Origin: Arenibacter hampyeongensis | Lineage (GTDB): Bacteria; Bacteroidota; Bacteroidia; Flavobacteriales; Flavobacteriaceae | Assembly: GCF_002909255.1 (NCBI RefSeq) | Contig: NZ_PIOB01000004.1 | Coordinates: 248,001-312,000 of the forward strand | Reading direction: 5' to 3' | Length of the DNA: 64,000 nt | Program-made: the position numbers and the translations under genes | Shown here: positions 1 to 64,000 of the stretch, one piece after another | Numbering within the stretch: position 1 is the stretch's first letter | Layout of the letters: each line of letters opens with the position of its first letter | The notes under the pieces: generated by a model | Told to the model about the DNA's origin: nothing | The model's database searches: none | The model's input: the letters and a program-made list of their open reading frames with translations, nothing else

Positions 1-1
1 A

Positions 2-304
2 CGAATGCCCAGGTTTGAGGGCAATAGTGATTTTAATATTTTCTCCATAATTAGCGATGATAAGCTAAATGCGGAAAGACAACTGATTAAAGATCAAATA
101 GACTTTGATCTAAATAGTCTGATCAAAGAATTGCCCAAAGATCAAATGGAAGTATTGGAAATGCGTTTATATAGGGATATGAGCTTTAAGGAAATTTCCG
201 AAAATACGGGGGTAAGCATTAATACAGCATTGGGTAGGATGCGTTATGCCCTTATTAACCTTCGTAAGATTGTAGATAAGCACAATATTATTTTAACGAA
301 TTAA
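2..304 (+). CDS. RNA polymerase ECF sigma factor, C-terminal part (5' end outside window)
   Basis: The reading frame is open from the first bases of the window: codon 2-4 is Arg, matching the Arg before the equivalent Met in the full-length paralogue at 1696-2277. The visible part is therefore the C-terminal half of a gene starting upstream, not a 99-residue protein. It contains the end of the region 2/4 linker and sigma region 4 with the helix-turn-helix MSFKEISENTGVSINTALGR. By hand count 82 of 99 residues equal the second copy. Region 4 recognises the -35-like element. The gene is followed 71 bp later by a small ORF that also has a partner behind the second copy. The target regulon cannot be read from sequence. 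Confidence 0.9.
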   Translation, partial: RMPRFEGNSDFNIFSIISDDKLNAERQLIKDQIDFDLNSLIKELPKDQMEVLEMRLYRDMSFKEISENTGVSINTALGRMRYALINLRKIVDKHNIILTN

Positions 305-375
305 TAGGCTTTATAACCGCCTTTAGTTAATTTCTTCATAACACTTGCGTTATTTGATGATAGACGTATATTATT

Positions 376-519
376 ATGAAGAAATTTTCCGTTACTAATA
401 AGAACAAATGTACATTAATGTCCACACGCAGATCGAAAATAGATTTTTTACTAAATTACTCTAAATCGCTGCACATCATTAAATGTAATGATGAACTGCA
501 GGAACATTCTTTAAACTAG
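376..519 (+). CDS. 47-residue small protein downstream of sigma factor, copy A
   Basis: This ATG-to-TAG ORF encodes 47 residues. On composition alone it would be ignored, but it aligns without gaps to the ORF at 2350-2493, which sits at the same place behind the second sigma gene. By hand count 21 of 47 residues are identical, clustered in NKC-x-L (residues 10-14) and FLL-x-YSKSL-x-II (residues 24-35), and both end in LN. Equal length, spacing and clustered identity argue that it is translated. There is no signal peptide or membrane segment. It is predicted to be cytosolic and possibly helical. A role as modulator of the adjacent sigma factor is conjecture from position only. Confidence 0.6.
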   Translation: MKKFSVTNKNKCTLMSTRRSKIDFLLNYSKSLHIIKCNDELQEHSLN

Positions 520-1695
520 TATATTACAATTGCTCAGGCAATCGTCATCGGCCAGTTATTAAAATATTGGTTGCTTCTAGTCCATATAAAGCAGTGGGAA
601 ATGGTTTTTAAAGACTTGAGACACTTCTGGGATCATACTTATTTGTTGTGTTTCTTCAAAAATTAGGATGAACATAATATTTCGTGTTTTTTGATTTTAG
701 CTTTATTTATTGGGCAAAATCGAACGAAATTATTGTTAAAATTATTCTTTCATTTTACTCAAGTGGTTTTTATTGTTTTTAATTGGATTTCGTGAATCTT
801 CGATTTCTTTGCTGTCCAAAGAAACCGACGCAGGAGGTTCATGAATACCTTATTCCAAAATAAACAGGCAATGAATAAAACGAAACCGCAGGTTCACGAA
901 TTCATATTTAAGAAAATAACCGGCCATGAGCTAAACAAAAGAAAAGACCCTTCTTCACTAGGTGGCCCCTAAAATCTCGGGATTTTATGGACCGCTGCCA
1001 TGGCCTAAATTATCTCCAAGGCTTCAATAATTCTTAACGGCCATGACATCTCCACTACGGAAGAAGACCAACCAGACCATAGGCTTTGAAGACAATGTTC
1101 AATGACATTAAATTAATGATAATGATTTATCTACATTATGTAGGTTTACGGAAAATCGGCCTAGCGTTTTTTGGTTCGTTTTTTGGGCGATGCAAAAAAT
1201 GAACAGAACACAAACTCTGGGCAAGTCTATCCTATCTTTTTCTAATTCACACACAACTTTTAGGATTGATCCCACTTCTACCAATACCTATTTAAGTATA
1301 TCATATACTTTTTCAATTACATTTTTCGCATGAACTCCGTCGACAAGGGATATACTCATGTGTAACTTTTGGGGTTTCCATACTCCTTAATATATAGGTA
1401 TAATTATCATATATATAACCTTACAATAATAAATACACTTCCGAGTAGTCACTTCAAGCTCATCCAACTTCAATTTTGGCCAATTATTATGTGTAAAATA
1501 AGAAAATTGGCATTTGACATCAATTAATGGGGGTTTTACAACATAGTTTTTTTCTCACATGTGCATTTATATACTTTTATCCTGTTACTAATCAACAAAG
1601 AAGATTTTAAGTCTTCATTTAAAGAAGAAGTAACAAAAAAAAAGTCCGAACCGAAAGGGGAGGCCCCCTAGTTTAACCAAAAAACAATAATTTGT
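520..1695. other. Long intergenic region with no recognisable gene
   Basis: About 1.2 kb separates the two sigma-factor cassettes. I find no convincing coding frame. It holds a cluster of imperfect repeats at 787-901 (listed separately), a 7-4-7 hairpin at 970-987 (TAAAATC/GATTTTA) and a G/C-rich inverted stretch just before the second sigma gene at about 1657-1670. The section at about 910-1100 is richer in G and C than its surroundings and could be a decayed gene or mobile element. Translated on both strands it is broken by stops and I could not name a family. Confidence 0.5.
787..901. repeat. Three REP-like imperfect repeat units, two direct and one inverted
   Basis: GAAACCGCAGGTTCACGAAT at 882-901 recurs as a related direct copy at 821-846, which carries a 6-base insertion. 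It occurs again in inverted orientation at about 787-807 (ATTTCGTGAATCTTCGATTTC); the reverse complement of the 882-901 unit matches this one at about 16 of 20 positions. The arrangement looks like a small repetitive extragenic palindrome cluster. No transposase is adjacent. Confidence 0.4.
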
Positions 1696-2277
1696 ATGGA
1701 ACTGCAAATAGATGACTCAGTATTAGTAAAGGATTACATTAATGGTAATGAAAAAGCTTTAGAGGTTTTGATCAACAGGCACAACCAACGTATTAGTAGC
1801 TTTATTTATTCTAAGGTTTTGGACCGTGATGTTTCAGAAGACATTTTTCAGGATACCTTTATTAAAGTAATTAAAACCTTAAAAAAGGGAAATTATAGCG
1901 AAGAAGGTAAGTTTTTGCCTTGGGTTATGAGAATTGCCCATAATTTGGTGATCGATCACTTTAGAAGGAACAAAAGAATGCCAATGTTCGAGGGCAATGA
2001 TGATTTTAATATCTTTTCTGTAATAGGTGATGATAAACTAAATGTAGAGAAGCAGCTTATCAAGGATCAGATTGATTCTGATTTAAATTTATTGATCGAA
2101 GAATTACCAGAAGATCAAAAAGAAGTTCTTTTAATGCGTATCTACAGGGATATGAGCTTCAAGGAAATTTCAGAAAACACCGGTGTTAGTATTAATACCG
2201 CTTTGGGGCGAATGAGATATGCTCTAATTAATCTAAGAAAAATCATAGAAAAGAATAATATCGTTTTAACGAATTAA
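1696..2277 (+). CDS. RNA polymerase ECF sigma factor (full length)
   Basis: This 193-residue sigma-70 family protein of ECF size lacks regions 1 and 3. Region 2 lies at about residues 12-92, with DRDVSEDIFQDTFIKVIKTL as the core-binding/-10-melting helices and WVMRIAHNLVIDHFRR following. Region 4 lies at about 130-185 with the helix-turn-helix FKEISENTGVSINTALGRMR. It is a close paralogue of the gene cut by the left window edge, and the two form a tandem duplication about 1.4 kb apart. A 47-residue ORF follows at 2350. No anti-sigma gene with a membrane segment is adjacent, unlike the sigma module at 37.1-38.7 kb. Confidence 0.95.
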   Translation: MELQIDDSVLVKDYINGNEKALEVLINRHNQRISSFIYSKVLDRDVSEDIFQDTFIKVIKTLKKGNYSEEGKFLPWVMRIAHNLVIDHFRRNKRMPMFEGNDDFNIFSVIGDDKLNVEKQLIKDQIDSDLNLLIEELPEDQKEVLLMRIYRDMSFKEISENTGVSINTALGRMRYALINLRKIIEKNNIVLTN

Positions 2278-2349
2278 CAGGTCATAGGTCGAAGAGTACA
2301 ATATTTCCAATATAGTGGCGTTATCTTAACATAACAATACTATAATCCT

Positions 2350-2493
2350 ATGGAAAAAATTTACTCTGAGCATCGAAACAAGTGTAAACTTGCGAAAGCA
2401 AGTCCTGAAACTATTAAGTTCCTATTGGGCTATTCCAAATCATTGCAAATAATTGAATATAATAATGTTCAATTCGAAAATAATTTAAACTAG
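2350..2493 (+). CDS. 47-residue small protein downstream of sigma factor, copy B
   Basis: This is the partner of the ORF at 376-519: the same length, starting 72 bp after the sigma stop and ending in LN-TAG. The shared core FLL-x-YSKSL-x-II lies at residues 24-35, with NKC-x-L at 10-14. The ORF runs directly into a hairpin terminator at 2497-2528, so sigma gene and small ORF probably form one transcript. Function is unknown. Confidence 0.65.
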   Translation: MEKIYSEHRNKCKLAKASPETIKFLLGYSKSLQIIEYNNVQFENNLN

Positions 2494-2496
2494 CAC

Positions 2497-2528
2497 AAAA
2501 AATCCCACCTTACGAGTTGGGATTTTTT
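2497..2528. terminator. Bidirectional hairpin terminator
   Basis: AAAAAATCCCA (2497-2507) pairs with TGGGATTTTTT (2518-2528), giving a T-run on either strand. It serves the small ORF on the + strand and nth on the - strand; the nth stop codon lies in the loop. Confidence 0.75.
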
Positions 2529-3175
2529 GATTTATAATATGCCTGCAGCACAGGTTTTCTTCCAATTTTCTTGGTTATAATGTCTTTTTCCAAATTCCAT
2601 CCCCTTGCTGGGGAGTATTCCCGTCCGTACCATATAATCTGTAAATGAAGATCGTTCCATATTTCTTTTGGAAATAATCTTTTGGCATCCCTTTCCGTTT
2701 GTACTACATTTTTTCCATTGGAAAATCCCCATCGGTACATGAGCCTATGTATATGGGTGTCTACTGGAAACGCAGGAATGCCAAATGCCTGAGATACCAC
2801 TACACTCGCGGTTTTGTGTCCAACTGCCGGAAGTTGTTCCAATAATTCAATCTCTTGAGGAACTTGTCCGTCATATTTTTCAATTAAAATTTTAGAGAGT
2901 CCGTAAATGCCTTTCGATTTCATTGGGGAAAGACCAACAGGCTTAATTATTTCCCTAATCTCATCAGCGGTCATTTTAACCATATCATAGGGATTGTCAG
3001 CTTTTGCAAATAGCAATGGTGTAATCTTATTGACACGCACATCCGTACTTTGTGCAGATAATAATACGGCAATTAAAAGAGTATAGGGATCTTTGTGGTC
3101 CAGTGGGACAGGAATGGTCGGGTAAAGTGACTGTAAAGTTTCAATGGCAAATTTTACTTTTTCAGCTTTCGTCAT
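2510..3175 (-). CDS. nth: Endonuclease III-like DNA glycosylase/AP lyase without the iron-sulfur cluster
   Basis: This 221-residue HhH-GPD base-excision-repair enzyme acts on oxidised pyrimidines. The helix-hairpin-helix is LPAVGHKTASVV, carrying the catalytic Lys121. The catalytic Asp139 is in FPVDTHIHRL. Canonical endonuclease III ends with a C-x6-C-x2-C-x5-C loop holding a 4Fe-4S cluster. Here the corresponding segment (YGREYSPARGWNLEKD) has no cysteine, and the whole protein contains none. Length and both catalytic residues are intact, so I expect activity with a cluster-free C-terminus. The gene is single, convergent with the sigma/small-ORF unit and divergent from bcp. Confidence 0.93.
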   Translation of the reverse strand: MTKAEKVKFAIETLQSLYPTIPVPLDHKDPYTLLIAVLLSAQSTDVRVNKITPLLFAKADNPYDMVKMTADEIREIIKPVGLSPMKSKGIYGLSKILIEKYDGQVPQEIELLEQLPAVGHKTASVVVSQAFGIPAFPVDTHIHRLMYRWGFSNGKNVVQTERDAKRLFPKEIWNDLHLQIIWYGREYSPARGWNLEKDIITKKIGRKPVLQAYYKSKNPNS

Positions 3176-3262
3176 TTATTATGTAATTTTATAACTTTTA
3201 AATAAAGGAACACCCATTAAAATGGGTGTGTTATAGATTATAAATTTACTTAAATTTTCACT

Positions 3263-3712
3263 ATGAATACTTTAAAAGTAGGGGATAAGGTTCCCCCATT
3301 TACAGCCAAGGACGAAAATGGCAACGATATAAAATTATCAGATTACCAAGGAAAAAAATTAATCGTCTTTTTCTATCCAAAAGCAAATACTCCAGGATGT
3401 ACTGCGGAAGCCTGTAATTTAAGGGATAATTATACCGATCTACAAGCGCAGGGATATGAGTTGCTTGGAGTAAGTGCGGATTCACAAAAAAGGCAGCTTA
3501 GTTTTAAGAAAAAGTATCAATTTCTATTTCCCTTGTTGGCAGATGAGGATCATACTTTACTAAATATTTTTGGTGTTTGGGGACCAAAGCAGTTTATGGG
3601 GAAAAAATATGATGGTATACACAGAATGACTTTTGTCATTGATGGGGATGGAGTAGTGGAAAAGGTTATTGAAAAAGTTAAAACCAAGGACCATGCTGCT
3701 CAGTTGATGTAA
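3263..3712 (+). CDS. bcp: Thioredoxin-dependent peroxiredoxin, Bcp/PrxQ type
   Basis: This 149-residue cytosolic thiol peroxidase reduces H2O2 and organic hydroperoxides. The peroxidatic Cys46 lies in NTPGCTAEACNLRD, with the resolving Cys51 five residues on, the spacing typical of PrxQ/Bcp atypical 2-Cys enzymes. The thioredoxin-fold start (LKVGDKVPPFTAKDENG) and end are complete. It is divergent from nth, giving a repair-plus-antioxidant pair, and is followed by a strong hairpin terminator. Confidence 0.95.
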   Translation: MNTLKVGDKVPPFTAKDENGNDIKLSDYQGKKLIVFFYPKANTPGCTAEACNLRDNYTDLQAQGYELLGVSADSQKRQLSFKKKYQFLFPLLADEDHTLLNIFGVWGPKQFMGKKYDGIHRMTFVIDGDGVVEKVIEKVKTKDHAAQLM

Positions 3713-3725
3713 AAAGTAGTAATTA

Positions 3726-3773
3726 TAAAGGAGGCTGCCTTAATCTTTATGATTGGGACAGCCTCCTTTATAT
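3726..3773. terminator. Bidirectional terminator between bcp and the 486-residue gene
   Basis: TAAAGGAGGCTG (3726-3737) pairs with CAGCCTCCTTTA (3759-3770), a 12-bp perfect stem between convergent genes. Confidence 0.75.
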
Positions 3774-3786
3774 AAGCACGTATAAT

Positions 3787-5247
3787 TTATACTTTTGCTT
3801 GTTCTTCCTCAATCGGTTTACGGATAAAGAGTTTCTTCTTTTTTATTATTTCGGCAATACCCTCTGGAAGTACAGATTCCCAACCTTCTTCTCCATTGAT
3901 TATTTTCTTGAGAACATCCCTAGAGAAAACATGTAAAATTTCGGGATCGTAATCAATAATATCCATCACTTTTCCATTGTATTTAAAGAATTTGTACAAT
4001 TCTTTCATCCTGGGATGCACTTTGATGGTATTACTGGTCATGATCTGACCGGTTTCTTCATTGCGCATGGGATATAAGTAGACTTTAAGGTCCTTAAAGA
4101 ATAACTTGCCAAAAGCTTCTAAGATACCTCCGCTCAAATGACGGTAATATTTCTCATCAAAAATATCTACCAAATTGTTTACCCCCATGGTAAGACCAAT
4201 TTTGGACTTGGTATAATTACTAAAATATTCCACAAGTTTAAAGTACTCCTGAAACTTCGAAATCATTACCGTATGGCCTAGGGAACATAAAAGCTCTGCT
4301 CTATCCATAAAATCCTGTTCATCAATTTCACCGGAAGCCCGGAGGTTAGAGAGTGTAATTTCAAAAATAACAATGGTATTTTCTTCCTCAACACTGGGTT
4401 CCCTAATGAATATCTCATAGGATTTTTTGAACATATCCATATTCACATTGGTCACTGGTCTAAAGCTTCCGCGCAGGGCCAAAATATTCTTTTTGTAAAG
4501 AAGGGTCGCTGGTAAAAGATTATTGCCATCGGGACCAAACATTACGGCGTCCGTCATATCATTTTTAACAAGTTGCAAACTCATTAATCTATTATCGACT
4601 TCGGCGAAATTGGGTCCAGAAAAATTAACCATGTCTATTTCAACCGTATCCTTGTCGATATGGTCGTAAAGATATTTAAGTAACTTTCTAGGTTTGTCGT
4701 ATTTATAAAATGCACCATAAATTAGATTTACCCCTACAATTCCCAAAGTTTCCTGTTGCAGTCTCGCCTCATTCTGTTTAAAACGGATATGAAGGATAAT
4801 TTCATTTAATTCCTTTTGCTTTGGATCTAGCTGATAACGGATGCCTATCCATCCATGACCTTTATATCTTTTGGAAAAATCAATGGTAGCCACCGTATTG
4901 GCGTAGGAAAAGAATAATCTGTCCGGATGTTGTTCACGGCTGATCCTGTTGTCCATGTTTTCCATTTCATGGGCCAACATTTTTTTCAACCTGGACTGGG
5001 TTACATATCTTCCGTCTTCCTCTATTCCATAAATGGCATCACTAAAATCTTTATCATATGCGCTCATTGCTTTAGCAATGGTTCCCGAAGCGCCTCCGGA
5101 CTTAAAAAAATGCCCGGATGTCTCCTGTCCGGCGCCAATTTCAGAAAAGGTGCCATAAATATCAGGATTTAGGTTTATCCTTAAGGTTTTCGCCTTTATC
5201 GAAGGAACATTGGTAAAAGCGATTTCTTTCTTGAAAATAGTGGACAT
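3787..5247 (-). CDS. Conserved 486-residue protein of unknown function
   Basis: This soluble protein has no signal peptide or membrane segment. It resembles a conserved family that public annotation often labels, without support, as TonB-dependent receptor or nicotinate-nucleotide adenylyltransferase. I see neither a plug/barrel pattern nor an HxGH nucleotidyltransferase motif. Visible features are a Gly-rich patch near residues 38-57 (SEIGAGQETSGHFF-x4-GASG), a charged linker and a lysine-rich C-terminus (EIIKKKKLFIRKPIEEE). It is transcribed alone and divergently from the MBL hydrolase. I do not assign a function. Confidence 0.8.
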   Translation of the reverse strand: MSTIFKKEIAFTNVPSIKAKTLRINLNPDIYGTFSEIGAGQETSGHFFKSGGASGTIAKAMSAYDKDFSDAIYGIEEDGRYVTQSRLKKMLAHEMENMDNRISREQHPDRLFFSYANTVATIDFSKRYKGHGWIGIRYQLDPKQKELNEIILHIRFKQNEARLQQETLGIVGVNLIYGAFYKYDKPRKLLKYLYDHIDKDTVEIDMVNFSGPNFAEVDNRLMSLQLVKNDMTDAVMFGPDGNNLLPATLLYKKNILALRGSFRPVTNVNMDMFKKSYEIFIREPSVEEENTIVIFEITLSNLRASGEIDEQDFMDRAELLCSLGHTVMISKFQEYFKLVEYFSNYTKSKIGLTMGVNNLVDIFDEKYYRHLSGGILEAFGKLFFKDLKVYLYPMRNEETGQIMTSNTIKVHPRMKELYKFFKYNGKVMDIIDYDPEILHVFSRDVLKKIINGEEGWESVLPEGIAEIIKKKKLFIRKPIEEEQAKV

Positions 5248-5323
5248 AGTGTCTTTTTTACTTGTAGCAAAGTTAAAAAGTTTGAGCTATCAATTAAATA
5301 AATTAGTTATAAATTTGGATTAA

Positions 5324-6100
5324 ATGGATAATGGATTGAAAATAACTTTTCTAGGAACAGGAACATCGCAAGGAATCCCGGTAATTGGGAGTAAACACCC
5401 AGTATGTTTAAGCAATAACCAAAAGGATAAAAGGCTTCGTGTATCGGTAATGGTCTCTTGGGATTCCTATAATTATGTAATAGATTGCGGTCCCGATTTC
5501 AGGCAGCAAATGCTAACGAATAATGTGGTAAAGATTGATGGAATTTTGTTTACCCATGAACATTCCGATCATACGGCAGGGATTGATGATATACGACCAT
5601 TTTTTTTCAGGCAGGGCGATATTCCTGTTTATGCCCATGAACGCGTGGTTAATTCCATTAAAGAGCGCTTCCATTATATATTTGCCGATGAAAATAGATA
5701 CCCTGGCGCACCTGCTGTAGAGATCAATACCATTAAAAATAATAAGCCATTTAAAATAGGTAACCTTATGGCAATACCTGTGGAGGCACAACACAATAGA
5801 TTGCAGGTTTTTGGGTTTAGGATACAGGACTTTGTGTATCTAACTGATGTAAAAAGTATGGAAAAAGTAGAAATGGAAAAGATAAAGGGAATTAAGACGT
5901 TGGTGGTCAACGCGTTGAGGATAGAGCCACATCATTCACATTTCAATTTGGAGGAAGCTTTGGAGTTTATTGATATCATAAAACCGGGCAAGGCATATTT
6001 GACCCACATAAGCCACTTATTGGGCTTTCATGATGAAGTGGAAAAACAGCTTCCACAAAATGTGCATTTGGCCTATGACAACCTAGTTTTGGATGTATAA
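5324..6100 (+). CDS. MBL-fold metal-dependent hydrolase, PhnP-like
   Basis: This 258-residue metallo-beta-lactamase-fold enzyme opens with the strand and loop KITFLGTGTSQGIPVIG typical of PhnP/RNase Z-like members. The dinuclear metal motif is THEHSDHTAGIDD at about residues 77-89. Further likely ligands are D171 in YLTDVK and the histidine of THIS (about residue 228). PhnP proper cleaves phosphoribosyl cyclic phosphate, but no phn genes are nearby, so the substrate is open. A general cyclic phosphodiesterase role is the likeliest inference. Confidence 0.88.
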   Translation: MDNGLKITFLGTGTSQGIPVIGSKHPVCLSNNQKDKRLRVSVMVSWDSYNYVIDCGPDFRQQMLTNNVVKIDGILFTHEHSDHTAGIDDIRPFFFRQGDIPVYAHERVVNSIKERFHYIFADENRYPGAPAVEINTIKNNKPFKIGNLMAIPVEAQHNRLQVFGFRIQDFVYLTDVKSMEKVEMEKIKGIKTLVVNALRIEPHHSHFNLEEALEFIDIIKPGKAYLTHISHLLGFHDEVEKQLPQNVHLAYDNLVLDV

Positions 6101-6169
6101 GGAACTGCAAAGTTACTGAGAATCAATTAGAATAATAAACAACAATTAATTAACCGATAAAACCAAGGT

Positions 6170-6664
6170 ATGAAACATAAAATTTACCTGTATTTATTCA
6201 TATTTGTTTCCTTAATAGCACTTTACCAATTTGTAAGTACCAGCAATATGGTAAAGGCAAAAAACACTAAAATCGACTCCCAATCGGAACAGCTAGTGCA
6301 ATTGGAAGATTCTATCCAGAAATTGCACTTAAAAGTATTGGACAACCAATATTTTTCGTTGGAAAACAATGATGATGCCTTGGCGTACTACGACCATCTT
6401 AAGTTAAGAGATCCAAGCCTTTATATATCGGATAAACTATTGGAAACCAATGAAAGTAAAGGGGACAACCCCCTTATTCCCTATGAGGGGATGGAAAATG
6501 ATTTTAAAATCAACAAGATTAAGATTTTAAACCACAAATGGATATTGGCCGATTTTTCTGATGGAAAATATTGGGGAGAGGTGCTGATCAAATATGAACT
6601 GAAAGATGATCTTGGAGTCGATTTTTCATTAATGGACCATCTGTTATATACCCGTAGCAATTAA
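6170..6664 (+). CDS. Membrane-anchored hypothetical protein with coiled coil
   Basis: This 164-residue protein has an N-terminal hydrophobic segment (about residues 5-23), probably an uncleaved anchor. It is followed by a heptad-like stretch (about 30-57, SQSEQLVQLEDSIQKLHLKV) and a mixed alpha/beta C-terminal domain predicted to be outside the membrane. No known domain is recognised. It lies after the MBL hydrolase in the same direction (69-bp gap) and is convergent with the esterase, overlapping its stop by 4 bp. Confidence 0.75.
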   Translation: MKHKIYLYLFIFVSLIALYQFVSTSNMVKAKNTKIDSQSEQLVQLEDSIQKLHLKVLDNQYFSLENNDDALAYYDHLKLRDPSLYISDKLLETNESKGDNPLIPYEGMENDFKINKIKILNHKWILADFSDGKYWGEVLIKYELKDDLGVDFSLMDHLLYTRSN

Positions 6665-7320
6665 ATTTTATCCTGAAGCCACGTTTTGAAGGAGTAAAAA
6701 TTTTGTGGTGCCACACCGTGTCCTACAGGAAATTCCTCATATACATGGTCGATTTTTAAATCTTTTAGTATTCCAGGTGTTTTCTGTGCCCAAGAAACGG
6801 GAATTACCTGATCCACACTACCATGGGAGGCATAAATTTTTAAATTTCCAAAGTTATTTTCCTTATAGTTTTCAACAAGGATATTTTCATTGATATAACC
6901 ACTTAAAGCAATTACATTTTTAATTATATGGGGATAGGAAAGTGCCAAGGCATAACTTAGTATTGTACCTTGACTAAATCCTAAAATGGTAACATTTTTT
7001 TCGTCCAATCCATAGGTTTTACAGGCTTCCTCTATAAACACCTTTATTTTATCCCGGGACAGTACGGCTTGTACCTCATCGTTCCACTTGCCCTTGTCTG
7101 CTTCAAAATTAATGGCATACCAAGCATTGCCGTAAGGTTGCATGGGATATGGTGCCCTAGCAGATATTATACATAGTTCATTAGGCAGTTCGGGAGCAAA
7201 TGAAAATAGATCTTCCTCGTTACTTCCATAACCGTGGAACATAAATAGTACAGGCGGTTTGCCAGAGGTGATGTTGGATGGTCTAATAAGGTGTTCAAGT
7301 GATAAGGGAGCTGTAGTCAT
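6661..7320 (-). CDS. Alpha/beta hydrolase (phospholipase/carboxylesterase family)
   Basis: The protein resembles the YpfH/acyl-protein thioesterase family of serine esterases. It has the oxyanion segment FMFHGYGSNEEDLFSF, the nucleophile elbow ILGFSQGTILS, and the Asp/His pair in SHGSVDQVIP and FPVGHGV. I start it at the ATG at 7318-7320 rather than at 7359. The shorter start gives an N-terminus normal for the family, lies 1 bp after the stop of the upstream DUF4870 gene and avoids a 38-bp overlap. Translational coupling with that gene is likely. Confidence 0.9.
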   Translation of the reverse strand: MTTAPLSLEHLIRPSNITSGKPPVLFMFHGYGSNEEDLFSFAPELPNELCIISARAPYPMQPYGNAWYAINFEADKGKWNDEVQAVLSRDKIKVFIEEACKTYGLDEKNVTILGFSQGTILSYALALSYPHIIKNVIALSGYINENILVENYKENNFGNLKIYASHGSVDQVIPVSWAQKTPGILKDLKIDHVYEEFPVGHGVAPQNFYSFKTWLQDKI

Positions 7321-7321
7321 T

Positions 7322-7648
7322 TTAAGATATAAAGGTGAACCATTTTTGGAAATAGGCACCTAGTATAGGCACCTCCTGTTTCTTGTTATTTAAGGCGCCA
7401 AGAAAGCCGTAAAACCATAATACAATATAAAAAACATAAAGGCCATACCAGGCATACTCGTTATACCAATTGCTCAAAAAAATGGCAAAGCCAAGAAAAA
7501 CAAGATGTAAACCAAATGCCTGTCTTGTATGAAAGCGGGCAAATTCGTTCTTGGGATCTGAATTCATTGAAATGGCAATTAAAGCCCCAACCATGGTTAA
7601 ATACGCCACAATCGCCGTGGTTTTTCCTTCCTTAATAACATCTTCCAT
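7322..7648 (-). CDS. DUF4870/Tic20-like small membrane protein, copy 1
   Basis: This 108-residue protein has about three hydrophobic helices (approximately 10-28, 45-62, 66-87). It shares the start pattern INEGKT-x-AIV-x-Y-x-T-x-G-LIA and the K-x-EF-x-FH-x-Q motif with its neighbour at 7731-8048, so the two are diverged paralogues separated by a terminator. The family is often called an import-component-like protein, but its function is unknown. It is immediately upstream of the esterase and co-directional. Confidence 0.82.
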   Translation of the reverse strand: MEDVIKEGKTTAIVAYLTMVGALIAISMNSDPKNEFARFHTRQAFGLHLVFLGFAIFLSNWYNEYAWYGLYVFYIVLWFYGFLGALNNKKQEVPILGAYFQKWFTFIS

Positions 7649-7686
7649 AGCGGTAAAGTTAGTTCAAGTTTAATCTGTGTACAAAA

Positions 7687-7716
7687 AAAGAGGTCCAATT
7701 AGACCTCTTTAAATGT
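7687..7716. terminator. Hairpin terminator between DUF4870 paralogues
   Basis: AAAGAGGTC (7687-7695) and GACCTCTTT (7702-7710) form a 9-bp stem. On the - strand this ends the copy-2 transcript, with an A/T-rich tract on either side. Confidence 0.6.
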
Positions 7717-7730
7717 TTTTATAATAATTT

Positions 7731-8048
7731 TTATTCTCCAATAGACCCAATAATAGGCAATTTTTCAATTTTACCATTATTGGCATTTATTGCACCCATT
7801 ATGGCCAAAATCCATGGGGCCCATTGCAAAATTCTTAGGAAACCCATTCCCATTAAGGTGGCTATAATTCCAAGGACAATGGACAAGGCAATTGCCAATA
7901 TCCAGACCCTTAGTGATTGGCCTATATGGAATTTTACAAATTCGTTTTTTTTATCACTGTTCACGATAAAGGCAATGAGTAGTCCAATTAAAGTAATGTA
8001 ACTGACTATTGCCATCGTTTTTCCTTCATTTATGGTTTTCTGGTCCAT
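7731..8048 (-). CDS. DUF4870/Tic20-like small membrane protein, copy 2
   Basis: This 105-residue protein has hydrophobic helices at about 12-29, 48-69 and 73-90. The conserved EGKTMAIVSYITLIGLLIAF and KNEFVKFHIGQSL match copy 1. It lies 25 bp downstream of the dihydroorotase-like gene on the same strand and is probably the last gene of that unit. Its function is unknown. Confidence 0.85.
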   Translation of the reverse strand: MDQKTINEGKTMAIVSYITLIGLLIAFIVNSDKKNEFVKFHIGQSLRVWILAIALSIVLGIIATLMGMGFLRILQWAPWILAIMGAINANNGKIEKLPIIGSIGE

Positions 8049-8073
8049 CTTATAGTTTTTAGTTCCTATAAAT

Positions 8074-9327
8074 TTAGTTAATTATTTGGTTGTTGGATAC
8101 AATACCGTACACCTTTCCTTTAAGTTTACTCCCTAGAAAACAGCTATTTTTGGAATTGGATAAGATGTCTTGCTCTTCAAAGGTATATTCTGGATTGGGA
8201 TCGAATAGTGTAAGACTGGCATTTTCACCAACTTTAAGGCTTGGTGTTTTAATTTTATATCTTTCTCTACCCTTGGTCAATAGGGAAATGCTGGTTTCAA
8301 GGTCAAAAATCTGATTCAACATACCAAAAGCGCTTTCCAAGCCAATGGTACCATCGGAGGCATTGTCAAATTCCACTCTTTTATGCTCAATATCCATAGG
8401 TCTGTGGTCCGTGGTAACAAAATCTATGGTTCCATCCTTTAGACCTTTGATCAAAGCTTTGGCATCCGTGCTGGTTCTTAGTGGGGGCATCAATTTAAAA
8501 TGGGAATCGAACTCTACCAAAGTGGCATCTGTAAAACATAAATTATGTATTGCCACACTGCAGGTAACATCCAATCCTTTTTTCTTGGCATCCCCTATTA
8601 GCTTTACGGAATTGGCCGTTGAAATAGTAGGGATGTGCATTTTCCCTCCCGTATATTCCAGTATAAAAAGATCTCGGACTATATTAAGTTCTTCGGCCAA
8701 ATTGGGAATTCCTTTTAGGCCTAACCTGGTAGATACTTCACTCTCATTTACAATGCCTTTTCCGGCAATCTGCATATCCATAGGGAAAGAATGAACTAGA
8801 CCATCAAAATTATGGGCATATTGAAGTGCGACTTTTAATAGGTTAGAATTTTTCAGGGGTAATTTATAATCATAATACCCAACCGCACCGGCACTCTTCA
8901 TATCATAAAGTTCCGCCAAACTTTCACCTTCAGATTTTAAGGTCAAGGTACCTAGTGCATGCAGAGAGGTGGCACTTTGTTTTGAAGCATTCTTTAAAAA
9001 AACAATATCAGAGCTGCTATCGGGAAGTGGATTGGAATTGGGATTCAACACAATGTCAGTAAAACCACTCTTTGCCGCAGTGTATAATCCGTTTTCAATG
9101 GTTTCCCTTTCCTCATAGCCCGGTTCTCCAAAACTTACACTGGAATCGAACCATCCAATGGAAACGTGTAAATTATTGAAACTGATCACTTTTGTTTTTG
9201 CCTGAACATCCAAATTGGGGGCAATGTTTTCTATCACCCCATTCTTTATATAAATATCCCGCTTTTTTAAATGTAGATCCTTGTTGGTTGGGTCTACTAT
9301 CTTGGCGGATTTTAAGAGTATGTTCAT
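8074..9327 (-). CDS. Dihydroorotase homologue lacking metal-binding residues (probable pseudoenzyme)
   Basis: This 417-residue amidohydrolase-fold protein clearly resembles dihydroorotase: EPGYEERETIENG (68-80), the NPNSNP turn, MPPLRTSTDAKALIKGLKDG and TTDHRP near 305-310. The metal-binding DxHxH motif is replaced by D61-S62-S63-V64-S65. The usual HHL has become HNL at 261-263, and the APH of the terminal motif is RPM. Only Asp307 of the active site looks preserved. Catalysis is therefore unlikely; non-catalytic dihydroorotase paralogues that scaffold aspartate transcarbamoylase are known in other bacteria. The start is the ATG at 9325-9327, which overlaps the upstream BatA gene's stop as ATGA. 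A longer frame to 9396 would overlap that gene by 73 bp. Confidence 0.88.
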   Translation of the reverse strand: MNILLKSAKIVDPTNKDLHLKKRDIYIKNGVIENIAPNLDVQAKTKVISFNNLHVSIGWFDSSVSFGEPGYEERETIENGLYTAAKSGFTDIVLNPNSNPLPDSSSDIVFLKNASKQSATSLHALGTLTLKSEGESLAELYDMKSAGAVGYYDYKLPLKNSNLLKVALQYAHNFDGLVHSFPMDMQIAGKGIVNESEVSTRLGLKGIPNLAEELNIVRDLFILEYTGGKMHIPTISTANSVKLIGDAKKKGLDVTCSVAIHNLCFTDATLVEFDSHFKLMPPLRTSTDAKALIKGLKDGTIDFVTTDHRPMDIEHKRVEFDNASDGTIGLESAFGMLNQIFDLETSISLLTKGRERYKIKTPSLKVGENASLTLFDPNPEYTFEEQDILSNSKNSCFLGSKLKGKVYGIVSNNQIIN

Positions 9328-11246
9328 TTTAAAAATTTTTGGATAAGAACTTCGGCAAATATAAATGCCATTGCTAAAATAACAAACCATTTCCAAAGCT
9401 CGTTTATGCTATTGTCTTTTTCTATACTTTGAAATAGTGTTGCTGCATTGTCATTAATGCTATAACCTTTTAACTCATTTAAGTTCATATAATAAAGTTG
9501 ACTTTCCACTCTTGGGAAATTAAAACTTATGTTTTTTATGGTCTTTCCTTCGTCCCTAATATGAAAGATTCCTGCGGTTACTGGATAATCATCAAAAGTC
9601 AGGGTTGTTTTATTGGTGAAGGACTGTTGAAAGGGAATAAATTCCTCATTTTCATTGGATACTTTTAAAATCCGATCCTTTGTAAGGTTAACAGGTATAT
9701 CCACTGTGGTTTTGCTACCTATAATTTCGTAAATTCTTGGAATCCGCAGGCTGCCCATACCCATATTGTACAATGTTGGGACTATTAATGGGGAGTTGAT
9801 AAAATTGGAATTGTCTTTGGAAATGGATGCCGTAAACAAATAAGTACCGTCTTCCCCAACCAAAAATGGATCACCACTTTGGTATGAGAGAATTTTAGGC
9901 ATGCCAGATTTAATATTATAAAAAGTATTGACGGAGGGGTACTGGAAATTTGTAACTTCTTTTTCAAACACATTCTTGAACAAGGGATTGGAAAAGGATA
10001 TCTCACTAATTTTTCGTTCCTCTATTACGGAAGTTAGCAATGAGGAATTGGAAAAACTCCCTAGAAATGCATTGTAATTATCCATATCCACTTGGATGCC
10101 TGGAATAACAACCAAATTTCCGCCAGCATTTTTATAGGCTTGCAATGCATTTTGCAAGGCTATTGGAATAGAATTAAGTTCATTGAGGATAATCAAGTTT
10201 TGCGATTCCAATAAGCTGTAGTTCAAAGAATTTACCTTAAAACTGGAATATAGGAATATGTCCTCAGTAAAAATACGCCCCAAGTAATTACCATCGATAT
10301 CGCCAATGGATAGTACTTTAATTTTCTCTTGTTTGTTTATGTTGAAGTAAAGTTGATTGTCATAACTGAGTCCGGAATCGGAGATTAAAATTTTCCCATC
10401 CATAACCTCGCTTGCCGGGATAGTAAAAATGGCCTCGCCTTTTTTGTTTTCATCGAATGTAGCGGATGTTTTTGCAATCAATTTTTCACCATTATATAGG
10501 GAGACCGGGGTATTATCTATTTGGTTATTTGCGGATAATATGGTTTTTAGATCTACGTTTTCCGAAGAAACAGTACTTATATATACGGTGTCTATAGAAA
10601 CGTTTACCAACTTCTCTGGTAATGATTGCACCAAATGTCTATTTATATTTGGCAATGAGTCATTGGTCGTGGAATAGATGCTTTTTTGAAAATCAGAAAT
10701 TAAGACCAGGTCGTTACGAGTGGTTTCACTGTTCGTGAACAAAGTCCTGGCCTTTAAATAGATTTCTTCCAGCTGTAATTGGTTGCTGGAATAGGGAAGG
10801 GAAAGCAAATTGTTCTTTATATCGGCAATCCGCACTTCCCTGTATATTATATTATTGGTAAAAAGGCTAAAGTTATTTTCTTCGGGAACTGATTTTAAAA
10901 TCTCCTGAACCATATTTTCCAATAAAGTACCTGTTCCCGTATTGATTTGCATGCTCAGGGAATTATCGAGATAAATTACTGTTTCGTTGCTTTTTAGTGC
11001 GGATTTACCGGGAATAAAGGGTTGGGTAAAGGCTGTAATTAGGGCGCTAAGGATTAAAAGGCGGGTACACAATAGGAGCCATTTTTTAAGGGTATTGCTC
11101 TTTCTTGATTCTGCAACTACTTTTTTTAGGATTTTGACATTCGTAAATGGGGTCTTCTTAAATCTGCGAAGTTGAAAAAGGTGGATCAATATAGGAATAA
11201 GTAGAAGAAAAAAGGCCCAAAGGAGTTCCGGATGTTTAAACAGCAT
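9324..11246 (-). CDS. BatA-domain / von Willebrand A-like double-membrane protein
   Basis: This 640-residue protein begins with the aerotolerance-regulator (BatA) N-terminal domain: helix 1 at about 8-26 (LLWAFFLLLIPILIHLF), a basic loop RRFKKTPFTNVKILKKV and helix 2 at about 57-77. A vWA-like domain follows, with the metal-site motif YLDNSLSMQ (DxSxS) near residue 92. The long periplasmic C-terminal part ends in a last helix (about 620-636). It is translationally coupled to the dihydroorotase-like gene. Bat proteins are tied to envelope integrity, but the exact role is unknown. Confidence 0.88.
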   Translation of the reverse strand: MLFKHPELLWAFFLLLIPILIHLFQLRRFKKTPFTNVKILKKVVAESRKSNTLKKWLLLCTRLLILSALITAFTQPFIPGKSALKSNETVIYLDNSLSMQINTGTGTLLENMVQEILKSVPEENNFSLFTNNIIYREVRIADIKNNLLSLPYSSNQLQLEEIYLKARTLFTNSETTRNDLVLISDFQKSIYSTTNDSLPNINRHLVQSLPEKLVNVSIDTVYISTVSSENVDLKTILSANNQIDNTPVSLYNGEKLIAKTSATFDENKKGEAIFTIPASEVMDGKILISDSGLSYDNQLYFNINKQEKIKVLSIGDIDGNYLGRIFTEDIFLYSSFKVNSLNYSLLESQNLIILNELNSIPIALQNALQAYKNAGGNLVVIPGIQVDMDNYNAFLGSFSNSSLLTSVIEERKISEISFSNPLFKNVFEKEVTNFQYPSVNTFYNIKSGMPKILSYQSGDPFLVGEDGTYLFTASISKDNSNFINSPLIVPTLYNMGMGSLRIPRIYEIIGSKTTVDIPVNLTKDRILKVSNENEEFIPFQQSFTNKTTLTFDDYPVTAGIFHIRDEGKTIKNISFNFPRVESQLYYMNLNELKGYSINDNAATLFQSIEKDNSINELWKWFVILAMAFIFAEVLIQKFLK

Positions 11247-11376
11247 TCCTAAATTTAATTTTTCAAATATAAGAAAAGAATTGCGAGGCCGTCTTAATTT
11301 TAATGTTGATATATAGACTAATTCTACATCCGATTAAAATAAATTTAATATATACGTATGCACATAAATAAAGGGG

Positions 11377-12384
11377 TCAACAAAAAAAGAAATAATCATG
11401 AGCCGGATTTTTTCCTTTGGCCGATAAATATTCCCTTATAAACTCTTGGGCTTCCTTATTTGCTACCGTAATTATTATTAGAGCGTCCTCATGCTTGTCT
11501 ATTTCTATATAGTGGGCCATTTTTTTATTGTAAATATCCAAACCAATTTTATTGGAGTTGTTACATACCCAGGTAAAAACTATATTCTGTTCAATGAGAT
11601 TTTTGGCCAATTTTTTTCCCTTGTTCCCTGCACCCCATAATACAAGGGGTCGTTGTTTTTCATAGTCAAGTTTTAGAAAATAATGGAGTTTAATATCCAA
11701 GAAATAATTTTGGGCATAATGTTCACTGGTTCTAGAAGTTCTATAGCTATAATCTCGCCAATGGTGTAGTACTTCATTACTGGGAATACATTTTAGCCCC
11801 TGCTCATAAAAACGAAAAGCAAGATCGTAATCTTCGGGATAACGATTGGATAAAAATGACCCAACCCTATCCAAGTCCCTTCTGTTCACCATCCAACATG
11901 GTGAGGGAATAACGCATTCCTTATAGATTTCGGAATAATTCTTCCCTTGTTCCGTTAATCGGTTTAACCACTTTTCGTAGCCTTTATAACCCCCGCCAAC
12001 ACCGTCTTTGGAAAAATATTTTACCTTTCCAAGAGCCACATGTCCTTCTCCGTGAATAACCAGGGCATTCACCATAGTTTCCAGTTTGTTTTTGGACATT
12101 AAGTCATCGGAATCCATTCTGGTTATAAAAGAGCCCTTAGATTGGGAATAGGCTGTTCTTAAAGCCTCTATAATTCCCCTGCCCTCATTTTTCAGAACTT
12201 TAATTCTGGAATCCATCTTGGCGTAGTGATGCATAATTTCTAGGCTTTGGTCCGTGGAATAATCATTGACCGCCAGAATTTCCCAGTCGTCATAAGTTTG
12301 GTCTATGATAGACTGTATACACACCGGTAAAAATTCCTCGGTGTCTTTAAAAGGGATAAGAATACTGATAGTTCTCATGTTCAT
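11377..12384 (-). CDS. Family 2 glycosyltransferase with C-terminal nucleotide-binding-like domain
   Basis: Residues 1-215 form a GT-A glycosyltransferase 2 domain: SILIPFKDTEEFLPVCIQSI, the VNDYSTDQS acidic loop and the metal-binding DxD-type motif RMDSDDLMS. Residues from about 245 form a second domain beginning LVLWGAGNKGKKLAKNL, a Gly-rich Rossmann-like loop also seen in sugar-modifying enzymes. The protein is cytosolic with no membrane segment. The acceptor is unknown, probably a surface glycan. A second ATG lies at codon 3 (12378). The gene sits alone, with 107 bp separating it from the GH20 gene. Confidence 0.88.
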   Translation of the reverse strand: MNMRTISILIPFKDTEEFLPVCIQSIIDQTYDDWEILAVNDYSTDQSLEIMHHYAKMDSRIKVLKNEGRGIIEALRTAYSQSKGSFITRMDSDDLMSKNKLETMVNALVIHGEGHVALGKVKYFSKDGVGGGYKGYEKWLNRLTEQGKNYSEIYKECVIPSPCWMVNRRDLDRVGSFLSNRYPEDYDLAFRFYEQGLKCIPSNEVLHHWRDYSYRTSRTSEHYAQNYFLDIKLHYFLKLDYEKQRPLVLWGAGNKGKKLAKNLIEQNIVFTWVCNNSNKIGLDIYNKKMAHYIEIDKHEDALIIITVANKEAQEFIREYLSAKGKNPAHDYFFFC

Positions 12385-12491
12385 CCGCCTAAAATAGAAA
12401 TTTATCTCGCAAAAATCGCATCTAGGACGTTGACCTTGGAAGCAGAATTGTTGTTGTTACCCTTATATTCAAAGATGCGTATCCATATAAT

Positions 12492-13592
12492 CTAATTTGA
12501 ATTTTGACTCGTTGTCTCCAATTCATTTATGGCGGCCAACATTGCCTTAAAGCAGGCTTCTTGGGTAGTGGGATTTATTTCCTTTACTTTTTGGGAGTGG
12601 TAGTTTTTTATAAATTCGCTGGCAGAAGACCAAACCGTATGCATAATGCCCAAAAAGTGCTCCTTCATTTCCGGGGTGGCATTTTCTTTAAAATTATACA
12701 TCATTTTAACCTGTTCTTTGGCAACTTCCGGTTTTCTCCAGGGGCAGGCAATAACATCAAATCCTTTTAGGGCAAACATGGCAGGTGTTGGTATGGCCTT
12801 TTCGTAATGCCAATCACATATTACCACAGATTTATCAATAAGGTCTACGGCCCGTGCGGTATTGTTCATGCTGGCTTCCCACATCCCGATTCCAGAGGTA
12901 GAGGCATCTATTAATCGATCGCCCCAAATCCAAAGGCGTTTGTTGCTGTCAGCCAAATGCCGACTTATTTTATTTACCTCATTGGCAAACAAGGTTGCTG
13001 GATCTTTTCCTTGGCAACGTGGGCATTTTTCATCGGCTATGTAAAATACTTCATCCATTCCTGCATGAAAGGCAGTGGCCTCAAAAACGGCAATAATTTC
13101 ATCCACTAAGTCGAACACCACATTATGTACCTCAGGATGTAAGGGACAGTAGCTTTTGCAATAAAGGCCGTCCGGATTTGGCCATTCGTATTTTTCAGGA
13201 ATTATAACGTGCGGCGTTTCATCAAATTGGGGATATACGTCCAGAAGTTTATTGGTTTTTTCTGCCCAGCTTTGGTGTCCCAATAAATTTACTTGTGGTA
13301 TTAGATTTATTTGGTGTTTTTTGGCAACCGCTACCAATTGCTTTATTTGGGCTTCTGACAAGGGATTTTGCCCTCTTAATTCTGGTCTTGATTTATAGGC
13401 ATAATTAAAATCTACCCTAAGTACCAGAGTGTTAATGCCATTGGGACCTAATTCCTCATCAATAAATTTAACAAACTCGGCCACACCACTGGCATTGGGA
13501 GCTGCTATACAGAGTCCCTTAACATCAAAAATGCTCTGTGCATTACAGACTAAGGAGGCTAGGCCTAGCACCATGAGAAGTAACTTGCGCAT
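12492..13592 (-). CDS. Secreted glycoside hydrolase family 20-like protein
   Basis: This 366-residue protein has a signal peptide (MRKLLLMVLGLASLVCNAQS, cut near 19). It is a TIM-barrel with the GH20 signature H176-A-G178-M-D180-E181, the substrate-assisted Asp-Glu pair of beta-N-acetylhexosaminidases, followed by a CPRC-containing loop (190-193). It lacks the usual GH20b N-terminal domain and is shorter than classical hexosaminidases. Its start is 16 bp after the SGNH-hydrolase stop, so the two are probably cotranscribed for glycan or amino-sugar degradation. Confidence 0.8.
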   Translation of the reverse strand: MRKLLLMVLGLASLVCNAQSIFDVKGLCIAAPNASGVAEFVKFIDEELGPNGINTLVLRVDFNYAYKSRPELRGQNPLSEAQIKQLVAVAKKHQINLIPQVNLLGHQSWAEKTNKLLDVYPQFDETPHVIIPEKYEWPNPDGLYCKSYCPLHPEVHNVVFDLVDEIIAVFEATAFHAGMDEVFYIADEKCPRCQGKDPATLFANEVNKISRHLADSNKRLWIWGDRLIDASTSGIGMWEASMNNTARAVDLIDKSVVICDWHYEKAIPTPAMFALKGFDVIACPWRKPEVAKEQVKMMYNFKENATPEMKEHFLGIMHTVWSSASEFIKNYHSQKVKEINPTTQEACFKAMLAAINELETTSQNSN

Positions 13593-13608
13593 AGTATTAA
13601 GGTTTAAG

Positions 13609-14301
13609 TTAATTTTGTAGCAGGGCCTTATTTATTGCAGCCTCGACCAATGGTTCCATTACGGCATACCCGGCTGTCGTAGGATGAACTTCATCCGATG
13701 CATATTTTTTGGGTAGTCCGTTCCGGTCATCTACCATAACCGTGAAATAATCTAGATAAATATGGCTATTTTTTTCGGAATAGTCTTTTAACAAGCTGTT
13801 TAAGGCCGGTATTTTTTCATTGGGTTGTAATCCTGGTTTCCAAGGGTAATCAAATGCAGGGAGGACGGAGGAGATAATAACTTTAATTCCATTGGCTTTC
13901 GCCAGTTCTGCCATCGATTTAATATTGTCCACTATCATTTTCAAGCTGGAAGGCCCGGTATTTCCTGCAATGTCGTTGGTTCCCGCTAAAATCACCACTA
14001 CTTTGGGTTTTAGGTCTATTACATCCTGTCTAAAGCGCAAGAGCATTTGGGGCGTTGTCTGTCCGCTAATACCGCGGTTGACATAGGGTTTGTCCCTGAA
14101 GAATTCCGGTCTCTTATTTATCCAACCAATGGTAATGGAATTGCCCATGAATACAACGCGATTTTCATCAGCTTTGGGCGGCCCTATTATCTTATTGTCT
14201 TCGGAGAAGTGATCCAGATTTGGCCAATCTTGCGAAAAACTAGTATTTATGGTAAAAATGGTCAGTACAAAGAGGGCAATGGATAGCTTCATGGTTTTCA
14301 T
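13609..14301 (-). CDS. Secreted SGNH/GDSL hydrolase (acylhydrolase)
   Basis: This 230-residue protein has a signal peptide (hydrophobic 5-20, cut after SFSQ). Block I is FMGNSITIGW with nucleophile Ser55, block II has Gly80, block III is GTND with Asn109, and block V is DEVHP with Asp203 and His206. All catalytic elements are present. It is probably an acetyl-ester hydrolase acting on polysaccharide or peptidoglycan fragments, a fit with the GH20-like gene directly downstream. An alternative start at codon 4 (14292) would also leave a signal peptide. Confidence 0.9.
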   Translation of the reverse strand: MKTMKLSIALFVLTIFTINTSFSQDWPNLDHFSEDNKIIGPPKADENRVVFMGNSITIGWINKRPEFFRDKPYVNRGISGQTTPQMLLRFRQDVIDLKPKVVVILAGTNDIAGNTGPSSLKMIVDNIKSMAELAKANGIKVIISSVLPAFDYPWKPGLQPNEKIPALNSLLKDYSEKNSHIYLDYFTVMVDDRNGLPKKYASDEVHPTTAGYAVMEPLVEAAINKALLQN

Positions 14302-14343
14302 AATTGTAAAAATGGTTAAAAATGATTATTACTTGGACTAGTC

Positions 14344-16041
14344 TTAAATTTTCATTGATTTTTTTTCATTTGTAATCAATCGTGCTTTTCTCTGTTTTAT
14401 TTTTTGTTGAATATCTGATGGATAGGCTGAATCGTTTTCAGCCTCAAAGATTCTTATATTCTGTAATTTATCTGGTTTTATCAAATCCTGCTGCTTACAG
14501 TTTAGGATGGTAGCCGCAGTCTGAACACCTGAATAACTGGCACCTGCCACTCCATGCGATTGTATGCTTGCCCCACACATATATAAATTTTCAATTTCAC
14601 TCTTTGCTCTAAATGCAAAAGGGCCTATCTGCCTAAAAGTCTTTTCTGTACCATAAACACTTCCATTGGTGGAATTTATATAATATTTGTTTGTTATGGG
14701 CGTCCCCAATTCTTTATTTATAATATTATCCCTTATTCCAGGTATTGCCAGTTCCAAGGTATTGATCATTTTATTGGTCAATAATTCTTTGAATTCCATG
14801 TACTCCTTAGATCGCTGTTCATTCTCCTTATTGAACTGGGCGAAAGAATCTGGGTTAATGTAAGTAATAACTTCAAGGGAGTGGTGCTTGCCGTCATAGC
14901 TTGTGGGGTCTTTGAGAGTGGTACAGCTAATGAATATACCGGGAAATACTTCGCCGCTGGTTATATCCTTATCTGTCATCTCCTCATAAATCTTATCCAT
15001 GTCTTTGTTATCCATCATCCATATATTTCCTGAGTCCATTCCCAATTTCCGAACATCTATATCAACTGTTAGAAAAAGCATTAGGGAACTACAAGAGTAC
15101 TTTGTTCTACCCAGTTTTTTGCGAAGCTTGGCACTGAGGTTTTGTTCTTTTACTAAGTTTAAATAGGTAACTCCTGGGTCGGCATTGGAAATGATCCTTG
15201 AAGCGTAGATTTTCTCACCATTTTCCAGTTCCACTCCAATGGCTTTCTTTCTCTTGTCCCCTTCCAAAATAATGCTTTTTACTGTTGTGCTTGTGCGTAT
15301 TGTTCCACCATTCCTCTGTACGGCCTTGGTCATCGACTTTACAATGGCGGCTCCACCGCCCATGGGGTAGTATCCTCCGCTAAAATAATGGTCCATAACG
15401 GCACAGTGCAAGGGGAAACTAGCCTTGGCAGGGGCCAAACCGTGATCGCCCCATTGAATATTGAGCACTTTCTGCAGAAGGGGATCTTTAATATGCCAAT
15501 TAATGACTCGCTTTAGGCTGAACAAAGCAAATTTACCCATATGCTTGGTTCTAAAAGGGATGGTAATATTGTCCCAAAAACCGCTCATCTTCGGAATCAA
15601 CTGAATTTGCCTAGAAACATTCCTGACCAACTTTAAATAGTGGTTTAAACGTTTTTTTTCCTTAGGAAACCTATGTCCTAGGGAAGCGTTTAAATCATCG
15701 AAATTTCCAGGAAGATCAATTCTTTCCTCTCCAATAAAACAATGCTCATAACCCTCTGGATTCATTCTAAAAAAAACCAAATCATCGGCCAATCCCAAAC
15801 CTTCATAGAGGGTCCTGGTCGATTCGCCTTCCCCTAACAAGCCAATATAGTGCACTCCAGGAGAAAAACGGTGCCCATTCAGGTAAAAGCTATGGCACCA
15901 GCCACCTGGAACATCATGTTGTTCCAAAACCAAAACCCGTTGTCCTGCTTTGGATAGACAAATGGCGGCCGACAATCCCCCTGCACCCGAACCAATAATG
16001 ATGGTATCTATATCTTGTAGTCGTTTTTTTTTGATATCCAT
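14344..16041 (-). CDS. FAD-dependent oxidoreductase, carotenoid desaturase/isomerase-like
   Basis: From the ATG at 16039-16041 the protein has 565 residues. It shows the FAD-binding GxGxxG near its start (IIIGSGAGGLSAAICLSKAG), the phytoene-desaturase style LEQHDVPGGWCHSF and a C-terminal segment MCGASIQSHGVAGASYSGVQTA. Relatives include CrtISO/retinol-saturase-type proteins and bacterial CrtI homologues. No other carotenoid gene is nearby, so the substrate is open. The longer frame to 16089 adds an unconvincing N-terminal stretch; the chosen start places the dinucleotide fold about 13 residues in. Confidence 0.85.
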   Translation of the reverse strand: MDIKKKRLQDIDTIIIGSGAGGLSAAICLSKAGQRVLVLEQHDVPGGWCHSFYLNGHRFSPGVHYIGLLGEGESTRTLYEGLGLADDLVFFRMNPEGYEHCFIGEERIDLPGNFDDLNASLGHRFPKEKKRLNHYLKLVRNVSRQIQLIPKMSGFWDNITIPFRTKHMGKFALFSLKRVINWHIKDPLLQKVLNIQWGDHGLAPAKASFPLHCAVMDHYFSGGYYPMGGGAAIVKSMTKAVQRNGGTIRTSTTVKSIILEGDKRKKAIGVELENGEKIYASRIISNADPGVTYLNLVKEQNLSAKLRKKLGRTKYSCSSLMLFLTVDIDVRKLGMDSGNIWMMDNKDMDKIYEEMTDKDITSGEVFPGIFISCTTLKDPTSYDGKHHSLEVITYINPDSFAQFNKENEQRSKEYMEFKELLTNKMINTLELAIPGIRDNIINKELGTPITNKYYINSTNGSVYGTEKTFRQIGPFAFRAKSEIENLYMCGASIQSHGVAGASYSGVQTAATILNCKQQDLIKPDKLQNIRIFEAENDSAYPSDIQQKIKQRKARLITNEKKSMKI

Positions 16042-16108
16042 TGAATAGGGATTAAGTATTAAGTATGTCTGGTTGTATTTATCGGGCAAAATTATTTTAT
16101 TCGGGTTC

Positions 16109-16597
16109 CTAGTTCTCTAGATGGAAGCACCGCTGTTCTTCCGGACTGAAACTTAAATCGCCCATGACCTTTTTTCTAGTTGGCCTAAGCTTAAAAAGAT
16201 AAAGAATTAAAAGTAATGAAATTACAAGGTAAAATACATTGTTGTTTATCATAAAGCTCACTGAACCCATAATGGCTGCCCCTTCCAAAAATGCATATCG
16301 TACAACGGAGATCTTTAGATAAAGCATTAATTTTTCGTTTAAAGATATACTTTTGACCATGCTGGCCATTTGTTTATTGAAGTAATAATTGCTGCCAAAG
16401 TGGCCTATCATGGCAACTAACGGTACTATGTAAATAAAAACACTTTTACGGTCTGTAAATCCCATGACAACATTATCGGCACAAATAAAAACAACGATGG
16501 TAAATAAGAATACACATAAAGTCAATACCGCGTGGATAATGAAAAGCGTTAAAAAATAACTTTTGGGAGTTAAGGTTTTGAATTTTGAATTGATCAT
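16109..16597 (-). CDS. Hypothetical integral membrane protein
   Basis: From the ATG at 16595-16597 the protein has 162 residues. It has four hydrophobic segments: about 13-38, 47-63, 92-108 and 115-132. The last is followed by a basic tail (KLRPTRKKVMGDLSFSPEEQ). The 21 upstream residues of the longer frame contain Cys and His in no membrane context and were excluded. No family is recognised. It lies 67 bp upstream of the flavoprotein gene on the same strand. Confidence 0.72.
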   Translation of the reverse strand: MINSKFKTLTPKSYFLTLFIIHAVLTLCVFLFTIVVFICADNVVMGFTDRKSVFIYIVPLVAMIGHFGSNYYFNKQMASMVKSISLNEKLMLYLKISVVRYAFLEGAAIMGSVSFMINNNVFYLVISLLLILYLFKLRPTRKKVMGDLSFSPEEQRCFHLEN

Positions 16598-16782
16598 ATG
16601 GCATTGAAAAATACAGTGGTGCTTGGCAATGCCACAACTAATGAATTTTGCGTTAACCACATATTTGCTTCTAAAGGTATAAGCCTTTCTGTTTTAATGC
16701 AAGGAAGTTATGTCAAAAATAATAGTAAATCCAGTAAATAGGGGGGAGCCCAAAAAAAAGAAAATCGATAATCATAAAATAA

Positions 16783-16815
16783 AAGAACCGCTTTTTTGGG
16801 AGCGGTTCTTCTTTT
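16783..16815. terminator. Terminator of the fad operon
   Basis: AAGAACCGCT (16783-16792) pairs with AGCGGTTCTT (16801-16810) and is A/T-flanked on both sides. It lies downstream of fadE on the - strand. Confidence 0.75.
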
Positions 16816-16856
16816 TGCTTCTTTAAGAAGCATGAGCTTGAGTTAGCTAATCTTTA

Positions 16857-18665
16857 CTAAAAACAATACTTGTTTTCAGCCTTAAGTTTATCTGCAATGG
16901 AATTGCGTAAATCAACAACGTTGGGCTGATTTGTATATTTTGTAAATCGCTTTAGTCCCATGAGCATCATACGTTGCTCATCACCTTCAGCCATTGAAAC
17001 TATTGCTTCCTTGCCATTCTTTATAATAATGTCCACTGCATTGTACAAATACAATTTGGACATGGATATTTGTTCTTTTTGAGCCTCTTCACCAAATCGT
17101 TTTACATTCTTCTCAGTTCTGAGGATTGCAGATTCTGCCAAATAAATTTCAATTAAAATATTAGAGGCAGCCAAGAGCAACATTTGATGTTCATCCAAAG
17201 CTGGTCCATATTTTTGTACTGCTGATCCGGCAACCATTAAGAATACTTTCTTAAGTTTTGCAATCATTTCCTTTTCTTCAGCAAACAATTCGGAATAATC
17301 CGGGGTATCAAAAGAAGGGATGCCCATTAGTTCATTTCCTACTGCCGTTGCCGGCCCCAATAGATCTACATGACCCTTCATTGCTTTCTTGATCAACAGG
17401 CCAACGGACAACATTCGGTTTATTTCATTGGTACCTTCATAAATACGTGCTATACGCGCATCTCTCCAAGCAGCCTCCATGGGTGTTTCTTCGGAAAAGC
17501 CCATGCCACCAAAAATCTGGATACCCTCGTCCGAGCAGTTTTGCACGTCTTCGGATACCGCAACTTTTAAAATAGAACACTCAATGGCATATTCCTCAAC
17601 ACCTTTGAGCTCGGCTTCTTGATGGCTATTACCAGCTTCCAAACGCATGGCGATACGATCCTCTATATTTTTAGCTGCTCTATATGATGCAGATTCCCCA
17701 GCATATAAACTCGTAGCCATTTCTGCCAATTTCGATTTTATTGCTCCAAAATCGGCAATGGCAGTTTTAAATTGCTTCCGTTCGGTAGCGTACCTTAATG
17801 AGTTGGTAGTAATTCGCCTTTGGGAATCCAAACAGGCGGCAGCTAATTTTATCCTTCCAATATTTAAAGCGTTCATGGCTATTTTAAAACCATTTCCTCT
17901 ATCGGAAAGCATGTTTTCTACTGGAACTACGGTGTCATTAAAGAAAACTTGCCTTGTAGAGGAGGCACGAATTCCCAATTTATGTTCTTCCTCTCCTAAA
18001 GTAATACCATTGGTTGGGTCGTTTTCAACAATAAATCCAGTGATATTCTTGTCCTTTTCTATACGGGCAAAAACAATAAATAATTTACAGAAGCCGGCAT
18101 TGGAAATCCACATTTTTTGGCCATTGATTTTGTAACTTTTACCGTCTTCGGATAAAGTAGCTGTGGTCTTACCGGAATTGGCATCACTACCTGCACCGGG
18201 CTCTGTTAAACAATAGGCACCGAACCATTCTCCAGTAGCTAATTTAGGTACGTATTTTTGTTTTTGTGCTTCATTGCCATAAAGGGTAATGGGCATAGTT
18301 CCTATTCCGGTATGAGCACCAAAGGCTGTACTGAACGAACCACTTCCACTAGAAATATATTCGCAGACGATCATGGTAGAAATGAATCCCATTCCCAATC
18401 CCCCATAAGCCTCAGGAACAGCAACTCCCAAAAATCCCATTTCTCCAGCCTTGGTCATTACTTCTTCCGTTAAGGCATAGTCTTTTGCCTCGAACCGATC
18501 TCTGTTGGCCACTATTTCGCGGTCGTTAAACTCGATAACGGAATCGCGCATCATTTTCTGCTCTTCGGAAAAATCCTCAGGAGTAAAAATATCCTGGCAA
18601 TTGGTTTCCTTTACTAGGAATTGTCCACCTCTTAATATTTCTTTAGTTGTTGCTTCTGTACTCAT
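16857..18665 (-). CDS. fadE: Acyl-CoA dehydrogenase (very-long-chain type)
   Basis: This 602-residue flavoenzyme catalyses the first step of beta-oxidation. The ACAD N-terminal and middle domains carry YCLTEPGAGSDANSGKT and MWISNAG, the FAD-binding signatures. The catalytic-base region is RIYEGTNEINRML near residue 420, and the extra C-terminal helical domain (about 440-602) gives VLCAD/FadE length. It is the last gene of marR-fadN-fadA-fadE, the same order as the fadN-fadA-fadE operon of Bacillus subtilis. Regulation is presumably through the MarR operator at 23259-23286. Confidence 0.93.
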   Translation of the reverse strand: MSTEATTKEILRGGQFLVKETNCQDIFTPEDFSEEQKMMRDSVIEFNDREIVANRDRFEAKDYALTEEVMTKAGEMGFLGVAVPEAYGGLGMGFISTMIVCEYISSGSGSFSTAFGAHTGIGTMPITLYGNEAQKQKYVPKLATGEWFGAYCLTEPGAGSDANSGKTTATLSEDGKSYKINGQKMWISNAGFCKLFIVFARIEKDKNITGFIVENDPTNGITLGEEEHKLGIRASSTRQVFFNDTVVPVENMLSDRGNGFKIAMNALNIGRIKLAAACLDSQRRITTNSLRYATERKQFKTAIADFGAIKSKLAEMATSLYAGESASYRAAKNIEDRIAMRLEAGNSHQEAELKGVEEYAIECSILKVAVSEDVQNCSDEGIQIFGGMGFSEETPMEAAWRDARIARIYEGTNEINRMLSVGLLIKKAMKGHVDLLGPATAVGNELMGIPSFDTPDYSELFAEEKEMIAKLKKVFLMVAGSAVQKYGPALDEHQMLLLAASNILIEIYLAESAILRTEKNVKRFGEEAQKEQISMSKLYLYNAVDIIIKNGKEAIVSMAEGDEQRMMLMGLKRFTKYTNQPNVVDLRNSIADKLKAENKYCF

Positions 18666-18750
18666 TATTAGTCTTGTTAAGTTTTTTACAGCGTAGATCG
18701 AAAAGATATTTTAGAAAAAAAATCTTTACAATCAGAAGGCCGTACGTTGT

Positions 18751-19941
18751 TTATTTTAAAAATTCAAATATACCTGCAGCACCTTGACCTGTACCTACAC
18801 ACATGGTTACCATGCCATATTTACCTTGCATTTTTCTCTTTCTCATCTCATCGAAAAGTTGAACGGATAATTTAGCTCCTGTACAGCCTAAAGGATGACC
18901 CAGGGCGATTGCACCACCATTCACATTGACAATATCACTATTTAAATTAAGTTCACGAATCACTGCCAAGGACTGTGAGGCGAAAGCTTCATTTAATTCT
19001 ATCAATTCAATATCATCCTGTTTAAGTCCGGCTTGTTTTAATGCTTTAGGGATTGCTTTTACAGGACCTATTCCCATAATTCTGGGTTCCACTCCGGCTA
19101 CGGCATAGTTCACCAATCGGGCAATAGGTTCCAGGTTTAGTTCTTTTACCATAGCCTCACTCATAACCAAAACAAATGCCGCTCCATCGCTCATTTGTGA
19201 GGAATTACCTGCTGTTACACTTCCACCAGCCGCGAAAACCGGTCTCAATCCTGCCAAGGCTTCCTTACTGGTTCCCTTTCTAGGTCCCTCATCTTTGGTT
19301 ACCGTATATTTTTTACTGGCTTTCTTTCCATTGTCATCAACATAGATTTGCTCTACTTCAATGGGCACGATCTGACTTTGAAAACGGTCTTCAGCCTGGG
19401 CATTGAGAGCTTTTATGTGCGAATTATAGGCAAATTCGTCCTGGTCTTCACGTGAGACATTGAATTGTTTTGCTACTGCTTCAGCGGTATTTCCCATACC
19501 CCAATAATAATCTTCGTGTCCGGATTTAGCCAAATCATAATTGAGTTCCGTTTTGTATCCGGTCATGGGAACCGCACTCATGCTTTCTGCTCCACCGGCA
19601 ATAATACAGTCAGCCATACCCGCTTGGATTTTTGCTGTGGCAATACCTATAGTTTCTATTCCAGAGGAACAGAACCTGTTTACCGTAACTCCTGGGACAT
19701 CAACGATATTAAGTCCCATTAAGGAAATTAAACGTGCCATGTTAAGTCCTTGGGATCCTTCCGGCATAGCATTTCCTACGATTACATCATCAATTCGCTT
19801 TTTGTCCAATTGTGGCAACTCATTCATCATATGGGCTATGGTCTCAGCTGCCAACTCATCTGTTCTTTTAAAACGGAATACACCTTTTGGAGCTTTCCCT
19901 ACTGCTGTTCTATATGCTTTTACTATAAAGGCTTGTTTCAT
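18751..19941 (-). CDS. fadA: 3-ketoacyl-CoA thiolase (acetyl-CoA acyltransferase)
   Basis: This 396-residue thiolase carries out the last step of beta-oxidation. The nucleophilic Cys is in [13 protein letters not shown] (about residue 88), the acid/base His in [15 protein letters not shown] (about 352) and the second Cys in [12 protein letters not shown] (about 382). It is full length. The upstream gap to fadN is enlarged by an inserted four-helix-bundle pseudogene with flanking inverted repeats. fadE follows 85 bp downstream. Confidence 0.96.
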
Positions 19942-19950
19942 TTTATTTTT

Positions 19951-20365
19951 AGTATTGAGTATTGAGTTTTTAGTATTGAGTTTTATAACTTCTGTTGAAA
20001 TGAATAGTTCATTTTTTGGATTTCAATACATGTTTCAATAACAGGTTGTACTTTTTCTATTGCAACTATATTTAAGTTTATTAATAATATTAATTGTGTT
20101 TGAAGTTCATAAGCGGAACCATTTGCGATACTTAAAAAATGTTTAAATTCCTTATTTGAATTCCTTCCAGCTCCTTCTGAAATGTTCGATGGAATAGAAA
20201 CTGCACTTCTTCTATTTGAGCGTTAAGGCCATATTTTTCATCTGATGGTAAATCAGAGACGAGTTGGCACACAGATTCCACCAATTCCATAGACTTATTC
20301 CATATTTTTATATTCTCAACTTTATGCATTAATTTCTAATTACTAGGTACTTATATCTCAATACT
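19951..20365. repeat. AGTATTGAG inverted repeats flanking the four-helix-bundle cassette
   Basis: AGTATTGAG occurs at 19958-19966 and 19972-19980, with a partial overlapping copy at 19951-19957. Its exact reverse complement CTCAATACT lies at 20357-20365, on the far side of the pseudogene. The repeats bracket the insert and sit in the fadN-fadA gap, suggesting a small mobile cassette. Confidence 0.5.
19983..20329 (-). pseudogene. Four-helix-bundle (S23 / 23S rRNA IVS-like) protein gene, frameshifted
   Basis: The first frame gives MHKVENIKIWNKSMELVE...YGLNAQI and then leaves the family, stopping after 65 residues. Shifting by one base at about 20218-20222 restores RRSAVSIPSNISEGAGRNSN and then KEFKHFLSIANGSAYELQTQ, the hallmark of S23-type four-helix-bundle proteins, and runs to a TAA at 19983-19985. 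The total length is 347 bases, one short of 116 codons, so a single-base deletion explains it. It could be a real pseudogene or a sequencing error. The cassette lies inside the fad operon between inverted repeats. Confidence 0.85.
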
Positions 20366-20372
20366 TGGCCAA

Positions 20373-22763
20373 TTAATTTCGTAACGGTTTTCCTGTCTTC
20401 AGCATATGTTGTATCCGCTCCAAGGTTTTCCTTTCCGTGCATAGGGACAAGAAGGCTTCCCTTTCCAGATCCAATAGATATTGTTCTGTTACCAAGGTTG
20501 GCTCCGACAAGTCGCCACCCGCCATTACATAGGCTAATTTGTTGGCAATCTTATGATCATGTTCGCTTATATAATTACTGTCTTCCATGGAATCCGTACC
20601 AACCATAAACATGCCTAGAGCTTGTTTCCCCAAAACCTTAACGTCTTTACGCTTTGGGGGTTGGGTGTAGCCTTGCTCGGCCATAAGTTTGGCGTAGCCT
20701 TTTGCAGTAGCAATTTGTCTGTCCTTGTTTACGACTACAATATCCTTACCCTTCTCAAGTACTCCCATATCGAAGGCTTCGTATGCCGAGGTTGATACTT
20801 TGGCCATTCCAATGGTCAAGAAATACTCTTGCAGGACATTAAGTTCCACATCATTTTTCTTAAAAGTATCCGAGGCTCTTAAGGCCATTTCCTTGGAACC
20901 TCCTCCTCCTGGTATTACCCCAACACCAAACTCTACCAATCCCATATAAGTTTCTGCTGCAGCAACCACCATATCTGCATGCAATGACAATTCGCAACCT
21001 CCACCCAATGCCATGCCGTGTGGGGCTGAAATTGTAGGTATTGCAGAATAGCGCATTCGCATCATGGTATCCTGGAACATCTTTATGGCCATATTAAGCT
21101 CATCGTATTCCTGTTCCACAGCCATCATAAAAATCATTCCAATATTGGCTCCAACCGAGAAGTTAGGAGCTTGATTGCCCACAACAAGACCTTGGAAATC
21201 TTTTTCTGCCAAATCGATAGCCTTGTTCAAGCCCGCCAAAACATCACCGCCAATGGTGTTCATTTTGGATTGGAATTCCACATTCAAAATGCCATCTCCC
21301 AAATCCTCTACTACAACACCTGAGTTTTTCCACACCTCATTGGATTTTCTAATATTATCCAATATGATAAAGGAATCTTGACCAGGAATTTTTTCCATGG
21401 TTTTTTTGGGAATATCGTAAAAATAGGTTGCCCCATCTTTAATGGTATAGAAGGTTTTATTGCCGGTGGCAATCATCTTGGTAACCCAATCGGCAGGTGT
21501 AAAGCCTTCGGCCTTCATCATTTCAATGCCTTTTTCAACGCCTATGGCATCCCATATTTGAAACGGACCATGGCCCCAGGCAAAACCGGCCTTCATAGCG
21601 TCATCAATTTTATACAATTCACCGGTTATCTCGGGAATCCTATTGGAGGCATATTCAAATAATGAAGAAAAACTTTTTCTGTAAAAGGCTCCTGCTTTGT
21701 CCTTTCCGGTTATCAAAACCTTAAAGCGATCAATTACATTTTCTATGGATTTGGTAAGTTCAAGGGTGGCAAAACTAGCCTTTTTACTGGGTCGGTATTC
21801 CATGGAATTTAAGTCCAACGCCAATATTTCACGACCTTCTTTTTTATAAAATCCTTGCCCGCTTTTACTTCCGAACCATTTGTTTTCCATCATTTTTCCG
21901 ATAAAATCGGGAAGTATAAATTGCTCCCTTCTTTCATCATCCTTACAGTTCTCCGCAATACCATTGGCCACATGCACCAGAGTGTCCAAGCCCACGACAT
22001 CGACGGTACGGAAGGTGGCCGACTTTGGCCTGCCAATTACAGGACCTGAAAGTTTGTCTATTTCCTCTACTGTAAGGTCCAACTCCTTTACGGCATGGAA
22101 CAAACTCATAATGCTAAAAGTCCCTATTCTATTACCAATAAATGCTGGAGTATCTTTGGCAATCACTGAAGTCTTACCTAAAAATTGCTCTCCGTAGCCA
22201 TTTAAAAAGTCCAATACCTCTGGAGAGGTTTTTGGTCCTGGGATTATTTCAAAAAGTTTTAAATATCTAGCAGGGTTAAAAAAGTGGGTTCCACAAAAAT
22301 GCTTTTGGAAATCCTCGCTTCTTCCCTCACTCATAAACTTAATAGGAATACCCGAAGTGTTGGAAGTAATTAAGGTACCTGGTTTTCTGTGTTTATCGAG
22401 ATTTTCGAAAACTATCTTTTTTATGTCCAAACGCTCTACGACCACCTCAATAATCCAATCTACCTGTCCTACTTTGGCAATATCGTCCTCAAGGTTCCCT
22501 GTTGATATTCTTTGGGCAAATTTTTGATGGTAAATAGGGGAAGGTTTGGATTTTAGTGCAGCAGTCAAAGAGTCGTTTACTAATCTATTTCTAACGGCCG
22601 TATCTTCCAAGGTAAGGCCTTTCGCTTTTTCTTTATCATTTAGTTCTCGGGGGATTATATCCAAAAGCAATACTTCCACTCCAATATTAGCAAAATGACA
22701 GGCTATACCGCTTCCCATAATTCCGGAACCAATAACGGCTACTTTTTTAATGTGCTTGTTCAT
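20373..22763 (-). CDS. fadN: 3-hydroxyacyl-CoA dehydrogenase / enoyl-CoA hydratase fusion (FadN type)
   Basis: This 796-residue bifunctional enzyme is the middle of beta-oxidation. The N-terminal NAD domain begins KKVAVIGSGIMGSGIACHFA, with the dehydrogenase signature around HFFNPARYLKLFEIIPG, and a 3HCDH C-terminal domain follows at about 200-450. The crotonase domain is C-terminal (about 500-690; oxyanion regions APNFSVGANIGMI and HGMALGGGCELSLHADM). Dehydrogenase-first order is as in B. subtilis FadN and opposite to E. coli FadB/FadJ. I start at the ATG at 22761-22763; the preceding in-frame TTG is not needed. marR ends 33 bp upstream. Confidence 0.92.
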   Translation of the reverse strand: MNKHIKKVAVIGSGIMGSGIACHFANIGVEVLLLDIIPRELNDKEKAKGLTLEDTAVRNRLVNDSLTAALKSKPSPIYHQKFAQRISTGNLEDDIAKVGQVDWIIEVVVERLDIKKIVFENLDKHRKPGTLITSNTSGIPIKFMSEGRSEDFQKHFCGTHFFNPARYLKLFEIIPGPKTSPEVLDFLNGYGEQFLGKTSVIAKDTPAFIGNRIGTFSIMSLFHAVKELDLTVEEIDKLSGPVIGRPKSATFRTVDVVGLDTLVHVANGIAENCKDDERREQFILPDFIGKMMENKWFGSKSGQGFYKKEGREILALDLNSMEYRPSKKASFATLELTKSIENVIDRFKVLITGKDKAGAFYRKSFSSLFEYASNRIPEITGELYKIDDAMKAGFAWGHGPFQIWDAIGVEKGIEMMKAEGFTPADWVTKMIATGNKTFYTIKDGATYFYDIPKKTMEKIPGQDSFIILDNIRKSNEVWKNSGVVVEDLGDGILNVEFQSKMNTIGGDVLAGLNKAIDLAEKDFQGLVVGNQAPNFSVGANIGMIFMMAVEQEYDELNMAIKMFQDTMMRMRYSAIPTISAPHGMALGGGCELSLHADMVVAAAETYMGLVEFGVGVIPGGGGSKEMALRASDTFKKNDVELNVLQEYFLTIGMAKVSTSAYEAFDMGVLEKGKDIVVVNKDRQIATAKGYAKLMAEQGYTQPPKRKDVKVLGKQALGMFMVGTDSMEDSNYISEHDHKIANKLAYVMAGGDLSEPTLVTEQYLLDLEREAFLSLCTERKTLERIQHMLKTGKPLRN

Positions 22764-22796
22764 CAATAAAAAGGTGTTAACTAGTTTTTAAACTTA

Positions 22797-23228
22797 TTAA
22801 AATATTTTCTTTTCGGTAATTAATTTGCCGATTACCTCAGTGACTTCAAAAAAGTTATTCAATTTTTCCTGAGGTATATGAGCCTTGACTGCATCGTTAA
22901 ATCGCCTTACGGCCTCCCTGGAGTCGTTCCTCATTTCTAGGCCAAAAGAGGTAAGGTGAATCAGTACACCCCTACCATCATTGGGGTTGGGTCTACGTTC
23001 TATGAGCCCTCTTTGTTCCATACTCTTGAGTATTCGCGATAGGCTAGTGGCCTCCATGCCCATTTTTGGGCCAAGCGCTGTTGAGGGGGTGCCGGTTTTG
23101 GGGTCAATGCTCAATAAGGTAAACCCTATGGCCATTGTGCCTTCAAATTTTCTTGCTTCCTCATTGTACATTTTGGTCACTGCTTGCCAAGTGGCCCGGA
23201 GGGAGTAATCTATTGTTATTTCTTGCAT
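22797..23228 (-). CDS. MarR-family transcriptional regulator of the fad operon
   Basis: This 143-residue winged-helix regulator has a recognition region at about 60-100: ALGPKMGMEATSLSRILKSM followed by the wing RRPNPNDGRGVLIHLT. It is the first gene of the beta-oxidation operon. Its own promoter region has a 28-bp imperfect palindrome at 23259-23286, so it probably represses itself and fadNAE and is released by an acyl-CoA. The ligand is inferred from context. The preceding fadD transcript is terminated before this gene. Confidence 0.9.
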   Translation of the reverse strand: MQEITIDYSLRATWQAVTKMYNEEARKFEGTMAIGFTLLSIDPKTGTPSTALGPKMGMEATSLSRILKSMEQRGLIERRPNPNDGRGVLIHLTSFGLEMRNDSREAVRRFNDAVKAHIPQEKLNNFFEVTEVIGKLITEKKIF

Positions 23229-23247
23229 GCTGATTCGTTGGTTCCTT

Positions 23248-23255
23248 CAAAGGTA
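23248..23255 (-). promoter_or_regulatory. Candidate Bacteroidota -7 box of the marR-fad promoter
   Basis: On the - strand the bases read TACCTTTG, matching the TAnnTTTG -7 consensus of the Bacteroidota primary sigma factor. A TTTG lies 24 bp further upstream as a possible -33 element, slightly wide. The predicted start lies just upstream of the marR ATG. Confidence 0.5.
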
Positions 23256-23258
23256 AGA

Positions 23259-23286
23259 AAATTTATTATGCATGCATAACAAATTT
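23259..23286. promoter_or_regulatory. Palindromic operator for the MarR regulator
   Basis: The core TTATGCATGCATAA (23266-23279) is a perfect 14-bp palindrome. AAATTT lies on either side and each flank carries one mismatched base, so symmetry extends over 28 bp. It sits between the candidate -33 and -7 boxes and 31 bp upstream of the marR start. This is the position expected for repression by occlusion. Confidence 0.65.
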
Positions 23287-23308
23287 TCAAAAAAATATGT
23301 GCTTTTAA

Positions 23309-23339
23309 CAAAAAAACAGCTCCTTTATAAGGAAGCTGT
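23309..23339 (-). terminator. Intrinsic terminator of fadD
   Basis: On the - strand ACAGCTTCC, a short loop and GGAGCTGT are followed by a run of seven T. This separates fadD from the marR-fadNAE transcript. Confidence 0.8.
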
Positions 23340-23365
23340 CAGTGGATTGGGATATAGAGAACCTA

Positions 23366-25138
23366 TTAATGTTCATAGATGTCATTGTAAAGTTCTATAT
23401 ATTTTTCCTTGACTATTTTGCGTTTTAATTTCATAGTAGGGGTGAGGTGCCCTTCATTTATACTCCAGATATCGGGAGTAAGTCTAAATTGTTTTACCTT
23501 TTCCCATTTGGCAAAACTTTCATTGGCAGAATCCACTTCCTCTTGAATTCTGGCAATAACCTTTTCGTTTTTAACCAATTTTTGGTTGTCACCAACTTCC
23601 ACATTATGCATTTTTGCCCAGTTGCGCACAAATTCAAAATCGGGTTGTATTAAGGCTGCGGGCATTTTTTCCCCTTCACCAACGACCATTATTTGTTCTA
23701 TAAATCTTGATTGCTTAAATCTGTTCTCCAATAACTGGGGGGCAACGTATTTACCTCCGGAGGTTTTAAACATTTCTTTCTTCCTGTCCGTAATCTTGAG
23801 AAATCCATCGGCATCAATCTCACCTATATCTCCAGTATGAAAGTATCCATCCTTAATGACCTCGGCTGTTTTTTCAGCATCCTTGTAATAACCTAGCATT
23901 ACTTGTGGCCCTTTAACACATATCTCACCGTCTTCTGCAATTTTCACTTCGGTATGTTCCAAGAGTTTTCCAACCGTGCCAATTCTAAATCCGCCATCCC
24001 TCATATCGTTAACCGAAACTACGGGGGAGGTTTCCGTAAGGCCATAACCCTCCATAACCCCAAATTCGGCCGCATTGAAAATTCTTGCCAGGCGAGGCTG
24101 CAACGCAGCACTACCAGAAGCTATCAACGATAGATTTCCTCCCAGACCTGCTTTCCACTTACTGAATATTAATTTTCTGGCAAGGGCCAATTTCTTTTCG
24201 TACCACCAACCATTTTGTCCATAAGGTTCGTATTCCAAACCAACTTCAACGGCCCAGAAAAATAATTTCTTTTTAACGCCGGTAAGTTCTGTTCCCTTGG
24301 CGATGATTTTGTCGTATACTTTTTCCAATAATCTGGGAACAGCCGTCATTACATGTGGAGAACACTCTTTTAGATTATCACTAATTTTATCCATTGACTC
24401 GGCAAAATAGATGGTTACGCCGGCGTATTGATACAAATACATCATCATTCTTTCATAAATATGACATACTGGCAAAAAACTTAAACAAATAGTATTGCCA
24501 TAATCTATAGGTAAACGTTTAGTACTTGCAATGGCATTACTTACCACATTGTGATGTGTTAGCATAACACCCTTTGGTCTGCCAGTGGTACCAGAAGTAT
24601 ATATTAATGTAGCCAAGTCATGTGGCTTTACCTTCTCCTTTAGCTTTTCAACCTCCTTTTGATTGGAGGTATCTGCGCCCAATTCAAGAATTTCACTCCA
24701 ATTTTTGCATTTTCCCAGAACATCAAAGGAGTATACCTCTTTCAAATGCGGTGTATTTGCTTTTACGGCATTTACCTTGTTAAAAACTTCCTCACATGAA
24801 ACAAAGACATATTTAGCCTCTGAATGGTTTAGGACATATTCATAATCTTCTTCCGATATGGTAGGGTAAATAGGTACGTTTTGTGCGCCTAATTGAAGTA
24901 TTCCAATGTCCATAATATTCCATTCCGTTCTATTGGCCATGGAAATAAGGGCAATTTTGTCATTGGGCTTTACACCAAGGCGCAACAAAGCCCTGCTAAT
25001 AGCATTTGCTTTGTCAATATATTCCTGGGTGGAAGTGGCAATCCACTCTCCATTGTACTTGGTAACCAGTGATTTTTTTAAATTGAATTTCTCTAATTGG
25101 TAGTAAGGAAAATCAAAAAGGCGGGTGATTTCTTGCAT
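23366..25138 (-). CDS. fadD: Long-chain fatty-acid CoA ligase (AMP-forming)
   Basis: This 590-residue ANL-family enzyme activates free fatty acids for the adjacent beta-oxidation operon. The P-loop-like motif is LIYTSGTTGRPKGVMLTHHN (about 178-197), the adenylate motif VMEGYGLTETSP and the hinge YFHTGDIGEIDADGFLKITDRKK. The length and C-terminus are those of long-chain ligases. It has its own terminator and hence its own transcript, adjacent to marR on the same strand. The upstream gap to the divergent lipoprotein gene is 460 bp. Confidence 0.93.
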   Translation of the reverse strand: MQEITRLFDFPYYQLEKFNLKKSLVTKYNGEWIATSTQEYIDKANAISRALLRLGVKPNDKIALISMANRTEWNIMDIGILQLGAQNVPIYPTISEEDYEYVLNHSEAKYVFVSCEEVFNKVNAVKANTPHLKEVYSFDVLGKCKNWSEILELGADTSNQKEVEKLKEKVKPHDLATLIYTSGTTGRPKGVMLTHHNVVSNAIASTKRLPIDYGNTICLSFLPVCHIYERMMMYLYQYAGVTIYFAESMDKISDNLKECSPHVMTAVPRLLEKVYDKIIAKGTELTGVKKKLFFWAVEVGLEYEPYGQNGWWYEKKLALARKLIFSKWKAGLGGNLSLIASGSAALQPRLARIFNAAEFGVMEGYGLTETSPVVSVNDMRDGGFRIGTVGKLLEHTEVKIAEDGEICVKGPQVMLGYYKDAEKTAEVIKDGYFHTGDIGEIDADGFLKITDRKKEMFKTSGGKYVAPQLLENRFKQSRFIEQIMVVGEGEKMPAALIQPDFEFVRNWAKMHNVEVGDNQKLVKNEKVIARIQEEVDSANESFAKWEKVKQFRLTPDIWSINEGHLTPTMKLKRKIVKEKYIELYNDIYEH

Positions 25139-25598
25139 ATGTAATTTGCTGTTCGTAATCGCAAATTAAGAAAAGCGAACGGTATTTTAAAATGACATTC
25201 ATATAAAAAACGCAAAATATTTATTGAGTCCGCATTTTAAGTACCAAAATAGGTAAGGGTATGGCAATGTTTATTTAGGTCGCATACTTAATATTTTAAA
25301 TGTTTTAAAATTGATTTATTTATAATTATTTTTCAAAATTGAAAGCTATTTGATGATTTTGGATGATGATGGATCGCTACTCAAGTATATATGGACCGAA
25401 TTATTTCCTGGGTAGAATAATGTTGTTTGTATTATTTCCAAGGTTACTTAGCTAAGATTTATAGGATGGAAATTACAAAATGATTAAGTTCATTCTTTAA
25501 TACAATGTTGGTAAATTTGCATTTTGGCATTTTTGAGAATAACAGGAGTGCCCAAGTGTGTCTTACATTTAATTTTTAATAACAAATAAACTAAATCA
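25139..25598. other. Divergent intergenic region between fadD and a lipoprotein gene
   Basis: This is 460 bp of strongly AT-rich DNA with no coding frame I can support. It must hold the promoters of two divergent genes. TAAATTTG at 25512-25519 fits the TAnnTTTG -7 consensus for the + strand gene, but I see no clear -33 partner. No copy of the 23259-23286 palindrome is evident. Confidence 0.45.
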
Positions 25599-26708
25599 AT
25601 GAAAAAGCTTTTTGTAACGGCCGTAGTTATTTTTACTATGATTTCCTGTGCCGAAAAAACTAAGATTCCTGTATATGCATGGACCGGTGGTCCTGGAGAG
25701 GCAACTGATCAAGAACTTATGGCAACCTTTAAAAACTACAAGGAGAAGGGGATAGATGGACTTATGTATAATGGCGGACATAATCCAGAAACCTATAAGC
25801 GGGTAGGTAAATTGGTAAAAGATGCGGGAATGGAATTCCATACTTGGGTACCAACTATGGTACAAGGCGATAATCCCAAATTACCAAAAGATTTGTATGC
25901 CATAAATAGAAATGGGGAATCAGCTTTTGATAAACCGGCCTATGTATCCTATTATAAATTTCTTTGCCCAAATAAAGAGGGATCTTTTAACTTTTTGTCC
26001 GAATTATACGGAAATATTGCCGCGGTGGAGGAAGTTGATGGAATACATTTGGATTATATCCGTTTCCCGGATGTTATTTTGGCCGAAGGACTTTGGGATA
26101 AATATGGGCTGGTTATGAACGAGGAGTACCCTGTTGCCGATTACTGCTATTGTGATAAATGTGTGGCAGATTTTAAGGAGAAATCCGGAATAGACATCAA
26201 AGAGGTTGAAGACCCTTCCAAAGTGCAGGAATGGAAGCAATTTAGATATGATTTAATAACTAATATTGTCAATCGTTTAGCGGAAGTAGTTCATAAAAAG
26301 GGTAAAGTGATAAATGCTGCCGTTTTTCCAGGCCCAAGCAATGCTATGAAAATGGTAAGACAGGAATGGAACAAATGGAATTTGGACGCCTTCTATCCCA
26401 TGAATTATAACGATTTCTATTTAGAGAGTCCTGAATGGGTGGGGGAAATAACCAAGGAAGAGGTAGCATCCGTTAAGGGTCAAAAGCCTATTTATAGCGG
26501 ACTATTTATTTGTCCTAATCCAGAAAATAAAACAAAGGAAAATGATCCTGAAAATCACGGGTTGTTACCATCTGAAATTGAGACCGCAATTAGAACATCA
26601 ATGGAGAACGGTGCCGCAGGGATTTGTCTTTTTACACCGGAAAGAATGAAGCCCGAACATTGGGAAGCATTTGACAAGGCCATTCATGCGGATTATTCCA
26701 AAAAATAA
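25599..26708 (+). CDS. Putative glycoside hydrolase lipoprotein (GHL10/family 10-like barrel)
   Basis: This 369-residue protein has a lipoprotein signal (IFTMISC, Cys17). The body looks like a TIM barrel of the GHL10/DUF187-like clan: an early strand GIDGLMYNGG, the characteristic VDGIHLDYIRFPD (about 146-158) whose Asp is a likely catalytic residue, a CYCDKC pair (about 184-189) and a late strand GAAGICLFTPERM. Substrate and activity are not deducible. It stands alone, convergent with the GNAT gene, with a hairpin terminator between them. Confidence 0.78.
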   Translation: MKKLFVTAVVIFTMISCAEKTKIPVYAWTGGPGEATDQELMATFKNYKEKGIDGLMYNGGHNPETYKRVGKLVKDAGMEFHTWVPTMVQGDNPKLPKDLYAINRNGESAFDKPAYVSYYKFLCPNKEGSFNFLSELYGNIAAVEEVDGIHLDYIRFPDVILAEGLWDKYGLVMNEEYPVADYCYCDKCVADFKEKSGIDIKEVEDPSKVQEWKQFRYDLITNIVNRLAEVVHKKGKVINAAVFPGPSNAMKMVRQEWNKWNLDAFYPMNYNDFYLESPEWVGEITKEEVASVKGQKPIYSGLFICPNPENKTKENDPENHGLLPSEIETAIRTSMENGAAGICLFTPERMKPEHWEAFDKAIHADYSKK

Positions 26709-26758
26709 AGAGATGTAAGAACATCGCCTGGCGGTGTCACAAGCGTCTTTTAATCAGT

Positions 26759-26837
26759 AAATCCCTTGGAAGGGAGTTGAAGTCAAAATTGCTAAGAATG
26801 CAACTTTATCCAACTTCTTTCCAAGGGATTTTTATTT
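26759..26837. terminator. Bidirectional terminator between convergent genes
   Basis: AAATCCCTTGGAA (26759-26771) pairs perfectly with TTCCAAGGGATTT (26819-26831). Inside, AGTTG (26775-26779) can pair with CAACT (26811-26815). A smaller G/C hairpin lies at about 26720-26736. Confidence 0.65.
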
Positions 26838-26843
26838 GTGGAA

Positions 26844-27296
26844 TTACAGATGTAGTTTTAATCCTTCGTGTGTAGCCTTGAACCCCAATTTTTCATAAAA
26901 CCTGATGGCGTCCGGTCGCTGCTTGTTCGAGGTTAATTGCACCAAGTGAACTCCTTTTTCCTTGGCTCTCCGAATAATCCATTGGAACATTTGTTTGCCA
27001 ATTCCCTTACCAGTTTGATCTTCCCTAACATGGACGTTCTCTACAAGACAACGAATGCCCCCAACATAGGTAAGGTACTGGATGAAACTCAATTGAAAGG
27101 TGGCTATAACTTCCCCTTCGGAATTCTCTATTACCCTAAGCTCCTGATTTTCGTCCCCATCAATACGATCAAATGCGCTGTAATACTCCTTAGGCAAAGG
27201 GTCTTGATACTTCTCCCGTAGCTTTCCCAAGGCATCATTGGCGATCATTTCTATTATTGCCGGTAGGTCTTCCCTGGTAGCGCTTCTAAAGGTCAT
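26844..27296 (-). CDS. GNAT-family N-acetyltransferase
   Basis: This 150-residue acetyl-CoA-dependent acyltransferase has motif A at VHVREDQTGKGIGKQMFQWI (about 90-109; R-x2-G-x-G pyrophosphate loop) and motif B at RFYEKLGFKATHEG near the end. The substrate is unknown. It starts 2 bp after the purL stop, so it is cotranscribed with purL. Confidence 0.9.
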   Translation of the reverse strand: MTFRSATREDLPAIIEMIANDALGKLREKYQDPLPKEYYSAFDRIDGDENQELRVIENSEGEVIATFQLSFIQYLTYVGGIRCLVENVHVREDQTGKGIGKQMFQWIIRRAKEKGVHLVQLTSNKQRPDAIRFYEKLGFKATHEGLKLHL

Positions 27297-27298
27297 GA

Positions 27299-30200
27299 TT
27301 ATCCATTATTCGCTTCCAGCCATTTCCTGGCATTTACAAATGCTTCCAGCCAAGGAGAAACCTCATCTTGTCTTTCTACGGGATAATGCGCCCAATTCCA
27401 TTGGAAGATGGAGCGCTCTATATGTGGCATTGTCACTAAATGTCGACCAGTGGCATCACATAGCATTGCTGTATTGAAATCGCTTCCGTTAGGATTTGCA
27501 GGATAACCCTCATAACCGTAGTGGGCTACTATATTGTAATTATCCTGGGCAAGGGGTAATTTAAATTTACCTTCTCCATGGGAAATCCATACCCCTAATT
27601 TAGTGCCTTCCATACTCGAAAGCATAACGGAGTTGTTCTTTTGAATAGCCACGGATGTAAATCCACTTTCGTGTTTGTGGGAATCATTATAGGTCATTTT
27701 TCCATGTTCATGATGCTCAGGATTGATCAATTCGAGTTCCATGAATAACTGGCAACCGTTACAAATACCAATGGAAAGGGTATCAGGTCTGGCAAAGAAT
27801 TTTTTTAGAGCGGTATTCGCTTTTTCGTTGTACTTAAAAGCACCTGCCCAACCTTTGGCACTTCCCAGAACGTCCGAGTTTGAGAAACCACCGACAGCCC
27901 CTATAAACTTAATATCCTCCAAGGTCTCCCTTCCGGAAATTAAGTCGGTCATATGAACATCCTTAACGTCAAAACCGGCAAGGTACATGGCATTGGCCAT
28001 TTCACGCTCGGAATTACTACCTTTTTCACGTAGAATCGCTGCTTTTGGACGTGAAGTCGCCTTAGTTGGTAGCTTGCCATCAAAATGTGCAGGGAATGTG
28101 TAAGTTAAGGGTTGGTTTTTATAATTACTATACCTTTCTTGGGCCAAATTATTGGCAGTTTGTCTTTTGTCAAGAAGGTATGAGGTTTTAAACCAGGTAT
28201 CACGCAAGGAGCTTATGTTCAAGCCCATTTCCATCCCTTGATTTTTAATGGTCAAGGTGGCTGTTGTACTTACCGATCCAATTTTGTGAAAATCAATTCC
28301 AGCTTCGTCCAAAACCTTTTCGATTGAAGTGTCTTTGGCCTGAAATACGATTCCAGCGTTTTCAGAAAACAATAATTTTATGGTATCTGATTCACCTATT
28401 GAAGTCAGGTCCAAAGTGGCACCTAAATCGAGGTCGGCAAAACATAGTTCCAAAAGAGTTGTAATCAGTCCGCCCGAAGCTACATCATGCCCAGCAAGTA
28501 CCTGTCCGTTGGTTATCAGACCTTGGAGCGTATTGAATACAGTTTTAAAATTATCCGCATCAAGTATTGTTGGGGCCTCATTGCCTATGGTATTCAAGAT
28601 TTGTGCAAATGAAGATCCTCCCAGTTTATAAGTGTCTTTGGAAAGATTAATGTAATATATATCGCCTCCATCTTTTTGTAAAACCGGTTCCACTACCTTG
28701 CCAATAGCCGTACAGTTTCCTGCAGCTGAAATGATAACGGTGCCGGGAGCTATAACTTCTGCATCTTTATAGCGTTGTTTCATGGATAGGGAATCTTTTC
28801 CCGTAGGAACATTGATTCCCAATGCAATGGCGAAATCCGAAATAGCCTCTACCGCCTCATACAGCCTTGCGTCCTCCCCGGGATTTTTACAGGGCCACAT
28901 CCAGTTGGCGGAGAGGGAAACTGAGTCCAAACCGTCTTTTAGGGGTGCCCATATTATATTTGTCAAGGCTTCCGCAATACTATTTTTGCTTCCCGCAGCA
29001 GGGTCTATAAGTCCAGAGATGGGGGAGTGGCCAATAGAAGTGGCTATTCCTTCCTTTCCTTTATAGTCCAATGCCATAACACCGCAATTGTTCAAAGGCA
29101 ACTGCAGAGGGCCAGCACATTGCTGTTTGGCCACCTTACCACCTACACAACGGTCCACCTTATTTGTTAGCCAGTCTTTAGAGGCTACAGCTTCCAATTG
29201 TAGGACTTGGTCCAAATAATCGTGAAAGTGTTCCAAAGAATAGGATGGGGCCGTATATTTTCTTTCTATGGTTGAATCGTTCATTACAGTTTTTGGAGAA
29301 CTCCCAAACATATCGGCCAACGCCAAGTCCATTGGACTTTCTCCAGTAGTTGCAGATTTGAAGGTAAACCGATTGTCGCCAGTAACATCACCAACCTCAT
29401 ACATCGGTGATCGTTCCCGATCCGCAATTCGGTGCAGCATATCCACATCCTTTTTCCCGATTACCAGTCCCATTCTTTCTTGGGATTCGTTCCCAATAGT
29501 TTCTTTGGCCGATAGGGTCGGGTCCCCAATAGGCAGTTTATCCAAGTCTATTTTCCCTCCTGTTTCTTCCACCAGTTCGGACAGACAGTTTAAATGTCCA
29601 CCTGCACCGTGATCGTGTATTGAAACAATAGGGTTATGATCACTTTCTACCATACCTCGAATGGCATTGGCAGCTCTTTTTTGCATCTCGGGATTAGATC
29701 GTTGAATGGCGTTGAGTTCTATAGTGGCCCCAAATTCGCCGGTGTCAGCACTGGATACTGCTGCGCCTCCCATACCAATCCGATAGTTGTCACCTCCAAG
29801 GATTACAATTTTATCACCGGTTTTTGGTATGTCTTTTAACGCCTGTTCCGCTTTGCCATAACCAATACCTCCGGCCTGCATAATCACTTTATCGTAACCC
29901 AACTTTCTGCCTTGTCCATTTGCTGAAGATTCAGCGGCCTCATCATGTTCAAAAGTAAGTACTGAACCGGCAATTAAAGGTTGCCCAAATTTGTTTCCAA
30001 AATCAGAAGCTCCGTTGGATGCTTTTATTAAAATATCCATTGGGGTCTGGTACAACCAGTTCCTTTCCTTCATGCCCTTTTCCCAAGGTCTGTTTTCCTC
30101 CAATCGGGAATAGGCGGTCATATAAACTGCCGTTCCGGCCAATGGCAAGGAACCCTTTCCTCCTGCCAATCGGTCCCTGATTTCACCTCCAGCCCCTGTT

Positions 30201-30985
30201 GCCGCACCATTAAAGGGTTCAACTGTAGTTGGGAAGTTATGGGTTTCCGCTTTTAGGGATATTACAGATTCAAAAGATTTTTCCTCGTAATAATCGGGCT
30301 TGTCAGCACTTTTGGGTGCAAACTGAACTACCTTTGGTCCTTTAATAAAGGCTACATTATCCTTATAGGCAGAGACTATGCCCCCAGGGTGCTCTTGGGA
30401 TGTTTTTTTTATAAGTTTAAACAGCGATGATGGTTTCTCCAATCCATCGATTACAAAGGTGCCGTTGAATATTTTGTGCCTGCAGTGCTCTGAATTTACT
30501 TGGCTAAAACCAAATACTTCCGAATCCGTAAGTTTACGACCTATTTTTTGAGATACTTGTTGTAAATAGGTTACTTCTTCTTCGCTTAAGGCCAATCCTT
30601 CCTGTTCATTGTATTTGGCAATATCCTCAATTTTTAAAATAGGGGCGGGCATCACATCAATCTTAAAAATCTCCTGGGATAGGCGATTGTATTTTTGTGA
30701 AAGCATTGGGTCAAAGTCTTTGTCATCTTTGTCCACCGCCATAAATTCTTCAATTCTTATAATTCCTGAAATACCCATATTTTGGGTTATTTCTGTAGCA
30801 TTTGTGCTCCATGGAGTAATCATGGCCGCTCTGGGACCAACAAAAAAGGCGTCAATTGACGCCGCGTTTAACCTAGGCTGGTTACCAAATAACCATGTAA
30901 GTTTTAAGTTATCTTCCTGGGGTAGGTCGCTTTTGGTCTGTACCGCAAATATCTTAGTGCTAAGGTCTCCAAAGAAATGAATCAT
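27299..30985 (-). CDS. purL: Phosphoribosylformylglycinamidine synthase, single-chain
   Basis: This 1228-residue enzyme performs the fourth step of purine synthesis, using ATP and glutamine to convert FGAR to FGAM. The FGAM synthase domains occupy about 1-930, including SEHCRHKIFNGTF near residue 165, the ATP-site AETHNFPTTVEPFNGAATGA and a second half with HDVASGGL. The C-terminal class I glutaminase (about 960-1228) has nucleophile Cys in SIGICNGCQLFMEL. This is the large PurL found in Proteobacteria and Bacteroidota, with no separate purS/purQ. A GNAT gene follows on the same transcript. Confidence 0.97.
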   Translation of the reverse strand: MIHFFGDLSTKIFAVQTKSDLPQEDNLKLTWLFGNQPRLNAASIDAFFVGPRAAMITPWSTNATEITQNMGISGIIRIEEFMAVDKDDKDFDPMLSQKYNRLSQEIFKIDVMPAPILKIEDIAKYNEQEGLALSEEEVTYLQQVSQKIGRKLTDSEVFGFSQVNSEHCRHKIFNGTFVIDGLEKPSSLFKLIKKTSQEHPGGIVSAYKDNVAFIKGPKVVQFAPKSADKPDYYEEKSFESVISLKAETHNFPTTVEPFNGAATGAGGEIRDRLAGGKGSLPLAGTAVYMTAYSRLEENRPWEKGMKERNWLYQTPMDILIKASNGASDFGNKFGQPLIAGSVLTFEHDEAAESSANGQGRKLGYDKVIMQAGGIGYGKAEQALKDIPKTGDKIVILGGDNYRIGMGGAAVSSADTGEFGATIELNAIQRSNPEMQKRAANAIRGMVESDHNPIVSIHDHGAGGHLNCLSELVEETGGKIDLDKLPIGDPTLSAKETIGNESQERMGLVIGKKDVDMLHRIADRERSPMYEVGDVTGDNRFTFKSATTGESPMDLALADMFGSSPKTVMNDSTIERKYTAPSYSLEHFHDYLDQVLQLEAVASKDWLTNKVDRCVGGKVAKQQCAGPLQLPLNNCGVMALDYKGKEGIATSIGHSPISGLIDPAAGSKNSIAEALTNIIWAPLKDGLDSVSLSANWMWPCKNPGEDARLYEAVEAISDFAIALGINVPTGKDSLSMKQRYKDAEVIAPGTVIISAAGNCTAIGKVVEPVLQKDGGDIYYINLSKDTYKLGGSSFAQILNTIGNEAPTILDADNFKTVFNTLQGLITNGQVLAGHDVASGGLITTLLELCFADLDLGATLDLTSIGESDTIKLLFSENAGIVFQAKDTSIEKVLDEAGIDFHKIGSVSTTATLTIKNQGMEMGLNISSLRDTWFKTSYLLDKRQTANNLAQERYSNYKNQPLTYTFPAHFDGKLPTKATSRPKAAILREKGSNSEREMANAMYLAGFDVKDVHMTDLISGRETLEDIKFIGAVGGFSNSDVLGSAKGWAGAFKYNEKANTALKKFFARPDTLSIGICNGCQLFMELELINPEHHEHGKMTYNDSHKHESGFTSVAIQKNNSVMLSSMEGTKLGVWISHGEGKFKLPLAQDNYNIVAHYGYEGYPANPNGSDFNTAMLCDATGRHLVTMPHIERSIFQWNWAHYPVERQDEVSPWLEAFVNARKWLEANNG

Positions 30986-31128
30986 CTAATATGTAAATTG
31001 AAATGGATTAGAAAGCTGCAAATTTACGGTTTTAATGTGTAATTTTTCAGTAGAATAGTTAACAGTTTTAGAGGACAATTGTTAATTTCTAAGCAGGGAT
31101 CATTCGGTAATGCTGAACAGCTCAATTT

Positions 31129-31995
31129 TTATTTGGGCTCTATGTGGATCAAAACATGACCGATATTGGGTATATCGGTACGAAGTCTATCCTTCAACTT
31201 ATGGGACAGGTCATGTCCTTCTTTTACTGAAATACTTCCGTTTACCGAGGCATGTAAGTCTACGTGATATTTTGTGCCAGCTTTTCTGATAAAACATTTT
31301 TCTGTTCCTAAAATGCCCTCAACTTTCAAGGAAACTTGACGAATTTCCTCAATGAGGTCATCATATAGATGTTCGTCCATTATTTCACCAAGTGCAGGTC
31401 TAAAGATTAGATAGCCATTATAAAAAATGAAAAAGGCGGCGGCCAATGCAGCCCAATCATCCGCAGTTTCATAACCTTTGCCGAAAATCAAGGCTATTGA
31501 TATCCCAATAAATGCCATAACAGATGTAATGGCATCACTTCTATGATGCCAGGCATCTGCCTTTAGAGAGGAACTGTTGGTTTGGATACTTTTTTTTAAT
31601 ACTACCCTATACGAAATTTCCTTCCATAGAATAATAGCCCCCAAGACCAATAAAGTCCAGGGTTTTGGTGTTTTGTGAGGGGTTAATATGTTTATAATGC
31701 TTTCATAGACTATTATTGTAGCGGAGGTAATTAAAAAACCTACCACCAAAAAAGTAATCAAGGGTTCAATTTTACCATGACCGTATGGATGGTTTTCATC
31801 TGCGGGTCTCTTTGCATATTTAAGTCCAAACAAAACCAATAGCGAGGAAAATATATCCGTAGTGGATTCAATGGCATCTGCGATCAAAGCAAAGGAATTG
31901 CCAAAAAAACCAGCAAGGCCTTTAATTATTGCCAAAACAATATTCCCAGCAATACTGAAATATGTGGTTCTTATGGCCGACTCCTCGTTGTTCAT
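31129..31995 (-). CDS. Cation diffusion facilitator transporter
   Basis: From the ATG at 31993-31995 the protein has 288 residues. It is a CDF/ZitB-FieF-like divalent-metal/proton antiporter. The metal-site pairs are in ADAIESTTD (TM2) and ADAWHHRSD (TM5), with about six membrane helices. A cytosolic ferredoxin-like domain (about 200-288) contains HVDLHASV and HIEPK. The 23-residue extension to 32064 is hydrophobic but atypical for the family and was left out. It is divergent from an acyl-CoA dehydrogenase, with an 11-bp inverted repeat in the shared gap. Confidence 0.92.
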   Translation of the reverse strand: MNNEESAIRTTYFSIAGNIVLAIIKGLAGFFGNSFALIADAIESTTDIFSSLLVLFGLKYAKRPADENHPYGHGKIEPLITFLVVGFLITSATIIVYESIINILTPHKTPKPWTLLVLGAIILWKEISYRVVLKKSIQTNSSSLKADAWHHRSDAITSVMAFIGISIALIFGKGYETADDWAALAAAFFIFYNGYLIFRPALGEIMDEHLYDDLIEEIRQVSLKVEGILGTEKCFIRKAGTKYHVDLHASVNGSISVKEGHDLSHKLKDRLRTDIPNIGHVLIHIEPK

Positions 31996-32099
31996 GCTAT
32001 TCTTAAACTGGATAAAAATTAAAGGTAATAAACTTATGCAGCTTTTTTTGGGAGACGAATCCATAATTGTATTTTACTTATATTATAGGCTAGGCCACC

Positions 32100-32161
32100 T
32101 AGATTACAATACTTTCATTTTTCTTTAGAAGAGTAAATTGTATATTACACATTGTAATCTA
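32100..32161. promoter_or_regulatory. 11-bp perfect inverted repeat in a divergent promoter region
   Basis: TAGATTACAAT (32100-32110) and ATTGTAATCTA (32151-32161) are exact reverse complements separated by 40 bp. The right arm also overlaps a local palindrome ATTACA-cat-TGTAAT (32144-32158). It lies 25 bp upstream of the + strand acyl-CoA dehydrogenase start. A dimeric regulator site or looping pair is possible. Confidence 0.45.
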
Positions 32162-32186
32162 TACTAACCAAGTTAATTATTTTACC

Positions 32187-33998
32187 ATGGCAAAAGAATA
32201 TGTAGATATCGCGACTTTAAAATATTTGTTATACGAAGTCCATGAGGTGGAGGAACTGCTCTCATCCGAACGATACCAAGATTACGACAAAGGTTCCTTG
32301 GATCTTTTTATAAATTCTATAAAGGAGTTTTCCGATCGTGAATTATTTCCTTACTTCAAGGAGATGGATGAAACACCGGCAATTTATAAGGATGGCACCA
32401 TTATGGTACATAAGCAGGTAGATGTAATGATGAAAAAAGGTGGGGATATGGGAATTATAGCTGGTCCTTTTGATTATGGGGTTGGAGGTTTGCAGTTGCC
32501 ATTTGTAATACATACGGCCTCGGCCTATATACAGGAAGCAGCCAACAACCATCTACCAGGATATGCGGGTTTAACCCAAGGGGCGGCAGAATTAATAGTT
32601 CATTTTGCCGATGATGCCCTCAAGGAAACCTATGTCCCTAAAATGCTGTCCGGCGCCTGGGGCGGGACCATGTGCCTTACCGAACCCCAGGCAGGAAGCT
32701 CTTTATCGGATATAACTTCCAAAGCAACTCCAACAGAAGAAGATTATTATAAGATATCCGGACAAAAAATATTCATTTCAGGTGGTGATCATCAATATGC
32801 TGAAAACATAGTACATCTTCTGTTGGCCAGAATAGAAGGTGCGCCTTCGGGAACCAAGGGCATATCCTTATTTGTAGTACCAAAATTTAGGGTCGCAGCC
32901 GATGGTAGTTTAACAAAGAACGATGTGGTGACGGTAGCCGATTTTCAAAAAATGGGACAGCGGGGATATTCCACTACACATCTGGGATTTGGTGATAACG
33001 ACGATTGTCAGGGATGGTTGGTAGGCAAGGCCCATAAGGGTTTAAAATATATGTTCTTAATGATGAACAGTGCCAGGATCAGTGTTGGGCGAGGGGGTGC
33101 CGCAATTAGTATGGCCGCCTATCAAGCTTCATTGGAGTATGCCAATGAGCGGCCACAAGGACGAAAACTATCCAGTGACGGTAAAAAAGATCCCGATGAA
33201 AAACCTTGTTTAATAATTGAGCATCCAGATGTAAGGCGCATGCTTTTGTTACAAAAAGCGATTGCCGAAGGGTCATTGAGTTTGGTATTGTTGGCCGCCA
33301 AATATTATGATATTATACAATCCACTAAAAATCTTGAAGAAAAGGAAAAGTACGGTCTATTGTTGGAAATGGTCATTCCTATTGTAAAAACTTATCCTAC
33401 AGAGGCTGGTTCCATAGCAGTAAGCAATGGGATGCAAGTATTGGGCGGATATGGTTTCTGTTCCGATTTTATTCTACAGCAATACTATAGAGATATCCGA
33501 ATATTTAGTATTTACGAGGGTACCACGGGAATACAATCCCAGGATTTATTGGGAAGGAAAGTTCCCATGGACAATGGAAAGGCTTTGGAATTATTATTAA
33601 CTGAGATATTGAATACTATAACAGTGGCGTTGGAGTATGAAGAATTGCGTTCCTCGGCAAAAATATTGGGCGGCAAGATTAAATTGACAAAAGAGGTTTT
33701 GGATTTCTTAATGCCTTTTGCCAAAAAAGGTAACTACGAGCGTTATTTATCCGATGCAAATTTGTTTATGGAATATTTAAGCCACGTCGTTTTAGGTTGG
33801 TTATGGCTGGATATTGCGGTGCATGCACAACGAAATCTGAAGGAAGGGGGGCAAACCCATTCCAAAGCCTTCTATGAGAGCAAGGTCCACACTATGAAAT
33901 TCTATTTCAAATACGAGTTGCCCAAAACGGGCAGCTTGGCGGAATCTTTGATGCATCCGGATGTGCTTACCATAAAATCCAAGAAAGAGGTCTTTTAA
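32187..33998 (+). CDS. Acyl-CoA dehydrogenase, DmdC-like 600-residue type
   Basis: This 603-residue protein has the ACAD signatures GTMCLTEPQAGSSLSDITSK (about 155-174) and SGQKIFISGGDH, and the C-terminal-domain motif IFSIYEGTTGIQSQDLLGRK near residue 440. An extra C-terminal region ends at about 600. This architecture is that of the DmdC/AcdA group that includes 3-methylmercaptopropionyl-CoA dehydrogenase. Without other DMSP-demethylation genes nearby the substrate cannot be fixed. It is not part of the fad operon and is divergent from a metal transporter. Confidence 0.88.
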   Translation: MAKEYVDIATLKYLLYEVHEVEELLSSERYQDYDKGSLDLFINSIKEFSDRELFPYFKEMDETPAIYKDGTIMVHKQVDVMMKKGGDMGIIAGPFDYGVGGLQLPFVIHTASAYIQEAANNHLPGYAGLTQGAAELIVHFADDALKETYVPKMLSGAWGGTMCLTEPQAGSSLSDITSKATPTEEDYYKISGQKIFISGGDHQYAENIVHLLLARIEGAPSGTKGISLFVVPKFRVAADGSLTKNDVVTVADFQKMGQRGYSTTHLGFGDNDDCQGWLVGKAHKGLKYMFLMMNSARISVGRGGAAISMAAYQASLEYANERPQGRKLSSDGKKDPDEKPCLIIEHPDVRRMLLLQKAIAEGSLSLVLLAAKYYDIIQSTKNLEEKEKYGLLLEMVIPIVKTYPTEAGSIAVSNGMQVLGGYGFCSDFILQQYYRDIRIFSIYEGTTGIQSQDLLGRKVPMDNGKALELLLTEILNTITVALEYEELRSSAKILGGKIKLTKEVLDFLMPFAKKGNYERYLSDANLFMEYLSHVVLGWLWLDIAVHAQRNLKEGGQTHSKAFYESKVHTMKFYFKYELPKTGSLAESLMHPDVLTIKSKKEVF

Positions 33999-34038
33999 GA
34001 ACTATTTTATGGCGCAATGAAGTAGGGTAAATCATGGG

Positions 34039-34094
34039 TTGATTGTTTTATATACAAACAGTGTTGAAAATCACGGTTTAAATAAAACAATCAA
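34039..34094 (+). promoter_or_regulatory. 13-bp perfect inverted repeat abutting a start codon
   Basis: TTGATTGTTTTAT (34039-34051) and ATAAAACAATCAA (34082-34094) are exact reverse complements with a 30-bp spacer. The right arm ends 3 bp before the ATG at 34098. In RNA it would place the translation start at the foot of an A/U-rich stem; in DNA it could be an operator. Confidence 0.5.
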
Positions 34095-34097
34095 GTT

Positions 34098-34538
34098 ATG
34101 AAAAGATTACAATTTTTAGGTTTGGCAGTCATGCTTTTTACCGCCGCAGGAACAATAGCACAGGAAGTAGAACCTACTGAACAGGAAAAACTTTCCTACT
34201 ATGAACAAAGGGCCAAGGAAGATGCCAAATTTGAGCAATCACAGGAATTGGCTGAACAAGAGGAAGAGGAATTCTGGGAATCACAAAAGGAATATGAAAG
34301 GCGATTAAAAAAAAGGGATAAGAAGGCTCATAGGGCTTATATGAAAGGTAAAAGGGATGCCTATGCAGAACATAGAGATCATTGCGATGCCCATTGTCAC
34401 CACAGTCAGTATTATCATAGCCATGCCACTTTCTACTATACCCATAACGATTCCTATCGCTATAATAGTTATCCTAGGAGAACTACGATAAGGACTGGAA
34501 TTGGTGTCAGTGCACCCAGCGTTAGAATAGGATTATAA
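34098..34538 (+). CDS. Secreted highly charged protein with His/Cys-rich segment
   Basis: This 146-residue protein has a signal peptide (hydrophobic 7-19, cut near AQE). A Glu/Lys-rich helical stretch (about 25-85) carries many EE and RR/KK pairs. It is followed by HRDHCDAHCHHSQYYHSH (about 97-114), which looks metal-binding, and a Tyr/Arg-rich tail. No family is recognised. The His/Cys cluster suggests periplasmic metal binding, an inference only. A perfect 18-bp terminator follows and an unusual inverted repeat precedes the start. Confidence 0.78.
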   Translation: MKRLQFLGLAVMLFTAAGTIAQEVEPTEQEKLSYYEQRAKEDAKFEQSQELAEQEEEEFWESQKEYERRLKKRDKKAHRAYMKGKRDAYAEHRDHCDAHCHHSQYYHSHATFYYTHNDSYRYNSYPRRTTIRTGIGVSAPSVRIGL

Positions 34539-34550
34539 GATATAAAATGT

Positions 34551-34590
34551 AAAAAGAGGCTGTCAATTAGAATTGACAGCCTCTTTTTGT
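34551..34590. terminator. Strong bidirectional terminator
   Basis: AAAAAGAGGCTGTCAATT (34551-34568) pairs perfectly over 18 bp with 34571-34588, with a 2-base loop. It lies between two convergent genes. Confidence 0.88.
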
Positions 34591-34609
34591 GTGTATGTAA
34601 ATTTAACTA

Positions 34610-35827
34610 CTAAGCTGGGTTTTTCTCCAACAATGCCATGTAAAAACCATCAAAACCAGTTTTGCATGCATAAATATTGTCATCCTTGATCAAATTGAAA
34701 TCTTTACCGGCTTCCGAGCCTAGGAATTTTTTCACTTGCTGTATATTTTCCTGTGGCAATATGGAACAGGTGGCATAAACCAACTTGCCACCAGGTTTAA
34801 CAATGCGACTGTAATCCTGAAGTATTTGTTGTTGGGTAACCATGATTTTATCTAAAAAATCTGGTTGTAGTTTCCATTTGGCATCCGGGTTTCTTTTTAG
34901 GACCCCCAATCCAGTACAGGGTGCATCTATTAGAACCCTATCAGCCGTGTCGTATAACTTTTTAATGACTTTGGTAGATTCTATGGTTCTTGTTTCCACG
35001 TTATGGGCACCGTCTCGTTTGGCCCTTCGCTTTAGTTCTTTTAGCTTGTTACCGTAGATGTCCAAGGCGATCAGCTGGCCTTTATTTTCCATGAGTGCTG
35101 CTAAATGCAAGGTTTTTCCTCCAGCTCCGGCACAGGTGTCTACAACACGTTGGCCAGGCTTAACATCTAAATAGGGAGCTACCAATTGGGAAGAGGCGTC
35201 TTGTACCTCGAACCAGCCATTTTTAAAGGCTTCGGTTATAAATACATTAGAACGCTCCTTTAGGCGTAAGGCGTCCGGATATCCTTTTATGGATTCTGTC
35301 TCCACTCCGACTTCGTGGAGAACACTACTTAAACTATCCTTGGTTGTTTTTAAGGTATTTACCCTAAGGATTACTTCTGCCTGTTCATTTAGGGCATGAA
35401 TTTCTTTGGTCCATAATGCCTCTCCCAGTGATTTGGCACAAAGCTCGTCCATCCAATCAGGAACAGATTCCTTATATTTTCGGATTTTGGACAGTTCATC
35501 AAATTTTCCTTTGATTCTTCTTTCAGGCGTAGGTTCCAACTGTTTCCAATCCGGTAGTTTTATACCTTTGAGAACGGCCCAAACGGCAAACATTCTAAAT
35601 AGGTTAGGCCTACTATAAGGTGCCTTAACTTCGGCAATCTCCGCATATAATCGCTTCCAGCGTACCATTTCATAAGTGGTTTCTGCAATAAAACCTCTAT
35701 CGCGGGCACCCCAACGCTTGTCGTATTTTAATACTTTTTCTACTACTTTATCTGCATATTCCCCTTCATTAAATATATAATTTAAGGCATCAACAACCGC
35801 AAACACTAGATTTCTATGTAATCGCAT
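34610..35827 (-). CDS. RsmB/NOP-family RNA (cytosine-C5) methyltransferase
   Basis: This 405-residue SAM-dependent methyltransferase has motif I VVDTCAGAGGKTLHLAAL (about 233-250), motif IV DAPCTGLGVLKRNPD with one catalytic Cys and motif VI YATCSILPQEN with the second Cys, the paired-Cys signature of m5C RNA methyltransferases. An N-terminal helical domain of NusB/RsmB kind precedes it. The rRNA position cannot be told from sequence. It is a single gene. Confidence 0.92.
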   Translation of the reverse strand: MRLHRNLVFAVVDALNYIFNEGEYADKVVEKVLKYDKRWGARDRGFIAETTYEMVRWKRLYAEIAEVKAPYSRPNLFRMFAVWAVLKGIKLPDWKQLEPTPERRIKGKFDELSKIRKYKESVPDWMDELCAKSLGEALWTKEIHALNEQAEVILRVNTLKTTKDSLSSVLHEVGVETESIKGYPDALRLKERSNVFITEAFKNGWFEVQDASSQLVAPYLDVKPGQRVVDTCAGAGGKTLHLAALMENKGQLIALDIYGNKLKELKRRAKRDGAHNVETRTIESTKVIKKLYDTADRVLIDAPCTGLGVLKRNPDAKWKLQPDFLDKIMVTQQQILQDYSRIVKPGGKLVYATCSILPQENIQQVKKFLGSEAGKDFNLIKDDNIYACKTGFDGFYMALLEKNPA

Positions 35828-35898
35828 TTTAAAAAATTAAGATTGCAAAGGTATTGTATTAGAACCTATTCCTATTATTTTTGGGGAAAATTATAAGC

Positions 35899-36930
35899 AT
35901 GCGAAACTATTTGGTAATCCTTGTACCCTTCATTCTAAGCTCATGTTCCCAAAAGGAAGAAACGAGTATGTTTAATTCCGTGGAAGTGGAGACCATTTAC
36001 ACGGACTCTTTGAGTTTTAGGGCTATACAAATTATGGACAATGGCAATATGGCATTCGCGGCCAATAAGGGTGCTTTTGGATTGGTAGACCTAAAGACCA
36101 ATAAAGTACGGGTCAATACCCAAAAATATGATAGCATTCTACCTGAATTCCGGGCTGTTGCACAAAATGAATTGGATTTTTTTATGCTTTCGGTGGGTAA
36201 TCCGGCATTATTGTACAAGACAGGGGATAGCGGAGATATGGAATTGGTTTACAAAGAAGAGGACGATGAGGTATTCTATGATGCCATGGCCTTTTGGAAC
36301 AATCAGGAGGGTATTGCCATTGGAGATAGTATGAATGGGTGTCTTTCACTAATCATTAGTAGGGATGGGGGCAATACTTGGAATAAACTACCATGTTCTT
36401 CCTTGCCCAAATCGGAACCGGGAGAAGGAGCTTTTGCGGCAAGTAATACCAATATTAAATTGTTGGGCAATAAGGCTTGGATAGTTACTACGAACGGAAA
36501 TGTGTATTACTCTGAGGATAAAGGTTATAATTGGACGGTAATAAAAACCCCAATAGAAAGTTCGGAACCAACACAGGGTATTTACTCCATTGATTTTTAT
36601 GACGAAAATTTAGGTGTTGTCTTTGGTGGAGACTATACGAAACCGGAAAAAGATACTGCCAATAAGGCCATTACGACGGATGGTGGTAAAACATGGAAAC
36701 TGATTGCCAATGGAAAACTACCGGACTATAGAAGCTGTGTGCAATTCGTCCCAAATTCTAAAGGAAAATCCCTTATAGCCGTAGGATTTAATGGGGTTGC
36801 CTATTCCAATGATGCCGGAGAGACTTGGAAACAACTTTCTGATGAGTCTTTTTACACTTTGAGATTCCTTAATGATACCATTGCATATGCGGCAGGGAAA
36901 AATAGAATTGCAAAACTAATTTTTAATTAA
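35899..36930 (+). CDS. Ycf48/BNR-like beta-propeller lipoprotein
   Basis: From the ATG at 35899 the protein has 343 residues with a lipoprotein signal (VPFILSSC, Cys16). The body carries repeated sialidase-type Asp-box turns: SRDGGNTWNKL, SEDKGYNWTVI, TTDGGKTWKLI and SNDAGETWKQL. These are typical of Ycf48/photosystem-assembly-like or oxidoreductase-labelled propellers in Bacteroidota. No catalytic sialidase residues are evident. An in-frame TTG at 35881 would place six extra residues before the signal peptide and was rejected. Confidence 0.85.
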   Translation: MRNYLVILVPFILSSCSQKEETSMFNSVEVETIYTDSLSFRAIQIMDNGNMAFAANKGAFGLVDLKTNKVRVNTQKYDSILPEFRAVAQNELDFFMLSVGNPALLYKTGDSGDMELVYKEEDDEVFYDAMAFWNNQEGIAIGDSMNGCLSLIISRDGGNTWNKLPCSSLPKSEPGEGAFAASNTNIKLLGNKAWIVTTNGNVYYSEDKGYNWTVIKTPIESSEPTQGIYSIDFYDENLGVVFGGDYTKPEKDTANKAITTDGGKTWKLIANGKLPDYRSCVQFVPNSKGKSLIAVGFNGVAYSNDAGETWKQLSDESFYTLRFLNDTIAYAAGKNRIAKLIFN

Positions 36931-37006
36931 TCTCCTCATGGTATTAGTTGTTGGAACGCTAATTTTCACAACTAAGTGAGATTTGAATGCTCCGACAATT
37001 GCCCTT

Positions 37007-37025
37007 CCCGCACGGTTTATGCGGG
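37007..37025. repeat. G/C-rich hairpin in an intergenic gap
   Basis: CCCGCA (37007-37012) and TGCGGG (37020-37025) form a 6-bp G/C stem in otherwise AT-rich DNA between two convergent genes. There is no T-run, so it is not a standard intrinsic terminator; a REP-like unit is possible. Confidence 0.35.
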
Positions 37026-37113
37026 CGACGAAATGTTATCAGTAGTTTCCATCCTATGGCTCATGGGATTGCCCTGAGGCTATTGACTTTCAAAAGCCAT
37101 GAAACGGCAGAAT

Positions 37114-37566
37114 CTATTTGCCGCCTCTTCTCTGTCTGTATTGTTTTATCAATTGACGTTTGAATTCTTCCTCTGAACGCATCAATAAAATGGTCTTCTT
37201 TGCCGAAATGGTTTTGGATATTTTTTCGATATAGGACTTTTCCGCCTTGTGTTTTTCTACCTCCAACTCCTGCATGCGGCTAAGAAGTGCACTGGCCTTA
37301 GCGTCGGAAAGGGCATCCAAATTTTTTATTTCGGCACCTATTTCAAAGCGCTCTACTCTGAAAAAACCTTCTTTTATAGATTGATGCTCATTATATATGG
37401 GCCAAAAACTTTGGGCTTCTTTAGGAGTAAGCTCCAGTTTTTCAGTAATGAATGCTACTTTAAGGGATTTTATTTTTTCCCAATCCTGTTTTTCTTGAGA
37501 GCTTAGTGTTAAGGTAGCTGCAAGGAATAGGAGAGGGGCTAGTATTATTAGTTTTCTAATCATCAT
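37114..37566 (-). CDS. Secreted Spy/CpxP-like sensor protein of a sigma module
   Basis: This 150-residue protein has a signal peptide (about 1-23, LLFLAATLTLSSQ). Nearly all of the mature part is helical and charged, with an LTPKEAQSFWPIYNEH motif similar to the LTxxQ elements of Spy/CpxP periplasmic proteins. It overlaps the end of the putative anti-sigma gene by 8-11 bp (two adjacent ATG codons), so the two are translationally coupled. In this sigma/anti-sigma/third-gene arrangement it is probably a periplasmic stress sensor. That role is inferred. Confidence 0.8.
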   Translation of the reverse strand: MMIRKLIILAPLLFLAATLTLSSQEKQDWEKIKSLKVAFITEKLELTPKEAQSFWPIYNEHQSIKEGFFRVERFEIGAEIKNLDALSDAKASALLSRMQELEVEKHKAEKSYIEKISKTISAKKTILLMRSEEEFKRQLIKQYRQRRGGK

Positions 37567-38074
37567 TGTGTAAATTTAATTCTTCAAAATCTTCAATATG
37601 GGAATCCAGGTAATCTAAAATATTATCATTGTCAAGTCTGTTTTCCAGGATATCGTTGAGGTCCATTTCACTTATAGGTAATATTTCCGCCAAATCGTAG
37701 GAGGACACCTCCAGCTCATTAAATTCAAAATATTGCTCAATATCGGAATTGGCCAAATCAGAATATGATAGCGGTTTGTCGCTATTGAATTGGATTACGA
37801 TGAAAAGCAATAATACGGCTGCAACGGAGGCAACTGCATATAGGTGCTTTTTATAGGACTTGAGGGGGATTACTTTCGTCTCCACCGGTGAATTTTCCAG
37901 TTTTTGTAAAATTTGGGTGTTTAGATGATCAAAATAACCTTCAGGTACTTTAAATCCTTTACTTGAAGACATTGAAGTTTCCTCCTTGGAAATCTTGTCC
38001 ATAATATGGGCAGATAGGGTATCGAAATAACCATCCGGTACTTTAAAGCTGTTATTTTTATCTATTTTATTCAT
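37556..38074 (-). CDS. Putative membrane anti-sigma factor with internal repeat
   Basis: This 172-residue protein has two copies of a short motif in its cytosolic N-terminal half: FKVPDGYFDTLSAHIMDKI at about 10-28 and FKVPEGYFDHLNTQILQKL at about 41-59. A single membrane helix (about 78-96) is followed by an acidic periplasmic C-terminus. Location directly after an ECF sigma gene and one membrane segment fit an anti-sigma factor, but no zinc-type HxxxCxxC motif is present. The repeats are the likely sigma-binding or scaffold elements. Confidence 0.75.
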   Translation of the reverse strand: MNKIDKNNSFKVPDGYFDTLSAHIMDKISKEETSMSSSKGFKVPEGYFDHLNTQILQKLENSPVETKVIPLKSYKKHLYAVASVAAVLLLFIVIQFNSDKPLSYSDLANSDIEQYFEFNELEVSSYDLAEILPISEMDLNDILENRLDNDNILDYLDSHIEDFEELNLHNDD

Positions 38075-38107
38075 TTCAATAGTTTGACCTTGAACAATAT
38101 AAAAGGT

Positions 38108-38671
38108 TTAATTTTCTTTTAAAAAAGCTTCGATCTTTTTTGAAGCCAAATGATAGGAGGCTTTTAACCCTCCTACGGTGGTGTCTAAAATCTCCGAAAT
38201 TTCTTCATACTTCAATTCCTGAAAATACTTCATATTAAAGATTAATTTTTGCTTTTCAGGAAGTGAGGCAATGGCTAATTGCAATTTATATTGAATTTCA
38301 TCGCCTTCAAAATAGACATCCGCCCGTAAATCTTCAACCGCCTTATTTGCTATTTGCTCATTGCTGATCCTAAGTTTTTGTGATTTGGATTTCAAAAATG
38401 TCAGGGCCTCATTGGTTGCAATCCTATACATCCAAGAATACAATTTGCTGTCACCTTTAAAGCCATCTATATTGCGAAATACCTTAATAAAAGTATTTTG
38501 CAAGACATCATCGGTGTCGTCATGGTTTAAAACAATTCTTCTGATATGCCAATATAAACGTTCCTTGTAGGTGTTAACCAACACCTCAAAAGCTTTAGCC
38601 TGATGGTCTTTTTGTTTTAATTGTATTACTAAAGTTTCTTCCGCAATCAACATTTTGGACTTAAGTTCCAT
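38108..38671 (-). CDS. RNA polymerase ECF sigma factor
   Basis: This 187-residue sigma factor has region 2 at about 25-100 (NHDDTDDVLQNTFIKVFRNI; YSWMYRIATNEALTFLK) and region 4 at about 125-180 (LPEKQKLIFNMKYFQELKYE; ISEILDTTVGGLKASYHLA). It is unrelated in detail to the pair at the window's left end. It is the first gene of a three-gene envelope-stress-like module. A second possible start lies at codon 7. Confidence 0.93.
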   Translation of the reverse strand: MELKSKMLIAEETLVIQLKQKDHQAKAFEVLVNTYKERLYWHIRRIVLNHDDTDDVLQNTFIKVFRNIDGFKGDSKLYSWMYRIATNEALTFLKSKSQKLRISNEQIANKAVEDLRADVYFEGDEIQYKLQLAIASLPEKQKLIFNMKYFQELKYEEISEILDTTVGGLKASYHLASKKIEAFLKEN

Positions 38672-38904
38672 TATAGGACTATAAAAATTATAAAAGGTTT
38701 ATTACCAACTACATTAATTCTTTCATTTTGATATCTAAGGTAATCAAGATCAATGACTATTCTATTTTCTTATTTAATACTATTTATTGATAATTATCTT
38801 CAATTTTAACTATTTTTGGAGTTATTCCTTGTCAATAGAGACTAATGGAGCACTAATTAATTCGAGAATGTAATAAATTATAATCCTTAAAATTAATGTA
38901 ATAG

Positions 38905-39570
38905 GTGATATTCAACTTACATTATAGCTGGAATAGACTTATGTCCGATGAGTTTAACAAACCATATTTTAAATCCTTGATCAGTTTCATTGAAGAGGAA
39001 TATAAGGGGCAGACTTGTTACCCTGGCGAAATCGATATTTTTGCAGCTTTAGACCATTGTCACTTTATGGATACCAAAGTGGTTGTACTTGGGCAGGATC
39101 CATATCACGGTCCTGGGCAGGCCAACGGACTTTGTTTTTCGGTTAATGAAGGTGTGGCACACCCGCCTTCTTTGGTCAATATTTTTAAAGAAATGGAAAT
39201 GGACCTGGGAATCCCATATCCTAACAGTGGTAATTTGGAGCCTTGGGCGGACCAAGGGGTTTTATTGCTTAATGCTACCCTGACCGTTCGGGCGCATGAA
39301 GCTGGTAGTCACCAAAACAAAGGGTGGGAGGTTTTTACAGACAAGCTGATCCAGAATTTATCGGAAGAAAAAGAGGGCCTGATATTTCTGTTATGGGGCG
39401 GTTTTGCAAAGAAAAAGGCTAAATTAATAAATGCCAAAAAGCATTATATTTTAACTTCCGGACATCCTTCCCCATTGAGCGCAAACAGGGGGTATTGGTT
39501 CGGCAACAAGCATTTTAGTAAAACGAATAAAATATTATTGGAAAATAAAAAACGCCCAATTAACTGGTAA
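38905..39570 (+). CDS. ung: Uracil-DNA glycosylase
   Basis: This 221-residue family 1 UDG removes uracil from DNA. The water-activating Asp lies in VVLGQDPYHGPGQANGLCFS (about 60-79), the Ser/Pro motif is AHPPSLVNI and the DNA-intercalation/His motif is SGHPSPLSANRG. The start is GTG at 38905, because a TAG precedes it directly and the family-typical SW residues (YSWNRLMSDEF) fall before the first ATG at 38941. Use of GTG is the only oddity. Confidence 0.95.
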   Translation: MIFNLHYSWNRLMSDEFNKPYFKSLISFIEEEYKGQTCYPGEIDIFAALDHCHFMDTKVVVLGQDPYHGPGQANGLCFSVNEGVAHPPSLVNIFKEMEMDLGIPYPNSGNLEPWADQGVLLLNATLTVRAHEAGSHQNKGWEVFTDKLIQNLSEEKEGLIFLLWGGFAKKKAKLINAKKHYILTSGHPSPLSANRGYWFGNKHFSKTNKILLENKKRPINW

Positions 39571-39794
39571 TCCGCGTTTTGAAAACTGATTTTTAAATAA
39601 AACCGTTTGGTATACAAGGGTCAACGGCTACAAAATGTCTAATTTCTTAATACGATGTAACAATATTATATTTATATGATTTTTTTATTCAAAAGTGTAC
39701 ATGTACTGTTAACTAAATCTATATTTGTACTTTTTGTTAAATCGATTTCAAATAATTTAAAAAAGCACTTTTGATTTTAAACATTAAAAAGTTA

Positions 39795-40211
39795 ATGAAT
39801 TCTACTAGATTAAAATGGGTGTTATTGGTTGACGACGACGGAACGACCAATATGCTAAATAAACTTTTTTTAAAAAAACTTATTCCGGATCTGGAAATAG
39901 ATTCAGTTACGGACGGACATAGAGCCTTAGATTACATAGAGAAAAATATTAGTGATATAGACCAAGGAAGTTTCCTATTGATACTGGACATTGAAATGCC
40001 AGTTATGAATGGTTGGCAATTTTTGGAGGCTTTCAATATCCTTTTTAGAGAGGAAGAAAAAGAAAAGATAGTTATAGCTGTATTAACTGCCAATGGATGT
40101 GAAGAAGTAACCTACAGGGCTTTGTCAAATCCCCAAGTAAAAGAGTGCCTTCACAAGCCTTTGTCCGATATAAACTTTAGAAGCATAATTCAGTCCTATT
40201 TCCACAATTAA
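39795..40211 (+). CDS. CheY-like single-domain response regulator
   Basis: From the ATG at 39795 the protein has 138 residues comprising only a receiver domain: acidic pocket LVDDD (11-15), phosphoacceptor Asp65 in ILDIEMPVMNG, Thr at AVLTANG and Lys in CLHKPLSD. No output domain is attached and no kinase is adjacent, so the partner is elsewhere. An in-frame TTG at 39771 is unnecessary. TATATTTG at 39720-39727 resembles a TAnnTTTG -7 box and the palindrome GTACATGTAC lies at 39697-39706. Confidence 0.9.
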   Translation: MNSTRLKWVLLVDDDGTTNMLNKLFLKKLIPDLEIDSVTDGHRALDYIEKNISDIDQGSFLLILDIEMPVMNGWQFLEAFNILFREEEKEKIVIAVLTANGCEEVTYRALSNPQVKECLHKPLSDINFRSIIQSYFHN

Positions 40212-40254
40212 AAGTTAGCTAGGATGTAAAGTTAAAAATCCTAACTCCCTTTAA

Positions 40255-41106
40255 TTATGAATGGAATATTATCTCAGTACAGGGAACTATCCTATCAATG
40301 AGTTTTAAGTCCAACAAGGTATTTTGTACCAATTCCAAATTGTGCTGACCAATATTCTTTTGTCCCCATTCGGTTAGGGACAGCCAATGTTGTATATCAT
40401 CCAACTTCTGGTTGTAGGTATTGGCCAAAGTACGGTCTATGCTGGGTATTCGTTTGAAATCGGAAGTATATACATTAATTATCTCTAGAATATGTGCCAA
40501 GGTGCCAGAATTTTCCGCTATAAATTTATCGGTCGCGGCAATTACAAAACAAGGCCATGGCGTAGGACAATCCGAAATTCTTCTAAATATGCCTTGGTCC
40601 ACCAACGGTTTTGTGGTGAATCTTTCCCACATAAAATAATCTGACTTACCTTCTGTTAAAGAAGCCACCGCACCATCCAGGTTATTGATCACCTCAAATT
40701 TTAGATCTTTGGTATCCCAACCCTGGTTTTGGGCATTTACGTAAGCCATTAAATGACTACCACTCCCAAATCTACTTATGGCTACGGATTTATTTCTTAA
40801 ATCTTTTAAAGTGCTGTAGCTACTTTTTTCAGCTACGTGGATGCCCCATAAGAGGGGAGTAGCTATGTATTCCTGTACTATTTTCGAAAGATTGCCCTCG
40901 GTAATACTTTTTACGATCCCTTCGGTCAGGATAATGGCCAAATCGGTTTCATTGTCCTTTAATAATTGTGCCATTTTACCGGTTCCTTCCGGAATATCTT
41001 TCCATTGCAAGTTTATGCCCCTATCTTCGAAAGCTCCTTCTTCGATTGCCAGCTGCCAAGGAAAATTAAAGTGTTCGGGAACACCAATAATATTTACATT
41101 TTTCAA
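40255..41106 (-). CDS. Periplasmic-binding-protein-like (NMT1/SBP type II fold) protein
   Basis: This 283-residue protein has the two-lobed solute-binding look of NMT1/ThiY-like or menaquinone-pathway proteins (IIGVPEHFNFPWQLAIEEGA, ending in paired lobes), but no signal peptide, so it is probably cytosolic. The start must be TTG at 41104-41106, as no in-frame ATG or GTG precedes it before a stop and IIGVPEHF is at the family's normal N-terminus. No ABC permease is adjacent. Its ligand is unknown. Confidence 0.75.
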   Translation of the reverse strand: MKNVNIIGVPEHFNFPWQLAIEEGAFEDRGINLQWKDIPEGTGKMAQLLKDNETDLAIILTEGIVKSITEGNLSKIVQEYIATPLLWGIHVAEKSSYSTLKDLRNKSVAISRFGSGSHLMAYVNAQNQGWDTKDLKFEVINNLDGAVASLTEGKSDYFMWERFTTKPLVDQGIFRRISDCPTPWPCFVIAATDKFIAENSGTLAHILEIINVYTSDFKRIPSIDRTLANTYNQKLDDIQHWLSLTEWGQKNIGQHNLELVQNTLLDLKLIDRIVPCTEIIFHS

Positions 41107-41236
41107 ATCAACAATTTTTAGAGTTGGTCAACATCATTTCTTAGTGTTATTCCTCAATTCACCTTATATCTAATATTGCAAATCACACATCGTAAAGATT
41201 CCATAATCAATAATTTAAGTGATGTCAAACTTTAAA

Positions 41237-42106
41237 TTATTCCACTATTTTGTTCATTGCATAATTAATTAATTCGTCCATTGCCGAATCCGGTCTTAAG
41301 GAAAACTTACCATTGGACCTGTTTGCAACAATACAGTTCAAGGAAACGGCCCTATGTCCCAATAGTTTTGCCAAACCGTAAATACCAGAGGTTTCCATTT
41401 CCAAATTGGTGATACGCATATCGTCATAATTAAAACTGGCCAATTTGGCATTCATATTTTCATCTTCCAGTTTTAGGCGTAAAATACGGCCTTGTGGCCC
41501 ATAAAAGCCAACATTTGTAGCGGTAATTCCCAGACGGATTTTATCAGAAATAAATCTTTCTGCCAAGGATTTGTCATAGGTAACCACATAAGGTGTGGAC
41601 TTATCCTTAAGCCAATTGGTATGCTTTAAAAATGCTAGTTGTATCTGTGGATTTTGAATATGGGAACTGTCATAGAAATGCAATAGACTATCCAATCCAA
41701 TAGCGTACTCGCTCATCAGAAAAGAGTTTAAGGGAATATCTGGTTGTATGGCCCCGGAAGTGCCGATTCGGATAATATCCAATTGCCTTTTGACCCTTTT
41801 AATAGTCCTAGTCTCAAAATCTATGTTTGCCAAGGCATCCAACTCATTCAGCACAATATCTATATTGTCAGTCCCAATCCCAGTAGAAATAACGGTAATT
41901 CGTTTTTGGTTTAACCATCCGGTATGGGTAAGGAATTCACGCTTTCCTTTTTTTACGTCGATCTTATCAAAATATTGGGAAACGCGTTCTACCCTATCGG
42001 GGTCGCCAACTGTGATTACGGTATCTGCTAGATCCTGGGGTAAAATATTAAGGTGGTAAACGCTTTTGTCAGCGTTAATAATTAGCTCTGAAGAACCAAA
42101 TCTCAT
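41237..42106 (-). CDS. Nucleoside phosphorylase (uridine phosphorylase-like)
   Basis: This 289-residue PNP/UDP-family enzyme shows the phosphate-site start TVGDPDRVERVSQYFD, the strand ISTGIGTDNIDIVLNELDAL (GxG active-site loop), RIGTSGAIQPDIP and the nucleoside motif NLEMETSGIYGLAKLLGH near residue 230. The role is salvage of nucleosides to base plus ribose-1-phosphate. It follows the DUF1835 gene with a 1-bp gap, so the two are likely coupled. Confidence 0.9.
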   Translation of the reverse strand: MRFGSSELIINADKSVYHLNILPQDLADTVITVGDPDRVERVSQYFDKIDVKKGKREFLTHTGWLNQKRITVISTGIGTDNIDIVLNELDALANIDFETRTIKRVKRQLDIIRIGTSGAIQPDIPLNSFLMSEYAIGLDSLLHFYDSSHIQNPQIQLAFLKHTNWLKDKSTPYVVTYDKSLAERFISDKIRLGITATNVGFYGPQGRILRLKLEDENMNAKLASFNYDDMRITNLEMETSGIYGLAKLLGHRAVSLNCIVANRSNGKFSLRPDSAMDELINYAMNKIVE

Positions 42107-42107
42107 T

Positions 42108-43040
42108 TTATAATTTTAATATGCGTTCCGTTTCAGAGTTATAAAGGAAATTATATTTTAACGCACCACCCAAATAAGCATCATTTTCCTGGATACAGGA
42201 ATAATAGCTGGTTTTCCCTTCCAAAATCTCCATACCCTTTTTTGAAAGTTTAACTGGGTTGAAATTGGTAAAAAGTGGCTTTAATTTTGTTATCACCCGC
42301 TCATATTGGGTATCGCCAAAACCATATCGGCCTTGATTTTTTAGAACCGTATTCAGTAATTCGAGCTTGGTTTTAGGCTTGGCGCTACGGGCCAATCGCA
42401 AAATATTATTCTCAACTTCATTGAGTCCATTTCTAATGGTTGGAAATCTCAACAAATGGGCTTCGATTGCCCCAGAAAGGTGGGAAAATTGAAAACTGTC
42501 GAAGTCCTTTAAATTTTCCAATCTAATAGGGTTGTCACTGCAATACAATTGCCAAACATAATCGGCGTATTCTATATCGTCCTGCGTTAAAAGGGTACGA
42601 TTGGTGTAAAATTTGTGCAATTGTTCATCTGCCAATTCCCCTAACCCAAATAGATTGTCCAAATTATCATCCTCGTTACCGGATACCAAGGAAATTTCGG
42701 CATAAGGCCTATGTGTTTTTAGCCAACTTATAACGGCCAACATATTTATTTGGTCAAATAGATCGTAATCGAACCACAGAACAATACTGTCTTCCTTTTT
42801 GTGATTACATAGGCTACGGTATTCTTTTAAGGTCTTATCAATGAACCAAGACTTGGATACTTTATAGTTTTTATTTAAAAATTCAAACCTCGTTTTCCAA
42901 AATGATTCGCTCCCCACATTAGTCTCCGTCTTTCCTTCGCACAGCATTTCTCGCCATGTAATAATTTCCCCGTCCAATTTCAGGGCTCTTAATTTTTGGG
43001 TGAACATGTCGCCGTTCGTAATGTGTAATTGGGAACTCAT
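42108..43040 (-). CDS. DUF1835 domain-containing protein
   Basis: This 310-residue protein has the DUF1835 N-terminus (LHITNGDMFTQKLRALKLDGEIITWREMLCEG) and a C-terminal DUF3658-like part with acidic helices. The family is widespread in Bacteroidota and Firmicutes and its function is unknown. It has no signal peptide and is coupled to the nucleoside phosphorylase. Confidence 0.88.
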   Translation of the reverse strand: MSSQLHITNGDMFTQKLRALKLDGEIITWREMLCEGKTETNVGSESFWKTRFEFLNKNYKVSKSWFIDKTLKEYRSLCNHKKEDSIVLWFDYDLFDQINMLAVISWLKTHRPYAEISLVSGNEDDNLDNLFGLGELADEQLHKFYTNRTLLTQDDIEYADYVWQLYCSDNPIRLENLKDFDSFQFSHLSGAIEAHLLRFPTIRNGLNEVENNILRLARSAKPKTKLELLNTVLKNQGRYGFGDTQYERVITKLKPLFTNFNPVKLSKKGMEILEGKTSYYSCIQENDAYLGGALKYNFLYNSETERILKL

Positions 43041-43113
43041 TGTAGTGGTGGTTTAGGTTGTGGCTAATAAATGTAGTGTTTTATCTTAAAATCAAAAAAT
43101 AATTAACAAAAAT

Positions 43114-43443
43114 CTAACCTCCAACGCGTTTTACCTTAAATCCTTTTTCTTGCAATAGTTTCATTATTTTATCCCTATAATCGCCTTGTATGATAATGGA
43201 ATCGTCTTTGAAGCTTCCACCTACACTAAGCTTTGTCTTCAGTTCCTTGGCTAATTTTTTAAAATCCTCATCGGCTCCCGTGTATCCCTCTAAAATGGTA
43301 ATGGGTTTTCCCTTCCTTTTTTCATACTTGCATATAATAGGGGCCTCCTGTAGCCAAATATTATTTTCTATACTTTTTTTTTGGTCATCTTCCGATGGCG
43401 TGTGGTCCGGAAATAGATTCTTTAATTGATCTTTTAAGTCCAT
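43114..43443 (-). CDS. SUI1/YciH-like translation initiation factor
   Basis: This 109-residue protein has a SUI1 domain at about 38-108: KRKGKPITILEGYTGADEDF, a loop of basic residues and GGSFKDDSIIIQGDYRDKIMKLLQEKGFK. Bacterial YciH-type proteins resemble eukaryotic eIF1 and influence initiation fidelity. It is complete. It is upstream of the DUF1835 gene with a 73-bp gap and probably independently transcribed. Confidence 0.92.
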   Translation of the reverse strand: MDLKDQLKNLFPDHTPSEDDQKKSIENNIWLQEAPIICKYEKRKGKPITILEGYTGADEDFKKLAKELKTKLSVGGSFKDDSIIIQGDYRDKIMKLLQEKGFKVKRVGG

Positions 43444-43553
43444 TGTAAGTTTTAAATATTATACTAAAATAGTATTACAGGCCAAAAATAAAAACCCATT
43501 CTTTTCCAAACGTCAATTTGTAGGAATGGGTTGTTATCCAGTAATTGCACAAT

Positions 43554-44159
43554 TTATTCCATTGGAAAATCCTCGTCATCCATTACTTCTTCCATTTGTT
43601 TTATATGTCTTTCCGTATGGCCTGACATAAAAAGAAGAATTTGATAGGCATCAACCGTACCAAACGGCAGCTGTTGATAGCGATTTCGCAGATCATCCTG
43701 GGTACTTTTTACATAATCTATATGTTCCCTTCTTTTGGATTTGAATTCTGCGACTGTTTCTTCAAAACTACCGTATTTTCCTGATGGTTCAAAAGCCTCT
43801 CCCGTTTTTACTTTATTACTACGATCTTCTATCATGGCAATTAATTGCTCATCGGAGACTTTTACTTCAGAGCGTTTGGATGGATCCGCTTCATTTGCCA
43901 AAGTGGCTTGAAGCATACCAAAGATCATGTTTTCGGAGATTGCGATATGTTCTGCACATTCTGCAATGGACCAGGAGTCATCGGTTATTTTGTAGTTGAG
44001 CTGCGCCTCACTCAGTCCATCCACTGTATTTAAAAAATGATCATGGGACTTTGTCATTTCTTTAACGGCAAATTCCCTCTCCGCATCTGTAAGGGTAGAT
44101 TTAACTACACCAAATGCTAAAACTGTCAATACTACAATTGGCAAAATTAATTTTTTCAT
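43554..44159 (-). CDS. Secreted DinB-like four-helix protein
   Basis: From the ATG at 44157-44159 the protein has 201 residues and a signal peptide (KKLILPIVVLTVLAFGVVKS). The mature part has the DinB/YfiT fold motif: SIAECAEHIAISE with a His near 68 and SGHTERHIKQMEEV with two further His near its end, a likely metal-binding triad. Its substrate is unknown. A preceding in-frame GTG at 44168 would add three residues. The gene stands alone. Confidence 0.83.
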   Translation of the reverse strand: MKKLILPIVVLTVLAFGVVKSTLTDAEREFAVKEMTKSHDHFLNTVDGLSEAQLNYKITDDSWSIAECAEHIAISENMIFGMLQATLANEADPSKRSEVKVSDEQLIAMIEDRSNKVKTGEAFEPSGKYGSFEETVAEFKSKRREHIDYVKSTQDDLRNRYQQLPFGTVDAYQILLFMSGHTERHIKQMEEVMDDEDFPME

Positions 44160-44235
44160 AGTGTCCACGTTTAAATGTTAATACTCAAGCTTGTGTACTT
44201 CCTTAGGCAATAATAAAGCAAGGCTTAACCTTAAT

Positions 44236-45186
44236 CTATTTCTTTATTAAGCCTAGGTCAATCAGTCGTTCATGTAAAAAATCCCCTGCAGAAATATCCT
44301 CAAATTGTTTTGGATGTGCTTCATCCACACAATTCTCCAAACAATTTAATGGCATTTCGCTAATGGGGTGCATAAAAAAGGGCACGGAATATCTGGAGGT
44401 GCCCCATAACTCCTTGGGAGGATTAACCACCTGGTGTATGGTGGATTTTAATTTATTGTTGGTTAAACGGGATAGCATATCGCCTACATTGATCATCAAT
44501 TGATCTGGTCTGGCTATGGCATCTATCCATTCACCTTCGTGATTTTTCACCTGAAGGCCCTTTCCGTGGGCTCCCATTAAAAGGGTAATTAAGTTAATAT
44601 CGCCATGGGCCGCAGCTCTTACAGCATTTTTTGGTTCCTGCTTGATTGGTGGGTAGTGTATAGGCCTTAAAATGGAGTTGCCATTTTTAATATATTCATC
44701 AAAATAAGTTTCATCAAGGTCCAAATGCAGGGCCAGCGCACGTAAAACATATTTCGCCGTTTTTTCCAACATTTTATAGGTTTTCTTACCAGTCTCATCA
44801 AAATGGTCCAATTCCTTGACCATTACATTGGCCGGATATTCCTTTTCCAATTTAGGATTGTTCTCTACATATTGGCCAAAATGCCAAAATTCCTTTAGAT
44901 CGCCTTCCTTTCTTCCTTTGGCATGTTCCTTTCCAAATGAAGTGTACCCCCTTTGCCCGCCAATGCCGGGAATTTCATATTTGTCCTTGACTTCCTGTGG
45001 AAGATTAAAGAAATTCTTTATTTCGGCATATAGATCCTCGACCAATTTTTCGGACAAAAAATGACCGCTCAAAGCCACGAAGCCAATGTCCTCAAAGGCC
45101 TTGCCTAATTCCTTTATAAATTTTTCTTTTCTTTTTTCATCGCCGGATATGAAATCTTCAAGATTTACACTGGGTATTGCGCTCAT
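44236..45186 (-). CDS. 2-oxoglutarate/Fe(II) oxygenase, isopenicillin-N-synthase family
   Basis: This 316-residue protein has the double-stranded beta-helix iron motif: AAHGDINLITLL (His-x-Asp, about 194-205), distal His in TIHQVVNP (about 254) and the 2OG-binding RYSVPFF (Arg-x-Ser). The N-terminal DIOX_N part is present. The substrate is unknown. The ATG at 45184-45186 is preferred over an in-frame TTG at 45189. CAAAGTTA at 45208-45215 reads TAACTTTG on the - strand and could be its -7 box. Confidence 0.87.
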   Translation of the reverse strand: MSAIPSVNLEDFISGDEKRKEKFIKELGKAFEDIGFVALSGHFLSEKLVEDLYAEIKNFFNLPQEVKDKYEIPGIGGQRGYTSFGKEHAKGRKEGDLKEFWHFGQYVENNPKLEKEYPANVMVKELDHFDETGKKTYKMLEKTAKYVLRALALHLDLDETYFDEYIKNGNSILRPIHYPPIKQEPKNAVRAAAHGDINLITLLMGAHGKGLQVKNHEGEWIDAIARPDQLMINVGDMLSRLTNNKLKSTIHQVVNPPKELWGTSRYSVPFFMHPISEMPLNCLENCVDEAHPKQFEDISAGDFLHERLIDLGLIKK

Positions 45187-45314
45187 CAACCTTATTTTTT
45201 ATTACATCAAAGTTAATAAATATATAGGCAATCTTCTTGAAAAAATATTCGACTTTGTTTTTCCGATTTGTTACATTTATAAAATAATATAGATAAAAAG
45301 TATAAAAACCTAAC

Positions 45315-47291
45315 ATGCAATATAAAGGCGATAGTGTTGATAAGGCCATGCAATTAAAACTTTATCAACGAATGTTAAAACCCCGGTTGATTGAGGAAAA
45401 AATGCTGATTCTCCTTCGCCAAGGTAAAATTTCAAAATGGTTCAGTGGTATTGGACAGGAGGCAATATCGGTTGGAGTGGCAAGTGCGTTGACTTCGGAT
45501 GAGTATATACTGCCAATGCACCGTAATCTTGGGGTTTTTACAACACGCAACATACCTCTGTACCGACTTTTTTCCCAATGGCAGGGAAAAGCCAATGGCT
45601 TTACCAATGGCAGGGATAGAAGTTTTCACTTCGGGACCCAGGAGTATAAAATAGTGGGGATGATTTCCCATTTGGGGCCCCAGTTGGGTGTGGCGGATGG
45701 GATTGCACTTGCAGACCTTCTGAAAAACAGTAAGAAGGTAACTGCGGTTTTTACCGGAGAGGGAGGCACTAGCGAGGGCGATTTTCATGAGTCTTTAAAT
45801 CTTGCTGCCGTATGGGATTTGCCTGTATTGTTTTGTATTGAAAATAATGGTTATGGACTGTCCACACCAACAAATGAACAATATAAATGTGAGAACTTGG
45901 CGGATAAAGGTATAGGCTACGGGATGGAATCACATATCTTGGACGGTAACAATATAATGGAAGTATTTTCCAAGGTTGATGAGATTTGCAAAAGTATGCG
46001 CAAAAGCCCAAGGCCTGTTTTGTTGGAATTTAAAACCTTCAGGATGCGAGGCCATGAAGAGGCGAGCGGAACCAAGTATGTGCCCCAGGAATTATTGGAG
46101 GCTTGGCAGGAAAAAGATCCGATCGTAAATTTTGAAAAATTTCTTCTAGCAGAAAATATTCTTTCCGCACATTTGATAGAAACTTTTAAAAATGAAATAT
46201 ATGCTGAAATTGACTATGATCTGAAGAAGGCTTTTGCGGAGCAGGAAATTGAAGTAGATCAAACCAAAGAATTAAATGATGTTTATAAGGGCTTTGATTA
46301 TCAGCAATATAATCATGGTTCCACTTCAAGTAATATTAGATTGATAGATGCTGTGTCCCAAGGGCTGAAACAATCCATGGATAGGCATGATAACCTTGTA
46401 GTTATGGGCCAGGATATTGCGGATTATGGAGGCGTTTTTAAAATTACAGAGGGTTTTGTGGAGACCTTCGGGAAAGAACGGGTGAGAAACACCCCTATAT
46501 GTGAATCAGCTGTGGTTTCAGCGGCAATGGGACTCTCAATAAACGGTGTAAAATCGGTGATGGAAATGCAATTTGCAGATTTTGTAAGTACCGGATTTAA
46601 TCCTATCGTAAACTATTTGGCCAAGGTACATTACCGCTGGGGAGAAAATGCCGATGTCGTTATAAGGATGCCTTGTGGGGCCGGGGTGGGTGCAGGCCCG
46701 TTTCACTCCCAGACCAACGAGGCCTGGTTTACAAAAACCCCAGGTTTAAAAGTGGTATATCCAGCTTTTCCCTATGATGCGAAAGGTTTGTTGGCGACTT
46801 CCATAAACGATCCCAATCCAGTATTGTTTTTTGAACATAAGGGACTTTATAGGAGTATTTACCAAGAAGTACCAGAGGATTATTACACCATACCATTTGG
46901 TAAAGCCGCCCTTATAAAAGAAGGCTCGGACATTACAGTGGTTAGTTATGGATTAGGGGTGCATTGGGCCATGGAAACCTTAAATGACAATCCTTATATA
47001 AAAGCCGATCTTTTGGACCTAAGAACCTTACAGCCCATGGATATGGAGGCAATTTACACTTCCGTTCAAAAAACGGGTAAACTTATTATCTTACAGGAAG
47101 ATAGTCTGTTTGGAGGTGTGGCGAGTGACATTTCCGCACTGGTAATGGAAAACTGTTTTAAATTCCTGGATGCTCCAGTAAAACGGGTGGCCAGTTTGGA
47201 GACTCCAATTCCTTTTGCTAGAAATTTGGAAAATAATTATTTGCCCAAGGAACGATTTGCACATGAGTTATTAAGTTTGTTAGCCTATTAA
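45315..47291 (+). CDS. Fused alpha/beta E1 component of a 2-oxoacid dehydrogenase complex
   Basis: This 658-residue thiamine-diphosphate enzyme has the E1-alpha part at about 1-320, with the TPP/Mg motif GEGGTSEGDFHESLNLA ending in the ENNGYGLSTP turn. The E1-beta part at about 335-658 contains GQDIADYGGVFKITEGF and VIRMPCGAGVGAGPFHSQ. Fused E1 of this type is common in Bacteroidota and is usually assigned to branched-chain 2-oxoacid dehydrogenase. E2 and E3 are not adjacent. Amino-acid catabolism would suit the neighbouring glutamate dehydrogenase circuit. Confidence 0.9.
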   Translation: MQYKGDSVDKAMQLKLYQRMLKPRLIEEKMLILLRQGKISKWFSGIGQEAISVGVASALTSDEYILPMHRNLGVFTTRNIPLYRLFSQWQGKANGFTNGRDRSFHFGTQEYKIVGMISHLGPQLGVADGIALADLLKNSKKVTAVFTGEGGTSEGDFHESLNLAAVWDLPVLFCIENNGYGLSTPTNEQYKCENLADKGIGYGMESHILDGNNIMEVFSKVDEICKSMRKSPRPVLLEFKTFRMRGHEEASGTKYVPQELLEAWQEKDPIVNFEKFLLAENILSAHLIETFKNEIYAEIDYDLKKAFAEQEIEVDQTKELNDVYKGFDYQQYNHGSTSSNIRLIDAVSQGLKQSMDRHDNLVVMGQDIADYGGVFKITEGFVETFGKERVRNTPICESAVVSAAMGLSINGVKSVMEMQFADFVSTGFNPIVNYLAKVHYRWGENADVVIRMPCGAGVGAGPFHSQTNEAWFTKTPGLKVVYPAFPYDAKGLLATSINDPNPVLFFEHKGLYRSIYQEVPEDYYTIPFGKAALIKEGSDITVVSYGLGVHWAMETLNDNPYIKADLLDLRTLQPMDMEAIYTSVQKTGKLIILQEDSLFGGVASDISALVMENCFKFLDAPVKRVASLETPIPFARNLENNYLPKERFAHELLSLLAY

Positions 47292-47329
47292 AAATATTCA
47301 AGACCTAAAACAATTTATAGTACGGAAGA

Positions 47330-48421
47330 ATGATTACAGCGGAAGAAAAACTCAAGGAGCGAATAAAGGAGCTTACTTGTTTATATGAAGTAACTTCAAT
47401 AATTGTTAACTGTGACTATGACCAAATTGAAGATGCCCTAAAAGGTATTTTATATTGTTTGCAGAAAGCTTGGCGTTTTAGCGATGTGGCACAAGTAAAG
47501 CTCATTTCTGATCAATACAATATGGCCACAACGAACTACCCAGTTGATGCCGTTTCCTTGGAGGCCGGAGTACAGGTATTTAATAGGAAGGTTGGGGCAA
47601 TCCATGTAGCATATCCCAAGTCAAAATATGGTATAACCGATTTTTTGCAGGAAGAAAAAAAATTACTGAAAAATGTTTGTCTGGAAGTAGGTAATCTTTT
47701 GGAGAGGAAGCAGATAAAGGACAACGAGATAATTATAAAACGTAAAATGGAAAGGGCGGACCGTCTAGGTATTTTAGGTGAAATTACCGCTGGTATTGCC
47801 CATGAGCTAAATACCCCCTTGGCCAACATATTGGGTTTTTCAGAATTATTAAAAACTCGTATAGCGGAGGACACCCAAGCTAACAAGGACCTTGATAAAA
47901 TTATAAATAATGCCATATTCTCCAGGGAGGTGGTTAAAAAATTAATGTTCTTCGCCTGTGAGATGCCACAGCAAATGACTTTGGTGAACATAAACCCAAT
48001 AATTACCAATGCCATTAACTTAATGGAACCTAGTCTTGACAAAAAGAAAATTGTTTGGGAACTCAATTTTAATTCACAATCCATATTTCTACGGGTAGAT
48101 ACCATTCAATTGACCCAGGTTATTTTTAATTTGATACTTAATGCCATATATTTTTCTCCGGCCAAGGGAAAGATTCTAATCGATATAAAGGAAACGGTTA
48201 ATAATGTAGAAATTAGAATTTCGGATGAAGGACCTGGCATTGACCCGAGAATTAGTGATAAGATTTTTGAACCTTTTTATAGTACCAAGCCGGTTGGGGA
48301 AGGTTCTGGTTTGGGTTTAAGTGTTGTGCACGGAATAGTAAAAAGTCATAAAGGCGTTATAAGCTACAGGTCCAACAAACCTAAAGGAACTATATTTACC
48401 ATTGTTTTTCCAAAAAATTAG
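47330..48421 (+). CDS. Sensor histidine kinase
   Basis: This 363-residue soluble kinase has an N-terminal GAF-like sensor region (about 1-125) with no membrane segment, so it senses an internal signal. The DHp domain has His158 in GEITAGIAHELNTPLANILG. The catalytic domain carries N box NLILNAIYFS, G1 DEGPGIDP, F box FEPFYSTKP and G2 GSGLGLSVV. The NtrC-type regulator starts 4 bp after its stop, so the two form a two-component pair. NtrB-like control of nitrogen metabolism is suggested by the operon behind the regulator. Confidence 0.92.
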   Translation: MITAEEKLKERIKELTCLYEVTSIIVNCDYDQIEDALKGILYCLQKAWRFSDVAQVKLISDQYNMATTNYPVDAVSLEAGVQVFNRKVGAIHVAYPKSKYGITDFLQEEKKLLKNVCLEVGNLLERKQIKDNEIIIKRKMERADRLGILGEITAGIAHELNTPLANILGFSELLKTRIAEDTQANKDLDKIINNAIFSREVVKKLMFFACEMPQQMTLVNINPIITNAINLMEPSLDKKKIVWELNFNSQSIFLRVDTIQLTQVIFNLILNAIYFSPAKGKILIDIKETVNNVEIRISDEGPGIDPRISDKIFEPFYSTKPVGEGSGLGLSVVHGIVKSHKGVISYRSNKPKGTIFTIVFPKN

Positions 48422-48425
48422 AATT

Positions 48426-49760
48426 ATGGGTTTTAACAAAGAGAACGTATTGATCGTAGACGATGATGTAAATATATTGGAGCTTATTCATAGACACCTA
48501 CAATCCTTTAATTATCATAGCTACAAGGCCGTTTCCGTCAAGGAAGCCTTGACCATCCTTAAAGATTCCAAAATAGACCTTTTGATTACCGATCTTAAGA
48601 TGCCCGATGTGGATGGATTGCAGTTGGTTAAGTATGTTTCCGAACATTATCCAAGGTTACCGAAATTGGTGGTTACGGGTTACCCATCGGTAAACGATGC
48701 GCTGAGCGTAATAAAATCAGGGGCCTTGGATTACTTGGTAAAACCTTTCACCAAGGAGGAATTAAGGGAGGCGGTCATAAAATCTTTCTCACACAATTCT
48801 GCAAATAATGAAGGCTCCAGAAATAGTTTAACCTCCAATAATAATAGTTTTGGTGATTACGGTGAATTAATAGGGGAGTCACAGGCCATAAAAAAGGTGA
48901 CCGATATTATAGATAGGGTGAAAGACAACAAAGCCACTGTATTGATTCAAGGGGAAAGCGGTACTGGCAAGGAATTGGTGGCCCGATCTGTACATTATAC
49001 AGGGAAATTTTCCAGAGCCCCTTTTATCGCTGTAAATTGTGGGGCTATTCCTGAAAGCCTTTTGGAGGCTGAGCTTTTTGGTTATGCCAAAGGAGCTTTT
49101 ACGGGTGCCAATGAAAATCGAAACGGGTTTTTTCAAGCCGCCGACAAGGGTACTCTTTTTTTGGATGAAATAGGTAATGCCTCACTTGCTGTCCAATCCA
49201 AATTGTTACGGGCGCTTCAGGAAAAAGAGGTCGCAAAAGTAGGATCCCAAAAAACTGAAAAAATAGATATTCGGGTCATTGCGGCCACTAATAGTAATTT
49301 GTACTCCCAAGTACAGAAGAAATTGTTCAGGGAAGACCTTTATTATAGATTAACAGTGGTGGAGATAAATGTGCCTTCGCTCAGGGAGCGCAAAGAGGAC
49401 ATACCTTTATTGGTCGACAAGTTTTTGTTTAAATATGGTGTGGAGTATAAGGATAGGTTGGTTACCATTGTTCCCGAAGCCGTAGCGCTCTTGGAACGTT
49501 ATCCGTGGCCGGGAAATATCAGGGAGTTGGAAAACGTAATTCAAAGAGCGGTAATTATGTGCGATAAAAGAATCGAAATAGCCAATTTACCGGATAATTT
49601 GAAGTATAAAATAGATTTTCCGGAAGACGACCTACTACCGTTAAGGGAAGTTGAAAAAAAGTACATTTTAAAGGTTCTGGAAGCAACAGGCCAAAATAAA
49701 TCCAAGGCAGCGGAGATACTACAGATAGATCGCAAGACACTACGTCAAAAAATTCATTAA
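48426..49760 (+). CDS. NtrC-family sigma-54-dependent response regulator
   Basis: From the ATG at 48426 the protein has 444 residues. The receiver (1-120) has LIVDDD, phosphoacceptor Asp56 and Lys106. The AAA+ domain (about 145-385) has Walker A GESGTGKE, the sigma-54-contacting GAFTGA loop in AKGAFTGANENRNG, Walker B LFLDEIG and the Arg-finger region. The C-terminal Fis-type HTH ends AAEILQIDRKTLRQKIH. All elements for sigma-54 activation are intact. A consensus sigma-54 promoter lies 140 bp past its stop. Confidence 0.95.
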   Translation: MGFNKENVLIVDDDVNILELIHRHLQSFNYHSYKAVSVKEALTILKDSKIDLLITDLKMPDVDGLQLVKYVSEHYPRLPKLVVTGYPSVNDALSVIKSGALDYLVKPFTKEELREAVIKSFSHNSANNEGSRNSLTSNNNSFGDYGELIGESQAIKKVTDIIDRVKDNKATVLIQGESGTGKELVARSVHYTGKFSRAPFIAVNCGAIPESLLEAELFGYAKGAFTGANENRNGFFQAADKGTLFLDEIGNASLAVQSKLLRALQEKEVAKVGSQKTEKIDIRVIAATNSNLYSQVQKKLFREDLYYRLTVVEINVPSLRERKEDIPLLVDKFLFKYGVEYKDRLVTIVPEAVALLERYPWPGNIRELENVIQRAVIMCDKRIEIANLPDNLKYKIDFPEDDLLPLREVEKKYILKVLEATGQNKSKAAEILQIDRKTLRQKIH

Positions 49761-49775
49761 TTCCTTTTAATTGGG

Positions 49776-49792
49776 TGGGTAAATATTACCCA
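49776..49792. promoter_or_regulatory. Candidate upstream activator site (7-3-7 palindrome)
   Basis: TGGGTAAATATTACCCA is an inverted repeat of TGGGTAA/TTACCCA with a 3-base centre. It lies 108-124 bp upstream of the -24 element at 49900, the usual distance for enhancer sites of NtrC-type activators, and directly after such an activator gene. Confidence 0.55.
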
Positions 49793-49871
49793 TCTGAGGA
49801 ATATATCCCATAATTTTCTTCAAGTAATTTTTTATGTTTGCAGGTCAATATGTTGATTAGCAAGTTTTTAT

Positions 49872-49892
49872 GTGCTTTTAAAGCACTTTTTT
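49872..49892 (+). terminator. Short hairpin with T-run after the two-component genes
   Basis: GTGCTTT-T-AAAGCAC (49872-49886) followed by six T could end the kinase/regulator transcript. With only a short stem it could instead be a second activator site, since it lies 14 bp from the -24 box. Confidence 0.45.
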
Positions 49893-49899
49893 AAATTTC

Positions 49900-49915
49900 T
49901 GGCATTCTACTTGCC
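49900..49915 (+). promoter_or_regulatory. Sigma-54 (RpoN) promoter
   Basis: TGGCATTCTACTTGCC has invariant GG at 49901-49902 and GC at 49913-49914, exactly 10 bases apart, matching TGGCAyr-N4-TTGCw closely. The transcript would begin about 12 bases on and cover the 55-residue ORF (49943), glutamate dehydrogenase and two more genes. Confidence 0.75.
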
Positions 49916-49942
49916 CTCAATGTATTTCTAAATAAAACTCCT

Positions 49943-50110
49943 ATGCGTGTTGAAACTAGTTTATGTCCGAGTTGTGAGTATTTTAAAACTTGCGTGCTCA
50001 CCAAAAACAAGGCCGATATTTGGCAATGTAACGAATATGAATCAGCGGATTCAGGAGTAGTGGCCAACAGTGGTCAATTGGTTTTCAAATGGGGAGTTGG
50101 ATTGTTCTAA
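49943..50110 (+). CDS. 55-residue Cys4 (zinc-ribbon-like) small protein
   Basis: ATG to TAA encodes 55 residues with Cys8, Cys11, Cys17 and Cys29, a CxxC-x5-C-x11-C pattern suggesting a small zinc-binding fold (LCPSCEYFKTCVLT). It starts about 16 bp after the predicted transcript start of the sigma-54 promoter. Its stop is 10 bp before the glutamate dehydrogenase ATG, so it is the leader gene of that operon. The family is not recognised by name. A regulatory or chaperone role for the enzyme is speculation. Confidence 0.75.
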   Translation: MRVETSLCPSCEYFKTCVLTKNKADIWQCNEYESADSGVVANSGQLVFKWGVGLF

Positions 50111-50120
50111 ACAGAATTTT

Positions 50121-51404
50121 ATGATTACAAAGTCGAAAACAGAGTCGAAACAGGGCATGTTGGAAAACGTGATGCGTCAATTCAACCATGCCGCCGATAT
50201 TATTAATTTAAACAGTAATATTAGAAAAATACTCAGTATTACCAATAATGAACTGCTTATACATTTCCCAGTTAAAATGGATAATGGCGATGTTGAAGTT
50301 TTTACGGGATACCGAGTACAGCACAATAACGCCTTGGGGCCCTATAAAGGAGGGCTGCGTTATCACCCAACGGTGGACATAGATGCGGCAAAAGCCTTAG
50401 CCATGTGGATGACCTGGAAAACATCCTTGGCGGGTCTGCCCTATGGTGGAGCAAAAGGAGGAATACAGATTGATCCTTCAAAATATTCCAATGCGGAATT
50501 GGAAAGGATCACAAGAAGATTTACCTATGCCCTAGGCGACAATATTGGTCCGGAGCACGATATACCTGCTCCAGATGTGAATACCAATTCGCAAACCATG
50601 GCTTGGATCGTGGATACTTATATGTCCACCAAATCCCCTGCGGAAAGGTCTAAAAATCAGCACGTGGTTACAGGAAAACCTTTGGGGTCCGGTGGATCGG
50701 AAGGTAGGGATAGGGCTACGGGCTATGGAGTTTTCCTAAATATAAAATTGTGGGCCGAAAAGAAAAAAGTGGACCTGAGGAATAAAAGGTTCATAGTACA
50801 GGGCTTTGGTAATGTAGGTTATTGGACCGCCCATTTTCTTGAAAGCGAAGGAGCCAAATTGGTGGGTGTACAAGACGCTTATGGCAGCATTACAAATAGA
50901 AATGGGATGGAAGTGTCCAAATTGTTTCAGTATATGCAAACCAATAAAGGTAGTATTGTTGGCTACAGCTCGGGAGAAGCAGTTGAAAAAGACCAATTTT
51001 TCGAATTGGATTGCGATATCTGTATACCAGCGGCACTAGGCAATCAAATCACAGCCGAAAATGCCGGCAAGATCAAGGCTTTTCTAATTGCAGAGGGAGC
51101 AAATGGCCCTACCGATGCGGAGGGCGAGGAAATTTTGCTTAAAAACGGTGTTGGAATAATACCGGATATTCTTTGTAACTCCGGAGGAGTCATAGGTAGT
51201 TATTTCGAATGGCTACAGAATAGAAATGGGGAGTTATGGCAATTGGAAGAAGTAATGTTAAAGTTGGAAAAAAAAATGAAGGAAGTCTTTGAAAGGGTAT
51301 ATGAAATGGCCGAAAAAAGAGATGGGGATATGAGGTCAGCAGCCTATATCATTGCTATAGAACGAATAGAAAAGGCCTATGTTCAAAGAGGAATATTTCC
51401 ATAA
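50121..51404 (+). CDS. Glu/Leu/Phe/Val-family glutamate dehydrogenase
   Basis: This 427-residue oxidoreductase interconverts glutamate with 2-oxoglutarate and ammonia. The substrate-domain Lys is in LPYGGAKGGIQIDP (about 107-120). Other matches are GYRVQHNNALGPYKGGLRYH and the PAPDVNT loop. The Rossmann motif RFIVQGFGNVGYWTAHFLES lies near residue 222. The start is the ATG at 50121; an in-frame upstream ATG at 50070 overlaps the small Cys4 gene and was rejected. Transcription from the sigma-54 promoter links it to the histidine-kinase/NtrC pair. Cofactor preference is not judged. Confidence 0.95.
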   Translation: MITKSKTESKQGMLENVMRQFNHAADIINLNSNIRKILSITNNELLIHFPVKMDNGDVEVFTGYRVQHNNALGPYKGGLRYHPTVDIDAAKALAMWMTWKTSLAGLPYGGAKGGIQIDPSKYSNAELERITRRFTYALGDNIGPEHDIPAPDVNTNSQTMAWIVDTYMSTKSPAERSKNQHVVTGKPLGSGGSEGRDRATGYGVFLNIKLWAEKKKVDLRNKRFIVQGFGNVGYWTAHFLESEGAKLVGVQDAYGSITNRNGMEVSKLFQYMQTNKGSIVGYSSGEAVEKDQFFELDCDICIPAALGNQITAENAGKIKAFLIAEGANGPTDAEGEEILLKNGVGIIPDILCNSGGVIGSYFEWLQNRNGELWQLEEVMLKLEKKMKEVFERVYEMAEKRDGDMRSAAYIIAIERIEKAYVQRGIFP

Positions 51405-51426
51405 ATTATTATAAAATCAAAATATT

Positions 51427-51846
51427 ATGAAGTACGGAAATTTAGTGTTGGAAGAGAAAGAATTCGTCCTTTTAAAGCGTTTGGTAAATGTATCCGGGTT
51501 TTATACGGATAATACCTATAAGAATTCCATTAATAAGCTAACCGAGGAGTTAACATCCGCAAGGGTTTATAATGAGGAAGAAATGCCTAAAGATGTTATA
51601 AGATTTAATTCTATGGTAACTATACAGGCAGTTAACGGATGGTCCAAACAATTTCAGTTGGTAATTCCATCACAGGGAGATTTTAAAAATAGTAAAATAT
51701 CCATTTTAACCCCTATGGGTGCGGCAGTTATTGGGTATGCCAAAGGAGACGATATTATTTGGGAGTTTAGAAATGGGGAACAAACCCTCAAAGTTGCCGA
51801 TGTAAAACAACAACATAGTCCTATTAACTCTGATATTTTATTGTAA
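51427..51846 (+). CDS. GreA/GreB C-terminal-like (Rnk-type) protein
   Basis: This 139-residue protein has the FKBP-like C-terminal domain of Gre factors (about 50-130): VIRFNSMVTIQAVNGWSKQF, then the ISILTPMGAAVIGYAKGDDI core. The N-terminal coiled coil is short, as in Rnk, so it probably binds RNA polymerase without being a canonical cleavage factor. It is third in the sigma-54 operon, 22 bp after glutamate dehydrogenase. Confidence 0.85.
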   Translation: MKYGNLVLEEKEFVLLKRLVNVSGFYTDNTYKNSINKLTEELTSARVYNEEEMPKDVIRFNSMVTIQAVNGWSKQFQLVIPSQGDFKNSKISILTPMGAAVIGYAKGDDIIWEFRNGEQTLKVADVKQQHSPINSDILL

Positions 51847-51848
51847 TT

Positions 51849-52226
51849 ATGGAGGTATTTTATGAGCATGATTCGGATAATAGGTTAATTGCCAAAAAAG
51901 ATGCACTGGAGTTAAACAATTGGATCGTGCATCTTGTAGGCAATGTCGGTGAACTTGAGATTTTAAAAAATATAGCTAAGAAGTTGTCCAATGGCGATGA
52001 AACAATAAATAAACTAGATGAATTGGCTTTGGAAAACAAATTGCATTTGGGCGTTTTTTATAGATATAAGAATTCCATGGTGAATTTGCATGAATGTGAA
52101 GATATGGAATGTGATATTTACTATATAAACAAGCATGAGGAGTACCGTAAATTATATACGACCATTTTGGAGTCTTTTCATAAATTAAAGGAAGAACTAT
52201 ATACAATGATTTTGATGGATTTATAA
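51849..52226 (+). CDS. Hypothetical 125-residue protein of the sigma-54 operon
   Basis: This soluble acidic protein is mostly helical with a short strand LHLGVFYRYKN. It contains two Cys in ECEDMECD (about 78-85). It has no signal peptide and no family I recognise. It begins 2 bp after the Rnk-like gene, so the two are probably coupled, and it is the last gene before a strong terminator. Confidence 0.75.
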   Translation: MEVFYEHDSDNRLIAKKDALELNNWIVHLVGNVGELEILKNIAKKLSNGDETINKLDELALENKLHLGVFYRYKNSMVNLHECEDMECDIYYINKHEEYRKLYTTILESFHKLKEELYTMILMDL

Positions 52227-52285
52227 TGTTGGTTGTTAACAGTCTGTTTGTTGGTTTTAATATTAGAGTTTTTGGCTGTTAATGC

Positions 52286-52319
52286 ACAAGGGAAAGCAAT
52301 GCTTTCCCTTGTTTTTTTT
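52286..52319 (+). terminator. Strong intrinsic terminator of the glutamate dehydrogenase operon
   Basis: ACAAGGGAAAGC (52286-52297), loop AAT and GCTTTCCCTTGT (52301-52312) give a perfect 12-bp stem followed by a T-run. Confidence 0.9.
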
Positions 52320-52569
52320 AGAGAATTCCAATTTGTTTGTCAAGGGGCCGAACAGATAGAGCCTTTTGCATTTTTGACTGACCGCACTTCGGTAAAGTCA
52401 ATAAAATTTCTTTTGGAGCAAACTAATTGTTCCCAATTACGATAGTTTTGAAATTAATATGTAAGGCAAGAATACTGAGGTTGAAGGTTTTAGTTTTTAT
52501 GTTGATATTATTAATTCCTGACACATACTTTTTTTCCAGTTTCAACGTATATATGTTCAAATTATAAAT
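52320..52569. other. Intergenic region without a recognised feature
   Basis: This is about 250 bp between the terminator and the next lipoprotein gene. A 70-codon frame runs in from 52233, but it crosses the terminator and has no family resemblance. The region must hold the promoter for 52570, but I see no clear consensus. Confidence 0.5.
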
Positions 52570-53076
52570 ATGAAAATTATGCATTTTAAAAAAATTATAT
52601 TATTGCTAGTGTTTACAGCTAGTCTTGTTACGTCCTGTTCCGTTTCCAAGGCGGCAAGACAGGATAGGAATGTTTTAAGTGGTAATTGGATTTTAAACAA
52701 TGTTTCCTATCAAGGAAGTCAGGGGAAATTTAAATCCGTATTATTTAATGACGCCGATGCCTCTTGTTTTGAGGGCAGTACCTGGTTTTTTAGAAATAAT
52801 AACAGTACTGGCAGCTACATGTTGGGAAACAGTAGTAATTGCGATGGAGCAGAACGCTTTATCCGCTGGTCCGTTGTTGATAGACAAGGTATGTCAAGTC
52901 AATTGCAATTTAAATTCATCGATGATAAATACAAGGATATATCCGGCGGACTAGGGTATAGGTTGGATATTGAACTGCTGAGCGATCAACAAATGAGGTT
53001 GACTTCAAAAGTTACTGTAGAGGGACAACCGATGACCGTTGTGTACGACTTTTCCAAAAATGACCAAACATTATAA
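52570..53076 (+). CDS. Lipocalin-like outer-surface lipoprotein
   Basis: This 168-residue protein has a lipobox TASLVTSC (Cys23). The mature part begins LSGNWILNNVSYQGSQG, the GxW start of small Bacteroidota lipocalin-like lipoproteins, and continues as alternating beta strands (STWFFRNNNSTGSYML; RWSVVDRQG). Its ligand is unknown. It lies 123 bp before an OmpA-family lipoprotein gene in the same direction, possibly as one envelope unit. Confidence 0.8.
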   Translation: MKIMHFKKIILLLVFTASLVTSCSVSKAARQDRNVLSGNWILNNVSYQGSQGKFKSVLFNDADASCFEGSTWFFRNNNSTGSYMLGNSSNCDGAERFIRWSVVDRQGMSSQLQFKFIDDKYKDISGGLGYRLDIELLSDQQMRLTSKVTVEGQPMTVVYDFSKNDQTL

Positions 53077-53199
53077 AAACAATTTCCAAAACACCTTTAT
53101 ATACATATCGGGACCAGTGGCGATTGGCATAGTTTCTGTATAGATAGAGGTATGTGACCCCAATAAGAGGGACTAACAAATAATAAATATTAAAATAAG

Positions 53200-53895
53200 A
53201 TGAAAAAGATAATAGTAAGTGGATTGTCCATAATGTTGATATTAGTTACATTCAGTAGCTGTCAAGCGGTTAAGAACACCAACCATAAGCAAAGAGGGGC
53301 AGCGACAGGTGCCGCCGGTGGCGCAGTTATAGGTGGTGTTTTAGGAAATAATGTAGGAAAGGGAGGTAATACAGCCTTAGGCGCCATAATCGGCGCTGTG
53401 GTAGGTGGTGTTGCCGGTGGTTATATAGGCGACAGAATGGACCGCCAGGCAGAACGTATTGAAGAAGAGATTCCAGGGGCCGAGGTTACTAGAGTAGGTG
53501 AAGGAATTAATGTAACTTTTAATGAGGATGCCGGTGTTTATTTTGACACCAACAAATCCGATGTTAAAGGTACATCCGCAACAACATTGGACCGAATGGT
53601 AGGTATTTTAAAAGAATATCCTGATACCAATATTTTAGTTGAAGGTCATACCGATAGTGCGGGATCAGATGAATACAATCTAAATTTATCAAAGCAACGG
53701 GCACAGTCAGTTACAAATTACCTAACAGGCAACGGAATCTCCAAAAATAGATTAACCACAGCTTGGTATGGTGAGGCACAGCCTAAAGCTGATAACAGCA
53801 CCGCCGCTGGAAAAGCTAAAAACCGTAGAGTAGAACTAGTTATTGTAGCCAATGAGGCCTTGCAAAAAGAGGCGCTTATGAAAGCCAAACAATAA
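53200..53895 (+). CDS. OmpA-family lipoprotein with glycine zipper
   Basis: This 231-residue protein has a lipobox VTFSSC (Cys21) followed by a Gly-zipper membrane or oligomerisation segment at about 33-80 (GAAGGAVIGGVLGNNVGKGG). The OmpA C-terminal peptidoglycan-binding domain lies at about 110-220 (VYFDTNKSDVKG, VEGHTDSAGSDEYNLNLSKQ, AKNRRVEL). It tethers the outer membrane to the wall. Close matches are YiaD-like proteins. A terminator follows directly. Confidence 0.93.
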   Translation: MKKIIVSGLSIMLILVTFSSCQAVKNTNHKQRGAATGAAGGAVIGGVLGNNVGKGGNTALGAIIGAVVGGVAGGYIGDRMDRQAERIEEEIPGAEVTRVGEGINVTFNEDAGVYFDTNKSDVKGTSATTLDRMVGILKEYPDTNILVEGHTDSAGSDEYNLNLSKQRAQSVTNYLTGNGISKNRLTTAWYGEAQPKADNSTAAGKAKNRRVELVIVANEALQKEALMKAKQ

Positions 53896-53915
53896 AACAG
53901 CTTACACCTTATATA

Positions 53916-53943
53916 AAACCCGGCGATATTCGTCGGGTTTTTT
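53916..53943 (+). terminator. Terminator after the OmpA lipoprotein
   Basis: AAACCCGGCGA pairs with the CGTCGGGTTT side (53931-53940), followed by TTTTG. It separates the lipoprotein from the biosynthetic cluster. Confidence 0.75.
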
Positions 53944-53967
53944 GTTTATTTTCTGTACCTTTTCTTA

Positions 53968-55092
53968 ATGGATTCTTTTGATATCATAATTGTTGGAGGG
54001 GGTCTGGCGGGATTAACGGCTGCCATACATTTAAAACTAAAAAATTATAAAGTTGCTGTTTTTGAAGCTAGGCAATATCCCCATCACAAAGTTTGTGGAG
54101 AGTATATTTCAAACGAAGTGTTACCATATATGGAATTCTTAGGGGTTTCATTGCCTCGAACTGTTCAGATCAATGAAATGTTGTTTAGTACCGTAAATGG
54201 CAAAACTTTAAAGGCCCAGTTGCCATTGGGGGGCTTTGGTCTAAGCAGGTATACTTTTGATTACCTATTATATAGGAGGGCAATTGCCTTGGGGGTACTG
54301 GTTATTCAGGAAAATGCAACCTCTGTAGGATTTGAAAGCGACAATTTTAGCGTTTTGACAGAGTCGGGCACGGAATATACCAGCAAATTTGTCATTGGCG
54401 CTTATGGTAAAAGAGGGATGTTGGATAAGGAATTGCAGCGCGAATTTATTCAGAAAAAATCACCTTGGTTGGGGATAAAGGCTCATTATAAGTTGGATTC
54501 CTTTCCAAATAATCTAGTGGCAATCCATAATTTTAGGGGCGGTTACGGTGGTCTGTCCAAGACGGAGAGCGGGGCCGTTAATTTTTGTTATCTGGTTTCC
54601 TATGAAAGCTTTAAAAAAGAGAAGGATGTTGATTGTTTTAATAAGAATGTTATAGCCAAGAATCCCTATTTAAATTTATTCCTAAATAATGCTGAGATGC
54701 TATTTGCCCAACCACAGGCCATTGGCCAGATTTCATTTTATAAAAAGAAACCTGTGGAAAAACATATCCTTATGTGTGGGGATACCGCTGGCCTAATACA
54801 CCCCTTATGCGGAAATGGCATGGCCATGGCGATTCATGGTGCTAAAATTGCCTCGGAATCCATTCACGATTATATTAAGAATAATTCTGTTGATCGTCAT
54901 AAATTGGAAAGGGACTATGAAAGACAATGGAAGCAAATGTTTTCCAGGAGACTCTGGATGGGCAGGCAGCTTCAAAGTGCCTTGCTGAACGAAAAAATCT
55001 CAAATATGGCCATGGGTATATTGGCTAAATCTCCATACTTGGTGAATAAGCTTATTAAGAGCACACATGGACAAATAATTGAAGGTCAATGA
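53968..55092 (+). CDS. FAD-dependent oxidoreductase (geranylgeranyl reductase/phenol hydroxylase-like), cluster gene 1
   Basis: This 374-residue flavoprotein has the dinucleotide fold DIIIVGGGLAGLTAAIHLKL, the KVCGEYIS motif after the ARQYPHH loop and a GDTAGLIHPLCGNGMAMAIH segment near 275, the group 3 FAD signature. It is most similar to GGR/FixC-like oxidoreductases and aromatic hydroxylases. As first gene of a type III polyketide synthase cluster it could hydroxylate or reduce the product, as SrsC-type monooxygenases do in phenolic-lipid pathways. Its stop overlaps the methyltransferase start as ATGA. Confidence 0.85.
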   Translation: MDSFDIIIVGGGLAGLTAAIHLKLKNYKVAVFEARQYPHHKVCGEYISNEVLPYMEFLGVSLPRTVQINEMLFSTVNGKTLKAQLPLGGFGLSRYTFDYLLYRRAIALGVLVIQENATSVGFESDNFSVLTESGTEYTSKFVIGAYGKRGMLDKELQREFIQKKSPWLGIKAHYKLDSFPNNLVAIHNFRGGYGGLSKTESGAVNFCYLVSYESFKKEKDVDCFNKNVIAKNPYLNLFLNNAEMLFAQPQAIGQISFYKKKPVEKHILMCGDTAGLIHPLCGNGMAMAIHGAKIASESIHDYIKNNSVDRHKLERDYERQWKQMFSRRLWMGRQLQSALLNEKISNMAMGILAKSPYLVNKLIKSTHGQIIEGQ

Positions 55093-55814
55093 ATTTTTCG
55101 AACCGTAGTTCCGAGAGGGAGCTAATGGATGATTCCAATTTAGATGCACTTCTATTGCAGGAAGTTTATGCTGACATAAATAAGGTCAATGAAGTTTTGC
55201 AAGGGTTTTTCCATTCCTTGAGAGCTATGGAAAGAATCATTACAGAAAACCCCCAAAATTCCTATACCATTTTGGATATGGGCTGTGGGGATGGGGCCAT
55301 GTTGAGAAAAGTTGCTTCTTATTTTAAGGGCAGATCCTTTGAGTTAACTCTAATTGGGATCGATTTAAATGCAAGGTCCGTTCAATTGGCTAAGGAAAAT
55401 TCCAAGGAGTATCCTAATATAAGATTCTTCGAACAGGATATTCTGGCGTTGGAAGCCAACAAATTGCAATGTGATATTCTTCTTTGCACCTTGACCATGC
55501 ATCATTTTGATACCGACGCCATACCAACTTTTCTCAATCAATTTGTAAAACTTAGCAGATTGGGAGTCGTTATAAATGATTTGCAAAGAAGTAGAATGTC
55601 CTATTATCTTTATAAACTCTTTAGCCTTATTTTTATGAAGACAAAGATTGCGAAGCATGATGGTTTGGTTTCCATACAAAGCGCATTTACGAAGACAGAC
55701 TTAATTGCTTTCTCCAATAATCTGCCCAATTTGGAACATCATATAAGTTGGAGATGGGCGTTTCGGTATCTGTGGATAATACGAAATAGGAAAAAAGATA
55801 TACCATATGAGTGA
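55089..55814 (+). CDS. Class I SAM-dependent methyltransferase, cluster gene 2
   Basis: This 241-residue protein has motif I ILDMGCGDGAMLRKVASYF (about 58-76), the Asp after strand 2 in LIGIDLNARS and motif IV DILLCTLTMHHFD. It resembles UbiE/Coq5-type methyltransferases. Overlaps of 4 bp with the flavoprotein gene and 8 bp with the polyketide synthase gene indicate translational coupling. The expected substrate is the phenolic or pyrone product of the cluster. Confidence 0.88.
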   Translation: MNFSNRSSERELMDDSNLDALLLQEVYADINKVNEVLQGFFHSLRAMERIITENPQNSYTILDMGCGDGAMLRKVASYFKGRSFELTLIGIDLNARSVQLAKENSKEYPNIRFFEQDILALEANKLQCDILLCTLTMHHFDTDAIPTFLNQFVKLSRLGVVINDLQRSRMSYYLYKLFSLIFMKTKIAKHDGLVSIQSAFTKTDLIAFSNNLPNLEHHISWRWAFRYLWIIRNRKKDIPYE

Positions 55815-56862
55815 GACCAGGATAGTTGCGGTTACCAAAGCATTGCCAGCATACTACAGAAACACAAAGGATATTATACCTTTTGTGGAAGAATGGATGA
55901 AGGGACAGGATACACGGTTTCAGAGGAAAGTTATTAAAATTTTTGAAGGGGCAGCGGTAGATAAACGATACAGTATTATGAGCCCTGAAGAGGTTTTTGG
56001 TGCCACTTCTTTTGAAGATAAGAATAACGTTTATATCCGTGAGGTAAAGAAACTGGGAAGGAAGGTTTTGGAACAGGCCTTGGCCAAGAGCGGTTGGGAT
56101 CCGGACAGTCTAGACTATATAATAACAGTTAGTTGTACAGGAATCATGATTCCTTCCTTGGATGCATATCTTATAAATGATTTGGATCTTAGAAAAGATA
56201 TTGTTCGTTTGCCCGTTACGGAGATGGGTTGCGCAGCTGGAGTGTCAGGTTTAATTTACGCTAGCAATTTTTTAAAATCCAATCCTGGAAAAAGAGCGGC
56301 CATAGTGGCTGTGGAAAGTCCCACTGCCACATTTCAGCTCAATGATTATTCTATGGCGAATGTGGTAAGTGCCGCAATATTTGGTGACGGAGCCGCATGT
56401 GTATTGGTTTCCTCTGAAAAAGATGCTTCTGGCCCTAGAATAGTTGGTGAAGAAATGTACCATTTTACAGACGCTACACATTTAATGGGTTTTGATTTGA
56501 CCAATTCTGGACTAAAAATGATTTTAGACCCCATGGTACCACAGGTTATTTCTGAACATTTCCAGGCTATAATACATCCTTTTTTGGAGCGCAATGGTAG
56601 TTCTATTGAAAAAGTGGACCATTTAATATTTCACCCTGGGGGAAAGAAAATTGTGGAGACAGTGGAAAGCCTCTTTGGTAAGTTGGGCAAGGATTTGGAC
56701 GATACCCGGGAAACACTCAGATTGTATGGTAATATGAGCAGCGCAACAGTACTTTATGTTTTGGAGCGCTTTATGGACAAGGAAATCCCGAAGGGGGAGC
56801 AAGGTTTATTGCTAAGTTTTGGCCCTGGATTCTCTGCACAACGGATATTGCTGGAATGGTGA
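55807..56862 (+). CDS. Type III polyketide synthase (chalcone synthase-like), cluster gene 3
   Basis: This 351-residue homodimeric ketosynthase has the catalytic triad Cys142 in TEMGCAAGVSGL, His276 in IFHPGGKKIVE and Asn309 in LYGNMSSATV, all present. The C-terminal FGPGFSAQRILLEW matches the family's GFGPG loop. It condenses a starter acyl group with malonyl-CoA to pyrone or resorcinol products. The adjacent acyl-carrier and ketosynthase genes point to a long or modified fatty starter, the alkylresorcinol/pyrone type. Final product and regiochemistry are not inferable. Confidence 0.93.
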   Translation: MSETRIVAVTKALPAYYRNTKDIIPFVEEWMKGQDTRFQRKVIKIFEGAAVDKRYSIMSPEEVFGATSFEDKNNVYIREVKKLGRKVLEQALAKSGWDPDSLDYIITVSCTGIMIPSLDAYLINDLDLRKDIVRLPVTEMGCAAGVSGLIYASNFLKSNPGKRAAIVAVESPTATFQLNDYSMANVVSAAIFGDGAACVLVSSEKDASGPRIVGEEMYHFTDATHLMGFDLTNSGLKMILDPMVPQVISEHFQAIIHPFLERNGSSIEKVDHLIFHPGGKKIVETVESLFGKLGKDLDDTRETLRLYGNMSSATVLYVLERFMDKEIPKGEQGLLLSFGPGFSAQRILLEW

Positions 56863-56945
56863 TTTAAGCTTGGAACAAGAGGTTTTCAATATTTGTGATA
56901 TTAAAGTCAATTATTAAAGTATTAGTTTAAATAAATACAACTTAT

Positions 56946-57395
56946 ATGCTAACTGTTAATGAAATACCTAATAGATTACCATATACCAAACCTTTTCTAT
57001 TTGTGGATAAAATTCAATTGGTAACAGAGAGCACAATTGAAGGTTGTTACACTTTTAAAAAGGATGAGTTTTTTTATGAGGGACATTTTAGAGAGCGTGC
57101 CGTTACACCAGGAGTGATTCTGACCGAATGTTGTGCGCAGATCGGATTGGTATGTTTGGGGATATTCTTATTGTACGGTAAAGAGGAAACTTTCGGGAAT
57201 TTTCAAGTAGTTTTAAGTAGTTCCGAAATGCAATTTTTATTACCGGTTTATCCATTGGAGACAGTAACAGTAAAATCGAGTAAGGTTTATTTTAGATTTA
57301 ATAAATTGAAATGTGAAGTGAAAATGTACAATCAACAGGCTCAGGTGGTGTGTAAGGGTGTATTGTCAGGGATGTTAAGGAATGGTGATATATGA
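56946..57395 (+). CDS. 3-hydroxyacyl-ACP dehydratase-like hotdog protein, cluster gene 4
   Basis: This 149-residue FabZ/FabA-like protein has the catalytic His47 in EGHFRERAVTPGV and Glu61 in LTECCAQ. The family's hydrophobic tunnel helix follows. It is preceded by an 83-bp gap, the only sizeable one in the cluster. Its stop overlaps the ketosynthase start as ATGA. It probably dehydrates beta-hydroxyacyl intermediates on the cluster's own ACP. Confidence 0.85.
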   Translation: MLTVNEIPNRLPYTKPFLFVDKIQLVTESTIEGCYTFKKDEFFYEGHFRERAVTPGVILTECCAQIGLVCLGIFLLYGKEETFGNFQVVLSSSEMQFLLPVYPLETVTVKSSKVYFRFNKLKCEVKMYNQQAQVVCKGVLSGMLRNGDI

Positions 57396-58669
57396 ACAAG
57401 CGTGTAGTGGTAACCGGACTTGGAATATGTGCTCCCAATGGAGTTGGCCTTTCCAATTTTTATGAAGCCCTACTTAGTGGAGCCAGTGGAATTACATTTC
57501 ATCAGGAGTTGGCGGACTTGGGCTTCGGGTGTCAAATCGCCGGAAAACCCGAAATAGCGGAAAGCTTAAAAGAAGCCTATTTTACACCTTTACAACTTAA
57601 AGGCTTAAATTCAAGTGGTGTGGTTTATGGAGTCATGGCCGGAACAGATGCTTGGACAGATGCTGGTTTGGGAAAGGCAGGTAAGGATAAACCCGATTGG
57701 GACAGTGGTATCATATTTGGCACTGGTATTTTGGGTATAGACAAACTTAGGGAGTCTATATATTTAATAGATGATAATAACTCCAGGCGCTTGGGCAGTA
57801 ATTCCGTTATGCAGACCATGGCCAGTGGAATAAGCGCTTATCTAGGTGGGATTTTGGGATGTGGCAATCAAGTGACCACAAATTCATCGGCCTGTGCTAC
57901 CGGTACAGAGGGAATAATTATGGGGCTGGAACGTATTAGATTGGGAAAGGCCAAGAGGATGTTGGTTGGAAGTTGTAATGACAGCGGCCCATATGTTTGG
58001 GGTGGCTTTGATGCCATGCGTATCCTACCTGCCAACTATAATACTAATCCCCGGGATGCCAGCAGGCCAATGAGTGCCAGTGCTTCGGGATTTGTCCCGG
58101 GAAGTGGGGCAGGAGCATTGGTGTTGGAATCCTTGGAGAGTGCTTTGGAGAGGGGAGCCAGGATTTATGCAGAAGTTATGGGAGGTGCTGTAAACAGCGG
58201 CGGACAACGTGGAGCAGGGAGTATGACTGCCCCCAATAGTGAGGCGGTGCAACGCTGTATTTTAGATGCATTGTCCGATGCCGGAATAGAGAGATCAGAG
58301 GTGGATGCTATTAATGGCCATTTAACTGCAACATCAAAGGATGCCGAAGAAATTAGGAATTGGAGTGAAGCTTTGGAGCGTTCTGGCAAGGATTTCCCTT
58401 ATATAAATTCCACTAAGGGCATGGTAGGTCACTGCCTGGCTGCTGCGGGCAGCGTGGAATGCGTGGCCGCCCTATTGCAATACCGTGAGGGTTTGATCTT
58501 TGGTAATCGAAACTGTCGAGACATACATCCCGAAATTTTGGAATTCGTGGATGCTTCCCGAATTCCTCAAAATACGATTTCCCATAGGTCAAAAATAATG
58601 GCAAAGGCAAGTTTTGGGTTTGGAGATGTAAATGCCTGTATTATCTTTAAAGAATTTAAAGAGATGTAA
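57392..58669 (+). CDS. Beta-ketoacyl-ACP synthase (FabF-like), cluster gene 5
   Basis: This 425-residue KAS-type enzyme has Cys168 in TTNSSACATGTEGI and the second catalytic residues His310 in INGHLTATS and Lys342/His347 in STKGMVGHCLAAAGS. The His310 motif departs from the usual HGTST of housekeeping FabF, marking a specialised clade. It is presumably dedicated to elongating the starter on the ACP two bases downstream. No FabG-type reductase is in the cluster, so reductive steps are borrowed or absent. Confidence 0.88.
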   Translation: MNKRVVVTGLGICAPNGVGLSNFYEALLSGASGITFHQELADLGFGCQIAGKPEIAESLKEAYFTPLQLKGLNSSGVVYGVMAGTDAWTDAGLGKAGKDKPDWDSGIIFGTGILGIDKLRESIYLIDDNNSRRLGSNSVMQTMASGISAYLGGILGCGNQVTTNSSACATGTEGIIMGLERIRLGKAKRMLVGSCNDSGPYVWGGFDAMRILPANYNTNPRDASRPMSASASGFVPGSGAGALVLESLESALERGARIYAEVMGGAVNSGGQRGAGSMTAPNSEAVQRCILDALSDAGIERSEVDAINGHLTATSKDAEEIRNWSEALERSGKDFPYINSTKGMVGHCLAAAGSVECVAALLQYREGLIFGNRNCRDIHPEILEFVDASRIPQNTISHRSKIMAKASFGFGDVNACIIFKEFKEM

Positions 58670-58671
58670 TT

Positions 58672-58932
58672 ATGGTTGATAATGAGGAGCGTTTAGCCAG
58701 ACTGAAGGAAATAGTTAAGACGTATCTACCTGAAGATGTTCCAATTGGTAATGTAGAGCTGGAAAGCAATTTTGTGACTGAGCTAAACATCAATTCCGCC
58801 CACCTGGTAGATATTATATTAGACCTAGAAGATGCTTTTGGTATCCGACTGGAGAATGATGACATGGATAAAATGCAGACAGTAAGGGATGCTTTAAATA
58901 TTATAGACCAAAAACTATTGGATAAAGAATAA
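58672..58932 (+). CDS. Acyl carrier protein, cluster gene 6
   Basis: This 86-residue acidic protein has the phosphopantetheine site at Ser42 in LNINSAHLVDIILDLEDAFG (the Asp of the usual DSL is Asn here). Four-helix ACP size and charge are normal. It starts 2 bp after the ketosynthase stop. Its stop codon abuts the stop of the convergent terC gene, so no room is left for a terminator. Confidence 0.88.
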   Translation: MVDNEERLARLKEIVKTYLPEDVPIGNVELESNFVTELNINSAHLVDIILDLEDAFGIRLENDDMDKMQTVRDALNIIDQKLLDKE

Positions 58933-59886
58933 TTAGTTTTCCTCAGATGCCTTGACTTCCTGAATAAGCAGAGAAGTAATTACGCCTGCTATCAAGGATA
59001 CAGATATTACCGTTAAGGAAACCCACTCAGGGATTTCGATATGATGGGAAAATAGCATTTTTAAACCAACAAATGCTAGTATTACCACTAGGCTGTAATT
59101 TATATATCTGAACTTTTCCAGCATTCTGGAAATTAAGAAGTACATGGATCTTAATCCCAGTATAGCTAAAATATTGGAGCTAAAAACAATAAAAGGGTCC
59201 GCCGTAATAGCCAAAATTGCGGGAATACTGTCCAATGCAAACAAAACGTCCGTTAATTCTATGATTACCAGGGCTACAAAAAGTGGTGTGGCGGCAGTGA
59301 CCCCCATACGCTTCACAAAGAAATCATGGCCATTTAAGGTTGTTGTGATGGGGTATATCTTTTTTAACCTCTTGAATACGAAAGAGTTCTTTGGATCAAA
59401 TTTACTTTCGTCCGATCTTAACATTTTAAAGGCAGTATACAACAGGAAAACACCAAAAACATAAATCACCCATTCGAATTTCGTAATAAGGGCAACGCCG
59501 AATACTATCATTAAGGCCCTAAATACAATGGCACCCAAAATACCCCAGAACAATACCCTATGTTGATAAATGGGCGGAATTTTAAAGGCACCGAAAATTA
59601 CAGCAATTACAAAGACGTTGTCTATACTCAGGGACAATTCTATGAGATAACCGGTTATATATTTTAAAACTGCATTATTGGGCGTTAATCCAGTGGGGTT
59701 ATCTATAAGGCCGTTGGAGAATAACCAATAAATTACACCACTAAAACTGAAGGCAACAGTGACCCAGATGGCGGTCCATATGCCAGCTTCCTTGGTTTTA
59801 ATAACATGCTCGTGTTTATGAAAAACTCCTAGATCAAGGGCTAAAAATATAATAATCAGAAAAATAAAGGATCCCCAAATTAACAT
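58933..59886 (-). CDS. TerC/Alx-family integral membrane protein
   Basis: From the ATG at 59884-59886 the protein has 317 residues. About eight membrane helices are visible and the family's conserved acidic membrane motif is ELSLSIDNVFVIAVIF (about 83-98), with a second ELTDVLFALDSIPA near 200. The family is associated with tellurite/Mn homeostasis and metalation of exported proteins. The eight-residue extension to 59910 is not needed. It is convergent with the biosynthetic cluster and functionally unrelated as far as can be seen. Confidence 0.9.
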   Translation of the reverse strand: MLIWGSFIFLIIIFLALDLGVFHKHEHVIKTKEAGIWTAIWVTVAFSFSGVIYWLFSNGLIDNPTGLTPNNAVLKYITGYLIELSLSIDNVFVIAVIFGAFKIPPIYQHRVLFWGILGAIVFRALMIVFGVALITKFEWVIYVFGVFLLYTAFKMLRSDESKFDPKNSFVFKRLKKIYPITTTLNGHDFFVKRMGVTAATPLFVALVIIELTDVLFALDSIPAILAITADPFIVFSSNILAILGLRSMYFLISRMLEKFRYINYSLVVILAFVGLKMLFSHHIEIPEWVSLTVISVSLIAGVITSLLIQEVKASEEN

Positions 59887-60126
59887 AGTCAATATGATTT
59901 TAAGGCACAAATGTAAGTATCATTTTTAAATACTAATGGGAACTAAACCAATCTTTTTTACATGATTATGACCGCCTTGTTTTCTGACTTGGGGGCGCTG
60001 TAAATGAGAGAATTATGAAAATAATCGGCAGGATGTTTAAAAACTCGATATACGGTAGGTAAAAACTGAATTGAGGGTCTGGTTTGGTGAAAAATTGTTA
60101 TAATTTAGAGGAGACTTTATTTGAAA

Positions 60127-60477
60127 ATGATTAAGAAAGGAATTTACAGTACTGTGTTAATGCTCTTTATGGGGTTATTCCTGGCGGAAGGATATGCCCA
60201 ATCTTTAGATAAAGATAGTGTAGGGAAGAAGTTAAAAGTGGAAAAATGGACCATATTGGAGGAGTATGAGCCAGATATGATACTGTCCGCCCAAGACAGG
60301 ATTAATTTAAAGAAAAAACGTATAGTTGAAGCTAAAAGAAGAAAAGGTGTTTTGGATACCTTGGACATTTCAGACCGCAAGAGGAAAAAACTATTAAAGG
60401 ATTTATATAAAAACCCCTTTTCCGATCGATTGATGAAAACCTTGGCAGATGCTAAATTTGAAGATGCTGAGGATTAA
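60127..60477 (+). CDS. Small secreted hypothetical protein
   Basis: From the ATG at 60127 the protein has 116 residues with a signal peptide (hydrophobic 9-21, cut near GYAQ). The mature part is very basic and helical (INLKKKRIVEAKRRK, DRKRKKLLKDLYKN). No family is recognised. Conservation cannot be judged here. An in-frame TTG at 60121 would add two residues. A hairpin terminator follows. Confidence 0.7.
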   Translation: MIKKGIYSTVLMLFMGLFLAEGYAQSLDKDSVGKKLKVEKWTILEEYEPDMILSAQDRINLKKKRIVEAKRRKGVLDTLDISDRKRKKLLKDLYKNPFSDRLMKTLADAKFEDAED

Positions 60478-60514
60478 GCAATTTGAATATTGTATTGGTA
60501 AAGAGGTAAAATAA

Positions 60515-60552
60515 AATGCCCAAGAAAAAATTTCACACTTTTCCTGGGCATT
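60515..60552. terminator. Bidirectional terminator between convergent genes
   Basis: AATGCCCA (60515-60522) pairs with TGGGCATT (60545-60552), and the stem continues imperfectly through the inner GAAAA/TTTTC. It ends both the small secreted gene and hpf. Confidence 0.65.
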
Positions 60553-60576
60553 GGTATGTTGTTTAGCGACTAGAAC

Positions 60577-60879
60577 CTAATGGGTTTTCATCTTACCTTT
60601 TCTTTTCTCCAATTGTCTTTCAAGTTCCTCTACGGAAGCGGCTATACCCATTTCAAATTTACCATTGTTGGACTCCGCAAATAATCTTGGCCCAGGAGCA
60701 CTTAGTCTTATATTACAAATTAACCCTGTATTGGGAGTAGAGGTGTTCTCTTTTTTAAAGAAAACGTCGGCACGCACTATAAAATCATATTTGTCTTCTA
60801 GTTTTTCTAACTTCTTGGTTGCCAATTCCTCTAATCGGGCACTTGCTTTTACATCATCATACTCAAAATTAATAGTCAT
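60577..60879 (-). CDS. hpf: Ribosome hibernation promoting factor, short form
   Basis: This 100-residue HPF/RaiA-family protein has the beta-alpha-beta-beta-beta-alpha fold: an N-terminal strand, LEELATKKLEKLEDKYDFIV, then DVFFKKENTS and strands ending CNIRLSAPGPRLFAES, with a C-terminal helix EELERQLEKRKGK. It binds the ribosome during stationary phase or stress. It is the short form without the dimerising C-terminal domain of long HPF. It is a single gene. Confidence 0.9.
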   Translation of the reverse strand: MTINFEYDDVKASARLEELATKKLEKLEDKYDFIVRADVFFKKENTSTPNTGLICNIRLSAPGPRLFAESNNGKFEMGIAASVEELERQLEKRKGKMKTH

Positions 60880-60985
60880 ATATAAGGGTTTTAGGTTAAC
60901 AAATACAGGTTGAATCCGCTTTCAGATTCGGAAATTAAGTTAGGCTTTATTTTTAACAAACCAAAAGGAAATTCATGGTAAATTC

Positions 60986-62536
60986 TTACAATCCCCCCTT
61001 TCTGTCAGGGGCCCTTTGGTCAGGCCAAGTGGTTTGTTCCCCTGTTTTTTTGTTTATGGGCATTATCCTTCTTTCCTTTGAGACCATTTCTGGATCTTCA
61101 CTTGCCATATAGGCCAATATGGCTGTTAAAATCACATTGTTCCTGACATCGTCGAAAATAATCTTATCATAAGTGTCCCTATTGGTGTGCCACGTATAAT
61201 TCCAATAGGACCAATTCAAGGAACTGAGTCCAAAGGCCGGGGCTCCAGCTGCAATAAATGAGGCGTTGTCCGATCCTCCACCAGCAGGCATGCCTGGAAA
61301 TGTAGTTTCTATATGTTGGCTTACTTCTTCGGGAACGGCGGATAGCCATCTGGAGAAATAATCATAGGAGTTGAGAAAACCACCTCCCGATATTTGAACA
61401 ACTCTCCCGGTACCATTATCCTGGTTAAAAACTGCTTGGATATTGCCCACTATTTCCGGGTGATCCTCTACATAGGCTCTAGAGCCATTTAATCCTTGTT
61501 CTTCACTTCCCCAATGTCCTGCCAAGATCGTCCTTTTGGGATTTGGATATAATTTTTTAAGTACGCGCATGGTTTCCATCATAACCAGTGTTCCAGTGCC
61601 ATTGTCCGTAGCTCCCGTACCTCCATCCCAAGAGTCAAAATGTGCCGATAGAATAATATATTCATCTGGTTTTTCGGAACCTTTTATTTCTGCAATGGTA
61701 TTGAATGTGGGTACGGCTCCCAGTTCCTTGGATTCAGCTTTTATGCTGATTTTAGGTCGATCTCCATACTCAACCAATCTATATAGCATGGTATAGTCTT
61801 CCAGTTCTAGATCTATAGTGGGTATTTTTTCTGTACTGGCGCCAAATATTTTATTGGCGCCAAATCCTTTGGACCAATAAGAGGTTACTATTCCCGAAGC
61901 TCCGGCTTTTTCCAATGCCAATGGTAGGGACCTACGGTCGTAACCGGTACGTTGCATATTCTGTGACCATTGATCCTCCAGTAGATCCCGTTCCTTTTTC
62001 ATTTTGTCAAAAGACGCTGGGGTGGCAAACTCTTCCCAGTTGTAATCTGGTCTACCAGTGGGTTCCTTCATGGAAATCATTACTAATTTTCCTTTTACAG
62101 TTGGTAGCCAGTTGTTGAACTCATTGGAGTCAGTAATAGTGGGCAAAACAACCAATTCCGCGGTAACACCTTTTTTTCCAGTACTGGGGCTCCATGCCAA
62201 TTGGGTACCTTTTAAGGTCTGGACTCTTGGATATACCATATCTATATGCGTAATTCCGCGCTCCCAACCACGCCATTCCCCCCATTGTTCATTATGGGAA
62301 GTAATACCCCAATTAGTGTATTTCGTTAGAGCCCAATCATGTGCCTGTTGCATCTGCGGCGTACCTACCAGTCGGGGACCAATAACATCCAATAATTCAT
62401 GTGCCAAGTGTTCCAATTGAGAATTATTGGTAACCTCCTGTTCAATTTCGCTAAGGAGCTGTTGATTTATTTGGGTAAATCCTGTCTGTGAAAAACAAAT
62501 AAAAAATAGAATTAACAGTAAGTACACTTTTTGCAT
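60986..62536 (-). CDS. Secreted M28-family zinc aminopeptidase
   Basis: This 516-residue protein has a signal peptide (hydrophobic 4-18, cut near GFTQ). A PA-domain-like insert (about 130-250) precedes the M28 zinc core: first ligands in LSAHFDSWDGGTGATDNGTG (His and Asp), the Glu pair in HWGSEEQGLNG and a later Asp/His. It is a co-catalytic two-zinc aminopeptidase for peptide nutrition. The promoter region is shared with the divergent helicase gene. Confidence 0.92.
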   Translation of the reverse strand: MQKVYLLLILFFICFSQTGFTQINQQLLSEIEQEVTNNSQLEHLAHELLDVIGPRLVGTPQMQQAHDWALTKYTNWGITSHNEQWGEWRGWERGITHIDMVYPRVQTLKGTQLAWSPSTGKKGVTAELVVLPTITDSNEFNNWLPTVKGKLVMISMKEPTGRPDYNWEEFATPASFDKMKKERDLLEDQWSQNMQRTGYDRRSLPLALEKAGASGIVTSYWSKGFGANKIFGASTEKIPTIDLELEDYTMLYRLVEYGDRPKISIKAESKELGAVPTFNTIAEIKGSEKPDEYIILSAHFDSWDGGTGATDNGTGTLVMMETMRVLKKLYPNPKRTILAGHWGSEEQGLNGSRAYVEDHPEIVGNIQAVFNQDNGTGRVVQISGGGFLNSYDYFSRWLSAVPEEVSQHIETTFPGMPAGGGSDNASFIAAGAPAFGLSSLNWSYWNYTWHTNRDTYDKIIFDDVRNNVILTAILAYMASEDPEMVSKERRIMPINKKTGEQTTWPDQRAPDRKGGL

Positions 62537-62709
62537 ATTTAAGATTTTAGATTAGTCTGCGGGTTCAAAATAATAATTATACCAAATTAAAACCCAAGAA
62601 TTGTGTTTTAATTAAGAATCTATTTTCTACCTTGATTATATTCAACAAATGCCACAACGGCTATTATGAAGATTATAAACTTTACCTTTGTCCCAAAAAA
62701 ATAGAGGGA

Positions 62710-64000
62710 ATGAGCACTTTTGCCGATTTTAATATAACAAAGCAACTACATTATGCAATTGACGAATTGGGTTTTAAGATCCCAACTCCGATTCAGCAGG
62801 AAGCCTTTTCGGTAATCATGTCGGGAAAGGATATTGTGGGTATTGCTCAAACGGGTACTGGTAAAACTTTCGCCTATATGCTGCCTCTTTTGCAGGAGTT
62901 GAAATTTTCCAAACAACTTAACCCTAGAATATTGGTATTGGTGCCCACCAGGGAGTTGGTCTTGCAGGTTGTAGCCAATATAGAGGCCTATTCCAAATTT
63001 ATGAGTGTAAGGGTCTGCGGAATTTATGGCGGGGCAAATATTAACACGCAACGACAGGCCGTTGCCCTAGGTTGTGATATTTTGGTGGCCACCCCAGGCA
63101 GGTTATACGACCTTACATTGGATAGAACGGTTAAACTGAGGGATATTAAAAAATTGGTAATTGATGAGGTAGATGTTATGCTGGATCTTGGTTTCCGTTT
63201 TCAGATTACCAATATTTTTGAGTTAATGCCACAAAGAAGACAAAATATAATGTTTTCAGCTACCATGACAGATGATGTGGCCAAATTGATCGAGGACTTT
63301 TTTATTGCCCCAGAAAAGATTTCAATAGCCGTTAGTGGAACTCCATTGGAGAATATTGAACAAGTTGCATATAGCGTTGAAAATTTTTATACAAAAGTAA
63401 ACCTTTTGGTTTATTTGCTTAAGGATAAAACTTTTTTCAGAAAAGTATTGGTTTTTGTTTCAAATAAAAGAAGTGCTGACCGGTTGTTTGAGGCCTTGAA
63501 AGTGGATTATGGCAATGAGGCGGCAATAATCCATTCCAATAAAACACAGAACTACAGAATTAGATCGATCAAACAGTTTGATGAAGGTAAAAATAGAATA
63601 CTGGTATCTACAGATGTAATGTCGAGAGGATTGGATCTGGATGAAATAACCCATGTAATCAATTTTGATACTCCCACTTTTCCTGAGAATTATATGCACC
63701 GTATTGGTAGAACCGGAAGGGCAGAGAAAAGGGGGAATTCCATTTTAATGTACACTGAGATGGAGGAGGGGTATAAAGACGCTATTGAAAAATTAATGGA
63801 TTATGAAATTCCCTTAATGACTTTCCCTGTAGCTGTAAAAATATCGGAGGAACTTACACCCGAAGAGCGTCCTAAGAATTTGGAACATAACAATCCTGTT
63901 AGTGCTGCGGAATTGGAAGCTCGTGGTGCCGCCTTTCACGAGAAGGCGGTTAAGAATAAAAAGATAAACCAAGGAGGGTCCTATAAAAGGGAAATTGCAA
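62710..64000 (+). CDS. DEAD-box-type RNA helicase (DEVD variant), 3' end outside window
   Basis: The frame opens at the ATG at 62710 and is still open at the window end, giving 430 residues of a longer protein. Superfamily 2 motifs are complete: Q motif GFKIPTPIQ, motif I AQTGTGKT, Ia PTRELV, Ib TPGR, motif II DEVD instead of DEAD, motif III SAT, IV VFVSNKRSAD, V STDVMSRGLD and VI HRIGRTGR. The second Glu-Ala position of motif II is Val-Asp, an uncommon but tolerated variant. It probably acts in RNA remodelling, ribosome assembly or cold adaptation. Confidence 0.94.
   Translation, partial: MSTFADFNITKQLHYAIDELGFKIPTPIQQEAFSVIMSGKDIVGIAQTGTGKTFAYMLPLLQELKFSKQLNPRILVLVPTRELVLQVVANIEAYSKFMSVRVCGIYGGANINTQRQAVALGCDILVATPGRLYDLTLDRTVKLRDIKKLVIDEVDVMLDLGFRFQITNIFELMPQRRQNIMFSATMTDDVAKLIEDFFIAPEKISIAVSGTPLENIEQVAYSVENFYTKVNLLVYLLKDKTFFRKVLVFVSNKRSADRLFEALKVDYGNEAAIIHSNKTQNYRIRSIKQFDEGKNRILVSTDVMSRGLDLDEITHVINFDTPTFPENYMHRIGRTGRAEKRGNSILMYTEMEEGYKDAIEKLMDYEIPLMTFPVAVKISEELTPEERPKNLEHNNPVSAAELEARGAAFHEKAVKNKKINQGGSYKREIA

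Follow-up and report, generated by a model that had tools for sequence, protein, structure and literature searches.

Organization of the Gene Block

A block of six open reading frames (ORFs), all on the forward strand, occupies positions 53968-58932 of the window, the 64,000-nt stretch of Arenibacter hampyeongensis DNA that was analyzed. The block and its associated features are as follows:

53915..53941, + strand: terminator-like hairpin, its 12-pair stem preceding a T run (consensus match only)
53968..55092, + strand: FAD-dependent oxidoreductase (Pfam FAD_binding_3)
55089..55814, + strand: class I SAM-dependent methyltransferase (Pfam Methyltransf_25)
55807..56862, + strand: type III polyketide synthase, PKS (PF00195 and PF02797, both above cutoff)
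56863..56945, + strand: 83-bp gap between the PKS and hotdog genes
56946..57395, + strand: FabZ-like hotdog 3-hydroxyacyl-ACP dehydratase, His47/Glu61 (PF07977)
57392..58669, + strand: FabF-like ketosynthase (KS), Cys168/His310/His347 (PF00109 and PF02801)
58672..58932, + strand: acyl carrier protein (ACP), predicted phosphopantetheine site Ser42 (PF00550)

The hairpin sits between the block and an upstream OmpA-like lipoprotein gene, and a TerC gene lies 3' of the block in convergent orientation. The first-pass annotation had described six co-directional genes with ATGA or 2-8 bp junctions. Every ORF was found in its place and on its strand, with the arrangement conserved in relatives, and the spacing held for four of the five junctions, which run in order as an ATGA overlap, an 8-bp overlap, the 83-bp gap between PKS and dehydratase (the one that departs from the description), a second ATGA overlap, and a 2-bp gap. 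Relative to the corresponding locus of Arenibacter arenosicollis (L035), the six genes have dN/dS values of 0.06-0.16. The six products are separate, single enzymes, each 86-425 aa long. No multidomain type I FAS, as expected of an Ars-type FAS I/type III PKS system, is among them, and neither a ketoreductase nor an enoyl reductase, both of which a type II FAS set would own, was found in the block.

The Type III PKS and Its Predicted Tailoring Enzymes

The N- and C-terminal Chal_sti_synt domains of the PKS score 79.8 and 73.6 bits, respectively (cutoffs of 27), and the catalytic residues Cys142, His276, and Asn309, correctly assigned in the first-pass annotation, are invariant in all 96 aligned rows. 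By sequence, the closest solved structure is that of PKS11, an alkylpyrone synthase; by predicted fold, PKS11 and the resorcinol-forming CylI tie as nearest, with the proviso that a family missing from such fold-match lists is not thereby ruled out. Assignment to DpgA (NF042429) was rejected (183.6 bits against a cutoff of 425). Phe229 aligns with a Trp of PKS11, at a position that may correspond to Trp281 in ArsB and Gly284 in ArsC. Because PKS11 makes pyrones with Trp at this site, and the ArsB/ArsC correspondence is tentative, this single residue was dropped as a predictor of resorcinol versus pyrone formation. The PKS product is most likely an alkylresorcinol (or a pyrone), which the methyltransferase and flavoprotein would then tailor.

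The methyltransferase scores 145.8 bits against NCBIfam PRK06202, under the cutoff of 243. The structural model of the FAD protein (pLDDT 85.2) has PltA, FasV, and ChlB4 as its nearest folds. The enzyme is of the group-A monooxygenase/halogenase fold and is likely a ring hydroxylase. Flavin-dependent halogenases carry the hallmark motif WxWxI(P); this motif is absent here, and a halogenase was rejected although halogenases head the fold list. A geranylgeranyl reductase (TIGR02032) was likewise rejected, at 105.6 bits against a cutoff of 158.8. The PKS, methyltransferase, and FAD enzyme genes are adjacent and on the same strand both here and in 80 of 80 named loci, and the earlier likening of this trio to known phenolic lipid gene sets is borne out by hierridin-type and planctomycetal alkylresorcinol operons (PMC10896814, PMC8086630).

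The Ketosynthase, Dehydratase, and Carrier Protein

The three downstream proteins retain their catalytic residues throughout: the Cys-His-His triad of the KS in 101/101 aligned rows, the His and Glu of the dehydratase in 105/105, and the phosphopantetheine Ser of the ACP in 99/99. Two motifs, GHLTATS (GHLTAT) and FGFGDVN, mark the KS subfamily. The unusual GHLTATS and ACP “NS” sites, previously pointed out, are real and subfamily-conserved, and KS paralogs in the organism's own genome lack both KS motifs. The KS is not a housekeeping FabF by TIGR03150 (259.5 bits versus a cutoff of 493.75).

It is very improbable that these are ordinary fatty acid synthesis genes that lie next to the PKS by inheritance alone. 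They are indeed FabF-, FabZ-, and ACP-like, and vertical inheritance within a genus would keep neighbors together; however, another FabF-like gene, one that bears the usual motifs, is present elsewhere in the same genome, the KS motifs differ from those of that gene, and the PKS-KS pairing spans several families with signs of block transfer.

In 67 of 80 named relatives, a FabL-like reductase gene occupies the gap between the PKS and dehydratase genes. FabL (NF005975) is the best model for this additional reductase, with scores of 157.5 and 141.4 bits under a cutoff of 328, and the enzyme could therefore itself be a ketoreductase. No reductase remnant was found in the 83-bp gap of A. hampyeongensis. 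One locus (L112) keeps a 16-codon reductase tail in the corresponding gap and is the only one with a clear remnant, while another (L070) gives a weak match (E 0.06). Relocation of the reductase within the A. hampyeongensis genome was rejected; the best match is just 27% identical, and the enzyme has thus been lost or replaced. Some relatives' blocks also add a PPTase gene. None was found in the window with a custom profile search, and the genome's single PF01648 match is on another contig.

Conservation, Co-occurrence, and Signs of Transfer

Whole genomes were surveyed in two draws that overlap, one of 295 from the class and one of 395 from the phylum. In all 39 genomes with the PKS subfamily (both draws), the cognate KS is 448-1530 bp downstream of the PKS, on the same contig and strand. 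Among genomes lacking the PKS subfamily, the same KS occurs in 5 of 279 in the class draw and 5 of 362 in the phylum draw. It is rare, too, where a distant type III PKS is the only one present (1/60 and 5/139); Fisher tests of this co-occurrence treat the genomes as unrelated. The order FAD enzyme, methyltransferase, PKS, (reductase), dehydratase, KS is kept in 80/80 named loci, and the ACP is found in 75 of them, the remaining five contigs ending within the KS. The module is therefore conserved beside the PKS, contrary to the outcome that the first-pass annotation had named as refuting its reading. One exception, from an order-level draw (L239), has its KS 5395 bp from the PKS, with three other genes between.

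Sequence identities bear on horizontal movement. Within the family but beyond the genus, PKS identity is 69-73% in four genomes and 78% in a fifth, where FabF is 75-84% and 93% identical, respectively. Among nine PKS-bearing genomes of other families, PKS identity is 64-71% in five and 51-53% in four, and FabF identity is 64-72% in all nine. These values may be read as signs of block transfer. On such signs, together with the co-occurrence and the dN/dS values, a chance neighborhood of PKS and module was rejected. Partners may also have been exchanged, since in a quick KS tree the sequences from four genomes of a single family (f43), all PKS-bearing, weakly cluster with PKS-free KSs (SH-aLRT 84), whereas in the PKS tree the PKSs of these same genomes fall inside the clade (93/83).

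Proposed Pathway

It is likely, if well short of certain, that the KS, dehydratase, and ACP build a fatty chain on a private carrier and load the PKS directly, yielding a methylated alkylresorcinol-type lipid. The holo-ACP would be charged and its chain extended by the KS. Reduction of the 3-keto group would be borrowed from housekeeping FabG, because the block has no ketoreductase of its own, and the FabZ-like enzyme would dehydrate the ACP-bound chain. In most relatives, the FabL-like enzyme of the cluster would carry out enoyl reduction; A. hampyeongensis would have to draw on an enzyme from outside the block for this step, or omit it and make an unsaturated chain. The acyl-ACP, or a 3-ketoacyl-ACP direct from the KS, would then pass to Cys142 of the PKS, which would add malonyl units and cyclize the product, and the methyltransferase and monooxygenase-fold flavoprotein would decorate the ring. 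Precedents for ACP-loaded type III PKSs include GCS, SCO7671, and ArsB/ArsC (PMC6274091).

Direct transfer of a 3-ketoacyl-ACP from KS to PKS, with fewer malonyl units added by the latter, would account for the missing ketoreductase, and CylI, a top structural match, has been crystallized with a 3-ketoacyl-SNAC substrate (PDB entry titles). Of 98 PKS loci at which the KS is complete, only one (L093) has a further SDR, a possible ketoreductase, between the PKS and KS. Yet this route is distinctly unlikely, for the dehydratase is kept, as is the FabL-like reductase in most relatives, and these enzymes are useful only if 3-keto groups are reduced.

The module's chain might instead be distinct from that of the ring, perhaps attached to it later as an ester, with the PKS drawing on ordinary acyl-CoA or housekeeping acyl-ACP. 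Flexirubins, in which an aryl-polyene acid is joined to a dialkylresorcinol (PMC3992019), offer a parallel, and planctomycetal type III PKSs are reported to have given alkylresorcinols in a host without the module, with an acyl-CoA route proposed (PMC10896814). Nevertheless, queries for DarH, FeeM, GNAT, and MBOAT gave zero matches at 103 PKS loci, and no further acyltransferase candidate lies within the six-gene block, making a second chain rather unlikely.

A Proposed Exchangeable Acyl Supply Module

In 11 of 17 loci where the module occurs without this PKS alongside, it adjoins DarB/DarH, a FeeM-family synthase, a GNAT, an MBOAT, or an NRPS, the last carrying condensation domains; FeeM is described as ACP-dependent (PMC10404671). 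No acyl consumer was recognized among the neighbors scanned at the other six. Recurrence next to these other predicted acyl-transfer enzymes makes it likely that the module is an exchangeable unit of chain supply. In the phylum draw, each of the five genomes that have the KS alone encodes a distant type III PKS at another site, and the module may therefore act in trans there. The chances are about even that Bacteroidota possess, in the KS, FabZ-like dehydratase, FabL-like reductase, ACP, and PPTase, an exchangeable cartridge for acyl-ACP supply that has come to serve at least six head-group chemistries, with the type III PKS as its commonest, directly loaded partner. The six chemistries are those of the type III PKS, DarB/DarH, a FeeM-type N-acyl synthase, a GNAT with a glycosyltransferase, an MBOAT, and an NRPS condensation domain.

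The new part of this proposal is the discrete, exchangeable feeder module; type III PKS clusters of Flavobacteriaceae and ACP-loaded type III PKSs are already known. The first-pass annotation had expected a lipid as yet undescribed for this group. That expectation calls for caution: Flavobacteriaceae are commonly reported to carry type III PKS clusters (PMC10734526, PMC7440613, PMC9323603), which account for 10.74% of biosynthetic clusters in one survey of the family (PMC10734526), although the consulted sections of these reports name no product. Among literature titles and abstract openings, with most subscription journals outside coverage, none described such a module together with a type III PKS.

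Should the chain be built on a private carrier, experiments that feed free fatty acids or CoA esters might fail to reveal the product, and the cluster itself would set chain length. A discrete, partner-swapping acyl supply module, if real, would give lipid engineering a component to use as it stands, and GHLTAT together with FGFGDVN would serve as a marker for locating unknown lipid pathways.

Comparison with Known Systems

SrsABC is a PKS/methyltransferase/FAD-enzyme operon with the same gene make-up as the trio described here. Hierridin-type (HidABC) and planctomycetal operons also keep these three genes together, and planctomycetal type III PKSs yield alkylresorcinols in a heterologous host (PMC10896814); unlike the present block, however, the consulted sections of these reports mention no dedicated KS, dehydratase, or ACP (PMC8086630, PMC10896814). 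None of these was seen near three distant Bacteroidota trios (L200-L202).

In the Azotobacter ars operon, the ACP of a dedicated FAS, ArsA, is reported to hand acyl chains directly to ArsB/ArsC (PMC6274091), as is predicted here, but ars employs a type I FAS, whereas the block encodes discrete type II proteins and no ketoreductase. Similarly, CylI of cylindrocyclophane biosynthesis is a type III PKS that acts after carrier-bound chains to give a resorcinol (PMC8086630; PDB 8yst), a role predicted for the present PKS as well. The hybrid type I/III system of CylI, as described there, differs in starting the chain on a free-standing ACP with an AMP-binding enzyme, a halogenase, and a type I PKS, and no such enzymes are found here.

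Dar clusters represent another resorcinol route. Two KS-module loci (L228 and L191) adjoin DarB/DarH, and the Azoarcus dar cluster is reported to include a KS and an ACP (PMC3949708). DarB, however, is a KAS III-like enzyme, unlike the type III PKS of the block, and DarB and DarH queries gave no match at the 103 PKS loci. Finally, the KS, dehydratase, and ACP belong to the same families as housekeeping FabF, FabZ, and ACP and share their catalytic residues; they are set apart by the KS active-site motifs and by their fixed linkage to the PKS.

Organization of the block and its flanks

Six co-directional ORFs make up the block, and Pfam and NCBIfam assign them to an FAD oxidoreductase, a class I methyltransferase, a type III polyketide synthase (PKS), a FabZ-like hotdog protein (dehydratase), a FabF-like ketosynthase (KS) and an acyl carrier protein (ACP).

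53200-53895, upstream of the block: OmpA-like glycine-zipper lipoprotein (NF053611, above cutoff)
53968-58932, forward strand: the six-gene block
58933-59910, opposite strand to the block: TerC gene, convergent

A terminator-like hairpin lies between the lipoprotein gene and the block. The first-pass annotation had named the catalytic residues correctly; its description of the junctions as ATGA or 2-8 bp holds for four of the five and fails between PKS and hotdog, where the gap is 83 bp.

Among the matches listed, Arenibacter arenosicollis is the closest named relative here (type III PKS 92% identical), and dN/dS of the six genes against it ranges from 0.063 to 0.155. The wider comparison used the best 80 of 589 confirmed contig matches (i.e., the most similar ones), whose record titles give either genera of Flavobacteriaceae or the family alone; all 24 of these loci that entered the tree carry that label. 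The order FAD-methyltransferase-PKS-hotdog-KS occurs in 80/80 of this set, and the ACP in 75, the contigs of the remaining five stopping within the KS. The lipoprotein gene lies less than 600 bp upstream in 70/80 named relatives, and an opposite-strand TerC gene is present at 45/80 loci.

Additional enzymes in relatives

At 67 of these best 80 of 589 loci, a short-chain dehydrogenase (SDR) sits between PKS and hotdog. Enoyl reduction is its likely, though not established, activity, because its top NCBIfam model is the FabL enoyl-ACP reductase (157.5 and 141.4 bits at loci L041 and L061, below the cutoff of 328), its top solved-structure match is also an enoyl-ACP reductase, and 83/83 rows share a Tyr and a Lys spaced seven residues apart. 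The gene is absent from the PKS-hotdog gap of the window, of nine named Arenibacter loci, and of L053, L055, L058 and L112. In L112 it has been lost, since a 16-codon tail remains in the gap. No close copy was found elsewhere in the window genome.

A phosphopantetheinyl transferase (PPTase) profile matches the gene following the ACP in 16 of the best 80 of 589 loci, all from Gramella, Christiangramia, Gillisia or Salinimicrobium. Pfam also places a PPTase at six PKS loci of other genomes (L173, L175, L178, L179, L182 and L183) and none at the one further locus tested, L186. In the window genome the one PPTase-family match lies on a different contig from the block; beside the block there is neither reductase nor PPTase, and the block contains no ketoreductase. 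Salinimicrobium nanhaiense (L093) has a second SDR at 11970-12752, flanked by the FabL-like reductase and dehydratase genes; its best models are general SDR and FabG, below cutoff, and it could be a ketoreductase.

Linkage of the ketosynthase module to one PKS subfamily

The KS, dehydratase and ACP, joined in relatives by the reductase and sometimes the PPTase, form a module predicted to supply acyl-ACP. With the PKS subfamily called at ≥51% identity and the KS at E ≤ 1e-80, the KS was found in 16/16 subfamily-bearing genomes of a class-wide draw (295 genomes), in 5/279 others, and in 1/60 of those with only distant type III PKSs. The corresponding counts in a phylum-wide draw (395 genomes) were 33/33, 5/362 and 5/139. 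The two draws overlap, and in all 39 PKS-bearing genomes of their union the KS lies 448-1530 bp downstream of the PKS, with contig and strand shared. Fisher values for co-occurrence are tiny, with genomes treated as independent. Among relatives of the window genome, searched with the PKS only, the subfamily appeared among the matches listed in 17/17 other genomes of the genus, 8/19 of the family and 0/23 from other families in the order; the remaining matches listed were FabH-like, at ≤34% identity.

Across 98 scanned PKS loci with a complete KS, extra genes of at least 120 aa between PKS and KS occur only in L093 and in L239 (genome G856), where three genes intervene and the KS is 5395 bp from the PKS. 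At L184 (G163) and L185 (G086), the block and the top FabF match of the genome are ~2 kb apart; that match is 68-69% identical to the window-genome FabF.

Active-site motifs

The first-pass annotation had noted that the KS and ACP motifs depart from housekeeping forms. The KS alignment comprised 91 PKS-linked rows plus 10 others, from loci that lack the PKS or, in the case of L192, run into a contig end. Cys168, His310 and His347 are invariant in 101/101 rows, as are G309, T312, T314, G411, D412 and N414; position 313 is Ala in 93 rows, Ser in seven and Gly in one. Seven other KS-like loci of the window genome include three with both motifs (HGTST/FGFGGHN, HTTST/FGFGGHN and HATST/FGFGGTN), three in which HGTAT occurs and the second pattern is not matched, and one that fits neither pattern. 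Because the KS residues are conserved across 101 rows and the genome's own KS-like loci read otherwise, the alignment identifies the departures as subfamily marks and not decay. The dehydratase His/Glu pair is intact in 105/105 rows and the ACP Ser in 99/99. Several more KS-like genes cluster at G000:C12:516076-544156 of the window genome (L194, L195), perhaps a cluster of flexirubin or aryl-polyene type.

Transfer and partner exchange

FabF served as a control. Compared with the window genome, it is 75-84% identical in four genomes from the same family but another genus, 93% in one more such genome (G018), and 64-72% in nine genomes of other families that bear the PKS. The corresponding PKS values are 69-73% for the four, 78% for G018, 64-71% for five of the nine and 51-53% for the remaining four, which all belong to family f43. 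On these figures, in the five with 64-71% the block appears to have passed between families in one piece.

In the PKS tree, the KS-linked clade (40 rows) stands apart from 14 distant sequences with support of 100/99, on long branches that drew a warning from the tool for the distant rows. The f43 PKSs fall inside the PKS clade, while in a quick tree the KSs of this family join PKS-free KSs with weak support; this disagreement favours an exchange of partners over a single fixed PKS-KS pair.

The module beside other enzymes

Two added draws covered the order of G698 (248 genomes; KS in 18, of which 8 lie beside FAD/methyltransferase/PKS genes, 2 are cut by contig ends and 8 lack these genes) and the class of G450 (244 genomes; KS in 4, all without PKS genes beside it). 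Over all draws, 66 genomes bear the KS. The PKS is nearby in 47 (G856 among them), contig ends leave three undecided (G225, G817, G841), and 16 genomes (17 loci) have no such PKS beside the KS. In the phylum draw, the five genomes with the KS but not this PKS subfamily (G172, G698, G386, G410, G450) each encode a distant type III PKS elsewhere, so the module may supply that enzyme in trans.

Several PKS-free loci have other candidate partners. L228 carries DarB and DarH (NCBIfam, above cutoff), as does L191 (75% and 70% identical). L193 has a FeeM-family N-acyl amino acid synthase, and its single run (G064:C84, 734-5588) of ACP, FabZ-like, FabH-like, KS, FabL-like reductase and synthase genes is possibly an N-acyl amino acid lipid cluster using the same chain module. 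GNAT proteins of 378-416 aa accompany L229, L230, L231 and L250 (family f98), three of the four with a GT2 glycosyltransferase, and an unknown glyco-aminolipid is possible. An MBOAT acyltransferase adjoins the module in L247 (G704; Pfam), L248 (G723; 97% identical) and L249 (G745; 54% identical), where O-acylation with a private acyl-ACP is conceivable; L247 also has a GT4 glycosyltransferase and a weak match to DUF1574 nearby. Finally, in L246 (G893, 8133-14815) KS, ACP and a PPTase-like gene immediately precede an NRPS that contains two condensation stretches, which suggests lipopeptide initiation from the private ACP.

Scanned neighbours in L188, L189, L190 (judged solely by layout likeness to L188), L241, L244 and L245 included no recognised partner; L245 holds an AMP-binding enzyme, and in L241 an aminotransferase adjoins the dehydratase. 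MBOAT, DarB, DarH, GNAT, GT2 and FeeM queries matched at none of 103 PKS loci. FeeM is described as ACP-dependent in PMC10404671; we infer that the other partners take acyl groups from the module ACP.

Comparison with known systems

The type III PKS product may be a pyrone. Surveys already record type III PKS clusters in Flavobacteriaceae (PMC10734526, PMC7440613, PMC9323603), and loading of type III PKSs from an ACP is likewise known (PMC6274091). The literature search gave, among the results listed, no description of a discrete feeder module, of strict linkage to one PKS subfamily, or of reuse beside other predicted acyl-transfer enzymes, and these three features of the predicted module are what appears to be new here.
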